Positions 1-64,000 of a DNA stretch of 64,000 bases are shown here, one piece after another. How positions within the stretch are numbered: the stretch's first letter is position 1; the number at the start of each line of letters is the position of its first letter. Under the pieces are notes generated by a model. That model saw only the letters and a list, made by a program, of their open reading frames with translations. It ran no database searches and was not told the DNA's origin. The stretch covers positions 1 through 64,000 of the forward strand of contig JAHBTI010000009.1 in the NCBI GenBank assembly GCA_019638705.1. The letters are read 5' to 3'. The stretch is from Bacteroidota bacterium (GTDB taxonomy: Bacteria > Bacteroidota > Bacteroidia > B-17B0 > Aurantibacillaceae). The translations under genes and the position numbers were made by a program.

Positions 1-2148
1 ATTTGGCAACCAAGTATAAGTGTTAGCACCGCTCACAGTTAAGTTTGAAGTAAATGTTGGGCAAATGCTTTGAGTTGGCGTAATAGTTAATGTTGGGTTG
101 GAATAAAAACTTACCTGCACGGTTTCGCTGGTGGCACATATATTATTTGTTGCTGTAACTGTGTAAATGGTTATTGGCACGGTTAGACTGACAACAATAG
201 AGTTTGAAACAATGCTGTTTGGCTGCCATGTAAACACGCTCGCTCCGCTCGCGTTGAGCGTGGCACTTTGGTTAGTGCAAATAGTTTGGTTGGGGGAAAC
301 GCTTAATACAGGGTAATCATAATAATTTACAGACACGGTACTTGTTATGCCGCAGGTGTTATTGGTTGCGCTAAGGGTGTAAATTGTAATTGGCACGGTT
401 GGGCTGACGACAATTGAATTTGTATTTGCACCACTTGGTTGCCATGTGTAACCGATTGCCCCGCTTGTGCTAAGTGTGGCAGATTGACCTGCACATATAG
501 TTTGATTAGGCAAAGCAGTTAGCGGGGGATTGGCTATGTAGTTAATGGAAATCGTTTTGCTTTCTGTACAATTATTGGCATCAGTAACATTTGCCGTGTA
601 AATATGAGTGCCTGCAAGAGTTTGAGTAACTATGCCAACAGAAAAATTTGCACCACTGCTCCAACTGTAAGTAAGACTGCTGCCTGTGCCGCCGCTTGCG
701 TTAGCGGTAAGCAGTACACCGCCACCCACGCATATACTTGTGCTGCTGCTTGATAGATTTACTGTTATAGCGGGCGGTTGCGTTATGGTAACTACACTTT
801 GCGAGGGACAACCCGTAGTGTCATCTACTGTTACTGTCCACGCACCTGCGCTTACGTTGTTTATGTTTTGTGTGTTGAGTGTACTTGTGCCGTTAGTCCA
901 TGTGTAAGTGGGTGTACCCGAATTACCCGATACTGCTAAAATGCTTGCGCTGCCCGTGCTTGCACCGTAACAAGTTGTAATATTACTGCCACTTGCCGTA
1001 AAAGTAAGGCAGGGAATGTATATTTGGTTGGGTAAACCTATACTAGAATGTGATATTGTATTTTGGGTAACATTAAAAGCACTAACGGGCTGACCAAAGG
1101 CAAAAAAATTACAGCCTGCGCCTGCCACATTAGGATTATTAATCACATGAATATTATGCCAACTGTTATTGGTAACTAATGAATTTGCAATATATATTTT
1201 TCCGTCGGGAGCTAACTGCATACTGCCGGTACTGAGAGTAGGATTACTGATGCTTACAGACGAAGAAAGAATAGCCATATTAGAGCCTGCCGATAAATCC
1301 CATTGCACTATTTGCATTAAGTTGTTAAGATTTCCAACTCCTGCACCATACAGTTTTGTGCCGTCGGGCGAAAACTCGCAGCCATAGCCATTATGACCAA
1401 TTGCCAAGTTTAAAATTAACGAATTGCTCACTGCCCCCGTAGTAGCGTTAAAGTCATACAGTTCTATGGGCTGAAACAACCAAGCCGAGGCTAATTTTTG
1501 TCCGTCGGGAGAAAATTTTATACAACCCGAAGCGTTGTAAGCAGAACCTATTGAAGAAACAACAGCAGTAGTATTTAATCCTGTGGCGGTAAGCAAATAA
1601 GCGTAATAAGATGAAGAATTGCGCGGCTGTGTCATTATCCAAAAATCTGTGCCGTTGGCGTGGCGGGTAGCTGAAAGTTTTTCGAAGCCTTGAGATGAGT
1701 TTAATAAGGAAGTATTTTTAACGGTAACAGAGCCAATGCCCGTCGCCAAACTCATATCCACAATAGAGTAATAAAAACCTAAATTGAAAGTTTCGTCCAC
1801 AGTAAAGACATAATAAATGGTTGAATTGCCGGGTTGTTTAATAATAAGAGCGGCTTGAACAGGACTACTGCCCCCAATCAAACCTGTACCGTTAGCCATA
1901 GTTGTATGTGCTGCATTATAAATTGTTGAACCGTCTGTATAAAACAACAAATTTCCCGCATTGTCGGCTATGCTTGCACAGCCTTCGCCTACATTCATAG
2001 CACTATTGTTCAAAATAGTGGGCGGGTTAGTCATAAAATCCAAAGCACAACCGTACCCGAAATACCATTTTTTGTTTTGGTTTTGCGCCAAAGAAAAAAC
2101 CGCACAAAAAATAAATGTGAGTAAAAAATATGTTTTTAACTGTTGCAA
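1..2148 (-). CDS. Secreted multidomain protein with Ig/PKD-like repeats (3' part outside window)
   Basis: The frame is open for 716 codons from a TTG at 2148 to the left window edge, so the C-terminus is missing. The N-terminus reads as a signal peptide: a Lys residue, a long hydrophobic core and an FSLAQ cleavage region. The next ~110 residues (WYFGYGCALDF, NLLFYTDGSTIYN) match the N-terminal module common in large secreted Bacteroidota proteins that carry PKD or Ig-like repeats. From about residue 500 onward, modules of ~70 residues recur, each with NQTIC, a YTW.PN motif and a TVPITIYT motif; at least three are visible. Such proteins are usually T9SS-exported surface adhesins, but the sorting domain would lie outside the window. 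The TTG start is inferred because no in-frame ATG precedes the signal peptide. Confidence 0.75.
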   Translation of the reverse strand, partial: MQQLKTYFLLTFIFCAVFSLAQNQNKKWYFGYGCALDFMTNPPTILNNSAMNVGEGCASIADNAGNLLFYTDGSTIYNAAHTTMANGTGLIGGSSPVQAALIIKQPGNSTIYYVFTVDETFNLGFYYSIVDMSLATGIGSVTVKNTSLLNSSQGFEKLSATRHANGTDFWIMTQPRNSSSYYAYLLTATGLNTTAVVSSIGSAYNASGCIKFSPDGQKLASAWLFQPIELYDFNATTGAVSNSLILNLAIGHNGYGCEFSPDGTKLYGAGVGNLNNLMQIVQWDLSAGSNMAILSSSVSISNPTLSTGSMQLAPDGKIYIANSLVTNNSWHNIHVINNPNVAGAGCNFFAFGQPVSAFNVTQNTISHSSIGLPNQIYIPCLTFTASGSNITTCYGASTGSASILAVSGNSGTPTYTWTNGTSTLNTQNINNVSAGAWTVTVDDTTGCPSQSVVTITQPPAITVNLSSSSTSICVGGGVLLTANASGGTGSSLTYSWSSGANFSVGIVTQTLAGTHIYTANVTDANNCTESKTISINYIANPPLTALPNQTICAGQSATLSTSGAIGYTWQPSGANTNSIVVSPTVPITIYTLSATNNTCGITSTVSVNYYDYPVLSVSPNQTICTNQSATLNASGASVFTWQPNSIVSNSIVVSLTVPITIYTVTATNNICATSETVQVSFYSNPTLTITPTQSICPTFTSNLTVSGANTYTWLPN

Positions 2149-2219
2149 AACGCTTGGTTTAAAATCGGTTGAAAAGGTACAAAAATTAAATGTTGTATAA
2201 AAAGGGTTTTGTTTTGTAG

Positions 2220-2250
2220 AGATTTGACAAATTTTGAATTTGTCAAATCT
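2220..2250. repeat. Intergenic perfect inverted repeat (14-bp arms)
   Basis: Arms AGATTTGACAAATT at 2220-2233 and its exact reverse complement at 2237-2250 are separated by 3 bp. There is no T-run behind it, so it is not an obvious intrinsic terminator. It sits between two divergently oriented genes. The rest of 2149-2377 holds only a short GCCCT/AGGGC hairpin near 2266 and the promoter of the next gene. Confidence 0.6.
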
Positions 2251-2320
2251 GCACCGTTGCGGTTGCGCCCTGAAAGGGCAGCATAATACACAGCATTAAT
2301 ACCGCCATTTCAAACCGTTC

Positions 2321-2351
2321 TTTTACAGTTTCGCGAAAAACGGTACTTTTG
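2321..2351 (+). promoter_or_regulatory. Probable promoter of the alpha-oxoamine synthase gene
   Basis: TACTTTTG at 2344-2351 fits the Bacteroidota -7 consensus TAnnTTTG. A TTTT tetramer 19 bp upstream stands where the -33 TTTG is expected. The start codon lies 27 bp downstream. Confidence 0.45.
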
Positions 2352-2377
2352 CCACATTATAAAAACACTTTGTCAAA

Positions 2378-3637
2378 ATGAAAGACATCTTTGAAAGAAT
2401 AAAAAAACACGCGGGTCCAATCGGCGAACACGCTAAAGAATCTCATGGGTACTTCACGTTTCCCAAGCTGGAAGGTGATGTTAATCCGTACATGAATTTT
2501 CGCGGAAAAAAATTATTAAACTGGAGTTTAAACAACTATTTGGGTTTGGCTAATCACCCCGAAGTGAGAAAAGCCGATACCGATGCAGCCGCACAATACG
2601 GTTTGGCACTGCCAATGGGCGCACGCATGATGAGCGGAAACTCCGACCAACACGAACAGTTGGAACGCGAACTCTCTGCTTATGTAAAAAAAGAAGACAC
2701 CATTCTTTGCAACTTCGGTTATCAGGCTATGGTAAGTGCCATTGACGCCATTGTTGACCGCCGCGATGTGATTGTTTACGATGCGGAAAGCCATGCCTGC
2801 ATACTGGACGGTGTGCGTTTGCACATGGGAAAACGTTATGTGTTTAAGCATAACGATATAGAAGATTTTGAAAAACAAATGAAACGCGCTACCGAATTAG
2901 CCGATGAAACAGGCGGCGGCATTTTGGTAATTACCGAAGGCGTGTTTGGTATGCGCGGCGACCAAGGTAAGTTGAAAGAAATTGTTGCTTTGAAAAAGAA
3001 ATACACCTTCCGTTTGTTTGTGGACGATGCGCACGGCATTGGCACTATGGGTGCAAACGGCGGCGGCACGGGCGAAGAGCAAGGTTGTCAGGACGGAGTG
3101 GACATTTACTTCGGCACATTTGCCAAATCCTTTGCTTTAATCGGCGGATTTATTTCTTCGTCAAAAGACATTATTACGTTTTTACGTTACAATATGCGCT
3201 CGCAAATTTTTGCAAAAAGTTTGCCGATGCCTTTGGTTGTGGGTGCTTTAAAACGTTTGGAGTTAATGCGCAATCACCCTGAATACCGCTTAAAAATGTG
3301 GGAAATTGCCCGTGCCTTACAAAAAGGTTTTGTGGACGGAGGCTTTGACATTGGTGTAACCAACACTATGGTAACACCTGTGTATATGCGCGGCTCAATT
3401 CCTGAAGCAACCAATATGGTAATTGACCTGCGCGAAAATTTCGGCATTTTCTGCTCTATGGTGGTGTATCCTGTTGTGCCAAAGGGCATGATTATTTTGC
3501 GCATTATTCCTACTGCCGTTCACACGCTGGAAGATGTGAAATACACCGTTGAAAGTTTCAGCAAAATAAAAGACAAATTGTATAGCGGCGAATACGCCGC
3601 CGATAAAATTAAAGAAGGTTTTTCGCAAGCGTTGTAA
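2378..3637 (+). CDS. Alpha-oxoamine synthase family PLP enzyme, probable serine palmitoyltransferase type
   Basis: PLP-dependent enzyme of the AOS family (KBL/BioF/SPT), which condenses an amino acid with an acyl-CoA. The 419 residues are full length. PLP-binding features are the DDAHGIG motif (Asp217-His219) and the Schiff-base lysine in GTFAKSF (Lys250). The N-terminus (HAGPIGEHAKESHGYFTFPK) is that of a conserved Bacteroidota group usually annotated as aminotransferase or BioF-like. No bio genes are near it, so a role in sphingolipid or sulfonolipid long-chain base synthesis is more likely than biotin synthesis; this is inference. It is a single gene with its own promoter and a strong terminator at 3665-3700. 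Confidence 0.8.
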   Translation: MKDIFERIKKHAGPIGEHAKESHGYFTFPKLEGDVNPYMNFRGKKLLNWSLNNYLGLANHPEVRKADTDAAAQYGLALPMGARMMSGNSDQHEQLERELSAYVKKEDTILCNFGYQAMVSAIDAIVDRRDVIVYDAESHACILDGVRLHMGKRYVFKHNDIEDFEKQMKRATELADETGGGILVITEGVFGMRGDQGKLKEIVALKKKYTFRLFVDDAHGIGTMGANGGGTGEEQGCQDGVDIYFGTFAKSFALIGGFISSSKDIITFLRYNMRSQIFAKSLPMPLVVGALKRLELMRNHPEYRLKMWEIARALQKGFVDGGFDIGVTNTMVTPVYMRGSIPEATNMVIDLRENFGIFCSMVVYPVVPKGMIILRIIPTAVHTLEDVKYTVESFSKIKDKLYSGEYAADKIKEGFSQAL

Positions 3638-3664
3638 AAGCCACGAAGAACACTAATCACTAAT

Positions 3665-3700
3665 AAAAAATCCCGATAATTATTTTATCGGGATTTTTTT
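3665..3700. terminator. Bidirectional intrinsic terminator
   Basis: The stem AATCCCGATAA / TTATCGGGATT has A-runs on one side and a seven-T run on the other. It serves both the upstream + strand gene and the convergent - strand S46 peptidase. Confidence 0.85.
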
Positions 3701-3748
3701 ATAAATACTGCTTTGTGTGAATTAGTACAATCGCGTGGCTCTACAATT

Positions 3749-5917
3749 TTAATTCTTTATCAATTGTAATTCGTCAATAATATTTTTTGCACCGCCGAGC
3801 TTATCAACAATGAATAGCACATAACGAATGTCCACGCAAATAGTGCGGTTCAAATCTTTGTCAAAAGCAATTTTGTGGCTCAGGGCTTCGTAATTGCCGT
3901 CAAACGCCAAACCGATGAGTTCGCCGTTAGCGTTCATTACGGGAGAACCTGAATTTCCACCGGTAATATCGTTGGTGGTAATAAAGTTTACAACCACATC
4001 GTTTGCTTTTTTGTCAATGTATTGTCCGTAATCTTTATTTTTAATCAAGTCCAATAATTTTGCAGGTACATCAAATTCGTAATCGCCCGCCACATATTTT
4101 TCTTTTACGCCGTTTAATAAAGCCACCTCGCTGTATTTTACACCTTTGCTCGGCGAATACGATTTCACCGTTCCGTAAGAAACACGCATGGTAAAATTCG
4201 CATCGGGATAAAGCACTTTGCCTTTGTTCATTTCCAAAATACCTTTTTGGTATTTGTTGTTTAATGCAAAGGTTGTGGCGGTAAATTCTTTAAAATATTT
4301 TTCGTAATTGTTATTGTAGTTGTTTACAAAAGCCATAACGGTTTTAAAGGCAAGGTCGGTTTGAAGTGCCGATGCGCTTGGGTTTGAAATAAACAAATCC
4401 CATTTTGCGGTAGTTAAAAGAAATGAGCGGCTAAACACATCTTCGGCGTATTTTTTATACGTTTCCTCTTTGGTTAAATCGCCGTAAGCGGCTTTTAGCT
4501 CATTGTAAAAATCGGTTGGTTGCTGGCTTGCATCAATGTCGTTATAAAACATACGCAGCACCACCGCCAAAATATTTTTGTCGGAAGTAATGTTTTCGGC
4601 TTCCATAAAACTTTCATGGCTCTTTTTTACGGCACTAATTGTTTTTTTCAAGTCTTCGGGTTTGGTGTCGGTAGTTGAGAGTTGCTCGTTCAGGGTTTTT
4701 AACCTGCTTGCAAACGCCAGCAAGGGCGAACCCAAAATTCCTTCCTGCAAATACACTCTGCCTTTGGCGTAAGGTGTCCACGCATCATAGGCTTTTTTCA
4801 TGTCGGCAAACAAATTATCGTATTCCGTTTTTCCTTTTGCCCATTTTTCAAAAGCTGCTTCGTCTTTTTGTTTTTGCGCCAAAACATTGTGCTTTATTAA
4901 TTGTTTTGACTCGCCGTCAAAAAATTTCCAATAGTTGGCAATACCTGCATAAGAACTTGCCAGTTGCAACTTCACCGAAGGGTTGGCAAGCATTTCTGTT
5001 TTCATCAGTTTCAAACGTTCTTCGCGCAGTTTTACCAAATTCGGGTTTTCAACATCAATTTTCAGTTTTACACCGTAAGAAGTTTCGTAACGGTTTGTTC
5101 CACCCGGGTAGCCGTAAATCATGGCGTAATCGCCCTCATTTAACCCTTTAATAGATACAGGCAAAAAATATTTTGGTTGAAAAGGCACGTTATCTGCTTT
5201 GTATTCGGTAGAGGCTGTTCCGTCAGCCGCCTGATACACACGGAAAATAGAGAAATCGCCTGTGTGGCGCGGATATTCCCAGTTGTCGGTATCGCCACCG
5301 AATTTACCGATGCTTTCGGGCGGTGTGCCCACCAAACGCACATCTTTATATCGTTGGTAAGTAAATTGCAAAAACTGGTTGCCTTTAAAAAAGCTGCTCA
5401 CGCGCACTTCATAGTTTGTGCCTTCTTCGGCTTTTTTACCCATTTCCGCAAGAATAGACGGAAGTTTGGCAGTGTATTCATTCGGGTTGATGTCTTTTAA
5501 TTTTTCCTGAACGGCAGAAGTTACATCGTCAATTTTTACCAGAAACTGCACGCTTAACCCCGGGCAGGCAATTTCTTCGGTTTTTGATTTTGCCCAAAAA
5601 CCGTCTTTTAAATAATTATGCTGCACCGAACTTACGCCGGCAATGCTGCCGTAACCGCAATGGTGGTTGGTAAACAACAAGCCTTCTTTACTTACAATTT
5701 CAGCCGTGCAGCCGCCGCCAAAAATAACAATGGCATCTTTAATGCTGGCTTTGTTCATATCGTAAAGCTGCTCTTTGCTTAGCTTTAAGCCGCTTTTTTG
5801 CATATCGGCATAGGTTTTTTCGCCAATTAAATGAACGAGGAACATACCCTCGTCGGCGTTCAGGGTACAGAAGTTAATTGTAAAAACAACCAACAGTAAT
5901 TTTGCTATTCTTTTCAT
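3749..5917 (-). CDS. S46 family dipeptidyl-peptidase (DPP7-like)
   Basis: Secreted or periplasmic serine exopeptidase that removes dipeptides from peptides, feeding amino-acid-based growth. The 722 residues match the family (~700-720). A signal peptide is visible (residues 1-21). The catalytic His lies in TNHHCGYG (His85) and the nucleophile in GGNSGSPV (Ser656). The residue that sets P1 specificity in this family falls at Gly674 (FDGNY). Glycine there is typical of DPP7-type enzymes preferring hydrophobic P1, whereas DPP11 enzymes for acidic P1 have Arg. This assignment rests on remembered family knowledge. The gene is monocistronic and convergent with the upstream gene. Confidence 0.9.
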   Translation of the reverse strand: MKRIAKLLLVVFTINFCTLNADEGMFLVHLIGEKTYADMQKSGLKLSKEQLYDMNKASIKDAIVIFGGGCTAEIVSKEGLLFTNHHCGYGSIAGVSSVQHNYLKDGFWAKSKTEEIACPGLSVQFLVKIDDVTSAVQEKLKDINPNEYTAKLPSILAEMGKKAEEGTNYEVRVSSFFKGNQFLQFTYQRYKDVRLVGTPPESIGKFGGDTDNWEYPRHTGDFSIFRVYQAADGTASTEYKADNVPFQPKYFLPVSIKGLNEGDYAMIYGYPGGTNRYETSYGVKLKIDVENPNLVKLREERLKLMKTEMLANPSVKLQLASSYAGIANYWKFFDGESKQLIKHNVLAQKQKDEAAFEKWAKGKTEYDNLFADMKKAYDAWTPYAKGRVYLQEGILGSPLLAFASRLKTLNEQLSTTDTKPEDLKKTISAVKKSHESFMEAENITSDKNILAVVLRMFYNDIDASQQPTDFYNELKAAYGDLTKEETYKKYAEDVFSRSFLLTTAKWDLFISNPSASALQTDLAFKTVMAFVNNYNNNYEKYFKEFTATTFALNNKYQKGILEMNKGKVLYPDANFTMRVSYGTVKSYSPSKGVKYSEVALLNGVKEKYVAGDYEFDVPAKLLDLIKNKDYGQYIDKKANDVVVNFITTNDITGGNSGSPVMNANGELIGLAFDGNYEALSHKIAFDKDLNRTICVDIRYVLFIVDKLGGAKNIIDELQLIKN

Positions 5918-5940
5918 GCTATTAAAAATTTAGTGAACTG

Positions 5941-5972
5941 CAAAAGTAACAGTTTCTAAAAAACTATTTCAA
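5941..5972 (-). promoter_or_regulatory. Promoter of the S46 peptidase gene
   Basis: On the - strand, TTG (5972-5970) is followed after 21 bp by TACTTTTG (5948-5941), matching TTTG-N17-23-TAnnTTTG. The start codon is 24 bp downstream. The -33 part overlaps the 3' end of the neighbouring barrel gene. Confidence 0.6.
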
Positions 5973-7217
5973 CTTCTTTGCCAAACTAAAAAATATACTT
6001 TGTCCGTAGCCTGTTTTGGGAACAACAAAGCCCTGCAAAGAATTACTGCCAAGCCGCAGAAAAAATCCCTGTGTGTTCCATGTAATTGCCGTGCCCACGT
6101 TAAGCCGCACATAACCGCCGTAACTGACGTGTAACGTGAAAACAACATTTTTTACCCTGTATTGTGGTTCTATAAAAATGTAGGGCTTATAGTTGGCATT
6201 AAACATATAACGGAAACCTGTGGACAGCGCAAATAATTCTCTTGCTCCAAAATAAATTTTATTAATAATGAGCAAATTGGTTGGAATGTTTACGTTAAAA
6301 CTTTCGTGGCGTGCTTCGGTAAGTTGGCGCAAAAGGCTGTCGCGGTTAATGCGCTGTATGGTAGAATCTCTGATTTCAAACAAATTGCTGGCGTGATAGC
6401 CCGCGTATCGCAAACTTGTGTCGGCACTGTATTGCACACTTTGGTTTAACCAGTAAATAAAGCCAATATTATTGGCATTTACGGTAAGCACGCTGCGTTT
6501 GCCCACTTTGCTTTTATAAGGTGTTTCAAAATAAATATCGGTGCTTGCGCCAATGCCGTTAAAGCTGGTGAGTTCTTTATTGTTGGTATCGCTTAAAGCC
6601 ATGCTGAAGTTGGAAGTAAAAATACTTTCGCTTCCGTCTGCCGAAGTGTATAAAGAAGAATTGTCGCCTGTTTTGATATAAAATAACTGCCGCCCTCTTA
6701 ACACAGAAACTGACACGCCGATTTTTGCCAAAGAATCCACATGATGAATAATAGCTCCGAATTTTATTTCCTGAAAACTTAAAGCGTTTACATTACAATT
6801 GCTCAGGTTGGCTGTTTTTCCGCGAAACATATCGTTGCCGTAAAACATTAAATTAAAAAAATCGCGGGAATAGGTAGCGTTCAATAATTCCTGAGTTTTA
6901 AAGCCAATGAGGAAATCAAACTTTTTGCCGCCTTTTATAAAGGCACTTAAATCTGAATTGAGGTTAATGCCGAAATTGTTTACGCTGCGCAACTGTTCCG
7001 ATGATTTTATTTTCAGTTCATCGCTGATGTGCCCGCCAAAAATAAGTTTGTTTATCAGTCCGCTGCTCATGCCGTTGCTGCCCGCTTCAAAATCGCTGTT
7101 TAACGAAATGCTGCGCCCTGTGTGGCTGTAATTTAAAAAACTTGAGTTGTACTGCGCTTGCACAAGCCCAAAGCCTGAAAGAAGCAAAAAAACTAAAAGC
7201 AAAACAGGGCTTTTCAT
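5964..7217 (-). CDS. Predicted outer-membrane beta-barrel protein (DUF5723-like)
   Basis: 417 residues from the ATG at 7217; an upstream TTG at 7226 would add only three residues. The signal peptide ends in VQAQ. The body alternates short hydrophobic strands and turns with many Asn, Ser and Gly residues, and ends in a strand-rich region (YGQSIFFSLAKKLK), as expected for a barrel. The overall look (YNSSFLNYSHTGRSISLNSDF at the mature N-terminus) is that of Bacteroidota DUF5723 proteins, whose function is unknown. It stands directly upstream of the S46 peptidase but has no visible functional link to it. Confidence 0.65.
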   Translation of the reverse strand: MKSPVLLLVFLLLSGFGLVQAQYNSSFLNYSHTGRSISLNSDFEAGSNGMSSGLINKLIFGGHISDELKIKSSEQLRSVNNFGINLNSDLSAFIKGGKKFDFLIGFKTQELLNATYSRDFFNLMFYGNDMFRGKTANLSNCNVNALSFQEIKFGAIIHHVDSLAKIGVSVSVLRGRQLFYIKTGDNSSLYTSADGSESIFTSNFSMALSDTNNKELTSFNGIGASTDIYFETPYKSKVGKRSVLTVNANNIGFIYWLNQSVQYSADTSLRYAGYHASNLFEIRDSTIQRINRDSLLRQLTEARHESFNVNIPTNLLIINKIYFGARELFALSTGFRYMFNANYKPYIFIEPQYRVKNVVFTLHVSYGGYVRLNVGTAITWNTQGFFLRLGSNSLQGFVVPKTGYGQSIFFSLAKKLK

Positions 7218-7237
7218 GTTTCGCAAATGTAAATTTA

Positions 7238-7273
7238 TTTGTCAAAACGGCTTCAAAATATTTTGTAGCTTTG
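7238..7273 (+). promoter_or_regulatory. Probable promoter of the membrane protein/PASTA operon
   Basis: TTTG at 7238-7241 and TAGCTTTG at 7266-7273 are 24 bp apart, slightly long for the Bacteroidota consensus. Transcription would begin within a few bases of the ATG at 7282, so the mRNA may be nearly leaderless. Confidence 0.45.
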
Positions 7274-7281
7274 TTAGCAAA

Positions 7282-7707
7282 ATGAAACTCGGATTAAGAT
7301 TTTATTTGTCTTGGATTTCGTCAGCCATTGTTATGTTTGTGCTATTTTATTTGTGGCACGGCACATTTTTAAATGACTTTAAACGTATTCAGTTTCCTGT
7401 ATCGTGGCTTATAACATTTGCGGTGTTTACTTATTTGGTTTTGGGTGCAGGAATTTATTTGCTGTACGAGTCGCGCATCATGAAAACATTCCGCAACTTT
7501 ATTGTGCGCGGGTTAATTTGCGGTGCTGTTGCAGGATTTTCGTTATTTGTAATTGCCACCATTGTAAATATTTCTCTTACACAACATTTAAGCTCAAAAC
7601 ATTTACTTATTGACTGCGCGTGGCAAATGGTAGAGCAAATTTTTGGCGCAATGGTTATTGTGGCATTTAAAATTTTCATTCACGAACCTTTGGAAGAACG
7701 CGCTTAA
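7282..7707 (+). CDS. Small four-helix membrane protein, unknown function
   Basis: 141 residues with about four hydrophobic membrane segments (residues ~8-27, 42-64, 78-100, 113-135) and short polar loops. I do not recognise a family with confidence; the pattern resembles small conserved inner-membrane proteins of the DUF2798/DUF4199 kind. It is the first gene of a + strand run and is followed after 32 bp by the PASTA protein. The start at 7282 is preferred over earlier in-frame codons because it begins directly with the first membrane segment and fits the promoter. Confidence 0.65.
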   Translation: MKLGLRFYLSWISSAIVMFVLFYLWHGTFLNDFKRIQFPVSWLITFAVFTYLVLGAGIYLLYESRIMKTFRNFIVRGLICGAVAGFSLFVIATIVNISLTQHLSSKHLLIDCAWQMVEQIFGAMVIVAFKIFIHEPLEERA

Positions 7708-7739
7708 AACATTCCAAATTCAAAATACACCAAAATTCA

Positions 7740-8336
7740 ATGCACAGTTTTTTTTCATTCTTAAAGTCAAAACAGTTTTTTATTAACCTTGCCGTTATTG
7801 TGTTACTGATTGTTTCCATGTTTGTGGGAATTATGATGTGGACAAGCACTTATACACAGCACAACGATTTTGTGGAAGTTCCGGATTTTAAACATAAAAA
7901 TACAGCTGAGATAGAAAATTTTGTTTCGGGCAAAGGCGTGGCGTGTCAGATTATTGACAGTATTTACGACCCCAAACAAAAACCGGGCATTGTGTTGCGC
8001 CAAGACCCCGAAGCAGGAGCAAAAGTAAAACACAATAGAACGGTGTATTTGTACGTTACCTGTATGGTTGCGCCGCAAATTTTAATGCCGAAACTGATAG
8101 ACCGCAGCGAACGCCAAGCTAAACTAATTATAAGTTCTTACGGTTTAAAAGTAGGAAACACCTCTTTAGCCGCCGCAGATTGCAACGGTTGTGTGGTGGC
8201 TCAGTTAATTAACGGAAAAAACATTGAACCGGGTGAAAGCGTAAAAAAAGGAAGCACGGTAAATTTAGTAATCGGCAAAAAAGGCTTGCGCGCAAAAGAA
8301 GATGAAGAAGAACATGATGAAAACGAACATGATTAA
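7740..8336 (+). CDS. Membrane-anchored PASTA-domain protein
   Basis: 198 residues: a short cytoplasmic N-terminus, one transmembrane helix (~15-34), then two PASTA repeats (about 42-108 and 110-178). Typical PASTA signatures are VLRQDPEAGAKVK and GESVKKGSTVNLVIG. An acidic, His-rich tail closes the protein. PASTA domains bind peptidoglycan or muropeptides. No kinase domain is present, so this is a stand-alone envelope protein, common in Bacteroidota. The 3' end overlaps the start of the next gene, which suggests translational coupling. Confidence 0.85.
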   Translation: MHSFFSFLKSKQFFINLAVIVLLIVSMFVGIMMWTSTYTQHNDFVEVPDFKHKNTAEIENFVSGKGVACQIIDSIYDPKQKPGIVLRQDPEAGAKVKHNRTVYLYVTCMVAPQILMPKLIDRSERQAKLIISSYGLKVGNTSLAAADCNGCVVAQLINGKNIEPGESVKKGSTVNLVIGKKGLRAKEDEEEHDENEHD

Positions 8337-10305
8337 ACATTTTGCAACTTACATTTTACTTTGTTTTTGTTTCACGCTTTCTGCACAGGAAGGCTTGAGA
8401 CCTTTAAGTGCAAATATCAATTACCTGTACCCCGATTTAAAACCCTCTTACGAAATAAAACACAGCAACAATTCTGCGGCAAGAACAACAACAAATTCTA
8501 CTTCCTTACAATTACCTTTTATTGACGATTTTTATTATTCCACCACTCAAAAATATCCCGACCAAAGTTTGTGGGACGATTCGTTGGTGTATGTTAATTC
8601 GGGTTTTGGCGTTGCGCCGCCAAGCATTGGCGTGGCTACTTTTGACGGACTTAACAAACACGGTTTTCCTTACAACCCCGAGTTGATAAACATTGCACTT
8701 TCTAAACCTGCCGATACTTTAACTTCAAAACCAATTAATTTATTTACCGTAGGCACCGTTACTTTGCAGCCCCTTGTGGACAGCGTTGCGCTGAGTTTTT
8801 ATTATCAGGCACGCGGCTACGGCGATAACCCCGAACCAAACGACAGCCTGATTTTAGATTTTTACAAACCCAATCAAGATGCATGGCACAGGCGCGTTTG
8901 GTTTGCAAAAGGAAACGCAAATGCCAACGCTATGGACACGGCATTTAAACGCGCTTTTGTTTGGGTAACGGATACGGTTGATGAAACGCTTGACACCGCT
9001 TATTTTCAAAACGGATTTCGTTTCCGTTTTCGCAACACGGCAAGCACCGCAGGAAGTTTTGACCACTGGCACATTGATTACGTTTACTTAAACCGCAACA
9101 GAACCATTACAGATACGGTTTACAACGACCAAACCATTGAAACAATACCGCGCAGTTTTTTAAAACAGTATTCTGCCATGCCTAAACAGCAGTTTAAAAC
9201 TTCCGACACAATCGGCAGAACTATGGTGAAAATAAAAAACAACTTTACCGATTCGGTAAACATGAATTACAATTATCTGGTAATGAATAAAAACAATGCC
9301 TTGCTCCACAATGCTTATCCGTCGGGCAACTCGGGGCAAGTGCCGCCTTTTTACAAATACGGTTACAGCACAAACCCAAACTTATCGCAGCCCGTTACGT
9401 TTTCATTTGCCGCTTCGTTTACAGACACAACCGATTTTATTATTAAACATTTTATTTACCGCGAACTGGGTGGCGGAGGCGGTGGTTCATCGGTTGATTT
9501 TATTCCTCAAAACGATACGGTTATTCAATACCAAAAATTTCGCAATTACTATGCTTTTGACGACGGCAGCGCGGAAGCGGGGTATTATGTAAACGGTTTG
9601 GGTGGCATGATGGCGGTAAAAATTACGCTGAATAATGCGGACACTTTGCGTGCCGCAAGAATTTATTTTGACCCCGTTGGCTTTGTAAATACCGCCATGG
9701 CTTCTTACAATTTTTCGTTATGCGTGTGGAGTTCAAACGCCAATATGCCCGCCACCTTATTACACACAACGCCCGGCAATAAACCAATGTATTACAATTC
9801 GGGCTTTAAAGAGTTTCCCGAATACAAATTATCTCAACCTTTGTTTTTGCCGCCCGGCACTTACTATGTAGGCTTTAAACAAGCCGTTTCAACAGGCATT
9901 ACCGTTGGTTTTGACATGAACAACGATTTTCATACCTCCACCTATTACAACACAGGAACAGGCGGTTGGCAGCAATCGGATATTGCAGGTGCTTTAATGA
10001 TTAGACCTGTGTTGGGTGCGTTTGTTCCTTCGCCTGTGGGAATAAAAGATGTTGAATTTGAAAGTTTAAAGTTTAAAGTTTATCCAAATCCTGCGAGCGA
10101 TGAGTTGAAAGTTGAAAGTTTAACGTTTAAAGAGGGCTTGACAGTAAGTATATATGATATTTTAGGTAGAGAGGTCATTCAAAATTCAAAATTCAAAATT
10201 CAAAATTCTATTGATGTAAGTAGTTTAAATAACGGAATTTTTTTTCTTGTACTTAAAGAAAATAACAACATTGTTCATCAACAAAAAATTATCATCAATC
10301 GTTAA
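8317..10305 (+). CDS. Secreted T9SS cargo protein with C-terminal sorting domain
   Basis: About 663 residues. It begins with a signal peptide (FATYILLCFCFTLSAQ) and ends in a type A T9SS sorting domain (VYPNPASDELKV, YDILGREV, GIFFLVL) that directs export and anchoring. The middle is rich in beta-strand and aromatic residues, has a Gly-run (GGGGGG), and matches no enzyme I know. Several in-frame ATGs (8302, 8314, 8317, 8329) overlap the PASTA gene; 8317 or 8329 best places the signal peptide. An oddity: the sorting-domain coding region contains simple DNA repeats (TTTAAAG, AATTCAAA) that are otherwise intergenic in this window. It precedes the RluD-like gene by 3 bp. Confidence 0.8.
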   Translation: MKTNMIKHFATYILLCFCFTLSAQEGLRPLSANINYLYPDLKPSYEIKHSNNSAARTTTNSTSLQLPFIDDFYYSTTQKYPDQSLWDDSLVYVNSGFGVAPPSIGVATFDGLNKHGFPYNPELINIALSKPADTLTSKPINLFTVGTVTLQPLVDSVALSFYYQARGYGDNPEPNDSLILDFYKPNQDAWHRRVWFAKGNANANAMDTAFKRAFVWVTDTVDETLDTAYFQNGFRFRFRNTASTAGSFDHWHIDYVYLNRNRTITDTVYNDQTIETIPRSFLKQYSAMPKQQFKTSDTIGRTMVKIKNNFTDSVNMNYNYLVMNKNNALLHNAYPSGNSGQVPPFYKYGYSTNPNLSQPVTFSFAASFTDTTDFIIKHFIYRELGGGGGGSSVDFIPQNDTVIQYQKFRNYYAFDDGSAEAGYYVNGLGGMMAVKITLNNADTLRAARIYFDPVGFVNTAMASYNFSLCVWSSNANMPATLLHTTPGNKPMYYNSGFKEFPEYKLSQPLFLPPGTYYVGFKQAVSTGITVGFDMNNDFHTSTYYNTGTGGWQQSDIAGALMIRPVLGAFVPSPVGIKDVEFESLKFKVYPNPASDELKVESLTFKEGLTVSIYDILGREVIQNSKFKIQNSIDVSSLNNGIFFLVLKENNNIVHQQKIIINR

Positions 10306-10308
10306 AAG

Positions 10309-11385
10309 ATGAGAACGGATTTTGAAGAAGACGAACGCGATGAACAGGGCGAGGACGAAGAGCAATCGCTTTACGAACATCACAACATAAAAGTTACCAA
10401 AGGGCAAATCAGTCTTCGCATTGATAAATTTCTGATGATTACCCTGCCCAACACCACACGCACAAAAATTCAAACCGCCTGTGATAATGGCACGGTGCTG
10501 GTAAACAAAAAGCCTGTTAAATCCAATTACAAAATAAAGCCACTGGACGAAATATCCATTATGCTCACCGTGCCGCCGCGCAACATTGAAGTTATTCCCG
10601 AAAACATTCCCATTGACATTACTTACGAAGATGATTATATTGTGATTGTAAACAAAAAACCCGGTATGGTTGTTCACCCCGCTTATGGCAATTACACAGG
10701 CACCTTGGTAAATGCTTTGGCATATCATTTTGACAATCTTCCGAAAACAAAAACAAAATTGAATAACGATTTGTATTTGGAGCGTCCCGGTTTGGTTCAC
10801 CGCATTGATAAAAACACATCGGGCATCATCATCATTGCAAAAACAGAATTGGCGATGACACGCCTCGCAAAAGATTTTTATGACCGCACTATGGACAGAA
10901 AATACATGGCTATTTGTTGGGGCGATTTAAAAGACGATACAGGCACAATCATTGGCAATGTGGGGCGCAATTTAAAAAACCGTAAAATAATGGACGTGTT
11001 TCCCGAAGGCAGCGAACACGGCAAACACGCCGTTACACATTACAAAGTGCTGGAACGTTTTGGGTTTATTACACTTGTAGAATGTAAATTGGAAACAGGG
11101 CGCACACATCAAATCCGTGTGCATTTTAAAAGTATCGGTCACCCCTTGTTTAACGACAACGAATATGGCGGCGATGTTATTTTAAAAGGTATCAATTCTT
11201 CCAAATACAAACAGTTTGTGCAAAATTGTTTTGAGATGTTGCCGCGCCAAGCCCTTCACGCAAAAACACTCGGCATTACGCACCCAATCACAGGCGAAAA
11301 ATTATTTTTTGACAGCGAAATTCCGCAGGATATGCAAACGGTGTTGGAGAAGTGGAGGAAGTACATGAAGGATAAAGAAGTTTAA
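10309..11385 (+). CDS. rluD: RluA/RluD-family 23S rRNA pseudouridine synthase
   Basis: Isomerises uridines in 23S rRNA (by homology the helix 69 sites). An S4 RNA-binding domain covers residues ~28-90 and the catalytic domain follows, with the catalytic Asp in HRIDKNTSG (Asp167) and the downstream ETGRTHQIRVH motif. Length 358 is normal. The first ~25 residues are an acidic extension rich in Glu and Asp, seen in Bacteroidota versions. The start is 3 bp after the stop of the T9SS cargo gene, so the two are probably co-transcribed. Confidence 0.88.
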   Translation: MRTDFEEDERDEQGEDEEQSLYEHHNIKVTKGQISLRIDKFLMITLPNTTRTKIQTACDNGTVLVNKKPVKSNYKIKPLDEISIMLTVPPRNIEVIPENIPIDITYEDDYIVIVNKKPGMVVHPAYGNYTGTLVNALAYHFDNLPKTKTKLNNDLYLERPGLVHRIDKNTSGIIIIAKTELAMTRLAKDFYDRTMDRKYMAICWGDLKDDTGTIIGNVGRNLKNRKIMDVFPEGSEHGKHAVTHYKVLERFGFITLVECKLETGRTHQIRVHFKSIGHPLFNDNEYGGDVILKGINSSKYKQFVQNCFEMLPRQALHAKTLGITHPITGEKLFFDSEIPQDMQTVLEKWRKYMKDKEV

Positions 11386-11477
11386 AAAAGTAACATTTAG
11401 AATTTTCCCCTCTCATTTTATTTGGAACACTCATTCCTTATACTTAAATTTACGGCGTTTTTAAAACCAAAAGTTCT

Positions 11478-12062
11478 ATGCCTAAAGTAAAACAGTTTGA
11501 TAAAGAAAAAGTATTGGAAACGGCTTCAAGCATTTTTCAACAAAAAGGATTTAACGGCACTTCCATTGACGACATTATTAAAGCCACAGGCTTGAGCCGC
11601 AGCAGCCTTTACGATTCGTTCAGCGATAAGCACAATTTGTATTTGCAGTCGCTTGAATATTATAAAACGCACAAAGACGGTAAGTTTATGCAAAAGGCAA
11701 ACAATAAAAATTTGTCGCCCATGCAAAAAATTGAATGTGTGTTTAACGAAGTGGTAAATCATTTGGTAAAAAATCCTAATGATAACGGCTGTTTGCTGGT
11801 AAACGCCGCCGCCGAAATGAGCAAGCAATGCGACAAAACTTCGCAGGTGGTGTGTAATAACAAAGAGGAAGTTCAGAAATTATTCGGCACTTGGCTTACA
11901 GATGCACAAAAAGCAAATGAAGTAACGCTGAGCAAACCCATAAATTATTACGGACAATTTTTGTTTAACGCTTTGTGCGGATTAAAAGTATTGAGCCAGA
12001 GCGGTGCAAACAAAGCCGAATTAAGCAACGTGGTAAAAGTAACGTTAGCTGCTCTTGACTGA
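11478..12062 (+). CDS. TetR/AcrR family transcriptional regulator
   Basis: 194 residues. The N-terminal HTH (KEKVLETASSIFQQKGF, then TSIDDIIKATGLSRSSLYDSF) is the classical TetR DNA-binding domain. The C-terminal ligand domain (CLLVNAAAEMS) resembles the TetR_C group found in YdhM/NemR-like regulators. No adjacent transporter or enzyme gives away its target; the gene follows rluD by 92 bp and precedes tatD. Confidence 0.85.
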   Translation: MPKVKQFDKEKVLETASSIFQQKGFNGTSIDDIIKATGLSRSSLYDSFSDKHNLYLQSLEYYKTHKDGKFMQKANNKNLSPMQKIECVFNEVVNHLVKNPNDNGCLLVNAAAEMSKQCDKTSQVVCNNKEEVQKLFGTWLTDAQKANEVTLSKPINYYGQFLFNALCGLKVLSQSGANKAELSNVVKVTLAALD

Positions 12063-12107
12063 TACGCGGTTCAACTTCAAACTTATGACTTCAAACTTTT
12101 AACTTAA

Positions 12108-12872
12108 ATGTTCACAGACACGCACATTCACCTCTACTCCAAAGAATACAATGCCGACAGAAATTTGCTGATTGAAAAAGCAATGGCAAACGGCATTACA
12201 AAATTTTATTTGCCCAACATTGACAGCACAAGCATTGAAACCATGCTGGAAGTAGAAAAAAGTTTCCCCGAAAATTGTTTCCCCATGATTGGTATTCACC
12301 CGTGCAGCGTAAACGCAACGGTAGAGCAGGAATTGAGCATTACCAAAGCATGGCTTGCAAAACGAAAATTTTCTGCCATTGGCGAAATCGGTATTGATTT
12401 GTATTGGGACAAAACTTTTTTTGCCGAACAACAACACGCATTTAAAACTCAAATTCAATGGGCGTTGGATTACAGTTACCCGATTGTCATTCACAGCCGC
12501 AATGCTTTTGACGAAACTTACGAAGTGTTGGCATCTTTCCAAAAATTACCAAAAGCCATTTTTCATTGCTTTTCGGGCAATACCGAACAAGCACAAAAAA
12601 TTATTGACTTGGGAAATTTTAAACTCGGCATTGGTGGCGTGGTAACGTTTAAAAATTCGGGCTTGGATAAAGTGGTGCAAGACATTTCATTGGAACATTT
12701 AGTACTGGAAACCGATGCGCCTTACCTCGCCCCTGTTCCATTTCGCGGCAAGCGCAACGAACCCGTTTATATGTTGGAAGTTGCCAAAAAAATTGCCGAA
12801 CTTAAAAACATAAGCAGCGATGAAGTAGCCAATGTTACGAGCAAAAATGCCGCGTTTATTTTTGAAAATTAA
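12108..12872 (+). CDS. tatD: TatD family metal-dependent hydrolase (DNase)
   Basis: 254 residues of the TatD amidohydrolase fold. Metal ligands are visible in order: TDTHIHL near the N-terminus, the Glu in IGEIGIDLY, VIHSRNA, FHCFSGN and ETDAPYLAP. The family includes 3'-5' DNases acting in DNA repair and nucleic acid turnover. It lies 45 bp after the TetR gene and has no obvious operon partner. Confidence 0.9.
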   Translation: MFTDTHIHLYSKEYNADRNLLIEKAMANGITKFYLPNIDSTSIETMLEVEKSFPENCFPMIGIHPCSVNATVEQELSITKAWLAKRKFSAIGEIGIDLYWDKTFFAEQQHAFKTQIQWALDYSYPIVIHSRNAFDETYEVLASFQKLPKAIFHCFSGNTEQAQKIIDLGNFKLGIGGVVTFKNSGLDKVVQDISLEHLVLETDAPYLAPVPFRGKRNEPVYMLEVAKKIAELKNISSDEVANVTSKNAAFIFEN

Positions 12873-12954
12873 AACTTCTTGTCAGAATTTAGAAATTAGG
12901 ATTTAGAATTTCCTTTTTAATTCCTAATTTAGAGGCTTCTAAAAAAATTACCTT

Positions 12955-15222
12955 ATGGCATTTGATATTGATATGATTAAGAAGGTGTATGAGCAATTAC
13001 CTTCTAAAATTGAAGCGGCACGCAAAATTGTTGGTCGTCCGCTTACGCTCTCAGAAAAAATATTGTACTCGCACTTGCACGCCGAGCAAACACCTCAAAA
13101 CTTTGAACGCGGAAAATCTTATGTTGATTTTGCACCCGACCGTGTAGCCATGCAAGATGCCACCGCACAAATGGCGTTGCTGCAATTTATGCAGGCAGGT
13201 CGTGCAAAAGCAGCCGTTCCATCATCAGTTCACTGCGACCATTTAATTCAGGCAAAAGAAGGCGCAGCAAAAGATTTAAACCGTGCAAAACACGAAAGCG
13301 AAGAAGTGTTTAATTTCCTGTCATCGGTTTCTAACAAATACGGCATCGGCTTTTGGAAGCCCGGTGCGGGCATTATTCACCAAATTGTTTTGGAAAATTA
13401 TGCTTTCCCCGGCGGTATGATGATAGGCACTGACAGCCACACCGTAAACGCAGGCGGTTTGGGCATGGTAGCCATTGGCGTTGGCGGTGCTGATGCCTGT
13501 GATGTAATGGCTGGCTTGGCGTGGGAATTGAAGTTCCCGAAATTGATTGGTGTGAAATTAACAGGAAAATTGAATGGTTGGACAGCGCCAAAAGATGTGA
13601 TTTTAAAAGTGGCAGGTATCCTCACCGTAAAAGGCGGAACAGGCGCAATTGTAGAATATTTTGGCGAAGGCGCAACTTCTATGAGTTGCACAGGCAAAGG
13701 CACAATTTGTAACATGGGTGCTGAAATCGGTGCAACCACTTCTACTTTTGGTTACGATGCTTCAATGGAACGTTATTTGAAAGCCACAGGCAGAGCCGAT
13801 GTGGCGGAATTGGCAAACAAAGTGAAAGAACATTTAACAGCCGATGCAGAAGTTTACGCCAATCCCGAAAAATATTTTGACCAAATTATTGAAATCAATT
13901 TGTCGGAATTAGAACCTCATGTAAACGGACCTTTCACACCCGATTTGGCAACACCAATTTCTAAATTGAAAGAAGAAGCAACTAAAAACGGCTGGCCCAT
14001 GAAAGTGGAAGTTGGTTTGATTGGAAGTTGTACCAACTCATCTTACGAAGATATTTCGCGTGCGGTGAGCTTGGCAAAACAAGTTTCAGAAAAAGGCTTG
14101 AAAGCAAAAGCAGAATTTTGTATCAACCCCGGTTCGGAACAAATTCGCTACACCATTCAGCGCGACGGATTTTTAGATGTGTTTGATAAAGTGGGTGCAA
14201 AAGTATTTACCAATGCCTGCGGACCTTGCATTGGTATGTGGGACAGAATGGGCGCGGAAAAACAAGAAAAAAACACCATCGTTCATTCCTTTAACCGCAA
14301 CTTTGCAAAACGTGCAGACGGAAATCCGAATACTTATGCGTTTGTTGCTTCGCCTGAATTAGTAACGGCTTTGGCGATTGCAGGCGATTTAGGTTTTAAT
14401 CCGATTACAGATACTTTAACCAACGAAAAAGGCGAGCAAGTAAAATTAGACCCGCCGACAGGTGATGAGTTGCCGACAAAAGGTTTTGCCGTTGAAGATG
14501 CAGGCTACCAAGCTCCTGCGGCTGACGGAAGCCATGTGAAAGTAGAAGTTTCGCCAACAAGCGACCGTTTACAGTTGCTTGACCCTTTTGCTGCATGGGA
14601 AGGCGTTGATTTAAAAGGTTTGAAACTCTTGATTAAAGCAAAAGGAAAATGTACCACCGACCATATTTCTATGGCGGGACCATGGTTAAAATATCGCGGG
14701 CATTTGGATAACATTTCAAACAACTTGCTGATTGGCGCAACCAATTTCTTTAACGAAAAAACCGACAGCGTAAAAAATCAACTCACGGGCGCGTATGAAA
14801 ATGTACCGAAAGTTCAGCGTCAGTACAAAGCAAAAAACATCGGCTCTATTGTGGTTGGCGATGAAAATTACGGCGAAGGTTCATCACGCGAACACGCAGC
14901 TATGGAGCCTCGTCATTTGGGTGTTCGTGCTGTGTTGGTGCGTTCGTTTGCGCGTATTCACGAAACCAATTTGAAAAAACAAGGTATGCTGGCATTAACG
15001 TTTGCAGACAAAGCCGATTACGATAAAATTCAGGAAGACGATACGATTGACATCATCGGCTTAAAAGAATTTGCACCAAACCAACCATTAACCTTGGTAT
15101 TGCATCACGCAAACGGCAGCACAGACGAGATTAAAGCCAACCACACCTACAACGAACAGCAAATAGAATGGTTTAAAGCAGGTGGCGCGTTGAATATTAT
15201 TCGCGCAGCAGTAAAAGGATAA
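12955..15222 (+). CDS. acn: Aconitate hydratase
   Basis: TCA-cycle isomerisation of citrate to isocitrate. 755 residues, the length of the mitochondrial-type aconitases that Bacteroidota use. The [4Fe-4S] ligands are visible in [10 protein letters not shown] and [10 protein letters not shown]. The C-terminal swivel domain has the [17 protein letters not shown] motif. Followed after 44 bp by sodB. Superoxide damages aconitase clusters, so the adjacency is suggestive, but a shared transcript is only inferred. Confidence 0.95.
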
Positions 15223-15266
15223 CAGTAAAATAAAAACATCTTTAACAATTAAAAAAAATAACAATT

Positions 15267-15884
15267 ATGGCATTTGAATTACCGAAATTAAATTATGCGT
15301 TTAACGCATTAGAACCGCACATTGATGCGAAAACTATGGAAATACACCATGGCAAACATCATCAGGCTTATGTAACAAATCTGAACAACGCCATTAAAGG
15401 CTCAGATGCAGAAAACATGAGCATTGAAGATATTTGCAAAAACATTTCAAAATACCCTGCGGCGGTGCGCAACAATGGTGGCGGACATTACAACCACACC
15501 TTGTTTTGGGAAATTATGTCGCCGAATGCAGGCGGTGTTCCCTCAAACGAAGTGGGGAAAGCCATTGAAACTGAATTAGGCGGCTTTGAAAAATTTAAAA
15601 CCGACTTCGCGGCGGCAGGTGCAACACGCTTTGGCAGCGGTTGGGCTTGGTTGTGTGTAAAAGCAGACGGAAAACTCTGTGTGTGTTCTACACCTAATCA
15701 GGATAATCCTTTAATGGACATTGCCGAGGCAGGTTGCAAAGGCACACCCATTTTAGGCATGGATGTTTGGGAACACGCCTATTATTTGAATTACCAAAAC
15801 CGTCGTCCCGATTACATGAACGCATTTTTCAATGTAATTAACTGGAACAAAGTGAACGAACTTTACTTACAAGCAAAAAAATAA
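15267..15884 (+). CDS. sodB: Fe/Mn superoxide dismutase
   Basis: Cytoplasmic superoxide dismutase, 205 residues. Metal ligands fall in [12 protein letters not shown] (His27), HYNHTLFWE and the [15 protein letters not shown] signature near the C-terminus. No signal peptide. Fe versus Mn use cannot be decided by eye. An intrinsic terminator follows at 15909. Confidence 0.93.
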
Positions 15885-15908
15885 TTTTTTGTTTTTCCGA
15901 ATGAATAA

Positions 15909-15948
15909 AAAAAACTCCCGTGCAGCTTACCTCGCGGGAGTTTTTTTT
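15909..15948 (+). terminator. Intrinsic terminator after sodB
   Basis: The stem ACTCCCG / CGGGAGT is followed by a run of eight T residues and preceded by an A-run, so it may act in both directions. Confidence 0.85.
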
Positions 15949-16037
15949 GTTAGAAGCCTTTTTGGAGTTTTGTATAAATGAATGTTAGAGTTTTTAACTT
16001 TTAGTGGAAGAGAATGTTTCCGCTTTGAACAAAATTG

Positions 16038-16045
16038 TATATTTG
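16038..16045 (+). promoter_or_regulatory. Probable -7 box of the small toxin-antitoxin operon
   Basis: TATATTTG matches the Bacteroidota -7 consensus, 26 bp ahead of the ATG at 16071. A clear -33 TTTG at the right distance is missing. Confidence 0.4.
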
Positions 16046-16070
16046 TATAAACCTTTTTCAGTTTAAAACA

Positions 16071-16310
16071 ATGAGAGCAACAGGAATTAAAACCGAATTG
16101 AATACCAACGGTACGGTGAAAAATTACATCTTCAATGCCAAACAATACGGCGAGAAATTAAAACCTATATTGGAAGAAGCGGGTTTTATAGATGAAGAAA
16201 AGGAAAACGAAAAATTTTTGGCAGGAAAAAAATTCTATTCCGTTAACGAAGCTATTGAAGAAACTATTAAGCGCGCAAAAGAAAAATGCAGAAAAGAGGG
16301 GTTGTTGTAG
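16071..16310 (+). CDS. Putative antitoxin of a ParE/RelE-type toxin-antitoxin pair
   Basis: 79 residues, highly charged, beginning MRATGIKTELN and ending in a Lys/Arg-rich helix. I recognise no named family. It is taken as the antitoxin because it directly precedes, and by 25 bp overlaps, a RelE/ParE-like toxin gene, the usual antitoxin-first order. The ATG at 16071 is preferred over an upstream one because it follows the promoter-like TATATTTG. Confidence 0.55.
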   Translation: MRATGIKTELNTNGTVKNYIFNAKQYGEKLKPILEEAGFIDEEKENEKFLAGKKFYSVNEAIEETIKRAKEKCRKEGLL

Positions 16311-16579
16311 AGGATGCCGTTTTAGAATATTTATCTGATTTGGTGCGTGTTTTATATCGCAAACATTATTTCAGTTTTTGGAAAAATGCCGAAGCCTTTG
16401 TAAGAAAACTTTACAAAGCAGTTACCGAAAAAATTCACACTTTAAAACACAATCCTGCTCCAGCCGAAAATCAAGTTTATGGCGATTTTTATATTGTCGT
16501 AAAAATGCACAAAGGTTTTGCTTATCACGCTTACTTTAAAATAATAAACAACACATATCACAAAAATATCAAGCAATAA
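16286..16579 (+). CDS. RelE/ParE-like toxin
   Basis: 97 residues with the size and layout of the RelE/ParE superfamily: an N-terminal helical part (EYLSDLVRVLYRKHYFSF, FVRKLYKAVTEKI) and a C-terminal beta-sheet (YGDFYIVVKMHKGFAYHAYFKI). The start overlaps the putative antitoxin gene, consistent with translational coupling. The target (gyrase or ribosome-bound mRNA) cannot be told from sequence. Confidence 0.6.
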   Translation: MQKRGVVVEDAVLEYLSDLVRVLYRKHYFSFWKNAEAFVRKLYKAVTEKIHTLKHNPAPAENQVYGDFYIVVKMHKGFAYHAYFKIINNTYHKNIKQ

Positions 16580-16625
16580 ACTGCCTGACGCTGAATTTTT
16601 AAATGACTTTCTTTCCGAATAAACA

Positions 16626-17996
16626 ATGAAAAAAATTTGCAACAACATTTTAGAAACCATTGGCAACACGCCTTTGGTGCGCATTAACAAAATCACCAAA
16701 GATTTTCCCTGTGAAGTGTATGCGAAAGTAGAAACCTTTAACCCCGGCAATTCCATTAAAGACCGCATGGCAATTAAAATGATTGAAGATGCCGAAAAAG
16801 ACGGACGGTTGAAACCCGGCGGAACAATTATTGAAGGCACAAGCGGTAATACAGGCATGGGTTTGGCTATTGGCGCGGTAATTAAAGGTTACAAATGTAT
16901 TTTTACCACCACCGATAAACAAAGCAAAGAAAAAGTGGACGCACTTCGCGCCTTCGGCGCGGAAGTCATCGTATGCCCAACCGATGTAGAACCCGAAGAC
17001 CCGCGCTCGTATTATTCCGTGTCGTCGCGCTTGGTAGAAGAAATTCCCAATGCGTGGAAACCCAACCAATATGATAATCCGAGCAATTCCTTGGCGCATT
17101 ACGAGCAAACAGGTCCTGAAATTTGGGAACAAACCGAAGGAAAAATTACGCACTTGGTTGTGGGCGTTGGCACAGGCGGTACAATTTGTGGCACAGGAAA
17201 ATTTTTGAAAGAAAAAAATCCCAACATCAAAATTTTGGGCATTGACACATACGGTTCTGTGTTTAAAAAATATAAAGAAACAGGCATTTTTGACAAGAAC
17301 GAAATTTACTCTTACATCACCGAGGGCATTGGCGAAGATTTTTTGCCTGCCAATGTGGACTTCAACATCATTGACCATTTTGAAAAAGTAACCGACAAAG
17401 ATGCTGCCGTTATGACACGCCGCATTCCCAAAGAAGAAGGTATTTTTGCAGGAAACAGTGCCGGTTCTGCTATGGCAGGTTTAGTACAAATGAAAAATAT
17501 GTTTAAGAAAGGCGATGTGGTAGTTGTGATTTTTCACGACCATGGCACACGTTATCTCGGAAAAATGTTTAACGATGATTGGATGCGCGACCGTCATTTC
17601 TTGGAAATCACCAAACCAAAAGCAATTGATTTGGTTGCCAATCACAAAAATCAAAAACTATTGACGATTGATGTGAACGAGCCTGTACAAAAGGCTTTGG
17701 AAATTTTGAACAAATTTTTCATTTCACAAATTCCTGTTACAGATAAAGGAAATTTTGTAGGCTCACTAAATGACAGTTATTTATTTAATCGTTTAATAGA
17801 AAACAGCGACATTAAAAATCAACCCGTAAAAAACGTAATGCAACCTGCATTCCCAATTGTGGGCGAAAAAGCACCGATTGAAGAAGTAAGCAAACTCATT
17901 ACCAAAGACAACAACGCCGTATTAATGCGCGATTTGGGCGGTAATATGCACATCATTACCAAACACGATATTATTGAGGCGGTAGCAAAATGTTAG
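16626..17996 (+). CDS. Cystathionine beta-synthase-like PLP enzyme with CBS domains
   Basis: 456 residues. The N-terminal fold-type II PLP domain has the lysine in GNSIKDRM (Lys45), the substrate loop EGTSGNTG and the phosphate-binding glycine loop GVGTGGTICG. The C-terminal ~110 residues are a CBS-domain pair (LTIDVNEPVQKALEILNK, VMQPAFPIVG). This architecture is that of cystathionine beta-synthase; plain cysteine synthases lack CBS domains. It works in transsulfuration or cysteine synthesis. The next gene starts 4 bp downstream. Confidence 0.88.
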   Translation: MKKICNNILETIGNTPLVRINKITKDFPCEVYAKVETFNPGNSIKDRMAIKMIEDAEKDGRLKPGGTIIEGTSGNTGMGLAIGAVIKGYKCIFTTTDKQSKEKVDALRAFGAEVIVCPTDVEPEDPRSYYSVSSRLVEEIPNAWKPNQYDNPSNSLAHYEQTGPEIWEQTEGKITHLVVGVGTGGTICGTGKFLKEKNPNIKILGIDTYGSVFKKYKETGIFDKNEIYSYITEGIGEDFLPANVDFNIIDHFEKVTDKDAAVMTRRIPKEEGIFAGNSAGSAMAGLVQMKNMFKKGDVVVVIFHDHGTRYLGKMFNDDWMRDRHFLEITKPKAIDLVANHKNQKLLTIDVNEPVQKALEILNKFFISQIPVTDKGNFVGSLNDSYLFNRLIENSDIKNQPVKNVMQPAFPIVGEKAPIEEVSKLITKDNNAVLMRDLGGNMHIITKHDIIEAVAKC

Positions 17997-18000
17997 AAGC

Positions 18001-20880
18001 ATGAAAAAACACATCAAAACATTTTTAGCCCTTTGCTTTATAGGCAGCGCAATTTTAGTTCAGGCGCAAAACATTACGCTGAACGTAAAAGAGTATAAAT
18101 TAGAAAACGGATTTACCGTTATTCTCAACGAAGACAAAACACAATCAAAAGTGTTTGGCGGCGTGAGCGTGCGAGCGGGAAGTAAAAACGACCCCGCCGA
18201 TGCAACAGGCATGGCGCATTACATGGAACACATGCTGTTTAAAGGCACGGAAACGCTCGGTACAAAAAATTACGAAAAAGAAAAACCGTTTTTGGATTCC
18301 ATTTATTACTACTACGATAAAATGGCGAGCGTTAAAAATGAAAAACAGCGCGCTGCCATTCGCGAACGCATAAATGCAAATTCAGTAGAAGCAGGAAAAT
18401 ACGGTATGCCCAACGACTTTGACAAGCTGCTGAAATCAATCGGTTCAACAGGTGTAAATGCGTTCACAAGCGATGAAATAACGTTTTATCACAACACGTT
18501 TCCGCCGGCACAAGTGGAACGTTGGTTGGATATTTACGCGCACCGTTTTCAAAAGCCCGTGTTTCGTTCATTTCAAAGTGAGTTGGAAGTTGTGTATGAA
18601 GAAAAAAATATGGGTATGGACGATTTCTTTACGCCCTTGTTTGAAAAATGCCTCTCTTTAATTTATAAAAAACACCCTTACGGAACGCAGACTACCATTG
18701 GTACTGTGGAGCATTTAAAAAATCCTTCGCTCACAAAAATGTATCAGTTTTTCAATACTTATTATGTGGCAAACAACATGGCTTTGGTGTTGAGCGGAAA
18801 TTTTGATACGGAAGAAGTGATGCCGATTATTAAAGAAAAATTCGGAAAGTTGAGAACAGGTACTGTGCCCGAATTTCCAAATTACAAAGAAGATGATTTT
18901 AAAGGCAGAGAATTTTACAGGGTGCGTATGAGTCCTGTAAAATTGGGAGTTATGGCGTACCGCAGCGTTCCTGTGGGGCACGCAGACGAAATAACACTGG
19001 AAGTTTTATCGGCTATGTTAAACAACAGTTCGCAAACAGGTTTGATTGACGAACTTTCAACAGACGGAAAATTAATGGGGGCAGGAATGTTCGCCATAAC
19101 AAACAAAGATTATGGTACAAACGTTATTTACTTTATTCCGAAAATTGTAGGTCAATCGCTGAATAACGCGGAAAAACAAGTTTTGGCTTGCATTGAAAAA
19201 ATAAGAAAAGGCGAGTTTGATGAAGCGTTACTGACTGCCATAAAAAATGAATTGCTGCTTGAATACCAAAAAGAATTGGAAAATATTTCCACACGCGCCG
19301 TGGTGTTGGGGCAATTATTTTCTCAGGGGCAAACAAGCGATGTTGTTTTAAGACAAATTTCGGAATTACAAAACGTAAGTAAACAAATGGTTGTAAAGGC
19401 TGCCAACAACTATTTTGCAAACAATTACATGGTATTACATTCAAAAACAGGATTTCCGAAAAAAGAAAAACTGAAAAAACCGGGCTTTAAACCTGTAATT
19501 GCCGACCAAACCGCCGAATCGGAATATGCCGGCTATTTTAAAACCATTGCCGAGAAAAAAGTAACGCCGCGTTTTCTTGATTTTAAAACCGATGTAAGCG
19601 ACCAAACAATTTATGGCAAACACCGTTTGATTTCCGCAAAAAATCCCGAAAACACTATGTTTAGTTTGTATATTTCTTATCAAACCAATGTGCTTGACAA
19701 TGCTGCTTTGGAAGCGGCATTTGGCGCAATGAAGTATGTGGAAACACCAACGCTCAAAAACATTGAGATTAAAAAGAAATTGCAGCAACTCGGCATAACC
19801 GTTAATTATGAAACTTCCGACAACGATGTTACAATTTCATTAAACGGTTTGGAAAATAATTTGGAACAGGCATTGCAAATTCTTCAAACCGTATTAAATG
19901 AAGGGCGTTTTAACGATAAGGTAATTCCTAAAGTAATTGACGAGAAAAAAGCAGACGATAAAGTGAATACAACTTATCCTGATTACAAATCGCAACTGTT
20001 GTATGATTATGTGTTATACGGGGCGAGTTCCCCTGAATTAAATAAAGCAAACGTAAAGGATTTGAAATCTAAAAAGCCGCAAGAGTTATTTGATGTATTT
20101 AAAAAAGCAACGACTTACGAAGCTGAAATAAAATTTGTGGGCAACACATCGCCTGAACAATTAAAACTATGGATTGAAACTTATAACCTCGTTTCAAAAG
20201 AACCTTTAAAGCAAAAAACCGAATTAGTTGATGTGCGCAAAGAAGTGAAAGAAAATTTGGTGTACATGTTGCCCGACAGCAAAGCCCTGCAAACACAGGT
20301 GTCATTGTTGGTTACTTCGCAAGCCGTTGATAACAGCGAAGCATATAAAATGAACGCTTTCAACGATTATTTCGGAAATTCATTTTCGGGTTTGGTGTTG
20401 CAGGAAATCCGCGAATACCGTTCGCTGGCATACAGTGCGTGGGCTGCTTACTTGCGACCAAGTAAAATTGGCGCATTCAGTTATTTAAAAGGAGGCATGA
20501 GCGTTCAAGCCGATAAAACCAACGAAGCCATTGTAGTGTTTGACAGCTTAATAAAATTTATGCCCGCTAAAAAAGAACGCTTGGAATCTATTAAAAGCAA
20601 TTTAATCAATCAGGCATTTTCTTCTTATCCCGGTTTCCGTCAAGTGCCTTTTACTTATTTGGCACAAAGCAAACTTGGCTATACAAAATCGCCTTCGGAA
20701 GAAAATTTGCCAAAATATGAAACGCTTTCGTTTGACGACATTACCGATTTTTATAAAAATCATATTGTCAATCGTCCGATGAACATTACAATCGTTGGCA
20801 ATACAAAACGTTTCAATCTGAAAGATTTGGAAAAATACGGAAAGATTATTCAGGTGAATGAAAAGATGATTAAGAAGTAG
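18001..20880 (+). CDS. M16 family zinc metallopeptidase (pitrilysin/PqqL-like), two-domain
   Basis: 959 residues with a signal peptide (ending VQAQ), so periplasmic or exported. The inverted zinc motif HxxEH is HYMEH (His73, Glu76, His77). A second M16-like domain in the C-terminal half (from ~residue 520) lacks an HxxEH motif, as usual for the non-catalytic half. The family degrades peptides. It probably shares a transcript with the preceding PLP enzyme (4-bp gap), though the functions look unrelated. Confidence 0.88.
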   Translation: MKKHIKTFLALCFIGSAILVQAQNITLNVKEYKLENGFTVILNEDKTQSKVFGGVSVRAGSKNDPADATGMAHYMEHMLFKGTETLGTKNYEKEKPFLDSIYYYYDKMASVKNEKQRAAIRERINANSVEAGKYGMPNDFDKLLKSIGSTGVNAFTSDEITFYHNTFPPAQVERWLDIYAHRFQKPVFRSFQSELEVVYEEKNMGMDDFFTPLFEKCLSLIYKKHPYGTQTTIGTVEHLKNPSLTKMYQFFNTYYVANNMALVLSGNFDTEEVMPIIKEKFGKLRTGTVPEFPNYKEDDFKGREFYRVRMSPVKLGVMAYRSVPVGHADEITLEVLSAMLNNSSQTGLIDELSTDGKLMGAGMFAITNKDYGTNVIYFIPKIVGQSLNNAEKQVLACIEKIRKGEFDEALLTAIKNELLLEYQKELENISTRAVVLGQLFSQGQTSDVVLRQISELQNVSKQMVVKAANNYFANNYMVLHSKTGFPKKEKLKKPGFKPVIADQTAESEYAGYFKTIAEKKVTPRFLDFKTDVSDQTIYGKHRLISAKNPENTMFSLYISYQTNVLDNAALEAAFGAMKYVETPTLKNIEIKKKLQQLGITVNYETSDNDVTISLNGLENNLEQALQILQTVLNEGRFNDKVIPKVIDEKKADDKVNTTYPDYKSQLLYDYVLYGASSPELNKANVKDLKSKKPQELFDVFKKATTYEAEIKFVGNTSPEQLKLWIETYNLVSKEPLKQKTELVDVRKEVKENLVYMLPDSKALQTQVSLLVTSQAVDNSEAYKMNAFNDYFGNSFSGLVLQEIREYRSLAYSAWAAYLRPSKIGAFSYLKGGMSVQADKTNEAIVVFDSLIKFMPAKKERLESIKSNLINQAFSSYPGFRQVPFTYLAQSKLGYTKSPSEENLPKYETLSFDDITDFYKNHIVNRPMNITIVGNTKRFNLKDLEKYGKIIQVNEKMIKK

Positions 20881-20906
20881 AGCCGCGATTAATCGTGGCT
20901 CTACAC

Positions 20907-20942
20907 AAAAAATCCCGATTGAAATTCAATCGGGATTTTTTT
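20907..20942. terminator. Bidirectional terminator between the M16 gene and pnp
   Basis: A perfect stem ATCCCGATTGAA / TTCAATCGGGAT is flanked by A-run and T-run. Just upstream (20875-20902) lies another inverted repeat, GTAGAGCC...GGCTCTAC, that overlaps the stop codon of the M16 gene. Both convergent genes end here. Confidence 0.88.
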
Positions 20943-20943
20943 A

Positions 20944-23103
20944 TTACGCCTCTTTCTTTTCTGTTCTTTCGGCTTTCTCTACAAAACCCTCTGGCTTTGG
21001 CAACAAAGCCTTGCGACTCAGTTTTATTTTTTTGGTTTTAGGGTCATCGCCAACATATTTTACTTCTACTACATCGCCCTCTTTCAACACGCCTTCCAGT
21101 GTTTCCAAGCGTTTCCAGTCATATTCGCTGATATGGAGCAAACCGTCTTTGCCCGGCATAATTTCTACAAATGCACCGTAAGGCATAATGGTTTTTACTT
21201 TTGCTTTATACACATCACCAACTTCAGGAACGGCTACAATGGCTTTCACACGGGCTTTGGCAGCAGTTACATCATTTAAGTTTGTGCCAAAAATTTCAAC
21301 AATACCGTTTTTACCTTCTTCGGTAATGACTATGGTAGTGTTAGTTGCTTTTTGCATTTCCTGAATTACTTTCCCGCCCGGACCGATTACCGCACCGATA
21401 AATTCACCTGCAATAATAATTTTCTCAAAGCGCGGTGCATGAGGTTTGTAATCTTCACGCGGTGTATCAATAGCTTTCAACATTTCGCCCATAATGTGCA
21501 TACGCCCTTGCTTAGCTTGCTCCAAGGCTTTGCCCATTACTTCGTAAGGCAATCCGTTTACTTTCAAATCCATTTGCACGGCGGTAATGCCGTCTTTTGT
21601 ACCACACACTTTAAAGTCCATATCGCCCAAGTGGTCTTCATCGCCTAAGATGTCAGATAAGATAGCGTAATTTCCTTTATCGTCTGTAATCAAGCCCATG
21701 GCAATACCCGCCACAGGTTTTGCGATTTTAACGCCTGCGTCCATTAACGCCAAAGTACCTGCACACACAGTTGCCATTGACGATGAGCCGTTACTTTCCA
21801 AAATATCGCTCACTATACGAATGACATAACCTGTATCAGTAGGCACAACTTTTTTCAATGCGCGCAATGCCAAATTTCCGTGTCCCACTTCGCGGCGACC
21901 GGGTCCGCGATTTGGTTTTGCTTCGCCTGTGCTAAAGCCCGGAAAATTGTAATGCAACAAAAATGATTCTTCACCTTGGTTAAATGCACCGTCAATTCTC
22001 AATTTGTCAAGCGGCGTACCAAGTGTAACGGTTGTTAATGATTGTGTTTCTCCGCGTGTGAAAACTGCACTTCCGTGCGGTGCGGGCAAGTAACCTACTT
22101 CTGCCCAAATCGGGCGAATGTCGGTAGTTTTACGTCCGTCCAAACGCACTTTTTCGTCAACAGCCATACGGCGCACAGCCACATATTCCACTTCGTGATA
22201 ATATTTATTGATGAGTGCCTCTTTTTCTTTTAACTCTTCTTCGCTGAATTGTTTTTTAAATTCTTCCAACGGAGCTTTAAAGTTTTCTTTGCGGTTGGTT
22301 TTGTTCGCGTCTAATTTTTTTGCGGCGGCGTAAACAGCATCGTAAGTTTCTTTCATCACTTTTGCTTTCAAGTCCGCATCGTTGGTTTCGTGATTGTATT
22401 CGCGTTTTGGTTTTAAACCTGCTTTCTCTGCAAACGCCTTGATAGCGTTAATTTGCAGCTTAATTGCTTCGTGTGCAAATTTAATGGCTTCCAACATTTC
22501 GGCTTCGCTGATTTCGCTCATTTCGCCTTCCACCATGGCAATGTCAGAGGCAGAGGCGGCAACAATCATATCAATGGTGCTTTTTTGCAAATCTGATTTG
22601 GTTGGATTAATCACCAATTTACCGTCAATTTTGCCAACGCGCACTTCGCTGATTGGTTCGTTAAACGGAATGTCACTCACGGCAATAGCCGCAGAAGCCG
22701 CCAAACCTACAAGGGCATCGGGCATATTTTCTTTGTCGGAAGAAATAAGCGACAGCATTAATTGTGTGTCTGCATGATAATCGTCAGGGAATTGCGGGCG
22801 CATGGCGCGGTCAACAATACGGCTGATTAAAACTTCGTAATCTGATAATTTTGCTTCACGTTTAAAAAATCCGCCGGGGAAGCGACCTGTAGAGGCGTAT
22901 TTTTCTTGATAATCTACGGTTAAAGGCAAAAAATCAACGCCTTCTTTCGCTTCTTTGTTGCTAACGATAGTAGCTAAAATCATGGTATCACCCAATCTTA
23001 CTACTACTGCGCCATCGGCTTGTTTCGCCAATTTTCCTGTTTCTAATGAAATGATACGACCATCGCCGATATCAAAACTGTGAGTTGTTCCTATTTGTGA
23101 CAT
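20944..23103 (-). CDS. pnp: Polyribonucleotide nucleotidyltransferase (PNPase)
   Basis: 3'-5' phosphorolytic exoribonuclease. The 719 residues hold the full architecture: two RNase PH domains (about 10-140 and 320-545) joined by a helical linker, then a KH domain ([15 protein letters not shown], ~565-580) and an S1 domain ([20 protein letters not shown], ~625-695). Conserved catalytic-region motifs include [13 protein letters not shown]. It lies downstream of rpsO on the same strand, the classical rpsO-pnp order, separated by 287 bp that contain an inverted-repeat element. Confidence 0.96.
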
Positions 23104-23168
23104 ATTTGTTTGTTTTGTGTTCCGCCCTTTGCGGAACTGTTTATATTGTTTGATTAATTTCTTTTTTT

Positions 23169-23297
23169 ACCACATAGATACATAGAATTAAAGTTTCACG
23201 TTGTTTGCTAAAGTTCACAGAGTGTCGCCTCAGGCGACTAACTATGTAATTTTATTTTGTGTATTTCAACACTATGCAAACTATGTTTCTATGTGGT
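23169..23297. repeat. Dispersed inverted-repeat element, family A, copy 1
   Basis: Arm ACCACATAGATACATAG (23169-23185) pairs with 23281-23297 with one mismatch. Inside lies a GTCGCC-TCA-GGCGAC hairpin (23224-23238). A related element stands at 29990-30083. It occupies most of the rpsO-pnp gap; no gene is seen in 23104-23390. Confidence 0.7.
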
Positions 23298-23390
23298 TTT
23301 ATTTTTTTAACGAAAAAGGCAACCCGAAATGCCGAATTGCCCCTTTCATAAAATTTTGCTTTCCTTATTCTTGGAAAACCGTACCCGAAA

Positions 23391-23660
23391 TTATTTACGG
23401 ATATCCAGTGTTTTAATGATAGCACGGTAGCGCATCAAATCGGTTCTTTTCAGATAGTCCAATAAGGCGCGGCGTTTACCTACCAAGTTTAACAAAGCAC
23501 GTTGTGTGCCGAAATCTTTTTTGTTGCTTTTCAAATGTTCAGTCAAATGGTCAATGCGCAAAGTGAACAATGCTATTTGCGATTCAGAGCTGCCGGTATT
23601 TTTATCGGAGCCGCCATGTTTTTTGAAAATGTCTTTTTTTACTTTTGATGTCAAATACAT
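23391..23660 (-). CDS. rpsO: 30S ribosomal protein S15
   Basis: 89 residues, full length. Binds 16S rRNA in the central domain. Family motifs: DTGSSESQIALFTLRI-like stretch (here NTGSSESQIALFTLRI), LTEHLK.NKKD and RRALLDYLKR. Upstream of pnp on the same strand. Confidence 0.96.
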   Translation of the reverse strand: MYLTSKVKKDIFKKHGGSDKNTGSSESQIALFTLRIDHLTEHLKSNKKDFGTQRALLNLVGKRRALLDYLKRTDLMRYRAIIKTLDIRK

Positions 23661-23688
23661 TTTATTCTTATTTCTTTAAATTGAGGCG

Positions 23689-23719
23689 CAAATATAGGTT
23701 TTTTAAAGTAATCGGCAAA
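23689..23719 (-). promoter_or_regulatory. Promoter of rpsO
   Basis: On the - strand TTTG (23719-23716), 19-bp spacer, then TATATTTG (23696-23689): an exact fit to the Bacteroidota consensus. The start codon of rpsO is 28 bp downstream. Confidence 0.75.
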
Positions 23720-23761
23720 CAAATTATTTTGAGTTTTTTAAATCCTAAAATCACAAACAAA

Positions 23762-23794
23762 AAGCCCCGTGAAATTACTCACGGGGCTGTAAAA
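23762..23794 (-). terminator. Intrinsic terminator of the TPR lipoprotein gene
   Basis: On the - strand AGCCCCGTGA / TCACGGGGCT with a 7-nt loop is followed by a T-run (AAAAAG on the + strand). Confidence 0.75.
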
Positions 23795-23813
23795 TTTATT
23801 TAATCCTGATTTT

Positions 23814-25565
23814 TTAATTCAACAAACTTGTAAAGTTGCTGTCAGAACGCATTTTCACAAATTCAATGTCGTCTTTTGCGTAAGTTTTGTATGCATTGTC
23901 TTTTTCAATAGCTGCTTTTAAGCTGTTGATTGCTTCGCTGCTGTTACCCTGACGGGCAAAAACAACAGCTTTTAAATACGCTGCATAAGCGGCATCTTTT
24001 TCATCACTTGCTTCCAAGGTAGTTTTTGCCGAACCTGCATCGCCACTCAATAATTGCGCTAAGGCTTTGTTGTGAGTTTTGTAGCTGCCTAAGTTTTGCA
24101 CCGCATCGCCGTATTTACCGTTGCGAATATCCAAAATACCGGTATTGTAGTTTGATTCTTCCGACCCTGCTTTTTTGTACAATTCGGCAGCAGCAGCACG
24201 GTTACCATTTTGAATTTCCAAAATACCCATGTTGTTTGAAATGGCAGGTTGCTCTTTGCCGTTTGCTTCGGCACGTTTAAATGCTTCTGCGGCTTCTGAA
24301 ACTTTGTTTTGAGCTAATAAAGCGCAACCCAAGTTGTTTGAAGTCCTCCAGTCATCACCGTATTTTTTCTCTGCCGACTGATAAATTTGAACCTGAGTGT
24401 TTACATCGTTGGTTAAAGTACCTGCATACAAAATTTCTTCTACCGAAAGGCTGTCAGGATATGAAAGAGCCAATCTTGAAACTTGCTCATCAGTACGAGG
24501 TTTTTTAGTGGCATTTAAAGTAATTTCCGAACGGCGTAATTTCGGTAATACTTTGTCAGCTAACTCCACATACGTTTTAGAAAGATTTTTAATTTCTTTA
24601 CGGCGTTGGTCGGCATCAGAGTACATCGTCAATACGCGCAAAATAAGGTCTTTGTCAGCCATAGTAGATTGCTCCATAGCTTTTTTAAACCCTTCCCAGT
24701 CTTCGCGAGTGGTAGCCACCACAAACTGCTCTTTGGTTTTACCGAATGTAATTTTTTTGTCTTTATTTTTTTGGAATTCACTCATTAAAGCAGCCGATGC
24801 TGATTTAGCACGGTCTTTAGCCAAGTTTTCGTTTTTGTCGGTTTCACCGTCGGGCGAGGCGTAAGCAGAAACACTGATGCCTTTAAACTCGTAATCGGGA
24901 TTAGCCAAATTTTTAGAAACGAAATCTTTAAACGCTTTGGTTTCTCCGGAAGTCATTTCCGCAGGGCGAACATTGGATTGATTAATAAGATAATAAATGC
25001 GTGTTGAAACATTGGCATTTTCACCTGAACCTACACCGCCTTTATTGTTAAAGGTTGATTTGCCTAACATTGGTTTCTCATCGCTGCGAACCAACAAAGC
25101 TGTTGCTTGTGTACCGTCTGCCAAAGTAACAGGGTCAAATGACTTTGACTTGCTTTTCATTTGAGCCACAGCACGCAACTCAACTCTGGAATTGCGCATA
25201 CCGTTTTCAAACGGAAATTTTTCAGAGGCATAATTTAAAGAACCGCCGTCGTAAGGAATTTTTTGACCGCTGCCGGTTGCTTTTTCACCCACTAAGGTTA
25301 CAGGTTTCAGGGCTTTTTCGCCACCGCCTGCATTTACCAATACAGGAGTAATGGTAAGTATTGCTTTTTTAGCAAATAATTTTGGACCAAATTTGGCAGC
25401 CACATTAAACTGCACGCTGTCGCCAATCATTTCAAGCGGATTAGGCGTTACAGTATATTGGATTTCTTTTTGTTTTTTTGCCATTTTACCAAGACCGTCG
25501 CAGTTTGTTAATACTAAAGCTGCCGAAACGCTGATACCAATGGTGCATAATAATTTTGAATTCAT
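23814..25565 (-). CDS. TPR-repeat lipoprotein with OmpA-like region
   Basis: 583 residues from the ATG at 25565; an earlier in-frame codon would add a hydrophilic extension before the signal peptide. The lipobox LTNCDG sits at about residues 20-24, so the protein is a lipoprotein. Residues ~190-300 (RPAEMTSGETKAFKDF, ISVSAYASPDGETDKNENLAKDRA) resemble an OmpA-like peptidoglycan-binding fold. The C-terminal third contains tetratricopeptide repeats (NNLGCALLAQNKVSEAAEAFKRA and similar). Similar proteins are conserved in Bacteroidota, with unknown function in the envelope. Confidence 0.75.
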   Translation of the reverse strand: MNSKLLCTIGISVSAALVLTNCDGLGKMAKKQKEIQYTVTPNPLEMIGDSVQFNVAAKFGPKLFAKKAILTITPVLVNAGGGEKALKPVTLVGEKATGSGQKIPYDGGSLNYASEKFPFENGMRNSRVELRAVAQMKSKSKSFDPVTLADGTQATALLVRSDEKPMLGKSTFNNKGGVGSGENANVSTRIYYLINQSNVRPAEMTSGETKAFKDFVSKNLANPDYEFKGISVSAYASPDGETDKNENLAKDRAKSASAALMSEFQKNKDKKITFGKTKEQFVVATTREDWEGFKKAMEQSTMADKDLILRVLTMYSDADQRRKEIKNLSKTYVELADKVLPKLRRSEITLNATKKPRTDEQVSRLALSYPDSLSVEEILYAGTLTNDVNTQVQIYQSAEKKYGDDWRTSNNLGCALLAQNKVSEAAEAFKRAEANGKEQPAISNNMGILEIQNGNRAAAAELYKKAGSEESNYNTGILDIRNGKYGDAVQNLGSYKTHNKALAQLLSGDAGSAKTTLEASDEKDAAYAAYLKAVVFARQGNSSEAINSLKAAIEKDNAYKTYAKDDIEFVKMRSDSNFTSLLN

Positions 25566-25592
25566 AATTTGAATTGTTTTGTAGTATGGTCG

Positions 25593-25600
25593 CAAAAGTA
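25593..25600 (-). promoter_or_regulatory. -7 box of the TPR lipoprotein gene
   Basis: TACTTTTG on the - strand (25600-25593) fits TAnnTTTG and lies 27 bp before the chosen ATG. A TTTG at -33 is not evident. Confidence 0.45.
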
Positions 25601-25753
25601 ATAATTATATTCAGTTTAAAAATGTTTTTTTACATAAATCTTAAAATCATAGACAGAAGATATATTTTGTAACCCCATAAACGCCACAGAATTGTTGAAT
25701 TATTCCACAAGCATACCTTTTTCTTCAAAGAAATTTTAAATTTGCGCTCTCGT

Positions 25754-26668
25754 TTGGAAACTACTACGCTCCATATTTCAGATACACAGGCACAGGACAA
25801 AGAAATTACTTATTCAAAACTTTCGGGCTTTTTAAAACTTACCAAGTTCCGTTTAGGCTCATTGGTGGTGTTTTCGGCGGTTATTACCTATATTACCGTT
25901 GCCGAAACCGTACACTTGGCACAGGTGTTGGTTTTGGCTTTTGGCGGATTTTTGGTAACATCGGCAGCCAACGGTTTTAATCAAATTATTGAAAAAGATT
26001 TGGACAAGCTGATGAACAGAACTAAACTGCGCCCCATGCCTTTGGAAATTTTATCGGTAAACGAAGCCTTAATTTTCTGTACGGCGGCGGGCATTGGCGG
26101 CACGGTGCTTTTGGGGGTTTATACCAATTATTTATGCGGTATTTTAGGTTTTGTTTCTATTATTTTATACGCCCTGGTATATACGCCGCTAAAACGTGTT
26201 ACGCCTTTTTCGGTTTTTGTAGGCGCGTTTCCGGGTGCATTACCCACCCTGATTGGCGGTGTGGCAGCAACCAACGGTTTCGGGGAAATTACTTTTTTTA
26301 CGTTTCTTTTATTTATCATACAATTTGTGTGGCAGTTTCCGCACTTTTGGGCATTGGCTTGGTTTAATAACGATGATTACGCCAAAGCAGGATTTCATTT
26401 GTTGCCCTCAAAAGGCGGAAAAGACGATTTTTCTAAATTTCAGATTTTAGTATATTCTGTGTTTTTGCTTTGCGTGAGCATTTTGCCTTTTGTCTTTCAA
26501 TTTGTAGGTTTAATCAGCACTTTAGCTTGCGTATTGTGCGGATTAGCCCTCTTGTTGCAAGCATACAACTTTTACCGCTTACCAACGGACGAACAAGCCA
26601 AAAAATTATTTTTTGTTGCGCTGGTGTATTTGCCCGTGGTGCAAGTAGCATTAATGACAAAACTATAA
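25754..26668 (+). CDS. ctaB: Protoheme IX farnesyltransferase (heme O synthase)
   Basis: UbiA-type integral membrane prenyltransferase that attaches farnesyl to heme b for cytochrome oxidase. About nine membrane segments. The first Asp-rich prenyl-diphosphate motif is present as NGFNQIIEKDLDKLMNRTKLRP and the second region as the loop FNNDDYAKAGFHLLPS. No ATG precedes the first helix. In-frame TTG codons occur at 25742 and 25754. The first is part of a TAAATTTG box that may be the -7 element, so the second is chosen with doubt. It heads the oxidase cluster; the next gene starts 2 bp after its stop. Confidence 0.85.
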   Translation: METTTLHISDTQAQDKEITYSKLSGFLKLTKFRLGSLVVFSAVITYITVAETVHLAQVLVLAFGGFLVTSAANGFNQIIEKDLDKLMNRTKLRPMPLEILSVNEALIFCTAAGIGGTVLLGVYTNYLCGILGFVSIILYALVYTPLKRVTPFSVFVGAFPGALPTLIGGVAATNGFGEITFFTFLLFIIQFVWQFPHFWALAWFNNDDYAKAGFHLLPSKGGKDDFSKFQILVYSVFLLCVSILPFVFQFVGLISTLACVLCGLALLLQAYNFYRLPTDEQAKKLFFVALVYLPVVQVALMTKL

Positions 26669-26670
26669 AC

Positions 26671-27273
26671 ATGGAAACTAAAAAAACAAAAAAAGTAAAT
26701 CCGCACAGGGCTGAAATAAAAGTCGCACGGCGCAAAACCGCCAAACCTTTGTTGTACATTGGCATTGTGAGCATTATTATGTTGTTTGCCGGCTTAATAA
26801 GTGCCTATGTGGTGCGTGCCGACAACGGAAACTGGAAAGTGTTCAGCTTGCCGAGCATTACCATTATGAGCACGGCAATTATTATTACGAGCAGCATTAC
26901 CATGTTTTTGGCACAAAACGCCGTTAAAAAAGATAATTTAAAACTCACGGCTTGGGCTTTATTTTTAACTCTGGCTTTGGGCATCGCCTTTTTTATCACA
27001 CAAATTGAGGCGTGGAAGCAACTCACCGCAGAAGGCATTTATTTTATAGGAAAATTCAGCAACGCCTCGGGTTCATTTTTATATCTAATTGCTTTGTTGC
27101 ATTTAGCGCACATGGCAGGCGGTTTGCTTGCCTTAATGGTATCATTAACAAAAGCATTGTTGAAAAAATATTCTTCGGCAGATTATTTAGGGATTGAACT
27201 CACAGCCGTTTATTGGCACTTTCTTGATTTACTGTGGGTGTTTTTGTTTTTGTTTTTATATTTTTATCGTTAA
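26671..27273 (+). CDS. Cytochrome c oxidase subunit III-type protein (first copy)
   Basis: 200 residues with five membrane segments and the subunit III C-terminal signature VYWHFLDLLWVFLF. The ATG at 26671 is chosen because it lies 2 bp after ctaB; the basic N-terminus METKKTKKVNPHRAEIKVARRK precedes the first helix. In Bacteroidota ctaB is commonly followed by two subunit III-like genes, of which this is the shorter. Confidence 0.85.
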   Translation: METKKTKKVNPHRAEIKVARRKTAKPLLYIGIVSIIMLFAGLISAYVVRADNGNWKVFSLPSITIMSTAIIITSSITMFLAQNAVKKDNLKLTAWALFLTLALGIAFFITQIEAWKQLTAEGIYFIGKFSNASGSFLYLIALLHLAHMAGGLLALMVSLTKALLKKYSSADYLGIELTAVYWHFLDLLWVFLFLFLYFYR

Positions 27274-27309
27274 TATTGCACCCGTATTTTTTAACTAAAT
27301 TTTCATTTT

Positions 27310-28056
27310 ATGGCTCATACAGCAGAAATTGATTCAACAGACGCTTGGGGTGGCGCAAAATCGCCTTTCAAAATTAGCTACGGAAAAATGTTCATGTGGT
27401 TTTTCCTTGTTTCCGATGCTTTAACCTTTGGCGGATTATTAGTGTCTTACGGTTTCATTCGCCACAAATACGCCGAGGTGTGGCCTAAAGCCGAACACGT
27501 TTTTACACACTTTCCGTTTATTGAAGGGCATTTGCCTTTGGCTTATGTGGGTTTGATGACCTTTATCCTCATCATGTCGTCAGTTACCATGGTGTTGGCG
27601 GTGGAAGCCGGTCATCGCATGAATAAGCGCGGGGTTATTATTTGGATGTTTTGGACAATTATCGGCGGTTTGGCGTTTGTAGGCTCACAGGCTTGGGAGT
27701 GGTATCACTTTATTGTAGGCACTCACGAAGGTGGTCCTACCGGCATTGGAGGTGCTTGGCGCAACGTGTGGGACCCTGCAACAGGAGCTTATGTAAAACA
27801 AATTTTCCATGGAGCTAATATGGTTACAAACGAATACGGCGTGCCGCAATTTGCCAATTACTTCTTCTTTATTACGGGCTTTCACGGCACGCACGTTTTT
27901 AGCGGTGTGGTTATTAACTTCATTATTTTCTTAAACGTGCTAAAAGGTACTTACGAAAAACGCGGACACTACGAAATGGTGGAAAAAGTTGGCTTGTACT
28001 GGCACTTTGTGGACTTGGTTTGGGTGTTTGTATTTACATTCTTCTACCTGTTGTAA
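27310..28056 (+). CDS. Cytochrome c oxidase subunit III (second copy)
   Basis: 248 residues, heme-copper oxidase subunit III family: seven predicted membrane segments, FYFL-type signature FITGFHGTHVFSGVV and the C-terminal LYWHFVDLVWVFVFTFF. Between the subunit III-like gene above and subunit IV below, in one apparent operon (36- and 48-bp gaps). Assembly into a caa3-type terminal oxidase is inferred; subunits I and II are not in the window. Confidence 0.9.
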   Translation: MAHTAEIDSTDAWGGAKSPFKISYGKMFMWFFLVSDALTFGGLLVSYGFIRHKYAEVWPKAEHVFTHFPFIEGHLPLAYVGLMTFILIMSSVTMVLAVEAGHRMNKRGVIIWMFWTIIGGLAFVGSQAWEWYHFIVGTHEGGPTGIGGAWRNVWDPATGAYVKQIFHGANMVTNEYGVPQFANYFFFITGFHGTHVFSGVVINFIIFLNVLKGTYEKRGHYEMVEKVGLYWHFVDLVWVFVFTFFYLL

Positions 28057-28104
28057 AAAAAATTAAAATTCAAAAAATTATAAACTTTAAAAAGAAAAAT
28101 TATT

Positions 28105-28572
28105 ATGTCAGATTTTCACGATAATTACCCTGAGTACGAAAAAATGAGCAACCATGATGAGGCTTACGGAAAAAAAGCGCGCCGTACCTTGTGGAATGTG
28201 TTTTGGGTGATGCTTTTCATCACTATTTTTGAATTAATCATCGGTTCTATGGCACCAGACCGCGGTTGGTCGGGTACTTTGTGGTTAAAAGTATTGTTTA
28301 TAGGTTTAACCATAGCCAAAGCCGCAGCCATTGTAATATGGTTTATGCACTTGGGGCACGAGGTAAAATTCTTTAAGTACATTATTCTTGTACCCTATAC
28401 CGTGTTTATAGTTTATACCATTTTCATTGTATTGGAAGAAGGTACTTATTCGGGTGGCGAAGGCAGATACGCTAAAGTTGACCAGATTTTTATTGAGCAG
28501 CAGGAAGCCCTGAAAAACGCTCATCATGCTGACCACGATGCGTCAGGTGAAGCGCACGGCGAACACCACTAA
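28105..28572 (+). CDS. Cytochrome c oxidase subunit IV-type protein
   Basis: 155 residues. Three membrane segments (~33-52, 63-85, 92-113) match the bacterial cytochrome C oxidase subunit IV/caa3 subunit family (KAAAIVIWFMHLGHEVKFFKY). The tail is His- and Glu-rich (AHHADHDASGEAHGEHH). Last gene of the ctaB cluster, followed by a terminator. Confidence 0.85.
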   Translation: MSDFHDNYPEYEKMSNHDEAYGKKARRTLWNVFWVMLFITIFELIIGSMAPDRGWSGTLWLKVLFIGLTIAKAAAIVIWFMHLGHEVKFFKYIILVPYTVFIVYTIFIVLEEGTYSGGEGRYAKVDQIFIEQQEALKNAHHADHDASGEAHGEHH

Positions 28573-28596
28573 AGTTTTATTTTGATGAATAACTAC

Positions 28597-28629
28597 AAAA
28601 AAGCCAATCCGAAAAGAATTGGCTTTTTT
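28597..28629. terminator. Bidirectional intrinsic terminator
   Basis: The stem AAAAAAGCCAAT / ATTGGCTTTTTT ends the oxidase operon and, from the other side, the - strand AlgX-like gene. Confidence 0.88.
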
Positions 28630-28640
28630 GTTGCTGCGAA

Positions 28641-29978
28641 CTAATTAACCCCTGCCATTTTCCCTGCCTCTAACCTAATCGCGCTATCCAACGGAATTTG
28701 CAGTTCATTACTTTTTTGTGTGGCTTTCTTTAATAAAATCGGTGCTTCACGAATTTGTTTGGCAAAGGTTTGAATTTGTGTTTCGCGGTGGTTACGTTCG
28801 TAATAGGTGTTTGGCGAAGTATAAAGTTCATACACATCTTGAATAAATCTGTTTCCGAATGCAGGCAAATTTCCGTCGGAATACACTAGCATAATCACAT
28901 GATTGCTTTCAATGGCTTGTTTCAAATCTAACTGCCAGACTTCTTTAATGTCATCACTTGGGCGTGGCACAATTTTATTGTAGTAATACCAAAATTGTCC
29001 GTTGGCAAAACAATATTTGGGAATGCCCATATACAATGGTCCGTACCAATAACTATCGCCAATGGTAAGCGCGCGGGTTGTATTTTTATAATCGCCATCT
29101 TCAAACAAAAGCTGCGGATACGCGAGTTGCATATTTTGTGGAGGATTGCTGTACAAATTCATGCTTTTCAACACATCGGCATCGCGGCTGCGGGCGGTAT
29201 CAACAATGTCAATTTGCTGCCAGGAAATATGCGGCACAATGCTGTTATGCAATACCTCAATGCTTTTAATAATGGTATCAACCGCCAAACATTCGGCGTA
29301 ATAACTCCAGTGATGTCCAAACTTTGGGAACAAAGGATAAGGCGAAGTTTCTTTTATACTTTGAAAATATGTGTTGAGGTCAAGAAAATTTAAACCCAAC
29401 TTTTTACTGTTTTCTATAAACAAATTATGATTGGTGTTTTTTACGGGGTGAATGTATTTGTCTTCAATAAACTCCTTGCAAAATGAGCCTTTGCCGGGAG
29501 CATACACCAAAAGCAAATCAATTCCTTTTTTCTTCAAGGTATCCTGAACAACTTTTGCTTTTTCTAAAAGCGACATAACTTTTTCTTCGGGCATTACATC
29601 ATCACCCATGGCAGAAAAAATATAATTTTCGCTGAACACATAATCGTCTTTGCCAATCACAAAATTGTTTACGCGAATTTGATTAAAGACTTCGTAATAA
29701 AACTGATTATTCAAGCGCACCGTAATTTCTTTAAACGCCCAGTGGTCGCTGTTGTAATCATCGCTTTCCGATTGAAAAGTACCGCTGAACCAATTACTCC
29801 AAGAAAATTTCGGTTTTTCATCGCTGATAACAATGCCTGTTAAATTTGGTTTGTTATAAGTAATATCATCTGGCGAGGTACGATTAGCATATTTCAAAAA
29901 GCCCACCAACAAAGGCAAAGACAGCATAAAAAAGGCAGTCAAGGAATGAACGGAATATGTTTTTGTTTTTTTAGCCAT
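28641..29978 (-). CDS. AlgX/AlgJ-like SGNH acetyltransferase-associated protein
   Basis: 445 residues: an N-terminal membrane anchor (~14-26), then a periplasmic SGNH-like domain. The family motifs are KFGHHWSYYAECLA (the conserved His-Trp-Ser region) and TIGDSYWYGP (nucleophile Ser in GDS). Proteins of this type O-acetylate exopolysaccharide in partnership with an MBOAT protein. Such a gene lies directly upstream on the same strand, 128 bp away. The polysaccharide acetylated is unknown. Confidence 0.8.
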   Translation of the reverse strand: MAKKTKTYSVHSLTAFFMLSLPLLVGFLKYANRTSPDDITYNKPNLTGIVISDEKPKFSWSNWFSGTFQSESDDYNSDHWAFKEITVRLNNQFYYEVFNQIRVNNFVIGKDDYVFSENYIFSAMGDDVMPEEKVMSLLEKAKVVQDTLKKKGIDLLLVYAPGKGSFCKEFIEDKYIHPVKNTNHNLFIENSKKLGLNFLDLNTYFQSIKETSPYPLFPKFGHHWSYYAECLAVDTIIKSIEVLHNSIVPHISWQQIDIVDTARSRDADVLKSMNLYSNPPQNMQLAYPQLLFEDGDYKNTTRALTIGDSYWYGPLYMGIPKYCFANGQFWYYYNKIVPRPSDDIKEVWQLDLKQAIESNHVIMLVYSDGNLPAFGNRFIQDVYELYTSPNTYYERNHRETQIQTFAKQIREAPILLKKATQKSNELQIPLDSAIRLEAGKMAGVN

Positions 29979-29989
29979 GTTTAATTTTT

Positions 29990-30083
29990 AACCACATAGG
30001 TACATAGTTTTCATAGTTGAGAAAATAAATTTTCTCATAGGTACACATAGTTTGACTATGAAAAACTATGTAACTATGTGGTT
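29990..30083. repeat. Dispersed inverted-repeat element, family A, copy 2
   Basis: The left arm starts AACCACATAGGTACATAG (29990) and the right arm ends CTATGTAACTATGTGGTT (30083). An inner hairpin GAGAAAAT/ATTTTCTC sits at the centre. The outer arms match those of 23169-23297. It separates the MBOAT and AlgX-like genes and could act on read-through between them. Confidence 0.75.
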
Positions 30084-30106
30084 TCAATTTATTAATGTTT
30101 TAATTC

Positions 30107-31519
30107 TCAAAATCTGAAATAAATAAAGGGATTAAAGTTTAACGCCGAAACGTAGCTCAACGAAATATAAAACAGTACACCTCCCGCCAACACAGCAACC
30201 CAACGCCCTGTGTCTGAAAAATTTTCTCCGTAAATTTTGTTTTGAATGTTTTTTGTTTTTTGTGTGATGGCGAATAAAGAAATTACCAACGCTAAAATTG
30301 CCATAAACAAAAAGTCATTATTCATGGCGAATTTGCCGGCAAAGAAATGGAAAGAATACATTTGTTTTATCACGCCTAAAGCGTACTCTAAATTTTCGTT
30401 TCTGAACAAAACCCAACCTGTAACCACGATGATAAAGGTAACCGGCACAGAAATAAATTTCCCCAATTTCTTGTAAACATTTCCGAGAAACAAACGCTCC
30501 AAGACCAAGAATAATCCGTGATACGCGCCCCACAGTACAAAATTCCAACTTGCGCCGTGCCACAAACCCGAAAGCAAAAAACAAATTACCAAGTTGCGAT
30601 ACAGTTTTGTATTACTCACTTTATTTCCGCCCAAAGGAATGTAAAGATAGTTTTGTATCCATGCGCCGAGTGTGATGTGCCAGCGTTTCCAAAATTCTTT
30701 AATGCTTGCGGAAGTGTAAGGATTATTAAAATTTTCAGGCAAACGGAAACCCATAATTTTTCCCAAACCGATTGCCATATCGCTGTAACCGCTAAAGTCA
30801 AAATAAATTTGGAAGGTGTAAGCAATTGCGCCAATCCAAGCCGCCGTTGTGTCTATTTGAGATATGTCTAAGTTAAAAACCGCATCGGCTTGCGCACCGA
30901 TTGTGTTGGCAATGATTGTTTTTTTAGCCAAGCCCAAACAAAAAATTAAAAAGCCGCTCAGTTTTACATCGGGCGTGTAATTTTTTTCGCGGTTGGTAAT
31001 TTGGTCGGCAATATCATGATAGCGAACGATTGGTCCTGCAATCAATTTCGGAAACAGTAAAATGTATGTTTGATAATGCCAAAAATTTTTCAAAGGCTTA
31101 TGAATGCCGCGATACACGTCCACCACATAAGTCAAACTTTCAAAAGTGTAAAATGAAATTCCGATTGGCAGCAACACTTTTGTCCACATAATTTCTGTGC
31201 CAAAAATTTCATTAATGTTGTCAATAAAAAAATTGCAGTACTTAAAATAAAACAGCAAACCAAGATTGAGACAAAGCGAAAGCACTAAAAATTTCCGTTT
31301 CGCCGATTGCGTTTTTTGTTCGTGCATGGCGTTCACCAAAAAGAAATCTAAAAAGGTAGTGCCCAGAATAACGAAAATAAATTTTGGTCCGCCCCAAGAG
31401 TAAAAATAAATGCTGGCAATTAAAATAACCGCATTTTTGTATTTGTGCGGTGCTAAATGATAAAGCAAAATAAATACAGGTAAAAAATAAACCAAATACG
31501 TTATGCCGCTGAATACCAT
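30107..31519 (-). CDS. MBOAT family O-acyltransferase (AlgI-like)
   Basis: 470 residues with about ten or eleven membrane helices. The MBOAT signature is present, including FWKRWHITLGAWIQNYLYIPLGG and the catalytic-His region LSGLWHGASWNFVLWGAYHG. AlgI-type proteins move acetyl groups across the inner membrane to an AlgX/AlgJ-like partner, here the downstream gene. No alginate genes are seen, so the substrate is another exopolysaccharide or envelope glycan. Confidence 0.9.
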   Translation of the reverse strand: MVFSGITYLVYFLPVFILLYHLAPHKYKNAVILIASIYFYSWGGPKFIFVILGTTFLDFFLVNAMHEQKTQSAKRKFLVLSLCLNLGLLFYFKYCNFFIDNINEIFGTEIMWTKVLLPIGISFYTFESLTYVVDVYRGIHKPLKNFWHYQTYILLFPKLIAGPIVRYHDIADQITNREKNYTPDVKLSGFLIFCLGLAKKTIIANTIGAQADAVFNLDISQIDTTAAWIGAIAYTFQIYFDFSGYSDMAIGLGKIMGFRLPENFNNPYTSASIKEFWKRWHITLGAWIQNYLYIPLGGNKVSNTKLYRNLVICFLLSGLWHGASWNFVLWGAYHGLFLVLERLFLGNVYKKLGKFISVPVTFIIVVTGWVLFRNENLEYALGVIKQMYSFHFFAGKFAMNNDFLFMAILALVISLFAITQKTKNIQNKIYGENFSDTGRWVAVLAGGVLFYISLSYVSALNFNPFIYFRF

Positions 31520-31590
31520 AATTTTTTTTAGAGCGGTACAAAAATAGTTTTAATTTGATAATAAAATTGTCTAAAGTCCAATAAAGAATT

Positions 31591-31694
31591 GTCAGTTCGA
31601 GTAGGTTTGCTCTCTCTTTGCAAACCTTATCGAGAACTGAAGCCTTAAAATCACTTCTCGATACGCCCTCATTCTTCGGGCTACTCGAAGTGAC
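31591..31694. repeat. Cloverleaf-like structured intergenic element
   Basis: Outer stem 31591-31603 pairs with 31682-31694 (12 of 13 bp). It encloses three hairpins: AGGTTTGC/GCAAACCT (31603-31627), TATCGAGAA/TTCTCGATA (31628-31663) and GCCC/GGGC (31665-31681). It lacks tRNA hallmarks. It occupies the 262-bp gap between divergent genes, together with a TTTAAACTT-rich stretch at 31725-31770. Confidence 0.6.
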
Positions 31695-31781
31695 AGGGTA
31701 CTTTAAACAACTTCATAATGATAAACTGTTTAAATTTTAAACTTTGAACTTCAAACTTTAAACTATAAATTTAAACTCTCT

Positions 31782-32456
31782 ATGCGTAAAGTTGTCACCG
31801 TTATATTTCTGCTCGTTTCGTTTCTATCGGAAGCGCAGGAACTCAAAAAGAAAAATGCTCCTTTTACCATTCGCGGTAACGTAGGTATTCCGCGCAGTAT
31901 AAGCAGCCAAATGTACCGCAAAACGTTCTACGGCATATTTGAAGCTAATTTGTCTTGCAATGTGCGCCTGTTCAGTAATTTTTATGCAGGACTTGGTTAT
32001 CAAAACACCATGTTTCAAAACGGAAAATTTTTGGCATATACTTATTTCAAGCATTCCATTCCTTACGATACAAAATTAATGCATCAGGGTATTTTTTTCA
32101 AGTTGGGTTACGACCGTTTTTCTTCCCAAAATTTCTATGTGAGTTACGCGCTTAATTCGGGCATAATGCTGGCAAATTACATGAACGTAAACGCAGATAC
32201 CAGTGCGGTTAATCGTCCGTATGGGGCATTAAAATTTACTGCACCTTACTTGCAACCCGAAGCTACCTTTAATTTTATTGTGGACGAAACACTAAGTTTT
32301 TCGCTCATGTTGAGTTACACAACGGTACTCACTAAATTTGACCCCAAAGCCCCACGCTTCAATCATTTTGAAGAGGTGAGTAAATCGTCCAATAAATATT
32401 TTATGAGTTGGTTTACTTTTGGGTTTGGATTTAGTGTATTACTTGGAAAAAAATAA
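31782..32456 (+). CDS. Predicted secreted/outer-membrane beta-barrel protein, unknown function
   Basis: 224 residues. The signal peptide ends SEAQ. The mature part is a run of amphipathic beta-strands with aromatic girdles (FYAGLGYQNTMF, FFKLGYDRF, NFYVSYALNSG) and ends with FGFGFSVLLGKK, consistent with an eight- to ten-stranded barrel. I recognise no family name. It lies ahead of the E1 dehydrogenase gene, separated by an inverted-repeat element. Confidence 0.6.
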   Translation: MRKVVTVIFLLVSFLSEAQELKKKNAPFTIRGNVGIPRSISSQMYRKTFYGIFEANLSCNVRLFSNFYAGLGYQNTMFQNGKFLAYTYFKHSIPYDTKLMHQGIFFKLGYDRFSSQNFYVSYALNSGIMLANYMNVNADTSAVNRPYGALKFTAPYLQPEATFNFIVDETLSFSLMLSYTTVLTKFDPKAPRFNHFEEVSKSSNKYFMSWFTFGFGFSVLLGKK

Positions 32457-32470
32457 ACATGAATAATTAA

Positions 32471-32541
32471 ACACAGAGGCACAAAGGCTCGGAGACACAG
32501 AGGAAAATATTTTCGTGTCTCTTGTTTCAGTGCCTCTGTGT
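32471..32541. repeat. Dispersed inverted-repeat element, family B, copy 1
   Basis: ACACAGAGGCAC (32471-32482) and its exact complement GTGCCTCTGTGT (32530-32541) form the outer arms. An inner GAGACAC...GTGTCTC pair (32502 and 32514 regions) closes the hairpin. The same arm sequence recurs at 53908-53996. Confidence 0.75.
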
Positions 32542-32563
32542 CAAACAAAAAAAGAATATAAAA

Positions 32564-34564
32564 ATGATTACCGCCGAAATGCCTGTAAAATTTGACAGAA
32601 AAAAATTGAAAGACGATGTGCTTTTAAAACTGTATCGCAACATTTTGAAACCGCGCATGATTGAAGAAAAAATGTTGTTGTTGCTTCGTCAGGGAAGAAT
32701 TGCCAAGTGGTTTAGCGGTATCGGGCAGGAAGCCATTTCTGTTGGTGTGGCAAGTGCATTAGAAAAAGATGAATATATTTTGCCCATGCACAGAAATCTC
32801 GGCGTATTCACCACCCGCGAAATTCCGCTCAACCGTTTGTTTTCGCAATTTCAGGGCAAGCCGAGTGGCTTTACGCAGGGGCGCGACAGAAGCTTTCACT
32901 TCGGCTCGCAGGAATATAAAATCGTTGGCATGATTTCACATCTTGGTCCGCAAATGGGCGTGGCTGACGGCATTGCGCTCGCCGACAAATTAAAACGTGA
33001 TAAAAAAGTTACAGTAGTGTTTAGTGGCGACGGCGGTGCAAGCGAGGGCGATTTTCATGAAAGTGTAAACACCGCAGCCGTGTGGGATTTACCCGTAATT
33101 TTTGTGATTGAAAATAACGGCTATGGATTAAGCACGCCAAGCAACGAGCAGTTTCGTTGTCAATCGTTTGCCGATAAAGGTATTGGCTACGGCATTGAGG
33201 GAATTTCCATTGATGGCAACAACGTGTTGAAAGTTTTTGAAACCGTAAAAAAATTAGCCGAAAGTATTCGTGAAAATCCGCGCCCTGTAATTTTGGAATG
33301 TGTTACCTTTCGTATGCGCGGGCACGAAGAAGCGAGCGGCACAAAATATGTTCCGAAAGAATTGTTTGACATTTGGGGCAAAAAAGACCCTGTAAATACT
33401 TTTGAAAAATATTTAATCGGCGAAGGCGTTCTCACCGAAGACATGATTGAACAGGAGCGCGCCAAGATTAAAAAAGAAATTGAAGAGGGTTTGGAAATTG
33501 CCTTTGCCGAACAAAACCCTAAACCCGATACGGAAAAAGAATTGCGCGAATTGTATAAACCCTTTTCGGTTGAAGACACTTCAAATTCAGTTGGCAACAA
33601 AAGCAATATGCGCATGATTAACGCCATTAGCAACGGGTTAAAACTTGCCATGGTAAAACATTCTAATCTTGTGCTTATGGGGCAAGACATTGCAGAATAC
33701 GGCGGCGCATTTAAAATTACCGAAGGTTTGGTTGATGAATTTGGTAAAGACCGCGTGCGCAACACAACACTTTGTGAAAGTGCAATTCTCGGCGCGGGTT
33801 TTGGCTTGTCCATTAACGGACACAAGGCAATGGTGGAAATGCAGTTTGCCGATTTTGTGAGCGAAGGCATGACACAAATTGTAAACAATCTCGCAAAATC
33901 TCATTACCGTTGGGGACAACATGCGGACGTGGTTGTGCGTATGCCAACAGGCGCAGCGGTTGCAGCAGGACCGTTTCACAGCCAAAGCAACGAAGCATGG
34001 TTTTTTAAAACTCCGGGGTTAAAAATTGCTTATCCCGCTTTTCCGAGCGATGCAAAAGGTTTACTGCTCACCGCTTTTGAAGACCCGAATCCCGTGATGT
34101 TTTTTGAGCACAAGGCTTTGTACCGCAGCATCAGCGAAGATGTGAGCGAGGAATATTATACTATTCCATTTGGTAAAGCGCGTTTAGTGAAAGAAGGAAA
34201 TGATTTAACGATTGTTACTTACGGCTTGGGCGTGCATTGGGCTTTGGAAGCCTTGCAGGAAAACACAGACATCAACGCCGATTTAATTGATTTGCGAACT
34301 CTTGCACCGTTGGACACGGAAACGATTTACACTTCCGCGAAAAAAACGGGAAAAGTAATTGTGTTGCACGAAGACACCTTAACAGGCGGCATTGGCGGAG
34401 AAATTGCATCGTTGATTACCGAACATTGTTTTGAATACCTTGATGCGCCTGTGATGCGCGAGGGCAGTTTGGACACGCCAGTTCCTATGAATGCAGATTT
34501 GGAACACAATTTTTTACCCAAAGAACGCTTTAAAGAAAAATTGTTGAAGCTGTGGAACTACTGA
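32564..34564 (+). CDS. 2-oxoacid dehydrogenase E1 component, fused alpha and beta subunits
   Basis: 666 residues. The N-terminal ~330 residues are an E1 alpha subunit with the TPP motif GDGGASEGDFHE...ENNGYGLSTP. Residues ~345-666 are an E1 beta subunit (ESAILGAGFGLSINGHKAMVEMQFADF; DLRTLAPLDTETI). The fusion is common in Bacteroidota and acts on branched-chain 2-oxoacids or pyruvate. No E2 or E3 gene is adjacent, so the substrate is unsettled. The ATG at 32564 is chosen: an earlier in-frame codon lies inside the family B repeat. Confidence 0.88.
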   Translation: MITAEMPVKFDRKKLKDDVLLKLYRNILKPRMIEEKMLLLLRQGRIAKWFSGIGQEAISVGVASALEKDEYILPMHRNLGVFTTREIPLNRLFSQFQGKPSGFTQGRDRSFHFGSQEYKIVGMISHLGPQMGVADGIALADKLKRDKKVTVVFSGDGGASEGDFHESVNTAAVWDLPVIFVIENNGYGLSTPSNEQFRCQSFADKGIGYGIEGISIDGNNVLKVFETVKKLAESIRENPRPVILECVTFRMRGHEEASGTKYVPKELFDIWGKKDPVNTFEKYLIGEGVLTEDMIEQERAKIKKEIEEGLEIAFAEQNPKPDTEKELRELYKPFSVEDTSNSVGNKSNMRMINAISNGLKLAMVKHSNLVLMGQDIAEYGGAFKITEGLVDEFGKDRVRNTTLCESAILGAGFGLSINGHKAMVEMQFADFVSEGMTQIVNNLAKSHYRWGQHADVVVRMPTGAAVAAGPFHSQSNEAWFFKTPGLKIAYPAFPSDAKGLLLTAFEDPNPVMFFEHKALYRSISEDVSEEYYTIPFGKARLVKEGNDLTIVTYGLGVHWALEALQENTDINADLIDLRTLAPLDTETIYTSAKKTGKVIVLHEDTLTGGIGGEIASLITEHCFEYLDAPVMREGSLDTPVPMNADLEHNFLPKERFKEKLLKLWNY

Positions 34565-34627
34565 ACAGTTGAAAGTGTATAGTTCAGAAAGTGAGTTGTA
34601 AATCTTTCAACTTTAAACTTCAAATTA

Positions 34628-34635
34628 TATCTTTG
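34628..34635 (+). promoter_or_regulatory. -7 box of the deoxyhypusine synthase homologue
   Basis: TATCTTTG fits TAnnTTTG, 19 bp ahead of the ATG. The upstream 60 bp are a TTTAAACTTCAAA-type simple-repeat region without a clear -33 box. Confidence 0.45.
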
Positions 34636-34654
34636 CCGCTCAAATTTTTTAATT

Positions 34655-35644
34655 ATGACAAATACAATTTCAAACAAAGGTCCCATTTCAAACTTTGTAG
34701 CACATCATTATAAACATTTTAACGCCGCTGCTTTGGTTGACGCAGCAAAAGGCTACGAAACGCATTTAACCGAAGGCGGAAAAATGATGGTAACGCTTGC
34801 AGGCGCAATGAGTACCGCCGAACTTGGAAAATCGTTAGCCGAAATGATACGTCAGGGAAAAGTTGATATTATTTCCTGTACGGGCGCAAATTTGGAAGAA
34901 GACGTGATGAATTTAGTGGCGCACTCACATTACAAACGTGTTCCGAATTACCGCGATTTAACACCGCAGGACGAATGGGATTTGTTGGAAAATCATTATA
35001 ACCGCGTAACGGATACTTGTATTCCAGAAGAGGAAGCCTTCCGCCGTTTGCAAAAACATTTATTAAAACAATGGAAAGATGCCGAAGCAAAAGGTGAGCG
35101 TTATTTTCCGCACGAATTTTTATATAAAGTGGTGTTGAGCGGCGACTTAAAACAATACTATGAAATTGACCCGAAAGACAGTTGGATATTGGCAGCCGCT
35201 GAACGCAATTTGCCGATTGTAGTGCCGGGTTGGGAAGACAGCACCACAGGAAATATTTTTGCAAGCTACGTTATTAAAAACGAATTGAAAGCAAGCACCG
35301 TAAAAAGCGGCATTGAATACATGGCTTGGCTCGCCGATTGGTATGTTAAAAACAGCAGTGGCAAAGGTGTAGGATTTTTCCAAATTGGCGGTGGCATTGC
35401 GGGTGATTTTCCTATTTGCGTAGTGCCCATGTTGTATCAGGATATGGAAATGCACAACATTCCTTTCTGGTCTTACTTCTGCCAAATCTCTGACAGCACC
35501 ACTTCTTACGGTTCATACAGTGGCGCAGTACCCAACGAAAAAATTACCTGGGGAAAATTAGACATTCACACACCAAAATTTATTGTAGAAAGTGATGCAA
35601 CCATTGTTGCGCCTTTAATTTTTGCGTGGGTGTTGGGGTGGTAA
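34655..35644 (+). CDS. Deoxyhypusine synthase family protein
   Basis: 329 residues. NAD-binding motifs characteristic of deoxyhypusine synthase are present (MVTLAGAMSTAELGK, DIISCTGANLEED, GGGIAGDFPI). The active-site lysine region matches the family as GSYSGAVPNEKITWGK (Lys301 aligns with the catalytic lysine of the eukaryotic enzyme). Bacteria lack eIF5A, so bacterial homologues are thought to act in polyamine metabolism (homospermidine-like reactions) or to have an unknown target. No polyamine genes are nearby. It is the last housekeeping gene before the CRISPR locus. Confidence 0.88.
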   Translation: MTNTISNKGPISNFVAHHYKHFNAAALVDAAKGYETHLTEGGKMMVTLAGAMSTAELGKSLAEMIRQGKVDIISCTGANLEEDVMNLVAHSHYKRVPNYRDLTPQDEWDLLENHYNRVTDTCIPEEEAFRRLQKHLLKQWKDAEAKGERYFPHEFLYKVVLSGDLKQYYEIDPKDSWILAAAERNLPIVVPGWEDSTTGNIFASYVIKNELKASTVKSGIEYMAWLADWYVKNSSGKGVGFFQIGGGIAGDFPICVVPMLYQDMEMHNIPFWSYFCQISDSTTSYGSYSGAVPNEKITWGKLDIHTPKFIVESDATIVAPLIFAWVLGW

Positions 35645-35684
35645 AAAAGCCCCTCTAACTCCCCAAAGGGGGGAATACGAAACT

Positions 35685-35714
35685 AAGCCACGAGTTAATA
35701 CTCGTGGCTTTTTT
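35685..35714 (+). terminator. Intrinsic terminator after the deoxyhypusine synthase homologue
   Basis: AAGCCACGAG (35685-35694) pairs with CTCGTGGCTT (35701-35710), followed by TTTT. A second hairpin, AAGGCG/CGCCTT, lies at 35755-35778. Confidence 0.8.
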
Positions 35715-35839
35715 GTGTTGTATAATTATGTTTTGTAGTTTGGAGTGAAAGAAAAAGGCGAGAATTGCTTCCCGCCTTAGATGTTTTAGCTCATTCGTTT
35801 TTATTGATAAAGGTATTCGTATTCGTGAAACATTTAAGC

Positions 35840-35924
35840 AAAAAAATGCCCCGTATTGGAAGACGAGGCGGCTTAAATGTTTTCACAACGGAATAATCCT
35901 TATTGTGATTTGCTTTAAAATGTA
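35840..35924 (-). ncRNA. tracrRNA of the type II-C CRISPR system
   Basis: On the - strand, the anti-repeat lies at 35924-35902. Its complement ATTGTGATTTGCTTT matches 14 of 15 bases of the repeat start GTTGTGATTTGCTTT, and the next AAAATGTA also matches after a 1-nt gap. A short nexus-like hairpin (AAGGATTATTCC) follows. Then comes the terminator stem GCCTCGT/ACGGGGC with a seven-T run at 35846-35840. Read-through would allow an outer 12-bp stem, AAACATTTAAGC (35882-35871) with its complement at 35839-35828, that encloses the terminator. The transcript runs divergently from cas9. It is essential for crRNA loading in type II systems. Confidence 0.88.
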
Positions 35925-35928
35925 GCAA

Positions 35929-35960
35929 CAAGGATATTAATTTATTTTTACCTTTCCAAA
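35929..35960 (-). promoter_or_regulatory. Promoter of the tracrRNA
   Basis: On the - strand TTTG (35960-35957), a 20-bp spacer, then TATCCTTG (35936-35929), one mismatch from TAnnTTTG. Initiation would fall at the start of the anti-repeat. The region is shared with the 5' leader of cas9. Confidence 0.6.
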
Positions 35961-35977
35961 AATTTAACGAATAAAAT

Positions 35978-38900
35978 ATGAAAAAGATTTTAGGATTGGA
36001 TTTAGGGACAAACTCAATTGGCTGGAGTTTAATTGAACAAGATTTTGAAAACAAGACAGGTAAAATACTTGGCTTGGGAAGTCGCATTATTCCTATGGAC
36101 GAAAGTATCAAAGGAGATTTTGGGAAAGGTAATTCTGTTTCTCAAACTGCCGACAGAACGAAATATAGAAGTGCACGCCGTAGATATGAACGAAATCATC
36201 TTCGCCGAGAACGTTTACACAGAATGCTGAATATATTGGGATTTTTGCCCGAACACTATGCAAATGACATTGACTTTGAGAAACGTTTCGGAAAATTTAA
36301 AGATGAAACAGAAACCAAATTAGTTTGGAAGAAAAACGGGAAAAAAGAAAATGGAAAAGATAAATTTGAGTTTGCTTTTCAATCAACATTTAAAGAAATG
36401 CTGAACGAGTTCAAGAAATCTCAACCGGACTTATTGAACAAGAAAAACAAAAAAGGCGAAGAATATAAAATCCCTTACGATTGGACAATTTACTACCTGC
36501 GTAAAAAAGCATTAACGCAATCAATCACAAAGGGGGAATTAGCTTGGCTGATTTTAAATTTTAATCAAAAACGTGGGTATTATCAGTTGCGGGGCGAGGA
36601 AGAAGAAGAAAACCCAAACAAATTAGTTGAGTTTTATTCTTTAAAAATTGTTGATGTAAAAGCTGACGAACAAAAAGGCAAAAAAGATGAAATTTGGTAC
36701 TCTTTAATTTTGGAAAATGGTTGGATTTATCGCCGTTCGAGTAAAACACCTTTGTTTGATTGGAAAGATAAAGTACGAGATTTTATTGTAACAACCGATT
36801 TAAACAATGACGGAACAATAAAAAAAGATAAAGATGGCGTTGAAAAACGTAGTTTTCGTGCGCCAAGCGAAGACGATTGGACTTTACTAAAAAAGAAAAC
36901 TGAACAAGATATCGACAAGTCGCACAAAACCGTTGGCACTTACATCTACGATACTTTACTTCAAAATCCAAAACAAAAAATAAACGGAAAATTAGTTCGC
37001 ACTATTGAACGGAAATTTTACAAAGATGAATTAAGAAAAATTCTCAAAAAACAAATTGAACTGCAACCCGAATTGTTTAAAGATAAATACAACGATTGCA
37101 TTCGTGAATTATATCGCAATAACGAAGCTCACCAACTTACATTGAGCAAAAGAGATTTTGTGCATTTGTTTTTAGATGATATTATTTTCTATCAACGTCC
37201 GTTACGCAGTCAAAAATCGTCTATCGGAAATTGTGCTTTAGAATACAGATTGCACAAAATCAATAAAAAAGATGAAAACGGAAAAGAAATTGAAGTAAAA
37301 GAATATTTAAAAGCTATTCCAAAATCCAATCCCTACTATCAGGAATTTAGAATTTGGCAATGGATAAAAAATTTAAGTATTTACAAAAAAGAAGACGATA
37401 GCAATGTAACTGCCCAATTTTTGAACAGCACAGAAGATTATGAACAACTGTTTGAGTTCTTAAACAACCGAAAAGAAATTGAGCAAAAACCTTTGATAAA
37501 ATTCTTGCTTGAACAAAAACAATCGAAATTAAAATCTAAAGAACTAAATGCTGAAACAGAAAAATATCGTTGGAATTTTGTTGAAGACAAAAAATATCCG
37601 TGCAACGAAACCAAAACACAAATTGTAACACGGCTTGGAAAAGTTACTAATGTTCCTGCTAATTTCTTAACCGCAGAAATTGAGCAACAATTGTGGCACA
37701 TTATTTATTCAGTTACCGACAAAATTGAATTTGAAAAAGCATTAAAATCTTTTGCAAACAAACATAAAATTGATGAAATATCTTTTGTAGAAAACTTCAA
37801 AAAATTTCCACCATTCAAAAGCGAATACGGCTCTTATTCCGAAAAAGCGATTAAAAAATTGTTGCCGTTAATGCGTTTAGGAAAGTATTGGAGTTTTGAA
37901 GCTATTGACAAAAGAACAAAAGAGCGAATTGAAAAAATTATTACAGGAGAATTTGACGAAAACATCAAAACTCGTGTGCGCGAAAAAGCCATTCACTTAA
38001 CCGAAGAAAAACATTTTCAAGGTTTGCCATTGTGGTTGGCGGGTTATGTTGCGTACGACAAACATTCAGAAGCAAGCGACATTCGTCAATGGAAATCGGC
38101 GCAAGAATTAGAAAACTATTTAGAAGAATTTAAACAACACTCGTTACGCAACCCAATAGTGGAGCAAGTTGTAACAGAAACTTTGCGTGTGGTAAAAGAT
38201 ATTTGGCAACATTACGGCAACGGTGCACAAAACTTCTTTGATGAAATTCATATTGAGTTGGGGCGTGAAATGAAAAATACTGCTGACGAACGCAAACGTT
38301 TAACTAACATAGTTAGCGAAAACGAAAATACCAATCTTCGTATCAAGGCTTTGATAATGGAATTGAAAGAAAATTCTGACGGAAAATTGTCGGTAGAAGA
38401 TGTTCGTCCGTATTCACCAATACAACAAGAGGCATTAAAAATATACGAAGACGGTGTAATAAATTCTAACATTGAAATCCCTGATGATATTGTAAAAATC
38501 AGCAAATCGGCGCAACCTACAAAAGCTGAATTGACACGCTATAAATTGTGGTTAGAACAAAAGTACCGTTCGCCATACACAGGCGAAATAATTCCGTTGA
38601 ACAAATTATTTACTGCCGATTACCAAATAGAACACATTATTCCGCAAAGTCGTTATTTTGACGATAGTTTTAATAACAAAGTAATTTGCGAAGCAGCCGT
38701 AAATAAACAAAAGGATAACCAACTTGGGTTAGAGTTTATCAAAAATCATAAAGGCGAAATTTTGGACACAAACTTTGGTAAGAAAGTAAAAGTATTTACC
38801 GAAGATGAATACAAAGATTTTGTAAAAGAACATTACGGTAAAAATAATCGTAAACGTAACAATTTATTGTTAGAAGAAATTCCCGAAAAAATGATTGAAC

Positions 38901-40414
38901 GGCAACTAAACGACACACGCCACATTAGTAAGTTTATTATGTCGGTGCTTTCAAATATTGTGCGTGCCGATACAAACGATGACGGAGTAAATTCAAAAAA
39001 TATTATTCCGTGCAATGGCAAAATTACCGACCGTTTAAAGCAAGATTGGGGATTGAACGATGTGTGGAATGAATTGATTTTACCACGTTTTGAGCGAATG
39101 AATACATTAAGCAATTCGCAAAAATTTACTTCAAAAAACACAAACGGAAAAATAATTCCGACTGTTCCTTTAGAACTTTCAAAAGGTTTTCAAAAGAAAC
39201 GCATTGACCACCGCCACCACGCAATGGACGCATTGGTGATTGCTTGTGCCACACGCGACCACGTTAATTTGTTAAACAACCAATCTGCAAAATCTGACAA
39301 TTCAAGATTTGATTTGCAAAATAAATTGCGCCACAAAGAAAAGTGGCAAGACAACAACGGAAAAGAAAGAGATAAATTTACCGAGTTTAAAAAGCCTTGG
39401 GAAAATTTTACCGTTGATGTAAAAAATGAATTAGAAAAAATTGTTGTCAGCTTCAAACAAAATCTACGTGTCATCAATAAAGCAACTAATCATTATGAGA
39501 AAATTGAAAATGGTAAGAAAGTAGAAGCCGAACAAAAAGGCGTGAATTGGGCAATTCGTAAACCAATGCACAAAGAAACCGTTTCAGGTAAAGTTGAGTT
39601 GCCAAGAATAAAAGTTCCTAAAGGAAAAATTTTAACTGCAACAAGAAAAAGTATTGATACAAGTTTTGATTTAAAAACCATTGAAGCCATTACCGATACA
39701 GGTATTCAAAAAATTCTAAAAAATTATTTAAAAACAAAAGGCAATAATCCTGAATTAGCGTTTTCACCTGAAGGTCTTGAAGATTTGAACAAAAACATTG
39801 CTCAATACAACGATGGCAAAGCACACCAACCCATTTACAAAGCAAGAATTTTTGAAACGGGAAGCAAATTTCCTTTAGGACAAACAGGAAATAAAAAAAC
39901 AAAGTTTGTAGAAGCAGCTAAAGGCACAAATCTTTTCTTTGCCGTTTATCAAGACGAAAACGGCAAACGAAGTTTTGAAACCATTCCTTTAAACATTGTT
40001 ATAGAACGCCAAAAACAAGGTTTAAATTCTGTTCCTGATAGAAATGAAAAAGGTGATAATCTGTTATTTCATCTTTCACCAAATGATTTGGTTTATGTGC
40101 CAACAGAAGAAGAAAGAGAAAATTCATCACCAATTGATTTTAGTAGTTTGACGAAAGAGCAAAGAAACAGAATTTATAAGTTTACTGACGGTAGTGGTGT
40201 TATGGCAAACTTCATTCTTGTGAACATTGCTAATGTGTTGTTCAATATGAATAAAGATAAGCAGAAGAAAGCAGGTATGGATTATCCTATTCAAAACGAA
40301 ATTGGAGTTGGTTCGCAAGGGTCAAAAAATGAAAATGCCTTTACAGGAGAACAAATAAAATCCGTTTGTATCAAAGTAAAAGTAGATAGATTAGGAAATA
40401 TTTCAAAAGCGTAA
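35978..40414 (+). CDS. cas9: CRISPR-associated endonuclease Cas9, type II-C
   Basis: RNA-guided DNA endonuclease of 1478 residues, large for subtype II-C but in the range of Bacteroidota versions. All catalytic positions are present: RuvC-I Asp8 (GLDLGTNSIGW), RuvC-II Glu760 (IHIELGREM), HNH His886 (YQIEHIIPQ), RuvC-III His1081 and Asp1084 (HRHHAMDAL). The Arg-rich bridge helix follows RuvC-I (residues ~64-90, RRRYERNHLRRERLHRML). First gene of the cas operon. No csn2 or cas4 is present, which with the repeat and tracrRNA type gives II-C. Confidence 0.97.
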   Translation: MKKILGLDLGTNSIGWSLIEQDFENKTGKILGLGSRIIPMDESIKGDFGKGNSVSQTADRTKYRSARRRYERNHLRRERLHRMLNILGFLPEHYANDIDFEKRFGKFKDETETKLVWKKNGKKENGKDKFEFAFQSTFKEMLNEFKKSQPDLLNKKNKKGEEYKIPYDWTIYYLRKKALTQSITKGELAWLILNFNQKRGYYQLRGEEEEENPNKLVEFYSLKIVDVKADEQKGKKDEIWYSLILENGWIYRRSSKTPLFDWKDKVRDFIVTTDLNNDGTIKKDKDGVEKRSFRAPSEDDWTLLKKKTEQDIDKSHKTVGTYIYDTLLQNPKQKINGKLVRTIERKFYKDELRKILKKQIELQPELFKDKYNDCIRELYRNNEAHQLTLSKRDFVHLFLDDIIFYQRPLRSQKSSIGNCALEYRLHKINKKDENGKEIEVKEYLKAIPKSNPYYQEFRIWQWIKNLSIYKKEDDSNVTAQFLNSTEDYEQLFEFLNNRKEIEQKPLIKFLLEQKQSKLKSKELNAETEKYRWNFVEDKKYPCNETKTQIVTRLGKVTNVPANFLTAEIEQQLWHIIYSVTDKIEFEKALKSFANKHKIDEISFVENFKKFPPFKSEYGSYSEKAIKKLLPLMRLGKYWSFEAIDKRTKERIEKIITGEFDENIKTRVREKAIHLTEEKHFQGLPLWLAGYVAYDKHSEASDIRQWKSAQELENYLEEFKQHSLRNPIVEQVVTETLRVVKDIWQHYGNGAQNFFDEIHIELGREMKNTADERKRLTNIVSENENTNLRIKALIMELKENSDGKLSVEDVRPYSPIQQEALKIYEDGVINSNIEIPDDIVKISKSAQPTKAELTRYKLWLEQKYRSPYTGEIIPLNKLFTADYQIEHIIPQSRYFDDSFNNKVICEAAVNKQKDNQLGLEFIKNHKGEILDTNFGKKVKVFTEDEYKDFVKEHYGKNNRKRNNLLLEEIPEKMIERQLNDTRHISKFIMSVLSNIVRADTNDDGVNSKNIIPCNGKITDRLKQDWGLNDVWNELILPRFERMNTLSNSQKFTSKNTNGKIIPTVPLELSKGFQKKRIDHRHHAMDALVIACATRDHVNLLNNQSAKSDNSRFDLQNKLRHKEKWQDNNGKERDKFTEFKKPWENFTVDVKNELEKIVVSFKQNLRVINKATNHYEKIENGKKVEAEQKGVNWAIRKPMHKETVSGKVELPRIKVPKGKILTATRKSIDTSFDLKTIEAITDTGIQKILKNYLKTKGNNPELAFSPEGLEDLNKNIAQYNDGKAHQPIYKARIFETGSKFPLGQTGNKKTKFVEAAKGTNLFFAVYQDENGKRSFETIPLNIVIERQKQGLNSVPDRNEKGDNLLFHLSPNDLVYVPTEEERENSSPIDFSSLTKEQRNRIYKFTDGSGVMANFILVNIANVLFNMNKDKQKKAGMDYPIQNEIGVGSQGSKNENAFTGEQIKSVCIKVKVDRLGNISKA

Positions 40415-40460
40415 AATGAACTTGTTCCTAAAATGGCACGGGTTGAAAACAGAAAATATT

Positions 40461-40838
40461 ATGAACGAAATAGAAATATACAAATCGTCAGATAATAAGA
40501 TTGAATTACAAGTCAATCTTGATAAGGAAACAGTATGGTTAAATCGTCATCAATTGGCTACATTATTTAACAGAGATGTTAAAACTATTGGAAAACACAT
40601 TAATAATGTGTTTGAAGAGGGAGAATTAGAGAAAAAAGTGGTTGTCGCAAAATTTGCGACAACCACTCAACATGGTGCTATTGTTGGAAAAACTCAAATT
40701 AAAGAAACTGAATACTATAATCTTGATGTAATCATTTCTGTAGGTTATCGTGTGAAGTCCAAACAAGGTACTCAATTCAGAATTTGGGCAACTAATCGTT
40801 TGAAAGATTCTACTTTAAACATTAAATCCGCAGCGTAA
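40461..40838 (+). pseudogene. Truncated RhuM-family gene inside the cas operon
   Basis: 125 residues aligning with the N-terminal DNA-binding-like RhuM domain of the next gene (MNEIEIYKSSDNKIELQV against MNEIAIYKSADNKVEVSV; ISVGYRVKSKQGTQFRIWATNRLK against ISVGYRVNSKRGTQFRQWATNRLK). Homology stops after TNRLK; nine unrelated residues follow to the stop, so the Fic half is gone. An ATG at 40416, 1 bp after cas9, would add 15 residues; alignment to the paralogue favours 40461. It may be a remnant or a stand-alone N-terminal domain that modulates the full-length paralogue. It contains a 15-bp inverted repeat (40637-40667). Confidence 0.7.
40637..40667. repeat. Perfect 15-bp inverted repeat inside the truncated RhuM gene
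   Basis: AGTGGTTGTCGCAAA (40637-40651), one central A (40652), then the exact reverse complement (40653-40667). It is in frame and encodes VVVAKFATTT. The centre is the third base of codon 64 counted from 40461. Confidence 0.9.
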
Positions 40839-40840
40839 TT

Positions 40841-41812
40841 ATGAATGAAATCGCAATATACAAATCAGCGGATAATAAAGTAGAAGTATCCGTACAAATG
40901 GATAAAGAAACCGTTTGGCTTTCGCAAAAAATAATGGCGGAATTATTTGATAAAGACAGCGACACAATAGGCTTACATCTAAAAAATATATATTCAGAAG
41001 GTGAATTAGAGGAAAAATCAACTACCGAGTATTTCTCGGTAGTTCAAAAAGAAGGGAGCAGAAGTGTAAAAAGAAAGGTTAAATTTTACAACCTTGATGC
41101 TATAATATCTGTTGGCTATCGTGTAAATTCTAAACGCGGAACGCAATTCCGCCAATGGGCTACCAACCGCTTAAAAGAATATTTAATTCAAGGTTATTCT
41201 ATCAACCAAAAACGCTTAGATGAATTACACCAAACCGTTCAGCTCATTCAAAAATCTATTGGTGAAGAAACAAATTTAAAAGAAGCAAAAGGCTTATTGG
41301 AAATTATTTCTAATTACACCCAAAGTTTTGTGTTGCTTAACAAATACGACAGTAATTCCATTGAAACACAAAAGCTGAATGAAAATGTTACTTACGAAAT
41401 AAGTTATAACGAAGCAAAATCAGCTATTGCTGAATTGAAATCGCAACTCGTTAAACAAAAAGAAGCAACCGATTTATTCGGTAACGAAAAAGACAAAAGT
41501 TTTTCGGGCATATTACAAAGCATCGTACAAACTTTTGGCGGGCAATATTTGTACACAAGCATTGAAGAACAAGCCGCTCACCTGCTCTATTTTGTTATTA
41601 AAAATCATCCGTTTAGTGACGGAAACAAACGCATTGGCGCATTTTTGTTTGTGTGGTTTTTAGAAAAAAATAAACACCGTTTTAAAAAATCGGGCGAAGT
41701 AAAAATAAACGACAACGGTTTGGTTGCATTGGCTTTGTTGGTTGCACAAAGTAATCCCGCCGAAAAAGATTTAATGATAAAACTCATTACGCAATTAATC
41801 AATAGCCAATAA
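40841..41812 (+). CDS. RhuM-Fic fusion protein inside the cas operon
   Basis: 323 residues. The N-terminal RhuM domain (~1-110) is followed by a helical linker and a Fic domain with the active-site motif HPFSDGNKR (His256-Arg264). In Fic proteins His is the catalytic base for transferring a nucleotide part or phosphate to a target. The Lys in GNKR is as in Doc kinases rather than the GNGR of AMPylating Fic proteins, so the chemistry is open. It starts 2 bp after the truncated paralogue and ends 4 bp before cas1, so it is translated as part of the cas operon. RhuM-Fic proteins are usually seen as solitary or toxin-like genes. A possible role is toxin, guard or regulator tied to CRISPR (inference). 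Confidence 0.85.
   Translation: MNEIAIYKSADNKVEVSVQMDKETVWLSQKIMAELFDKDSDTIGLHLKNIYSEGELEEKSTTEYFSVVQKEGSRSVKRKVKFYNLDAIISVGYRVNSKRGTQFRQWATNRLKEYLIQGYSINQKRLDELHQTVQLIQKSIGEETNLKEAKGLLEIISNYTQSFVLLNKYDSNSIETQKLNENVTYEISYNEAKSAIAELKSQLVKQKEATDLFGNEKDKSFSGILQSIVQTFGGQYLYTSIEEQAAHLLYFVIKNHPFSDGNKRIGAFLFVWFLEKNKHRFKKSGEVKINDNGLVALALLVAQSNPAEKDLMIKLITQLINSQ
41020..41044. repeat. 10-bp inverted repeat inside the RhuM-Fic gene
   Basis: AACTACCGAG (41020-41029), 5-nt loop TATTT, then CTCGGTAGTT (41035-41044). It encodes STTEYFSVV. Its centre is the third base of codon 64, the same codon as in the truncated paralogue, but the sequence differs. Confidence 0.88.
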
Positions 41813-41816
41813 TCCA

Positions 41817-42725
41817 ATGATTAAGCAAACTCTTTATTTCGGAAATCCTGCTTATTTGCGATTAAAAGATAAGCAACTAAGTTTTGAAATCACCATAAAT
41901 GGCGAAACCAAATTTCAAACAAGAGCCGTAGAAGATATAGGAATAATCATCATTGACAATCCGCAAATAACCATTACCAGCGGATTAATTCAAGCCTTGC
42001 AGGAAAACAATGTTGCGATTGTTACTTGCGATTACAAACACATGCCGCAAAGCGTGCTTCTGCCAATTGAAGGAAATAAAACGCAGCAAGAGCGATACGA
42101 AGCTCAACTCGCGGCAAGTGAACCTTTGAAAAAACAACTGTGGGCGCAAACTGTTACGCAAAAAATAAAAAATCAAGCGGCAATTTTGGACAGTTTTTTA
42201 ATCAAATCCGATTACTTAATTCCGCTATATAAAAACGTAAAAAGCGGCGACAGCGATAATTGCGAAGCTACTGCGGCTGCTTATTATTGGAAAAATATTT
42301 TTTCGCACGTTCCCGATTTTGTGCGCATACCACAAGAAAAAGAATATAGCGCACCAAATAATTATTTGAATTACGGCTACACTATTTTGCGCGCTACTAT
42401 GGCGCGAAGCATTGTAGGCGCAGGGCTGTTGCCTACTCTCGGCATTTTTCACCGAAGCCGCTACAATGCGTTTTGTTTGGCTGATGATTTAATGGAACCT
42501 TATCGCCCTTATGTGGACGAAATTGCTTATCGCATGATAAATGAATTTGGTTTGATAAACGACATGACGACCGAACACAAAAAAGTGTTGCTTGAAATTC
42601 CGAGAATAGATGTAATAATTGAGGGAGAAAAAAGTCCGCTGATGATTGCTACGCAACGGACAGCAGTAAGTTTGGTGAAATGCTACATGGGTGAACAGCG
42701 AAAACTAACATATCCCGAAAAATGA
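41817..42725 (+). CDS. cas1: CRISPR adaptation integrase Cas1 (type II)
   Basis: 302 residues. Catalytic subunit of the Cas1-Cas2 spacer integrase. The metal-binding triad is visible: Glu150 (NCEATAAAYYW), His212 (LGIFHRSRYNAF) and Glu227 (ADDLMEPYRP). The N-terminal beta-sheet domain is intact (TLYFGNPAYLRLKDKQLSFEI). It lies between the RhuM-Fic gene and cas2 in the operon. Confidence 0.96.
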   Translation: MIKQTLYFGNPAYLRLKDKQLSFEITINGETKFQTRAVEDIGIIIIDNPQITITSGLIQALQENNVAIVTCDYKHMPQSVLLPIEGNKTQQERYEAQLAASEPLKKQLWAQTVTQKIKNQAAILDSFLIKSDYLIPLYKNVKSGDSDNCEATAAAYYWKNIFSHVPDFVRIPQEKEYSAPNNYLNYGYTILRATMARSIVGAGLLPTLGIFHRSRYNAFCLADDLMEPYRPYVDEIAYRMINEFGLINDMTTEHKKVLLEIPRIDVIIEGEKSPLMIATQRTAVSLVKCYMGEQRKLTYPEK

Positions 42726-42743
42726 ATTTAAGATTTGATTTAA

Positions 42744-43094
<351 letters not shown>

Positions 43095-43106
43095 AATAAC
43101 AGAAAT

Positions 43107-43133
43107 AAAAAAATCGCCCAGAAGAGCGATTTT
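43107..43133. terminator. Bidirectional terminator between cas2 and the array
   Basis: AAAATCGC (43110-43117) pairs with GCGATTTT (43126-43133). Read on the - strand it is followed by seven T residues, so it should stop array transcripts running toward cas2. Read on the + strand it ends the cas operon less strongly. Confidence 0.8.
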
Positions 43134-43208
43134 AGTACTGATAAACCTGATTTTTTCTTTGTAAAAACAACATACTTTCCTTTATTGGCAAGCATTTTAG
43201 CTATGTAT
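43134..43208. other. Leader-like AT-rich region next to the first repeat
   Basis: 75 bp between the terminator and repeat 1, without a gene. By position next to cas2 and next to intact repeats it may be the adaptation leader; the degenerate last repeat at the opposite end (50352) supports this. Polarity of spacer acquisition is not proven by sequence alone. Confidence 0.45.
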
Positions 43209-44245
43209 GTTGTTTATCAATAAGTCAAAGATACATTTTGAAAGCAAATCACAACCAAATGCATCAGTATAACATACTGTAGTTTGTTGTTTATCAATAA
43301 GTCAAAGATACATTTTGAAAGCAAATCACAACCGCACACCTGCTTGCGCGACAGTTTGCGGAGTTGTTTATCAATAAGTCAAAGATACATTTTGAAAGCA
43401 AATCACAACTATGTGGTAAATGTGTTCCATGAAAACAACGTTGTTTATCAATAAGTCAAAGATACATTTTGAAAGCAAATCACAACGAATTTCATTAGCT
43501 ATAGCCAAACGAGCGCGTTGTTTATCAATAAGTCAAAGATACATTTTGAAAGCAAATCACAACGTATCTTAGCGTATTCCGTGCCTACCGCGCGTTGTTT
43601 ATCAATAAGTCAAAGATACATTTTGAAAGCAAATCACAACTCTACAATGGTTAGAAGATTTAAAACTAAAGTTGTTTATCAATAAGTCAAAGATACATTT
43701 TGAAAGCAAATCACAACACACAATCACAACAGGGCAACAAGCAAGCGGTTGTTTATCAATAAGTCAAAGATACATTTTGAAAGCAAATCACAACTCGCTC
43801 CAACATCTATTGGCAAGGGTGCTAGTTGTTTATCAATAAGTCAAAGATACATTTTGAAAGCAAATCACAACTTTCCGCTGCTCATTAATTGCAGGTAGTC
43901 AGTTGTTTATCAATAAGTCAAAGATACATTTTGAAAGCAAATCACAACCCTGCTGGGCGGATTATCAGTAGGAATTTTGTTGTTTATCAATAAGTCAAAG
44001 ATACATTTTGAAAGCAAATCACAACCTCGTTTTATCTTGTCGTTTTTAAAAGTGTGTTGTTTATCAATAAGTCAAAGATACATTTTGAAAGCAAATCACA
44101 ACATTAACGCTTTTATATCTACAAAAGTTTTTGTTGTTTATCAATAAGTCAAAGATACATTTTGAAAGCAAATCACAACGATATGCTTAACAGAAAATTA
44201 TTTTAAAACGTTGTTTATCAATAAGTCAAAGATACATTTTGAAAG
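43209..44245 (-). CRISPR. CRISPR array, cas-proximal part (13 full repeats plus a split one)
   Basis: 47-bp repeats begin at 43209 and recur exactly every 77 bp to 44210, with thirteen 30-bp spacers. Written on the - strand the repeat starts GTTGTGATTTGCTTTC and ends GATAAACAAC, the Bacteroides-type II-C repeat. All full copies look identical. The fourteenth repeat keeps only its first 36 + strand bases (44210-44245) and then meets the mobile element. Every repeat carries TTG-N18-TATCTTTG on the - strand, a promoter for the spacer next to it. Together with the tracrRNA this sets the - strand as the crRNA strand. Confidence 0.97.
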
Positions 44246-44255
44246 GTAATCATAA
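44229..44255. other. attL junction of the integrative element
   Basis: Repeat-derived AAGATACATT, core TTGAAAG (44239-44245), then element-derived GTAATCATAA. The element-derived arm is an inverted, 9-of-10 match to the element-derived arm at the other end. Confidence 0.85.
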
Positions 44256-44343
44256 AAACCTTTGAAAGCCTTATAAATACTGTATTTTTATTTTCATGGG
44301 TAACAAAATAGTACCAAAAGTGCCAAATTTCACCACATTCATT

Positions 44344-44703
44344 TTAACTCGCCTGCAAAAACAATTCGGCAGGCAGATGAAAGTAATCTTTTAACCGCGT
44401 TGCCATTTTCAAAGTTAATTCCCTACGTCCTGAAAGGATTGATGAAACATAACTTTTGCTACCAATAATTGGTTCAAGGTCTTTGTTCTTTATTCCCTGT
44501 TCCTGCATTTTGTCTTTAATAATTTCTAACACGTCCACTTCGGGCATTTTTACTGTACGGTCTTCATAGTCTTTTATCAATAAAAGCAACACGCCCAATT
44601 CATCGTCTTCGGGTGTGTTCGGTTCGGCATGAAAAATTTCCATTGCACGTTTTACAGCTTTCTTATGCTCGCTTGCTGTTTTTATAACTTTCCAAGTATT
44701 CAT
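44344..44703 (-). CDS. higA: HigA-family antitoxin
   Basis: 119 residues. The C-terminal XRE-type HTH is visible (IKDKMQEQGIKNKDLEPIIG, SYVSSILSGRRELTLKMATRLKDYF). The N-terminal half (EDDELGVLLLLIKDYEDRTVKMP) is the toxin-binding part of the HigA/COG5499 family. It lies 2 bp after higB, the reverse order (toxin first) typical of HigBA. It neutralises HigB and represses the operon. Within the element it would select for retention. Confidence 0.88.
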   Translation of the reverse strand: MNTWKVIKTASEHKKAVKRAMEIFHAEPNTPEDDELGVLLLLIKDYEDRTVKMPEVDVLEIIKDKMQEQGIKNKDLEPIIGSKSYVSSILSGRRELTLKMATRLKDYFHLPAELFLQAS

Positions 44704-44705
44704 TT

Positions 44706-45017
44706 TTACAAATTAAGATTATACGGTACGGTTGCCACATTTATTTTATCATATTCTTTGTGCGTGCCAAACCAAATTGTGTAACAAGCACGCCGCCTGA
44801 AATTCATTGATACAACTAACCTAAACTCATTCCCCTTAATGTTAAACACCACTCTTTGGTTATTAACCAAACTTGCATTACCGTACATTTCCTTTAGCTC
44901 ATTAAAGTTTGCAAAATCTTCTTTCAGCATTTCATTATACCATGCAAGTAATTGTTTCTTTGCTTTGGGAAATTTTTTTGTGTAGTAAATAATCGTTTTA
45001 CGGTTAATGATATTCAC
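44706..45017 (-). CDS. higB: HigB-family toxin (mRNA interferase)
   Basis: 103 residues starting from a GTG. The start is supported by alignment to the family opening (MxIIxxKxI...FPxAxxxLxxWYxE). Conserved core NNQRVVFNIKGNEFRLVVSMNFRRRACYTIWFGTHKEYDKI includes the basic catalytic residues. Ribosome-dependent mRNA cleavage is the known role. First gene of the higBA pair. Confidence 0.88.
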   Translation of the reverse strand: MNIINRKTIIYYTKKFPKAKKQLLAWYNEMLKEDFANFNELKEMYGNASLVNNQRVVFNIKGNEFRLVVSMNFRRRACYTIWFGTHKEYDKINVATVPYNLNL

Positions 45018-45036
45018 AGCACAAAGATAATAAAAA

Positions 45037-45053
45037 GTTTACAAATTGTAAAC
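45037..45053. promoter_or_regulatory. Probable HigA operator
   Basis: GTTTACAA-A-TTGTAAAC is a perfect 8-1-8 palindrome just upstream of higB. It precedes a - strand TATCTTTG (45029-45022) that could be the -7 box, although that box is very close to the GTG start. Confidence 0.55.
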
Positions 45054-45145
45054 CCTTTATGGGATTTTTTTCCATTTCACATTTACACGCGCCCGCGCCC
45101 GCCCATGCGTACCATGCGCGTATTAGTTGCATTTTCACTTTTAGA

Positions 45146-45496
45146 CTAAGTGTATTTTTTGTTTTGCAGCTTGGCAGTAATAAATTTCAATGTATCAATT
45201 TGCAGTTTAGTTGCCCGCCAAAAGTTGCTTTTTTGCTCGCTACTCATAGTCTTTAACAATTCCTTGTTTTGTAAATTCAAGGTGAGCCTTATTAGCTCAG
45301 CTTTAAACAAATCAATTTGCAGTTCGCGGGCTTGGTTATATTCACGCTGCAAACGTGCGCTATTGTTTAACCAATTATAAAACGTGCGGGACGTTATGCC
45401 GTGCTTTTGGCAAACTGAATTAAGTCCGTTTTGTGTGGTAGCTATATCATTACAAATACTGCTAAATAATTTCTGTGTAAATTTTGTTTGTGTCAT
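45146..45496 (-). CDS. Phage terminase small subunit-like HTH protein
   Basis: 116 residues from the ATG at 45496 (an alternative start at 45553 adds a basic stretch). The N-terminal HTH (LNSVCQKHGITSRTFYNWLNNSARLQREYNQARELQ) and the C-terminal helices (SEQKSNFWRATKLQIDTLKFITAKLQ) match small terminase proteins of the Sf6/Nu1-like type, which recognise pac or cos DNA. In the element no large terminase or structural gene is present. A satellite could use such a protein to redirect a helper phage packaging machine. A plain HTH regulator remains possible. Confidence 0.6.
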   Translation of the reverse strand: MTQTKFTQKLFSSICNDIATTQNGLNSVCQKHGITSRTFYNWLNNSARLQREYNQARELQIDLFKAELIRLTLNLQNKELLKTMSSEQKSNFWRATKLQIDTLKFITAKLQNKKYT

Positions 45497-45562
45497 TTGT
45501 TTGTTTTTTATCGGTAGGTTTGTTTTAAGCCTTGCACGCGCGTATGTGTGCAAATTGTTTCT

Positions 45563-46540
45563 TTAACGGTAGTGTTTTCTTGCTTCATTCACTTTCTTGT
45601 CTAACTCCAAAATCAACTCATTAGGCGCGTTTATAGCCGCGTTTGTGTTTACTGCTTTAGTTATTGCCGCCCGAATATCAAATGCCATTTTTTTGCTTAA
45701 TTGTTTTGTTTGCTGAGCGGTTTGTATTTGTTCCATTAAAGCAAGTTCGCTACCGTTGTTTTTTATGTGCTCTAAAATGAGTAGTGTGTAAAAATCTTTT
45801 TTTGTTTTCATAAATTCAAAGTTAAGCCCTATTTCATTTTGTTTTCTGATTGCTTGGTATGCTTCAAACCACTTGTTAATAACGCCTATATAAAAATCTT
45901 CATTGTACAGCATTGCTGCCGTTACACCTGTGCAGTTAAACATTTTGTAAAGACGGCTAATGAAACGGTGTTCAATTCTCAAAAGGTTTCTACCTGTGTA
46001 AAGTTTTGGGATTAATTTTCCTTTGTCTTTTTGCTCTTTCAACTTGTCATAAAAAATAAAGTGTTCATTCTTGCCATAGTAATAAAGGCTGCCCCGTTCA
46101 TCGGTGGCACGTCTAAACTGTTTTCTGTTTAAGAGCATTTGTCCCAAGTAAGAGAAATAAATTTCAGGGGAATACTGCATACAAAAATTTTGTGCCAAGT
46201 CTATACGGTACATTCTTGCCAAGTCTAAGTTTAAATGCAGCGTGTCCGATAACGCGCCGATAGCGTTTTGTGTTTCCTGCCTTGTCAGCGTTTCTAAATT
46301 GTTTCCAAAATGGTATTTACACAAACTTCCATTTCTCAAATTTATTCCCAAGCTACTTACTGTTACTTCAAAATAATTCTTGTCTGCCGTGTCGCCCAAA
46401 GTTCCTTTTATGATTGTTCCACTTTCAAAATTTATTTGTTCGGCTGTGTCCAAATATTGTGGTACATCTTCCAAGAAATTAACGTTTGAAACATCTGTAC
46501 TTCTTAATCCAAAATTCAAATTATCATACATAAATATCAT
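45563..46540 (-). CDS. Phage/plasmid replication initiator, gpII/X-like
   Basis: 325 residues starting MIFMYDNLNFGLRS (a second ATG at 46531 gives MYDNLNF). The layout resembles replication proteins of the filamentous-phage gpII/X family: an N-terminal nuclease-like region with a YRIDLAQNF segment, then LLRIEHRF near residue 190 in place of the family's ILR.E.R motif. Such proteins nick a double-strand origin and start rolling-circle replication. The family call is from pattern memory, without an alignment. It would let the excised element replicate. Confidence 0.55.
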   Translation of the reverse strand: MIFMYDNLNFGLRSTDVSNVNFLEDVPQYLDTAEQINFESGTIIKGTLGDTADKNYFEVTVSSLGINLRNGSLCKYHFGNNLETLTRQETQNAIGALSDTLHLNLDLARMYRIDLAQNFCMQYSPEIYFSYLGQMLLNRKQFRRATDERGSLYYYGKNEHFIFYDKLKEQKDKGKLIPKLYTGRNLLRIEHRFISRLYKMFNCTGVTAAMLYNEDFYIGVINKWFEAYQAIRKQNEIGLNFEFMKTKKDFYTLLILEHIKNNGSELALMEQIQTAQQTKQLSKKMAFDIRAAITKAVNTNAAINAPNELILELDKKVNEARKHYR

Positions 46541-46647
46541 TTATCTTTTGTTGTTACTTTGTTTGTTATGGTTACTAAATCAGTAACCCATTACACCTTA
46601 TTAAAGAAAATTATAAAAAGGGCGAGTGTAACCCCGCCCCTTTTTTG

Positions 46648-47124
46648 TCAGGATTTGGCAGCCGCTTTGTTTCTTAGCGTTTCAATTTCAGCGTTCAATT
46701 CACCGTCTAAAAACAAATTGCCGATTGTGTTTTTGTTGAATTTTTTACCGCGTGCCACAAATATTTCTACCGTTGCACCGTCTTTAATTCTGCCGTCTGC
46801 CTCTCTACTAAAATTTGTAAATACAAACATTAATAAATCGGTAGTGCCTTTCATATCCCCATACGCTACACCACTATTTACATCGGCTTGGAACACACTT
46901 GTAATATGTATGCCTGCACCGCTTGTTATTGTGGTGTCGCCTTTCCTTTGGCGGGCAGCTTTTATGTGGTCGGTAAAATGTTGAACATACAAAAATTGTT
47001 CGCCTTTTTTGTTCTTTTGAATTTCTAAAGGCTGATAGCTTTGTGTACTTTGTGTACAATCTAAGCGGTGTTTGCTTTTTTGGTTTGGCAATTTTTCAAA
47101 CCTTAATAAATCTGTCAAATCCAT
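46648..47124 (-). CDS. Unknown protein of the integrative element
   Basis: 158 residues, hydrophilic, mixed alpha/beta, with no membrane segment. The ATG overlaps the stop of the HTH gene by one base (TAATG), so the two are translationally coupled, and the Rep gene follows. In rolling-circle phages a single-strand DNA-binding protein often neighbours Rep. That role is possible but I see no motif for it. It is also a candidate anti-CRISPR by context only. Confidence 0.6.
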   Translation of the reverse strand: MDLTDLLRFEKLPNQKSKHRLDCTQSTQSYQPLEIQKNKKGEQFLYVQHFTDHIKAARQRKGDTTITSGAGIHITSVFQADVNSGVAYGDMKGTTDLLMFVFTNFSREADGRIKDGATVEIFVARGKKFNKNTIGNLFLDGELNAEIETLRNKAAAKS

Positions 47125-47420
47125 TATGCACCCCCTTTTTTACCTGTTACTACATAGGTTGCCGCCTCAGCTTCAATTTCAGCGTTGGTTTTAACGCGGT
47201 GCTTTAAACACCATGCTGTTAGCTCTGACTTGTCAAAGTAGGTTATCTTCCCACCGTCCGATTTATAGTAAGGGATTTCTTTTAACATCACTTTTTTGTA
47301 CAAGTGTGATTTTGATAAGCCTGTTAAAATTGCCGCCTCACTCATAGTGAGGGCTTGTTTTGCAGAAAGCACAGTTAGTTTTTTTAGTTCCTGCAATTCA
47401 TTTAAAATTTGATTTTCCAT
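47124..47420 (-). CDS. Excisionase-like helix-turn-helix protein
   Basis: 98 residues. The MerR-type HTH_17 motif LTMSEAAILTGLSKSHLYKKVMLKEIPYYK.DGGKITYFDKSEL is the Bacteroidota excisionase/DNA-binding family. Usually directs the integrase toward excision or regulates the element. Preceded by a structured non-coding stretch (47421-47625). Confidence 0.8.
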   Translation of the reverse strand: MENQILNELQELKKLTVLSAKQALTMSEAAILTGLSKSHLYKKVMLKEIPYYKSDGGKITYFDKSELTAWCLKHRVKTNAEIEAEAATYVVTGKKGGA

Positions 47421-47449
47421 TTTATTTTTTGTTATGGATTAGTGCCGTT

Positions 47450-47506
47450 GGTAGAACGTGCAAGCATTCTACCGCCGTGCCTTGTTTTCAGCGTGGCGGC
47501 TTGCAC
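47450..47506. other. Structured non-coding region in the element, possible origin or regulatory RNA
   Basis: GGTAGAA/TTCTACC hairpin at 47450-47473. Inside its loop, GTGCAAGC (47458-47465) can alternatively pair with GCTTGCAC (47499-47506), and CCGCC/GGCGG segments pair between. It is more GC-rich than its surroundings. It may be a rolling-circle origin or a 5' leader structure of the HTH gene. The rest of 47421-47625 shows no gene. Confidence 0.4.
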
Positions 47507-47625
47507 TCTCACCGCGCTGAATACAAAAACAAATTTGAAACAAATCAGAAAATAAAAAACCCTATGTAGGGCATACATAGGGGTAACATAGGGGCTGAAA
47601 GGTGCAGTATTACTGCTATTTATTA

Positions 47626-48351
47626 CTATTTGGTTTTTGGTTTTGGCTTTTCATACTTCAAAATTTCATCAATTATTTTATAACCTTTTGGCAGTCCTCT
47701 TTTATCATTTTTCCGCTCGCTAATACTAAGTGATATTTTTCTTGCTTCTACATTAACAAATCCATTTGTTTTTTTGTCTTTTACAACAAACAGATTTTCA
47801 AAAGGTGCTATTTGCAAATTTTTACCGTCTTTAAGTTTCAATACTTCATTTGCTACATCTACAAAATAGGCAAGCAATGATTTTGTTTTTAACCACTTCA
47901 AAGGGCTGTCGGTTGTTTTTTCAATAAAACTTTTATCTGCTAATGCCTGCAAAATTCCTTTATCTGCCAACGCCTGCAAAATATTATCGGGGATTGTTAG
48001 CTGTTCGGTTTGATTTTGTTGCTGAGGTGGTGCAAGTTTCTCAGGCTGCCATTTTGGGTAATACTCTGTAAAAAGCCGTGATATATTTGCTATTTTAGTT
48101 TGAGTGCCGTGATTATTTTTTACTAAATACCTATTGAATAGTATTTGTTCTTGCTCTGTTAATCCACCCACGAACATACTTTCCAACTTTTCTAACACAA
48201 TTTCCAACTTATCTGAAATTTCTTTGTTCTGTTCAAATACAGAATAATCACCTGTAATACCTGCAATACTTTCAAGTTCAGGTAACATCTGAAGTAACTT
48301 TCCTATTTGGACTAATTTTGAACTTTTCATGTTGTTTATTTTAGTATTCAT
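47626..48351 (-). CDS. Unknown protein of the integrative element with an internal duplication
   Basis: 241 residues. N-terminal half helical; residues ~120-145 contain a tandem duplication (NILQALADK, GILQALADK). The C-terminal half (SPLKWLKTKSLLAYFVDVANEVLKLKDG, APFENLFVVKD) resembles a module seen in Bacteroidota mobile-element proteins of the RteC kind, where it has no known catalytic role. No function is assigned. It lies between the integrase and the HTH gene. Confidence 0.6.
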   Translation of the reverse strand: MNTKINNMKSSKLVQIGKLLQMLPELESIAGITGDYSVFEQNKEISDKLEIVLEKLESMFVGGLTEQEQILFNRYLVKNNHGTQTKIANISRLFTEYYPKWQPEKLAPPQQQNQTEQLTIPDNILQALADKGILQALADKSFIEKTTDSPLKWLKTKSLLAYFVDVANEVLKLKDGKNLQIAPFENLFVVKDKKTNGFVNVEARKISLSISERKNDKRGLPKGYKIIDEILKYEKPKPKTK

Positions 48352-48407
48352 TTTTCTTTCAATTCCTTTTCAATAAACTTTTGATATTGTTTGTAATCAA
48401 AAATATT

Positions 48408-49559
48408 TTACAAGTGGTTTAAAGTATCTACCGCTTTCATCAAACTTTCATCTAACACCTCAGCATAAATTTGTGTTACCTGTATTGATGAATGCCCTAA
48501 CTGTTTACTTATTGTTTCAATCGGCACACCCTTAGAAAGTAACAAAGTAGCGTTGGTGTGTCGGGCAACGTGAAAAGTTACTTTTTTGTTTATACCCGCC
48601 TTTGCAGCCCATAGACTTAAAAAAATGTTTGTATAGCCGTTGTTAGGAATATCAAAAACAAAATCGGTATCGGCTGCCGTGTGTGGGCGTGGGGGCAAAT
48701 AAGTTGCTGCCTTATCTGATACTTGGGTGTATTGTGGTTTGTCGGTTTTTTGCTGCCTGTACACATAAAGCCAACGTCCGTTAATATGCTGTAATTTTTC
48801 CCAAGTAATAGCTTTCACATCTGAAAATCTTAAACCTGTGTAGCAACAAAACAGAAAAGCATTTTTTACCTGTGGTTTGGTGCAGTCGGTTTGCTCTAAT
48901 TTTTTTACTTCATCGGCAGTCAAAAAATTTATGTGTGTTTCTTGCTTGGTAGGTTTGTCTTTAATTTTTTTGAGTGGATTGTGGATTATTATTTCATCGT
49001 CAATAGCCGCGTTTAAAATTGCCTCTAAGGTCTTAATATAGCTTAGTATGGTGTTTGGGTTAAGCGGCTCATTATTTCTTTGGCTTCGGGCTTGTTTTAA
49101 GTAGCTGATGAAGTTGTTACAAAATGCTTTGTCAATTTGTTTAAACGTTGTTTTGTTGCCTGCAAATTGGTCTAAGTGGAAAATAAGTGTTTTGTAAATT
49201 AGAAATGTGCCGCGTTCGCTGCCCGCCGCTTTTTGTTTTTTAACCTCAGCGCGGTGTTTGCAGTATTCAATAAAGTTTGCATTTGATTTTTTCCTATTGT
49301 TTTGCAAACCATGTACCGCGTTGTTAAGGTCAATAATACGCTGTGCTTTTATAGCGGTTGCCGTTTGTAATGTTTCCTTGTTTTGCAGCTTGGCGGCGGG
49401 GGTACGCTCAGGGATTAAATGAAGTTTCAAAAATTCATAGGCTCTTATGCCGTCTTTGTAACTATCTAAATAGATACTTTTGTTACCGTTGGCAAGGGGT
49501 TTAAACCTCAGTCTTATCGGTTCTTTGGGCGCGGCTGCCCTTTTCCTTTTGGTACTCAT
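48408..49559 (-). CDS. int: Tyrosine site-specific integrase
   Basis: 383 residues from the ATG at 49559. The N-terminal SAM-like core-binding domain covers about residues 95-200. The catalytic domain has all active-site residues: Arg244 (TGLRFSD), Lys271 (QQKTDK), His330 and Arg333 (HVARHT), His356 (LGHSS) and Tyr365 (TQIYAEV). It recombines attP with attB, here a CRISPR repeat. It stands at one end of the element and is transcribed inward from the right end, as usual. Confidence 0.93.
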   Translation of the reverse strand: MSTKRKRAAAPKEPIRLRFKPLANGNKSIYLDSYKDGIRAYEFLKLHLIPERTPAAKLQNKETLQTATAIKAQRIIDLNNAVHGLQNNRKKSNANFIEYCKHRAEVKKQKAAGSERGTFLIYKTLIFHLDQFAGNKTTFKQIDKAFCNNFISYLKQARSQRNNEPLNPNTILSYIKTLEAILNAAIDDEIIIHNPLKKIKDKPTKQETHINFLTADEVKKLEQTDCTKPQVKNAFLFCCYTGLRFSDVKAITWEKLQHINGRWLYVYRQQKTDKPQYTQVSDKAATYLPPRPHTAADTDFVFDIPNNGYTNIFLSLWAAKAGINKKVTFHVARHTNATLLLSKGVPIETISKQLGHSSIQVTQIYAEVLDESLMKAVDTLNHL

Positions 49560-49685
49560 TACAAGTGCTTTTTTGTTACCCGACAAAGCTAAAGCATAAT
49601 AACAACCCAACAAAGGAAAGGTATTATATTTATGATTATCTTTTAAACAAACCAATTATTTGCATTTCAACACATTATTAACACA

Positions 49686-49771
49686 GTAACAAGTTTTTCA
49701 TAGAAAATGAGGTTAAAATTTTGTTACTCGGTAGTGTTTTTGACTGTGAGTAACAAAAAAAGTAACAAAAT
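49686..49771. repeat. Repeated GTAACAA motifs, candidate integrase arm sites
   Basis: GTAACAA occurs at 49686, 49750 and 49762 on the + strand and at 49727-49718 on the - strand. One copy of the 10-mer GTAACAAAAT also stands near the other end at 44300-44309. Clustering at both element ends, close to the core sites, is what arm-type integrase binding sites look like. The gap 49560-49918 contains no gene. Confidence 0.45.
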
Positions 49772-49830
49772 TTAGCCTAACATCGGTAAAGCAACTGATA
49801 ACAAATAGTGTTGAAAGTCGGGCATAAAAC

Positions 49831-49858
49831 AAAAAAATCCACCTGAAAGGTAGATTTT
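49831..49858 (-). terminator. Terminator facing the right half of the array
   Basis: On the - strand a stem AAAATCtACCT/AGGTgGATTTT (one mismatch) is followed by T residues (AAAAAAA at 49831-49837 on the + strand). It would stop crRNA transcripts that enter the element from 49919 onward. Confidence 0.6.
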
Positions 49859-49908
49859 ATTAGCATTTTTATAGTTCTTTTATTCTTTAGAAAGTTGAGG
49901 TTTTTGTA

Positions 49909-49935
49909 TTATGATTTCTTGAAAGCAAATCACAA
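49909..49935. other. attR junction of the integrative element
   Basis: Element-derived TTATGATTTC, core TTGAAAG (49919-49925), then repeat-derived CAAATCACAA. The repeat-derived arm, read inverted (TTGTGATTTG), matches the element arm at 8 of 10 positions. Confidence 0.85.
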
Positions 49936-50388
49936 CTGCAGGGACACGGCTATATGTGGCTAACAGGTTGTTTATCAATAAGTCAAAGATACATTTTGAA
50001 AGCAAATCACAACTCATCTCTCTCCCAATCAATACAGTTAAAAGTTGTTTATCAATAAGTCAAAGATACATTTTGAAAGCAAATCACAACCGTTGGGCTT
50101 GCGTAAGACCGCGCCACGCTGTTGTTTATCAATAAGTCAAAGATACATTTTGAAAGCAAATCACAACATAAAGGTTGTATATTTGTATCATAAAATTGTT
50201 GTTTATCAATAAGTCAAAGATACATTTTGAAAGCAAATCACAACCTGTTTGAAAGCTGTTTATAATGTTGTCCGGTTGTTTATCAATAAGTCAAAGATAC
50301 ATTTTGAAAGCAAATCACAACGTTCCACCCGTCATTGTCAATGCTTTCGGTGTTGTTTATCAATAAGTCAAAGATACATTTTGAAAGC
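49919..50388 (-). CRISPR. CRISPR array, mtaB-proximal part (half repeat, five full repeats, one truncated terminal repeat)
   Basis: It begins with the last 18 bases of the split repeat, then six 30-bp spacers separated by repeats at 49967, 50044, 50121, 50198 and 50275. The terminal copy at 50352-50388 keeps 37 bases and lacks the GTTGTGATTT end. The 77-bp period continues unchanged, so both parts were one array of 20 repeats and 19 spacers. The terminal repeat lies 3 bp from the stop codon of mtaB. Comparing by eye, I found no spacer that matches the element or the rest of the window. Confidence 0.97.
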
Positions 50389-50391
50389 TAT

Positions 50392-51744
50392 TTATTTTCC
50401 GTTTTCAACTTCTGACGATAACATACATTTCATATTCCCATCTTCGTCAAAATCGCCAACGGTAACAGAAAGCAGCTGATTGCATAAACTTAAATCAAAA
50501 GGCAATTTCACTTTTACATAATTTTGAGTGAAACCGTACATAAACCCGTTTTTGTTTTCGTGCTCAAAAATTACGGTCATTTCTTTGCCTTTTTGTTTTT
50601 CGTAAAAAGCGCGGAGTTTTTTTGCAGACAAAATTCTCAACATTTTATTTCTGCGTTTGCGTTCAGCAACAGGAACAATATTTTGCATTAAAATTGCTTC
50701 CGTATTATCGCGCTCACTGTATGTAAAAACGTGCAAATACGAAATATCAAGGCTGTTGAGGAAATTGTATGTTTCCAAAAAATGCTCTTCCGTTTCATTT
50801 GGAAAACCAACAATCACATCAACGCCGATACAGCAATCAGGCATTAGACTTTTTATTTTTGAAACTCTGTCGGCGTACAACTCACGTTGATAACGGCGTT
50901 TCATGTTTTTTAAAATGGCATTGCTTCCGCTTTGTAAGGGAATATGAAAATGCGGAACAAATCGTTTTGATTGCGCCACAAATTCAATAATCTCGTCTTT
51001 CAGCAAATTCGGCTCAATGGACGAAATGCGGAAACGTTCAATGCCTTGCACTTCATCTAATTCTTTTATTAAATCTAAAAAAGTGTATTGTTTTTTCTTT
51101 TTGGTGTCGCCGTCAATAGTTTGTCCGTAGCCGAAATCACCAATATTTACACCTGTGAGCACAATTTCTTTTACACCGCTTGCTGCAATTTTTTTTGCAT
51201 TTGCTACAACGTTTTCAATCGTGTCGCTGCGCGATTTTCCGCGTGCTAAGGGAATGGTACAAAAGGTGCAACTGTAATCGCAACCGTCTTGCACTTTTAA
51301 AAAAGAACGTGTTCTGTCGCCCACGCTGTACGCATCAACAAAAAAATCGGCTTCTGAAATTTCACAATTATGAATTTGCGCGTGCTCGCTTTTGCCCGAC
51401 AAATCAATATAATTAAGCAATTTGAATTTTTCGGTTGCGCCCAACACTACATCAACGCCTTCAATGTTTGAAATTTCTTCGGGCTTTAATTGTGCGTAAC
51501 AACCAACAACAGCAACAAACGCTTCAGGATTTTGAGAAAGGGCGGATTTCACAATGCTTTTACATTCTTTGTCTGCATTTTCAGTAACAGAGCAAGTGTT
51601 AATCACATACACATCGGCGGCTTCAGAAAAATTTTTCTTCGCAAAACCTTTTTCCGCAAACAAACGCGCAATGGTGGAGGTTTCCGAAAAATTCAACTTG
51701 CAGCCTAAGGTGTGAAAAGCAACTGTTTTCCCCTCAAAATTCAT
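50392..51744 (-). CDS. mtaB: tRNA t6A37 methylthiotransferase
   Basis: 450 residues. Radical SAM enzyme that makes 2-methylthio-t6A in tRNAs reading ANN codons. The N-terminal UPF0004 domain has the auxiliary cluster cysteines Cys15, Cys51 and Cys82. The radical SAM motif CDYSCTFC gives Cys155, Cys159 and Cys162. A TRAM-like domain follows at the C-terminus. The start HTLGCKLNFSE is characteristic of MtaB rather than MiaB. Its 3' end abuts the CRISPR array with no terminator between, and it is on the crRNA strand. Confidence 0.93.
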   Translation of the reverse strand: MNFEGKTVAFHTLGCKLNFSETSTIARLFAEKGFAKKNFSEAADVYVINTCSVTENADKECKSIVKSALSQNPEAFVAVVGCYAQLKPEEISNIEGVDVVLGATEKFKLLNYIDLSGKSEHAQIHNCEISEADFFVDAYSVGDRTRSFLKVQDGCDYSCTFCTIPLARGKSRSDTIENVVANAKKIAASGVKEIVLTGVNIGDFGYGQTIDGDTKKKKQYTFLDLIKELDEVQGIERFRISSIEPNLLKDEIIEFVAQSKRFVPHFHIPLQSGSNAILKNMKRRYQRELYADRVSKIKSLMPDCCIGVDVIVGFPNETEEHFLETYNFLNSLDISYLHVFTYSERDNTEAILMQNIVPVAERKRRNKMLRILSAKKLRAFYEKQKGKEMTVIFEHENKNGFMYGFTQNYVKVKLPFDLSLCNQLLSVTVGDFDEDGNMKCMLSSEVENGK

Positions 51745-51768
51745 GGCGCGAAGATAGGCTTTTTACGG

Positions 51769-52434
51769 CTAAAAATGGGTAATTACAAATATTCTAACGA
51801 GTATCGTTAGTATCATTAACCAAAAAATTAATCCGATTACGCCGAGAAAAATTCCAAGTACGGCAATGGCTTTTCCTTTGTAATTAAGTGAACTGCTCTT
51901 AATATCACTCAATACATTCGTCCCTAAAAGAACAGCTTGTAAACTGCCTAACCAAACCAAGCCCGTAAGCCCATACAAAACCGATTTCAAGGCATCGTCA
52001 TGTATCGGCTTTTCTATTTTTTGTTTATGATAGCGTTTTATATTTCGGTTGTCATCGCTTACTGTGGTTTCAAAAACTATATCTGAACCGTCGCTGCGTT
52101 TTAACATAAACACCTTGTCTTTGTAGAGCACGCGCCGTTTTCTGTTTTTAGAATTGCACCCGACATATTTTATCTGGTCAAAATTTATTTCAAGAATTTT
52201 TGCATAAATTTCAGTTCCGTTATTCATTATCAGCACATCGCAACTGTCAGATATTTCGGAGTTTGTATGAGTCGTTACGCTTTGAAATTTAGTGGTGTCC
52301 ACATCACTGTTCCTGTCCTTCGTTTTTTGTTTTGAATGTTTTTTACTTATGTAAAAGCCTTTTTGGTATCTGCGTTTTTGCACAGAACAACTGAATAAGC
52401 TCAACAATAAACAAAAACAAAGCAGTTTTTTCAC
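51769..52434 (-). CDS. Putative lipoprotein with C-terminal membrane helices, unknown
   Basis: 221 residues from a GTG. The lipobox LFSCS stands at ~12-16. A basic segment, then a beta-rich domain (DVLIMNNGTEIYAKILEINFDQIKYVGC, VLYKDKVFMLKRSDGSDIVF) like those in Bacteroidota proteins that measure or bind at the envelope. Two membrane helices at ~157-178 and 192-218 close it. No function assigned. Confidence 0.55.
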   Translation of the reverse strand: MKKLLCFCLLLSLFSCSVQKRRYQKGFYISKKHSKQKTKDRNSDVDTTKFQSVTTHTNSEISDSCDVLIMNNGTEIYAKILEINFDQIKYVGCNSKNRKRRVLYKDKVFMLKRSDGSDIVFETTVSDDNRNIKRYHKQKIEKPIHDDALKSVLYGLTGLVWLGSLQAVLLGTNVLSDIKSSSLNYKGKAIAVLGIFLGVIGLIFWLMILTILVRIFVITHF

Positions 52435-52525
52435 ACGGTAAATTTAATTTAATGATTTATAAATCAAGGAATTATTTACGCAGGTTATTACGCACAGAGT
52501 GAAAACAAATTTACTGTTTTTATAG

Positions 52526-52533
52526 TACATTTG
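52526..52533 (+). promoter_or_regulatory. -7 box of purB
   Basis: TACATTTG matches TAnnTTTG, 15 bp ahead of the purB ATG. No clear -33 TTTG. Confidence 0.45.
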
Positions 52534-52548
52534 CCCTTTGCAAATTTT

Positions 52549-53907
52549 ATGGAATTAAACGCTTTAACAGCCATTTCGCCCGTTGATGGGCGTTACAGAA
52601 AAACCACAGAAAGTTTAGATGCATATTTTTCTGAATTTGGCTTGATAAAATACAGAGTGCAGGTGGAGATAGACTATTTTATTTCTCTTTCGGAAGTAGG
52701 TTTGCCGCAACTGCCAAAGCTCAACAACACACAAAAAGAAAAACTGAAAGAAGTTTACAAACACTTTTCTTCGGCTGATGCTTTAAAAATAAAAGACACC
52801 GAAAAAACAACCAATCACGATGTAAAAGCCGTTGAATATTTTATTAAAGAAAAGCTACAAAACCTTGATTTATCGGCTTATACAGAGTTTGTGCATTTCG
52901 GCTTGACTTCGCAAGATGTAAACAATACTAGCATTCCGCTTTCGCTGAAAGATGCTTCTAATGAAGTTTTATTTCCTTCAATCAAAAGCATTATTGAGAA
53001 AATTACCGAATTAAGCAAAGAATGGAAAGATATTTCTCAATTGGCTAAAACACACGGACAGCCTGCGTCACCAACCAAATTAGGAAAAGAATTTTATGTA
53101 TTTGTGGAGCGTTTAAATAATCAGTTGAAGCAATTACAAAACGTTCCTTTCTCTGCAAAATTTGGTGGCGCAACAGGAAATTTCAACGCGCATTTTGTGG
53201 CGTACCCGAAACAAGATTGGATTGCTTTCGGAAACAAATTTGTGAATGAAACTTTGGGTTTAAGCCGTTCGCAATTCACCACACAAATTGAACATTACGA
53301 TAACATTGGCGCGTATTGCGATGCACTGAAACGTGTAAACACAATTTTAATTGATTTGTGCCGCGATGTGTGGAGCTATGTGAGCATGGAATATTTCAAA
53401 CAAAAACTGAAAGCGGGCGAAGTCGGCTCATCAGCCATGCCGCACAAAGTAAATCCCATTGATTTTGAAAACGCCGAAGGTAATTTGGGAATTGCAAATG
53501 CAATTTTAGAACATTTGTCCGCAAAACTGCCTGTATCGCGCTTGCAGCGCGATTTAACGGACAGCACCGTTTTAAGAAATATCGGTGTTCCCCTCGCCCA
53601 CTCCTTGATTTCTTATGCAAGCATTTTAAAAGGCTTAAACAAATTAATTTTGAATGAAGCGGCTTTGAAACAAGATTTGGAAGATAATTGGGCTGTGGTG
53701 GCGGAAGCCATTCAAACTATTTTGCGCCGCGAAGGCTACCCGAAACCTTATGAAGCACTGAAAGATTTAACGCGCACAAATGCACAAATTACACAACAAT
53801 CGCTGCATGAGTTCATCAACACACTTAATGTGAGCGACAGTATAAAAGAAGAATTGAAAAAAATTACGCCACATAATTACACAGGCATTAACCCGAAATT
53901 TATTTAA
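52549..53907 (+). CDS. purB: Adenylosuccinate lyase
   Basis: 452 residues. Acts twice in purine synthesis (SAICAR to AICAR, adenylosuccinate to AMP). The flexible catalytic loop SSAMPHKVNP (Ser294/Ser295) is intact, as is THGQPASPTKLGKE. The N-terminus MELNALTAISPVDGRY is the usual start of the PurB subgroup, so the ATG at 52549 is chosen over an upstream one. Confidence 0.95.
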   Translation: MELNALTAISPVDGRYRKTTESLDAYFSEFGLIKYRVQVEIDYFISLSEVGLPQLPKLNNTQKEKLKEVYKHFSSADALKIKDTEKTTNHDVKAVEYFIKEKLQNLDLSAYTEFVHFGLTSQDVNNTSIPLSLKDASNEVLFPSIKSIIEKITELSKEWKDISQLAKTHGQPASPTKLGKEFYVFVERLNNQLKQLQNVPFSAKFGGATGNFNAHFVAYPKQDWIAFGNKFVNETLGLSRSQFTTQIEHYDNIGAYCDALKRVNTILIDLCRDVWSYVSMEYFKQKLKAGEVGSSAMPHKVNPIDFENAEGNLGIANAILEHLSAKLPVSRLQRDLTDSTVLRNIGVPLAHSLISYASILKGLNKLILNEAALKQDLEDNWAVVAEAIQTILRREGYPKPYEALKDLTRTNAQITQQSLHEFINTLNVSDSIKEELKKITPHNYTGINPKFI

Positions 53908-53996
53908 ACACGGAGGCACAGAGGCGCGGAGACACGGAGAATAATTAAATTTGAAAATCAAAAACTCCGTGCCTCTGAGTCTTAGTGCCTCTGTGT
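53908..53996. repeat. Dispersed inverted-repeat element, family B, copy 2
   Basis: The outer arm ACACGGAGGCAC (53908-53919) pairs with GTGCCTCTGTGT (53985-53996) with one mismatch. An inner CACGGAG/CTCCGTG pair lies at 53933-53939 and 53965-53971. It begins at the base after the purB stop codon and shares its arms with 32471-32541. Confidence 0.75.
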
Positions 53997-54018
53997 CGCA
54001 CAAAAAAACAAAAACAAC

Positions 54019-54477
54019 ATGAACAGAGTTTGGACATACATTATCAGCAAACAATTAAGCACAGAAGATTTGCAACAACTTAACCTTGATGGAAAAAATT
54101 TTGTTGCGAGCTGGAAAGCACACGAAAATCAACTATCGGCGGGTTTTGAAATTTTGCAGGGAAAAATCATTATTATAAAAGTACAAGAAGACATTGCAAG
54201 CGCGAGCGGTTGCAGCATTGATGTGCTTTTGCGCTTTATAAAAGACAGTGAAAAAAAATTCAACATAGAATTACTCAATCGCTTGTTGGTTGCTTACAAA
54301 AATGGAAATACCATTGAAGCTGTTCATTCCTCAAAAATTAAAGATTTGTTGGCAAGCGGCACAATTACCGAAAACACAATTATTTTAAACACTTCGGTTG
54401 CCAACGAGCAGGAACTAAATTCTTGGGAACAAAAATTAAAAGACACTTGGTTGAACAAGTATTTGGAAAAAGTTTAG
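54019..54477 (+). CDS. Conserved Bacteroidota protein (often labelled ABC transporter ATPase), unknown
   Basis: 152 residues beginning MNRVWTYIISKQLSTEDL. It contains FVASWKAHENQLSAGFEI and ASGCSIDVLLRFIKD, hallmarks of a small cytoplasmic family in Bacteroidota. I see no Walker motifs, so the common ABC ATPase label is probably wrong. It lies downstream of purB across the family B repeat. Its stop overlaps the stop of the convergent symporter gene by 4 bp. Confidence 0.7.
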   Translation: MNRVWTYIISKQLSTEDLQQLNLDGKNFVASWKAHENQLSAGFEILQGKIIIIKVQEDIASASGCSIDVLLRFIKDSEKKFNIELLNRLLVAYKNGNTIEAVHSSKIKDLLASGTITENTIILNTSVANEQELNSWEQKLKDTWLNKYLEKV

Positions 54478-55709
54478 AATTTCTCACCCTCCAAACGCGC
54501 CACCACCGCACTTGCTACGGCATTACCCACCACATTGGTTGCGCTGCGACCCATATCTAACAATTGGTCAATAGCCAAAAGCAACAACAAACCCTCACCC
54601 GGAATATTAAACATAGTTAACATTCCCGCAATTACCACTAATGAAGCACGCGGAACGCCTGCCATACCTTTGCTTGTAACCAACAAAATCAACATCATTT
54701 GAATTTGTTCGCCTGATGAAATTTCAATACCATAACTCTGCGCAATAAAAATAACGGCAAACGTCATGTACATAATGCTGCCGTCTAAATTAAAGGAATA
54801 ACCGAGTGGCAACACAAAACTTACAATGCGGTTGCTGATGCCGTGTTTTTCCAAGGCTTCAATGGTTTGAGGCATGGCACTTTCGCTGCTTGCTGTGCTG
54901 AACGCGAGCAGCAAAGGTTCTTTAATATCACGCAACAATTTGAAAAAATTTATTTTAAAGAAAAAACAAATGCTTGCGAGTACAACGAATATGAAAAAAA
55001 GTAAGCCGCCAAAAAAACAAAGAATAAGGTACAAATAGCCGCTCAACACATCTAAACCCTGCTGAATAACCACGGCGGTAATTGCACCAAACACCCCAAG
55101 CGGCGCAAAGTTCATCACAAAATTGGTTACTTTAAACATCACATGACCCAAACTGTCAAAGGCATTGATAATTGATTTTCCTTGCGCACCAATGCTTGCA
55201 GCCGCTACGCCAAAAAACAAAGCAAAAACCACAATCGGCAAAATGTCGTTGCCCGCCATAGCGCGAATAATGCTTTCAGGAATAACATGGTCAATAAAAT
55301 TTTTAGATGTTTGCCCTGCGCCTTGAACAACTGAATTTGCGCTTGCTTCGGGCAAATCTAACTTCATTACTTTACCCGGTTCAAACACATTTACAATTAC
55401 CAAACCCAATGCCAAGGCGATGAGCGTGGCACTTGTAAAATAAATCAGAGTTTTTAAGCCAATGCGCCCCACACTTTTAAAATCGCCCACTTTGGCAACA
55501 CCTGTTACAAGCACCGCCAACACCAACGGCGCAATAATCATTTTAATAAGGTGCAAAAAAATGTCGCTGAGAACAGAAAAGTTGGAAGCCATATTTTTCT
55601 TCGCTTCATTATCAGCAACAGAAACGTTAATGATATAACCGATTGCCACACCCAAAATCATGGCAATCACAATAAATAAAATCAGTTTGTTCTTCTTAAA
55701 ATAATTCAT
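54474..55709 (-). CDS. Dicarboxylate/amino acid:cation symporter (DAACS family)
   Basis: 411 residues, eight membrane helices plus re-entrant loops. Family motifs: STASSESAMPQTIEALEKHG (first serine-rich hairpin), [22 protein letters not shown] and GMAGVPRASLVVIAG. Likely takes up glutamate, aspartate or C4-dicarboxylates with Na+ or H+. Immediately downstream of murF (9-bp gap). Confidence 0.9.
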   Translation of the reverse strand: MNYFKKNKLILFIVIAMILGVAIGYIINVSVADNEAKKNMASNFSVLSDIFLHLIKMIIAPLVLAVLVTGVAKVGDFKSVGRIGLKTLIYFTSATLIALALGLVIVNVFEPGKVMKLDLPEASANSVVQGAGQTSKNFIDHVIPESIIRAMAGNDILPIVVFALFFGVAAASIGAQGKSIINAFDSLGHVMFKVTNFVMNFAPLGVFGAITAVVIQQGLDVLSGYLYLILCFFGGLLFFIFVVLASICFFFKINFFKLLRDIKEPLLLAFSTASSESAMPQTIEALEKHGISNRIVSFVLPLGYSFNLDGSIMYMTFAVIFIAQSYGIEISSGEQIQMMLILLVTSKGMAGVPRASLVVIAGMLTMFNIPGEGLLLLLAIDQLLDMGRSATNVVGNAVASAVVARLEGEKF

Positions 55710-55718
55710 AGTAAATTT

Positions 55719-57038
55719 TTATAATACTTCTTGCAAGGTTTCCATTTTCATGCTCCGCGAACCCTTGATTAAAATTGTGTTTCCCGACACTGCCATTGCT
55801 TTTAAATACGTTTTACATTCATCGGTCGTTTTAAATTTCTTAAACGTGTTGTCTTCTGTTTTAAAAAATTCGTTACCGACTAAAAGTGCATTTTCCAATT
55901 TATTTCCTTTCAGCAATTCAATAATTTTTGTATGTTCTTCCGCGCTGTATTCGCCTAACTCAAACATATCGCCGAGCAACAATAATTTTTGTTCTGCTTT
56001 ATGCTTTGAAAAATTTTCTATCGCTGCTTTCATGCTGTGAGGATTGGCATTGTAGGCATCTAAAATAATGGTATTGCGTTTGGTTTTCACCATTTGCGAA
56101 CGGTTCATGTTGGGTTGATAATTTTCCAACGCTTCTTTAATCAAATCATCTTCCACTTTAAAATAATTTCCCACGCAGGCTGCCGCCAAACAATTCACAA
56201 AATTATACAGCCCGAAAATCTGCGTATTGATTAATGTCAATTTCCCGAAATCTTTTTCCCTGTAACCTGTGGTAAATTTTAAACTCACGGTTTCGTCTGT
56301 GCTAAAATCCCTGCCGATGACATCGTACATTCTTTTTACACCATAAGTAATTTTGTCATTTTCAACAGCCAATTCATATAATACCTCATCATCGCCATTC
56401 ACAAAAACTTTTCCGTTTTTTGAATTCAGATATTTGTACAACTCGCTTTTGCCTTTTTTCACACCCTCTTCGCCGCCAAAGCCCTCCAAATGCGCTTTGC
56501 CGATGTTGGTGATTAACCCGAAATCAGGCTCTGCCATGTTGCACAAAGCAGCAATTTCGCCCTGATGATTTGCGCCCATTTCTATAATGGCAAATTCGTG
56601 TTTGTGATTCAAATTCAACAAAGTCAAAGGAACGCCGATGTGATTATTCAAATTCCCGACTGTTGCCAATACATTATATTTTTTTGAAAGTACAGCGTTA
56701 ATCAGTTCTTTGTTGGTTGTTTTACCGTTGCTGCCCGTAATTGCCAGCACAGGAATGTTGAATTGCCTGCGGTGATAATTGGCGAGTTGTTGCAAAGTCG
56801 TTAAAACATTTTCCACCAAAAGCATTTTTGAATTTATGGCATATTTTTCTTCGTCAATCACGGCAAAGCTGCAACCTGCATCAATGGCTTTTTGTGCAAA
56901 TTCATTGGCATTAAAATTTGCGCCTTTTAAAGCAAAAAACAGTGCGCCTTTTTCCAATTTTCTTGTGTCAGTACAAATGCCCTGACCCGAATTTAAAAAA
57001 TACTGATATAATTCTTCTACCGAAATAAATTTTGACAT
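55719..57038 (-). CDS. murF: UDP-N-acetylmuramoyl-tripeptide--D-alanyl-D-alanine ligase
   Basis: 439 residues of the Mur ligase family. It adds D-Ala-D-Ala to the peptidoglycan precursor in the cytoplasm. ATP-binding loop ITGSNGKTTNKE (GKTT at 105-108), then EMGANHQGEI and the ligase C-domain DAYNANPHSMKAAIENF. In an apparent operon with the downstream symporter, and next to gldJ, an arrangement I recall from Flavobacterium. Confidence 0.93.
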   Translation of the reverse strand: MSKFISVEELYQYFLNSGQGICTDTRKLEKGALFFALKGANFNANEFAQKAIDAGCSFAVIDEEKYAINSKMLLVENVLTTLQQLANYHRRQFNIPVLAITGSNGKTTNKELINAVLSKKYNVLATVGNLNNHIGVPLTLLNLNHKHEFAIIEMGANHQGEIAALCNMAEPDFGLITNIGKAHLEGFGGEEGVKKGKSELYKYLNSKNGKVFVNGDDEVLYELAVENDKITYGVKRMYDVIGRDFSTDETVSLKFTTGYREKDFGKLTLINTQIFGLYNFVNCLAAACVGNYFKVEDDLIKEALENYQPNMNRSQMVKTKRNTIILDAYNANPHSMKAAIENFSKHKAEQKLLLLGDMFELGEYSAEEHTKIIELLKGNKLENALLVGNEFFKTEDNTFKKFKTTDECKTYLKAMAVSGNTILIKGSRSMKMETLQEVL

Positions 57039-57051
57039 GGCTTTACAAAGT

Positions 57052-57083
57052 AAAAACCCCTGAGTGTTTTTCTCAAGGGTTTT
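57052..57083. terminator. Terminator between gldJ and murF
   Basis: AAAACCCTTGAG pairs with CTCAGGGGTTTT around a 9-nt loop. On the - strand it is followed by T residues, so it ends the porP-gldJ transcript before murF. Confidence 0.75.
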
Positions 57084-57104
57084 CAGTTTTTTTATTAACA
57101 GAAC

Positions 57105-58778
57105 CTATCTTCCTCCCATACCCGTTGGGCTGCCCACGCGGGTCATCGCACAACGGAAACCTAACCACGCATTAGCCTGACGCTGGTCAAGATAACGGCG
57201 TGTGCCGGGATTTAAGAAATACGCACGGTCTCGCCACGAACCGCCTTTAATGACACGCGCTTTATCGTTAATTAATGAATTTTTGGCGTATTCATACATA
57301 ATTTTATTTGCGCCTAAATCATAAGCTGCTTCACCTTGGTCAAAGTAAATACTTGACCGAACATCACCGTCCATATAGTTAATGTAATCAGCCATTTTAT
57401 AATTACGCCTTTCGTCCAAATTATCTACGGCTACTGCGCTTGAAACCTCACGCCATTGCACACGACCCGGAATATCCGATTGCCCCTCAGGTGTAACGTT
57501 ATTGTTAAAGTAAATAGAATCTTTTGTCATAACGGTTAATACGCTGTCCCATACTTCTTTAACATCTTGAATTATACCATGCGGACTTACAGAGTCCACT
57601 TTATGCTTAAACTTTTGGTAAACCGGTCCGTCCACGTTGGTCATAATTTCACCACCATAGCCCCCTACTAAAGTCGTTTCGTCCCTCACCTGTGTAGTAA
57701 ACACGTTACCGCGGAAAGGACGGAACTCATCAGCATCTTGCGATGTGCTTGGGCGGAAAACATCCATTACCCACTCCGATACATTGCCTGCCATGTTGTA
57801 CAAACCATAATCGTTGGGCCAATAGCTGTAAACAGGAGCTGTTACATCAGCATTATCGTTTAAAGAACCTGCAACTCCCATATAATCACCTGCACCGCGT
57901 ACAAAGTTGGCGTTGATTTGTCCTAAATAACTGTCAGTTGCATTACGAACACCGTGTCCGTTCCAAGGATAAATACGGCGGTCGGTAATACGTTCGCCAA
58001 TAGTATTTCCAATTAAACCATAAGCGGCGTACTCCCACTCGGCTTCTGTGGGCAGGCGGTATTTCGGTAAAAAGATACCGTCTTCCATTCTTACTTCACG
58101 TTCATCATTCTGACCGTCATACGAGCGTAATTTTACATCTAACTGACCTTGCCATTTACCTGCTAAGTAGGCTTCGGTGCTAAAATAATCCGCATCGGTT
58201 GGTTGCGACTGGTGATGAAACAAGCCTTCGCGAACAAGAATGAACTCATTTACACGGTCGCCGCGCCAAGCGCAGTAATCGTTTGCCTGCAACCAGTTTA
58301 CACCCACCACAGGATAATCGCGGTAAGCAGGGTGGCGTAAATAATACTCCACATACGGTTCGTTATACGCTAATTTTTCGCGCCAAACCAAGGTGTCAGG
58401 CAATGCCTTATAATATATATCGGGAGCGTTTGGTCCCATAACACGGTTTGTCCAGTACAAATACTCCAAATAAGCAAAGTTACTCACTTCGGCTTCGTCC
58501 ATATAAAATGAAGAAATACTAACACGGCGCGGAGTATTACTCCACTCATACGTTACATCGTGTTCGGTACGCCCCATAGTAAACGTACCGCCTTCTATCA
58601 GCACCAAACCCGGACCTGTTTCCTGTTCTTCATAAGGCGGTTTTTCAAACCCTCCGTTTGAAGGGTCGTTATACGCCCAACCTGTTGTTGGAGAGCGTTC
58701 CTGAGTACAAGCTCCCAATACAACTAATGCAACTAAAGCCACTGATTTTCTGTGCTTTTTTACCCAATTTACTTTCAT
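57105..58778 (-). CDS. gldJ: Gliding motility/T9SS lipoprotein GldJ
   Basis: 557 residues. Lipobox LGACT at about residues 20-25. Two formylglycine-generating-enzyme-like (SUMF1) blocks follow: EGGTFTMGR...PRRVSISSFYMDEAEVSNFAYLEYLYW, and the C-terminal VIKGGSWRDRAYFLNPGTRRY...GFRCAM. The post-lipobox region TGWAYNDPSNGGFEKPPYEEQETGPG distinguishes GldJ from GldK. GldJ stabilises the T9SS machinery and is required for gliding in Flavobacterium. It is co-directional with a PorP/SprF gene upstream (62 bp). Confidence 0.88.
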   Translation of the reverse strand: MKVNWVKKHRKSVALVALVVLGACTQERSPTTGWAYNDPSNGGFEKPPYEEQETGPGLVLIEGGTFTMGRTEHDVTYEWSNTPRRVSISSFYMDEAEVSNFAYLEYLYWTNRVMGPNAPDIYYKALPDTLVWREKLAYNEPYVEYYLRHPAYRDYPVVGVNWLQANDYCAWRGDRVNEFILVREGLFHHQSQPTDADYFSTEAYLAGKWQGQLDVKLRSYDGQNDEREVRMEDGIFLPKYRLPTEAEWEYAAYGLIGNTIGERITDRRIYPWNGHGVRNATDSYLGQINANFVRGAGDYMGVAGSLNDNADVTAPVYSYWPNDYGLYNMAGNVSEWVMDVFRPSTSQDADEFRPFRGNVFTTQVRDETTLVGGYGGEIMTNVDGPVYQKFKHKVDSVSPHGIIQDVKEVWDSVLTVMTKDSIYFNNNVTPEGQSDIPGRVQWREVSSAVAVDNLDERRNYKMADYINYMDGDVRSSIYFDQGEAAYDLGANKIMYEYAKNSLINDKARVIKGGSWRDRAYFLNPGTRRYLDQRQANAWLGFRCAMTRVGSPTGMGGR

Positions 58779-58840
58779 GATTTTAAACTAATTAAGCGCT
58801 GTAACGCGCGTTTATTAAAAAGGTTACAAAAATAATTAAA

Positions 58841-59794
58841 TTAAAATGACGGACAACTGATAGTCCTGTATTTTTTTCTTTTTGTTTTACATTCAAACTG
58901 AACTTGTAAAGAAATTTCGTGAGCACCTGCCGTATTTCCTGCCAATCTTGAAATGGTAACATCGTAACTGTATCCAAATTTAAAGTTGCCGTTTTGAATA
59001 CCCACCAAAGCAATGACGGCATCGGCATTTCTGTACCACAAACCTGCCACAAACACTCCGTTTACATAATACAAGCCTAAATTAAGCTGTTGGAATTTTT
59101 GTTGTGCCTGAAAAAGAATGTTTGGGGAAAGATAGCTTTCACCGCCTTTTTCTAAAGGAATAATTACGCCGCCGTGAGCAGTAAGTTTAACAGGTAATTT
59201 AGATTGATTTAATAAGCCCTCGTCAGGTTGGTTTATGTGATTGGCTGCAACGCCAAAGAAGTAATTTTTGCTGTAACCAAGCATACCTGCTGAAAAATCA
59301 ACGCCTGATTTACGGTTGTTTGGCACTTTTTCTCCTGTATTCCATACAAACCCGCGGCGAGGGTCAATCATATCGCCGTAATGAAGATTGCCCACATCTA
59401 AACTTTTTTGCATATAACCCGCCTGCAAAGCAAATTTCATAGAAAACTTACGATTGATTGGAGCAAGATATGAATAGATAAAACTTGCATTGGTGGTTTT
59501 TAAAGTACCTTTTGCCTGATTATCGGAAGTTACCAAAATGCCGATACCGCCCGCCAAAGGAGATAAGTGCATATCGTAAGATGCAGAATAAGTAACATAG
59601 GTTTGCCCGTTATCAACATTGGGCCACTGATTACGGTAATTCATGGCAATCCTCGGGCATCTTGCCGTACCTGCAAAAGCAGGGTTAAGATATAACGGAT
59701 TAGCATAAAACTGCGTAAACTGCGGGTCTTGGGCTTTTATCTCATTAAGAGAAGCAGCAAGCAATAGTATGGGCAACAGAACACGTTTTTTCAT
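58841..59794 (-). CDS. PorP/SprF family T9SS outer-membrane protein
   Basis: 317 residues. Signal peptide ending KAQDP. The family opening DPQFTQFYANPLYLNPAFAGT is unmistakable. The remainder is an outer-membrane barrel ending KFGYSYDVTISRLAGNTAGAHEISLQVQF. PorP/SprF proteins support secretion or anchoring of specific T9SS cargo and belong to the PorK-N/PorP surface complex. It lies upstream of gldJ and divergent from porU. Confidence 0.93.
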   Translation of the reverse strand: MKKRVLLPILLLAASLNEIKAQDPQFTQFYANPLYLNPAFAGTARCPRIAMNYRNQWPNVDNGQTYVTYSASYDMHLSPLAGGIGILVTSDNQAKGTLKTTNASFIYSYLAPINRKFSMKFALQAGYMQKSLDVGNLHYGDMIDPRRGFVWNTGEKVPNNRKSGVDFSAGMLGYSKNYFFGVAANHINQPDEGLLNQSKLPVKLTAHGGVIIPLEKGGESYLSPNILFQAQQKFQQLNLGLYYVNGVFVAGLWYRNADAVIALVGIQNGNFKFGYSYDVTISRLAGNTAGAHEISLQVQFECKTKRKKYRTISCPSF

Positions 59795-59841
59795 ATGAGA
59801 AGAGTAGTATGTATGTACAATAATATGTCTAAGCTAATTCA

Positions 59842-59872
59842 CAAATATAAAGATACAATATTACAAAACAAA
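59842..59872 (-). promoter_or_regulatory. Promoter of the porP-gldJ operon
   Basis: On the - strand TTTG (59872-59869), a 19-bp spacer, then TATATTTG (59849-59842): an exact consensus fit. The start codon is about 48 bp downstream. Confidence 0.75.
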
Positions 59873-59908
59873 AAAAATTATAAAACAATATTTTTGTGTT
59901 CAAAGCGT

Positions 59909-59916
59909 TAATTTTG
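59909..59916 (+). promoter_or_regulatory. -7 box of porU
   Basis: TAATTTTG fits TAnnTTTG, 27 bp ahead of the porU ATG, on the other side of the divergent intergenic region. No good -33 box. Confidence 0.4.
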
Positions 59917-59943
59917 TGATTATCTTAAAAGCCTTATTATTTC

Positions 59944-62900
59944 ATGCGTTTTTTCAGGGTTATATACTTTATTTTCTTTCTGCTTTCAGGCTTATATTTT
60001 TGGGGACAAACAACTTCATTTAAAAACAATTCGGTGTTGGCTACCGGCAACTGGTACAAAATAGCCACTACCGAAACAGGCATATACAGAATAAACAGAA
60101 CGTTTTTAAGTAATATGGGTATTCAGGTTGCCAACCTTGACCCGCGCAAAATACAACTATATGGTAATGGTGGAAAAATGATACCCGAACGCAACAGCGA
60201 TTTCCGTTACGATGATTTGGAAGAAAACGCCATACAGGTAATTGGCGAGGCTGACGGCGTATTTGATAATTCGGATTACATTTTGTTTTACGCCACAGGC
60301 ACTACCGAATGGAAAAAAACAAATTCAGCCAACGGATTAAAATATGCTGCCACCAAAAGTTTATACAGCGATACAAGCTATTATTATTTAACCGTTGGTT
60401 CTGTAAACGGAAAGCGGGTGCAAACTCAGCCTTCTGCCAACGTAACACCAAATATTTCTTCCAATACTTACGATTACTATAACTACCACGAAACAGACCA
60501 AAGCAATTTAGCCAAAAGCGGACGTACTTTTTACGGCGAATTTTTTGACATTACAACCTCATACACGTTCAGGTGGAACGACGGCGATTTTATTATTAAT
60601 GACAGCATAACCGCCGAAGTAACTTTAGCCTACGCGGGTAAGCAAGTCGGTACGTTTCAAATAAACGGCAACGGACTTAATCACTCGTTTACCACATCGG
60701 CAATTCCAAATTTAGGTGGGCAATATGCCGAATACGCCAAAGATGCCACAGGCATACGCTCCGTAAAAAACACAAACGATAAAAGCATAGATATTACAAT
60801 CTCTAAACTCACACAAAATAGTGTGGCTTGGCTAAACAAACTTACCGTTAATGCCCGTCGCAAACTTTCAGTTAATTCAAAACAATTTTGTTTCAGAGAT
60901 TATAAAACGGTGCTAAGCGGAAATATGTGTAATTATTCCGTTGCCAATCCGTTTAACGCTGTTGTTAGCTTATGGAACGTAACAAATCCGCTCAATCCTT
61001 TTATTCAGGCGTTTAATGCTTCGGGCAACCAAATTTCTTTTGTGGCTTCGGCTGATGTACTCAATGAATATTGCATTGCACCAAGCACCGATTTTTATTC
61101 GCCGACTTTTTACGGAAAAATTGCCAATCAAAATTTACACAACATTCAGCAAGCCGATTATGTTGTGGTAACGCATCCACTCTTTATAAAAGAAGCGCAG
61201 GAACTCGCCGTTTTTCATCAGCAGCAAGAGGGTTTATCTTATGCGGTTGCCACCACCGAACAAATTTATAATGAGTTTGGCAGCGGACAACCCGACATTT
61301 CCGCTATCAGAGATTTTATCAGAATGTTGTACAGCCGCAATCTTGCATCGGGTAAACAAGTAAAATATGTGCTGCTGATTGGGGACGGTTCGTACAACAA
61401 CCGCTCGCGCGACTTGGTAAACAACAGTAATTTTATCCCGACTTATCAATCCGTTAATTCTTTAGACCCGCTTGGAAGTACCGCCACCGATGATTTTTAC
61501 GGTTTAATGGGCAATAACGAAGGTGCAGGTGCAGCCGAAGGCATTGGGAAAATTGCCATTGGTATCGGTCGCTTAGTGTGCCGCACCACCACCGAAGCAC
61601 AAGCTATGGTGAAAAAAATAAAAAACTATTACCGCAAAGACGAGAATTTTCAACTGTCAAACGCCGACAATTACACCAAACAATCGGAAGTTATGGGCGA
61701 CTGGCGAAACTGGATAGTGCTTGTGGCTGATGACGAAGACGGCTCTTTACACATGCGCCAAGCCGATGATTTGTCGGCAGTAATACAAACTATGTCCAAT
61801 ACATACAACTTCAATAAAATTTTTATAGACGCTTACCAACGATACAGTACACCGGGAGGAATGAGATACCCCGATGCTGCCGAAGATTTAAAACGCCAAA
61901 TTAAAAAAGGCGTGCTGATTTTTAACTACACGGGACACGGCGGCGAAGTGGGCTTAACCGCCGAGCGCATGGTGGACATTCCCATGATTAACGACATGGA
62001 TAATTTTGACAAACTGCCTTTGTTTATTACTGCCACCTGCGAATTTAGCCGCCACGACGACCCCGCCAGAACCTCAGCCGGCGAACTGTGTTTACTAAAT
62101 CCAAAGGGTGGCGCCATAGCTTTAATGACCACGAGCCGCGTAACATTTTCTCACAGTAATTTTGAACTGAACAAAGTGCTTTTCAATAATCTGTTTACCA
62201 AACTGCCAAACGGAAAATACCCCACTTTGGGCGAAGCCGTTATGAAAACAAAAGCCGCTTTTGACCAAAGATATGAATACGCCAATTTCCATTTGTTGGG
62301 CGACCCTGCTTTGACCTTGGCTTACCCCGAAGAAAAAGTAATTACCTCAAACATTAACGGCACAGCAGTTACAAGCAACAGTTCCGATACTTTAACAGCC
62401 CTTTCAAAAATTACCGTGTCGGGTTTTGTGGCAGATAATAACGGAAACAAGCTCAGCAACTTTAACGGCATTGTTTACCCTACCGTGTTTGACAAGGAAC
62501 AAGATGTGGTGTGTTTGCTTAATTCCGAAAAATCATCTGTGTCTTCGTCAGACCCTGTGCCCTTCCGGTTTAATCTGCAAAAAAATATTTTGTACCGCGG
62601 CAAAGCAGAAGTTAAAAACGGCGATTTTTCTTTCACCTTTCTTGTGCCAAAAGACATCAGCTATGTTCCGGGGCGGGGAAAAATAAGTTATTATGCCAGC
62701 AACGGCACTACCGATGCTTCGGGCTTTTACAACAAGTTGCAGGTGGGCGGAGAATCTAGACACAGTGTTACCGACAACGAAGGTCCGCAGGTAAATTTAT
62801 TTTTAAACGATAAAAGTTTTGCCAACGGGGGGCTTACCAACGAAACCCCTGTTTTATACGCCGACATTGTTGATTCAAGCGGAATAAACACCGTAGGTAC

Positions 62901-63435
62901 AGGCATTGGACACGATATTTCGGTTATTCTTGACCAAGACAGCAAACCGATTATTCTCAACGATTATTACGAAGCCAAGCTAAACAGCTATCAAAGTGGT
63001 CGGGTGCGTTTTCCATTCAGCGAATTAAGCGAGGGAAATCATCAGCTCTCGTTTAAAGTGTGGGACATTCAAAACAATTCCACCACCGTAACATCTGATT
63101 TTATTGTGGCTAAAACCGCCGAACTGGCTCTGAACCGTGTGTTAAATTATCCCAATCCTTTTACCACACGCACACAGTTTATGTTTCAGCACAATCAGGC
63201 TTGCAATGCCATGAAAGTTACCATTCAAATTTTTACGGTAAGCGGAAAAGCCGTAAAAACCATACAAACACTGGCAACCTGCAGCAGCGATTTAAAACCC
63301 GAAGCCATTGACTGGGACGGGCGCGATGATTTTGGCGACAAACTGGCGAGGGGTGTTTACATTTATAAACTCTCTATTTTAAATATGCAGAACAAAAAGG
63401 CTGAAAAAATTGAGAAGTTGGTTATACTAAATTAG
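59944..63435 (+). CDS. porU: Type IX secretion system sortase PorU
   Basis: 1163 residues. C25 (gingipain-type) cysteine protease that removes the sorting domain from T9SS cargo at the cell surface and attaches the mature protein. Signal peptide at the N-terminus. The catalytic pair is His665 (YTGHGGEVG) and Cys699 (TATCEFSRHDDP). The C-terminal ~85 residues resemble a sorting domain (NRVLNYPNPFTTRTQF, GVYIYKLSI), as known for PorU. The next gene is porV, its partner. Confidence 0.93.
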   Translation: MRFFRVIYFIFFLLSGLYFWGQTTSFKNNSVLATGNWYKIATTETGIYRINRTFLSNMGIQVANLDPRKIQLYGNGGKMIPERNSDFRYDDLEENAIQVIGEADGVFDNSDYILFYATGTTEWKKTNSANGLKYAATKSLYSDTSYYYLTVGSVNGKRVQTQPSANVTPNISSNTYDYYNYHETDQSNLAKSGRTFYGEFFDITTSYTFRWNDGDFIINDSITAEVTLAYAGKQVGTFQINGNGLNHSFTTSAIPNLGGQYAEYAKDATGIRSVKNTNDKSIDITISKLTQNSVAWLNKLTVNARRKLSVNSKQFCFRDYKTVLSGNMCNYSVANPFNAVVSLWNVTNPLNPFIQAFNASGNQISFVASADVLNEYCIAPSTDFYSPTFYGKIANQNLHNIQQADYVVVTHPLFIKEAQELAVFHQQQEGLSYAVATTEQIYNEFGSGQPDISAIRDFIRMLYSRNLASGKQVKYVLLIGDGSYNNRSRDLVNNSNFIPTYQSVNSLDPLGSTATDDFYGLMGNNEGAGAAEGIGKIAIGIGRLVCRTTTEAQAMVKKIKNYYRKDENFQLSNADNYTKQSEVMGDWRNWIVLVADDEDGSLHMRQADDLSAVIQTMSNTYNFNKIFIDAYQRYSTPGGMRYPDAAEDLKRQIKKGVLIFNYTGHGGEVGLTAERMVDIPMINDMDNFDKLPLFITATCEFSRHDDPARTSAGELCLLNPKGGAIALMTTSRVTFSHSNFELNKVLFNNLFTKLPNGKYPTLGEAVMKTKAAFDQRYEYANFHLLGDPALTLAYPEEKVITSNINGTAVTSNSSDTLTALSKITVSGFVADNNGNKLSNFNGIVYPTVFDKEQDVVCLLNSEKSSVSSSDPVPFRFNLQKNILYRGKAEVKNGDFSFTFLVPKDISYVPGRGKISYYASNGTTDASGFYNKLQVGGESRHSVTDNEGPQVNLFLNDKSFANGGLTNETPVLYADIVDSSGINTVGTGIGHDISVILDQDSKPIILNDYYEAKLNSYQSGRVRFPFSELSEGNHQLSFKVWDIQNNSTTVTSDFIVAKTAELALNRVLNYPNPFTTRTQFMFQHNQACNAMKVTIQIFTVSGKAVKTIQTLATCSSDLKPEAIDWDGRDDFGDKLARGVYIYKLSILNMQNKKAEKIEKLVILN

Positions 63436-63475
63436 TAACTTTACCGTTCTTAAATTTTCTGCAAGATTTTTTTTG

Positions 63476-64000
63476 ATGACAATTTTGAAAAGATATTTTT
63501 TAGCAACAGGCGGAATTTTATTACTCTGCAATCATTCGTTTAGCCAAATTCGTACCCGACAGCTAAACGGTGCTGATGTAAATGCCATTACCACCGCCGT
63601 GCCGTTTTTAATGATAAGTCCCGACAGCAAGCAAGGTGCTATGGGCGATGTGGGCGCAGCTACTGCCCCCGATGTAAACTCTGTTTTTTGGAACGGAAGC
63701 AAACTTGCTTTTATGGATAACCAGTTTGGCGTTGGCGCAACAGTTACCCCTTGGCTACGCCGCTTAGTACCCGATATTAATATGTATTATCTTTCGGGCT
63801 ACGGCAAATTAAATTCAAGGCAGGTAATTGGCGGTTCGTTGCGTTATTTCAGTTTGGGAAGCATTGAATTAAGAGATGTTACCGGCACATATACAGGAAA
63901 TTACAACCCAAACGAATTTGCCGTTGATTTGGCTTTTTCGCAAAAACTTTCACAGAGTTTTGCTTTGGGCGTTGCCACACGCTTTATTAATTCGGGCATT
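63476..64000 (+). CDS. porV: Type IX secretion system outer-membrane protein PorV (3' end outside window)
   Basis: The first 175 residues are present. Signal peptide ending NHSFSQ. The PorV/LptO opening is clear: ADVNAITTAVPFLMISPDSKQGAMGDVGAAT, then strands of a FadL-like barrel. PorV shuttles cargo from the SprA translocon to PorU. Located 40 bp after porU, the conserved porU-porV order. Confidence 0.93.
   Translation, partial: MTILKRYFLATGGILLLCNHSFSQIRTRQLNGADVNAITTAVPFLMISPDSKQGAMGDVGAATAPDVNSVFWNGSKLAFMDNQFGVGATVTPWLRRLVPDINMYYLSGYGKLNSRQVIGGSLRYFSLGSIELRDVTGTYTGNYNPNEFAVDLAFSQKLSQSFALGVATRFINSGI

Follow-up and report, generated by a model that had tools for sequence, protein, structure and literature searches.

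Prophages of Streptococcus pyogenes reportedly integrate into CRISPR direct repeats and are said to evade immunity by doing so. Tyrosine integrases direct SGI1-type elements into a conserved gene, at the 3′ end of mnmE (thdF); the likeness to the element family described here is tyrosine-integrase insertion at conserved genes, whereas gene content and host are unrelated. Two citing articles likewise describe prophages that integrate into direct repeats of CRISPR loci (PMC10359306; PMC10651486, referring to Varble et al. 2021, S. pyogenes). Type II-C arrays of Flavobacterium encode promoters in their repeats and are transcribed toward the leader (PMC8092290), and both parts of a II-C array split by IS256 are actively transcribed (PMC10309648).

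We analyzed a 64,000-nt stretch of Bacteroidota DNA (the window, on contig C48; the genome comprises 3.22 Mb in 48 contigs, and one genome per species was used) in which a 5.7-kb element lies inside a CRISPR repeat. As in S. pyogenes, a mobile element is inserted in a CRISPR direct repeat; the present case differs in that the element is of the Int/Rep kind, has no recognized structural genes of phages, and sits in a II-C array of Bacteroidota, with minimal predicted disruption. As in Flavobacterium psychrophilum CN46, a mobile element divides a Bacteroidota II-C array, but IS256 is a DDE transposase insertion whereas the window's element points to site-specific recombination in the repeat (PMC10309648). 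Integration into CRISPR repeats is thus already known; element type, CRISPR subtype, phylum, and predicted neutrality differ here, and the case adds to the streptococcal prophages a small, unrelated Int/Rep element in another subtype and another phylum.

A putative type II-C array split within one repeat

The array and its surroundings comprise the following features:

35902–35923, minus strand: candidate tracrRNA anti-repeat just upstream of cas9 (ATTGTGATTTGCTTTAAAATGT on the plus strand)
35978–40414, plus strand: cas9 (TIGR01865)
41817–42725, plus strand: cas1 (TIGR03639)
42750–43094, plus strand: cas2 (TIGR01573)
43095–43208: probable leader, separating cas2 from the array (partly conserved beside cas2 in four related genomes)
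43209–44209, minus strand: leader-proximal array part; 13 repeats, 13 spacers; crRNA sense is the minus strand
44210–44245: attL; repeat positions 1–36, ending in the overlap TTGAAAG (44239–44245); keeps the −7 box TATCTTTG, lacks the −33 TTG
49919–49936: attR; overlap TTGAAAG (49919–49925) and repeat positions 37–47; in crRNA sense the complete 18-nt tracrRNA-pairing tag GTTGTGATTTGCTTTCAA
49937–50388, minus strand: leader-distal array part; six spacers, five intact repeats, truncated terminal repeat (50352–50388)

The presence of cas9, cas1, and cas2, together with TTG-N18-TATCTTTG in the repeats, suggests type II-C, for which cas9-cas1-cas2 lacking csn2 and cas4, and promoters carried by the repeats, are the defining features. 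The crRNA sense was assigned from the tracrRNA match and from the TTG-N18-TATCTTTG pattern in each intact repeat. The leader candidate is best conserved in G008 and more weakly in the other related genomes; the opposite flank of the array is not conserved. Genes for RhuM and RhuM-Fic (40416–41812) separate cas9 from cas1; neither lies between these genes in G021.

The array holds 19 spacers, 18 intact 47-bp repeats (GTTGTTTATCAATAAGTCAAAGATACATTTTGAAAGCAAATCACAAC), one split repeat, and one truncated terminal repeat. Repeats recur every 77 bp from 43209 and again from 49967, and the sole break in phase is a step of 5,757 bp (77 + 5,680). The original prediction that one repeat had been cut into 44210–44245 and 49919–49936 with TTGAAAG in both pieces proved correct to the base: the left piece is repeat positions 1–36 and the right piece positions 30–47. 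Identity at the junctions is exactly 7 bp, with differing outward neighbors (T/C before, G/C after). Removal of 44246–49925 (5,680 bp) restores a perfect repeat in the 77-bp phase, again as predicted. All 18 intact repeat copies in the whole genome lie in this array; because TTGAAAGCAAATCAC occurs 19 times genome-wide, every time in the same array, the split copy is unique in the genome.

Broken or isolated repeats were also seen elsewhere. The terminal repeat at the leader-distal end is split in G132 (L121:8708–8802, ∼46 nt) and in G021 (L076:9247–9333, ∼41 nt); in G132 the break comes exactly behind CTTTCAA, where the insertion in the window also lies. A lone exact 47-bp repeat lies between two genes at L053:1501–1547 (G050:C23), with no array there.

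Gene content of the inserted element

All eight genes of the element are on the minus strand:

48408–49559, minus strand: tyrosine integrase (Arm-DNA-bind_5, Phage_int_SAM_5, Phage_integrase)
47626–48351, minus strand: 241-aa protein (no family match)
47124–47420, minus strand: HTH_17 protein, excisionase-like (PF12728; phrog_66 excisionase/regulator)
46648–47124, minus strand: 158-aa protein, p158 (conserved within the element family)
45563–46540, minus strand: replication protein (Rep), Phage_CRI/G2P, filamentous-phage type (PF05144, E 2.4e-14; family alignment)
45146–45553, minus strand: small HTH protein resembling terminase small subunits (PF20901; phrog_1482)
44706–45017, minus strand: HigB-like toxin of a toxin–antitoxin pair (PF09907; PD-Lambda-2_A in PADLOC)
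44344–44703, minus strand: HigA-like HTH antitoxin (PF01381)

The 5.68-kb insert had been said to carry a complete tyrosine integrase, and the gene is indeed intact: the catalytic Arg, His-x-x-Arg, His, and Tyr align with those of five relatives. The HTH_17 protein is 62% identical to its counterpart in a related element, L137. Structure prediction for Rep was poor (mean pLDDT 50.7). The PD-Lambda-2 defense system is defined by a HigB-like A protein and a full-length B protein; the pair at 44344–45017 has the former, and the HigA-like antitoxin matches only residues 1 through 120 of the 402-residue PD-Lambda-2_B model. Likewise, of the features that define inoviruses, the element has the Phage_CRI-type Rep, and no family of Zot-like morphogenesis ATPases or coat proteins was found in it. 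Its genes include no recognized relaxase, conjugation, capsid, tail, or portal family, and the terminase-small-subunit-like protein is the sole phage-like structural hint. The whole-element DNA gave no match to phages and a match to plasmids over the HigB gene only, and the viral contigs searched held no relatives of the integrase. The junction pattern TTGAAAGGTAATCATAA matched viral contigs four times, in no case continuing into the element's end sequence.

Attachment-site anatomy

Four further features lie within the ends of the element:

44246–44260, plus strand: P′ core-type arm GTAATCATAAAAACC (inverted match to the P arm, 9/10)
44300–44308, plus strand: GTAACAAAA arm-type motif near the left end
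49719–49770: cluster of three GTAACAAAA motifs near the right end (49719, minus; 49750, plus; 49762, plus)
49899–49918, minus strand: P core-type arm GGTTTTTGTATTATGATTTC (inverted match to P′; 8/10 against the repeat's own arm CAAATCACAA)

Joining the two ends rebuilds attP as GGTTTTTGTATTATGATTTC-TTGAAAG-GTAATCATAAAAACC. The two arms match in inverted orientation at 9 of 10 bases, and a match of at least 8/10 is reached by ∼0.1% of random positions in the window. On the host side, the repeat arm CAAATCACAA adjoining the overlap agrees with one of the attP arms in 8 of 10 bases; the opposite arm, AATGTATCTT, fits the core motif poorly. All six copies of GTAACAAAA in the 64-kb window are inside the element, and L076 and L137 likewise carry the motif close to their ends. 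Putative binding motifs of both the core and the arm type are thus present, the layout expected for a lambda-like integrase.

Relatives of the element and their targets

Homologous Int, HTH, and Rep genes in the same order are found in five related elements; L137, L138, L062, and L143 share the order Int-HTH-p158-Rep, and L076 shares Int, HTH, and Rep. The family is sparse: within the order, Rep is found in 4 of 87 genomes, and within the class in 8 of the 395 sampled. In L137, L062, and L143 the element lies directly behind the mnmE stop codon, at the 3′ end of the gene; the distal ends of L062 and L143 showed no direct repeat that stood out clearly from chance. L076 occupies tRNA-Glu (13-bp repeat) and L138 tRNA-Leu (19-bp repeat). 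These elements use single-copy gene ends, whereas the window's element uses a repeated sequence of an immune locus. Its overlap is 7 bp, against 13 and 19 bp of identity in the tRNA-using relatives. The element brings no longer copy of its target, and the repeat is therefore truly cut, not restored.

No CRISPR-located case emerged among the integrase or Rep relatives searched, nor among the five relatives with mapped sites, and 23 arrays with this half-repeat (545 intact repeats) held no second insertion; only the window's array contains an integrated element. A single insertion of this integrase is known, and use of a CRISPR target has to date been seen once. Phylogenetic analysis of 18 integrases places the window's protein in a group with that of a Porphyromonadaceae MAG and two from G280 (support 98/96), L018 and G280 providing the closest sequences; one scan of the genome collection found no integrase closer than ∼40% identity.

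The sibling element L076 of G021, suspected of a CRISPR insertion near an array, is in tRNA-Glu, ∼3.5 kb away. When attP was compared with the host's mnmE end, both strands gave an equal score, and the resemblance is ascribed to chance. At L059:1539–2966 (G084:C25), the gene for a different, 450-aa tyrosine integrase ends ∼30 bp from a lone CRISPR repeat; a second copy of its 3′ end follows after ∼1 kb, next to a 15-nt half repeat.

Predicted effect on array function

In crRNA sense the repeat reads GTTGTGATTTGCTTTCAA|AATGTATCTTTGACTTATTGATAAACAAC, where the bar marks the far edge of the overlap. Its first half (GTTGTGATTTGCTTTCAA) is predicted to pair with the anti-repeat at 35902–35923. The calculated duplex energy is −26.7 kcal/mol for the intact repeat (shuffles: mean −7.8, lowest −15.6), −20.6 kcal/mol for attR, and −11.7 kcal/mol for attL. 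The second half carries TATCTTTG, which with a TTG 18 bases upstream matches the Bacteroidota promoter pattern in 18 of 18 intact repeats; the fetched arrays yield 21 distinct repeat consensuses, and 12 of these contain TTG-N18/19-TAnnTTTG. Judged from these motifs, the cut point lies between the putative tracrRNA-pairing half, kept at attR, and the candidate −7 promoter box, kept at attL.

The spacer at 49937–49966 retains its tag via attR. The spacer at 44180–44209 would keep its −7 box and lose the −33 TTG, which the truncated terminal repeat likewise lacks. Since promoters are reported in every II-C repeat, at most one of the 19 spacers should lose part of its promoter, and nearly all should still yield crRNAs. 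The probable leader beside cas2 is untouched by the insertion, which probably costs the host almost none of its CRISPR memory. More generally, where each repeat of a II-C array has its own promoter, a cut that parts tag from promoter is predicted to be almost neutral; in leader-driven arrays the same cut should silence everything downstream, which indicates where such insertions should survive.

Origin of the insertion

The insertion and its anatomy are evident at the sequence level. We propose that a 5.7-kb replicating integrative element of Bacteroidota, with Int, an excisionase-like HTH protein, p158, a filamentous-phage-type Rep, and HigBA as cargo, was integrated by its own tyrosine recombinase. 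Strand exchange would have occurred over the 7-bp TTGAAAG common to attP and to each repeat of the host array (the crossover is inferred), with CAAATCACAA, beside the overlap, used as a core-binding arm. The repeat's modules would thereby be parted, the 18-nt tag remaining with one flanking spacer and the −7 box with the other. As the relatives use mnmE or tRNA 3′ ends, the event would be a target switch or secondary-site insertion, landing where harm is little; as no relative with a mapped site is in a CRISPR array, it seems to be a single change of target rather than a habit. Site-specific and nearly neutral integration of this kind is, as a whole, the best explanation, and we hold it with good confidence.

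Transposition by a tyrosine recombinase of relaxed specificity (Tn916/CTnDOT-like) would need little homology, so that an accidental AT-rich site would suffice and CRISPR would be irrelevant. The mere 7 bp of shared identity, the transposon-like look of imperfect inverted ends with a 7-bp duplication, and the single known insertion lend this some plausibility, but the relatives are site-specific at conserved gene ends and the repeat offers an 8/10 core arm adjoining the overlap; we regard it as possible yet doubtful. Rather unlikely, too, is a lineage specialized on CRISPR repeats that has adopted the II-C repeat, conserved across Bacteroidota, as its regular or primary multicopy attB, with insertion tolerated and the array not silenced. 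Such an element would nest in the immune locus and could settle wherever such arrays occur; the half-repeat GTTGTGATTTGCTTTCAA is common to arrays from many genera in the class, both repeat modules survive an insertion at this point, and the mnmE 3′ end of the host is intact, with no element in it. Against it stands the lack of a second case, both in the 23 arrays and among the integrase and Rep relatives searched.

The idea that the element integrates to disable the array draws on the report for S. pyogenes prophages, a different system. It is improbable here: none of the array's spacers matches the element with up to six mismatches, the array keeps its leader end together with 13 spacers whose repeats are intact, the promoters lie in the repeats, and no anti-CRISPR-like gene was recognized in the element. 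Repeat arrays are prone to misassembly and this genome is in 48 contigs, yet a chimera is very unlikely given a matched att core at both ends, correctly placed arms and arm-type motifs, and spacers that are unique and all different across the two sides. Integrase-driven insertion with a CRISPR repeat as attB, the core of the original prediction, is thus well supported by the 7-bp overlap, the inverted core sites, the GTAACAAAA motifs, the intact Int, and sibling elements of the same gene order. Its two extensions fared otherwise: habitual targeting of CRISPR repeats is not supported, given five mapped relatives at mnmE 3′ ends or tRNA genes and occupancy of 1 array in 23, and weakened immunity finds no support, since the repeat's two modules are parted but present and II-C arrays are reportedly transcribed from every repeat.

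Repeat-like units in viral contigs

Five IMG/VR viral contigs contain a single, solitary exact copy of the 18-nt tag GTTGTGATTTGCTTTCAA followed by a divergent 3′ part (L079:2053–2070, L081:2289–2306, L083:2244–2261, L085:4206–4223, and L088:5953–5970). A solitary tag is also present in viral contigs L082 and L084, in the latter just 5′ of a tRNA-like sequence. Several of the solitary viral units are ∼46 to 47 nt long with a repeat-like end (..ACAAC); these units resemble the solitary repeat units described as RNA anti-CRISPRs.
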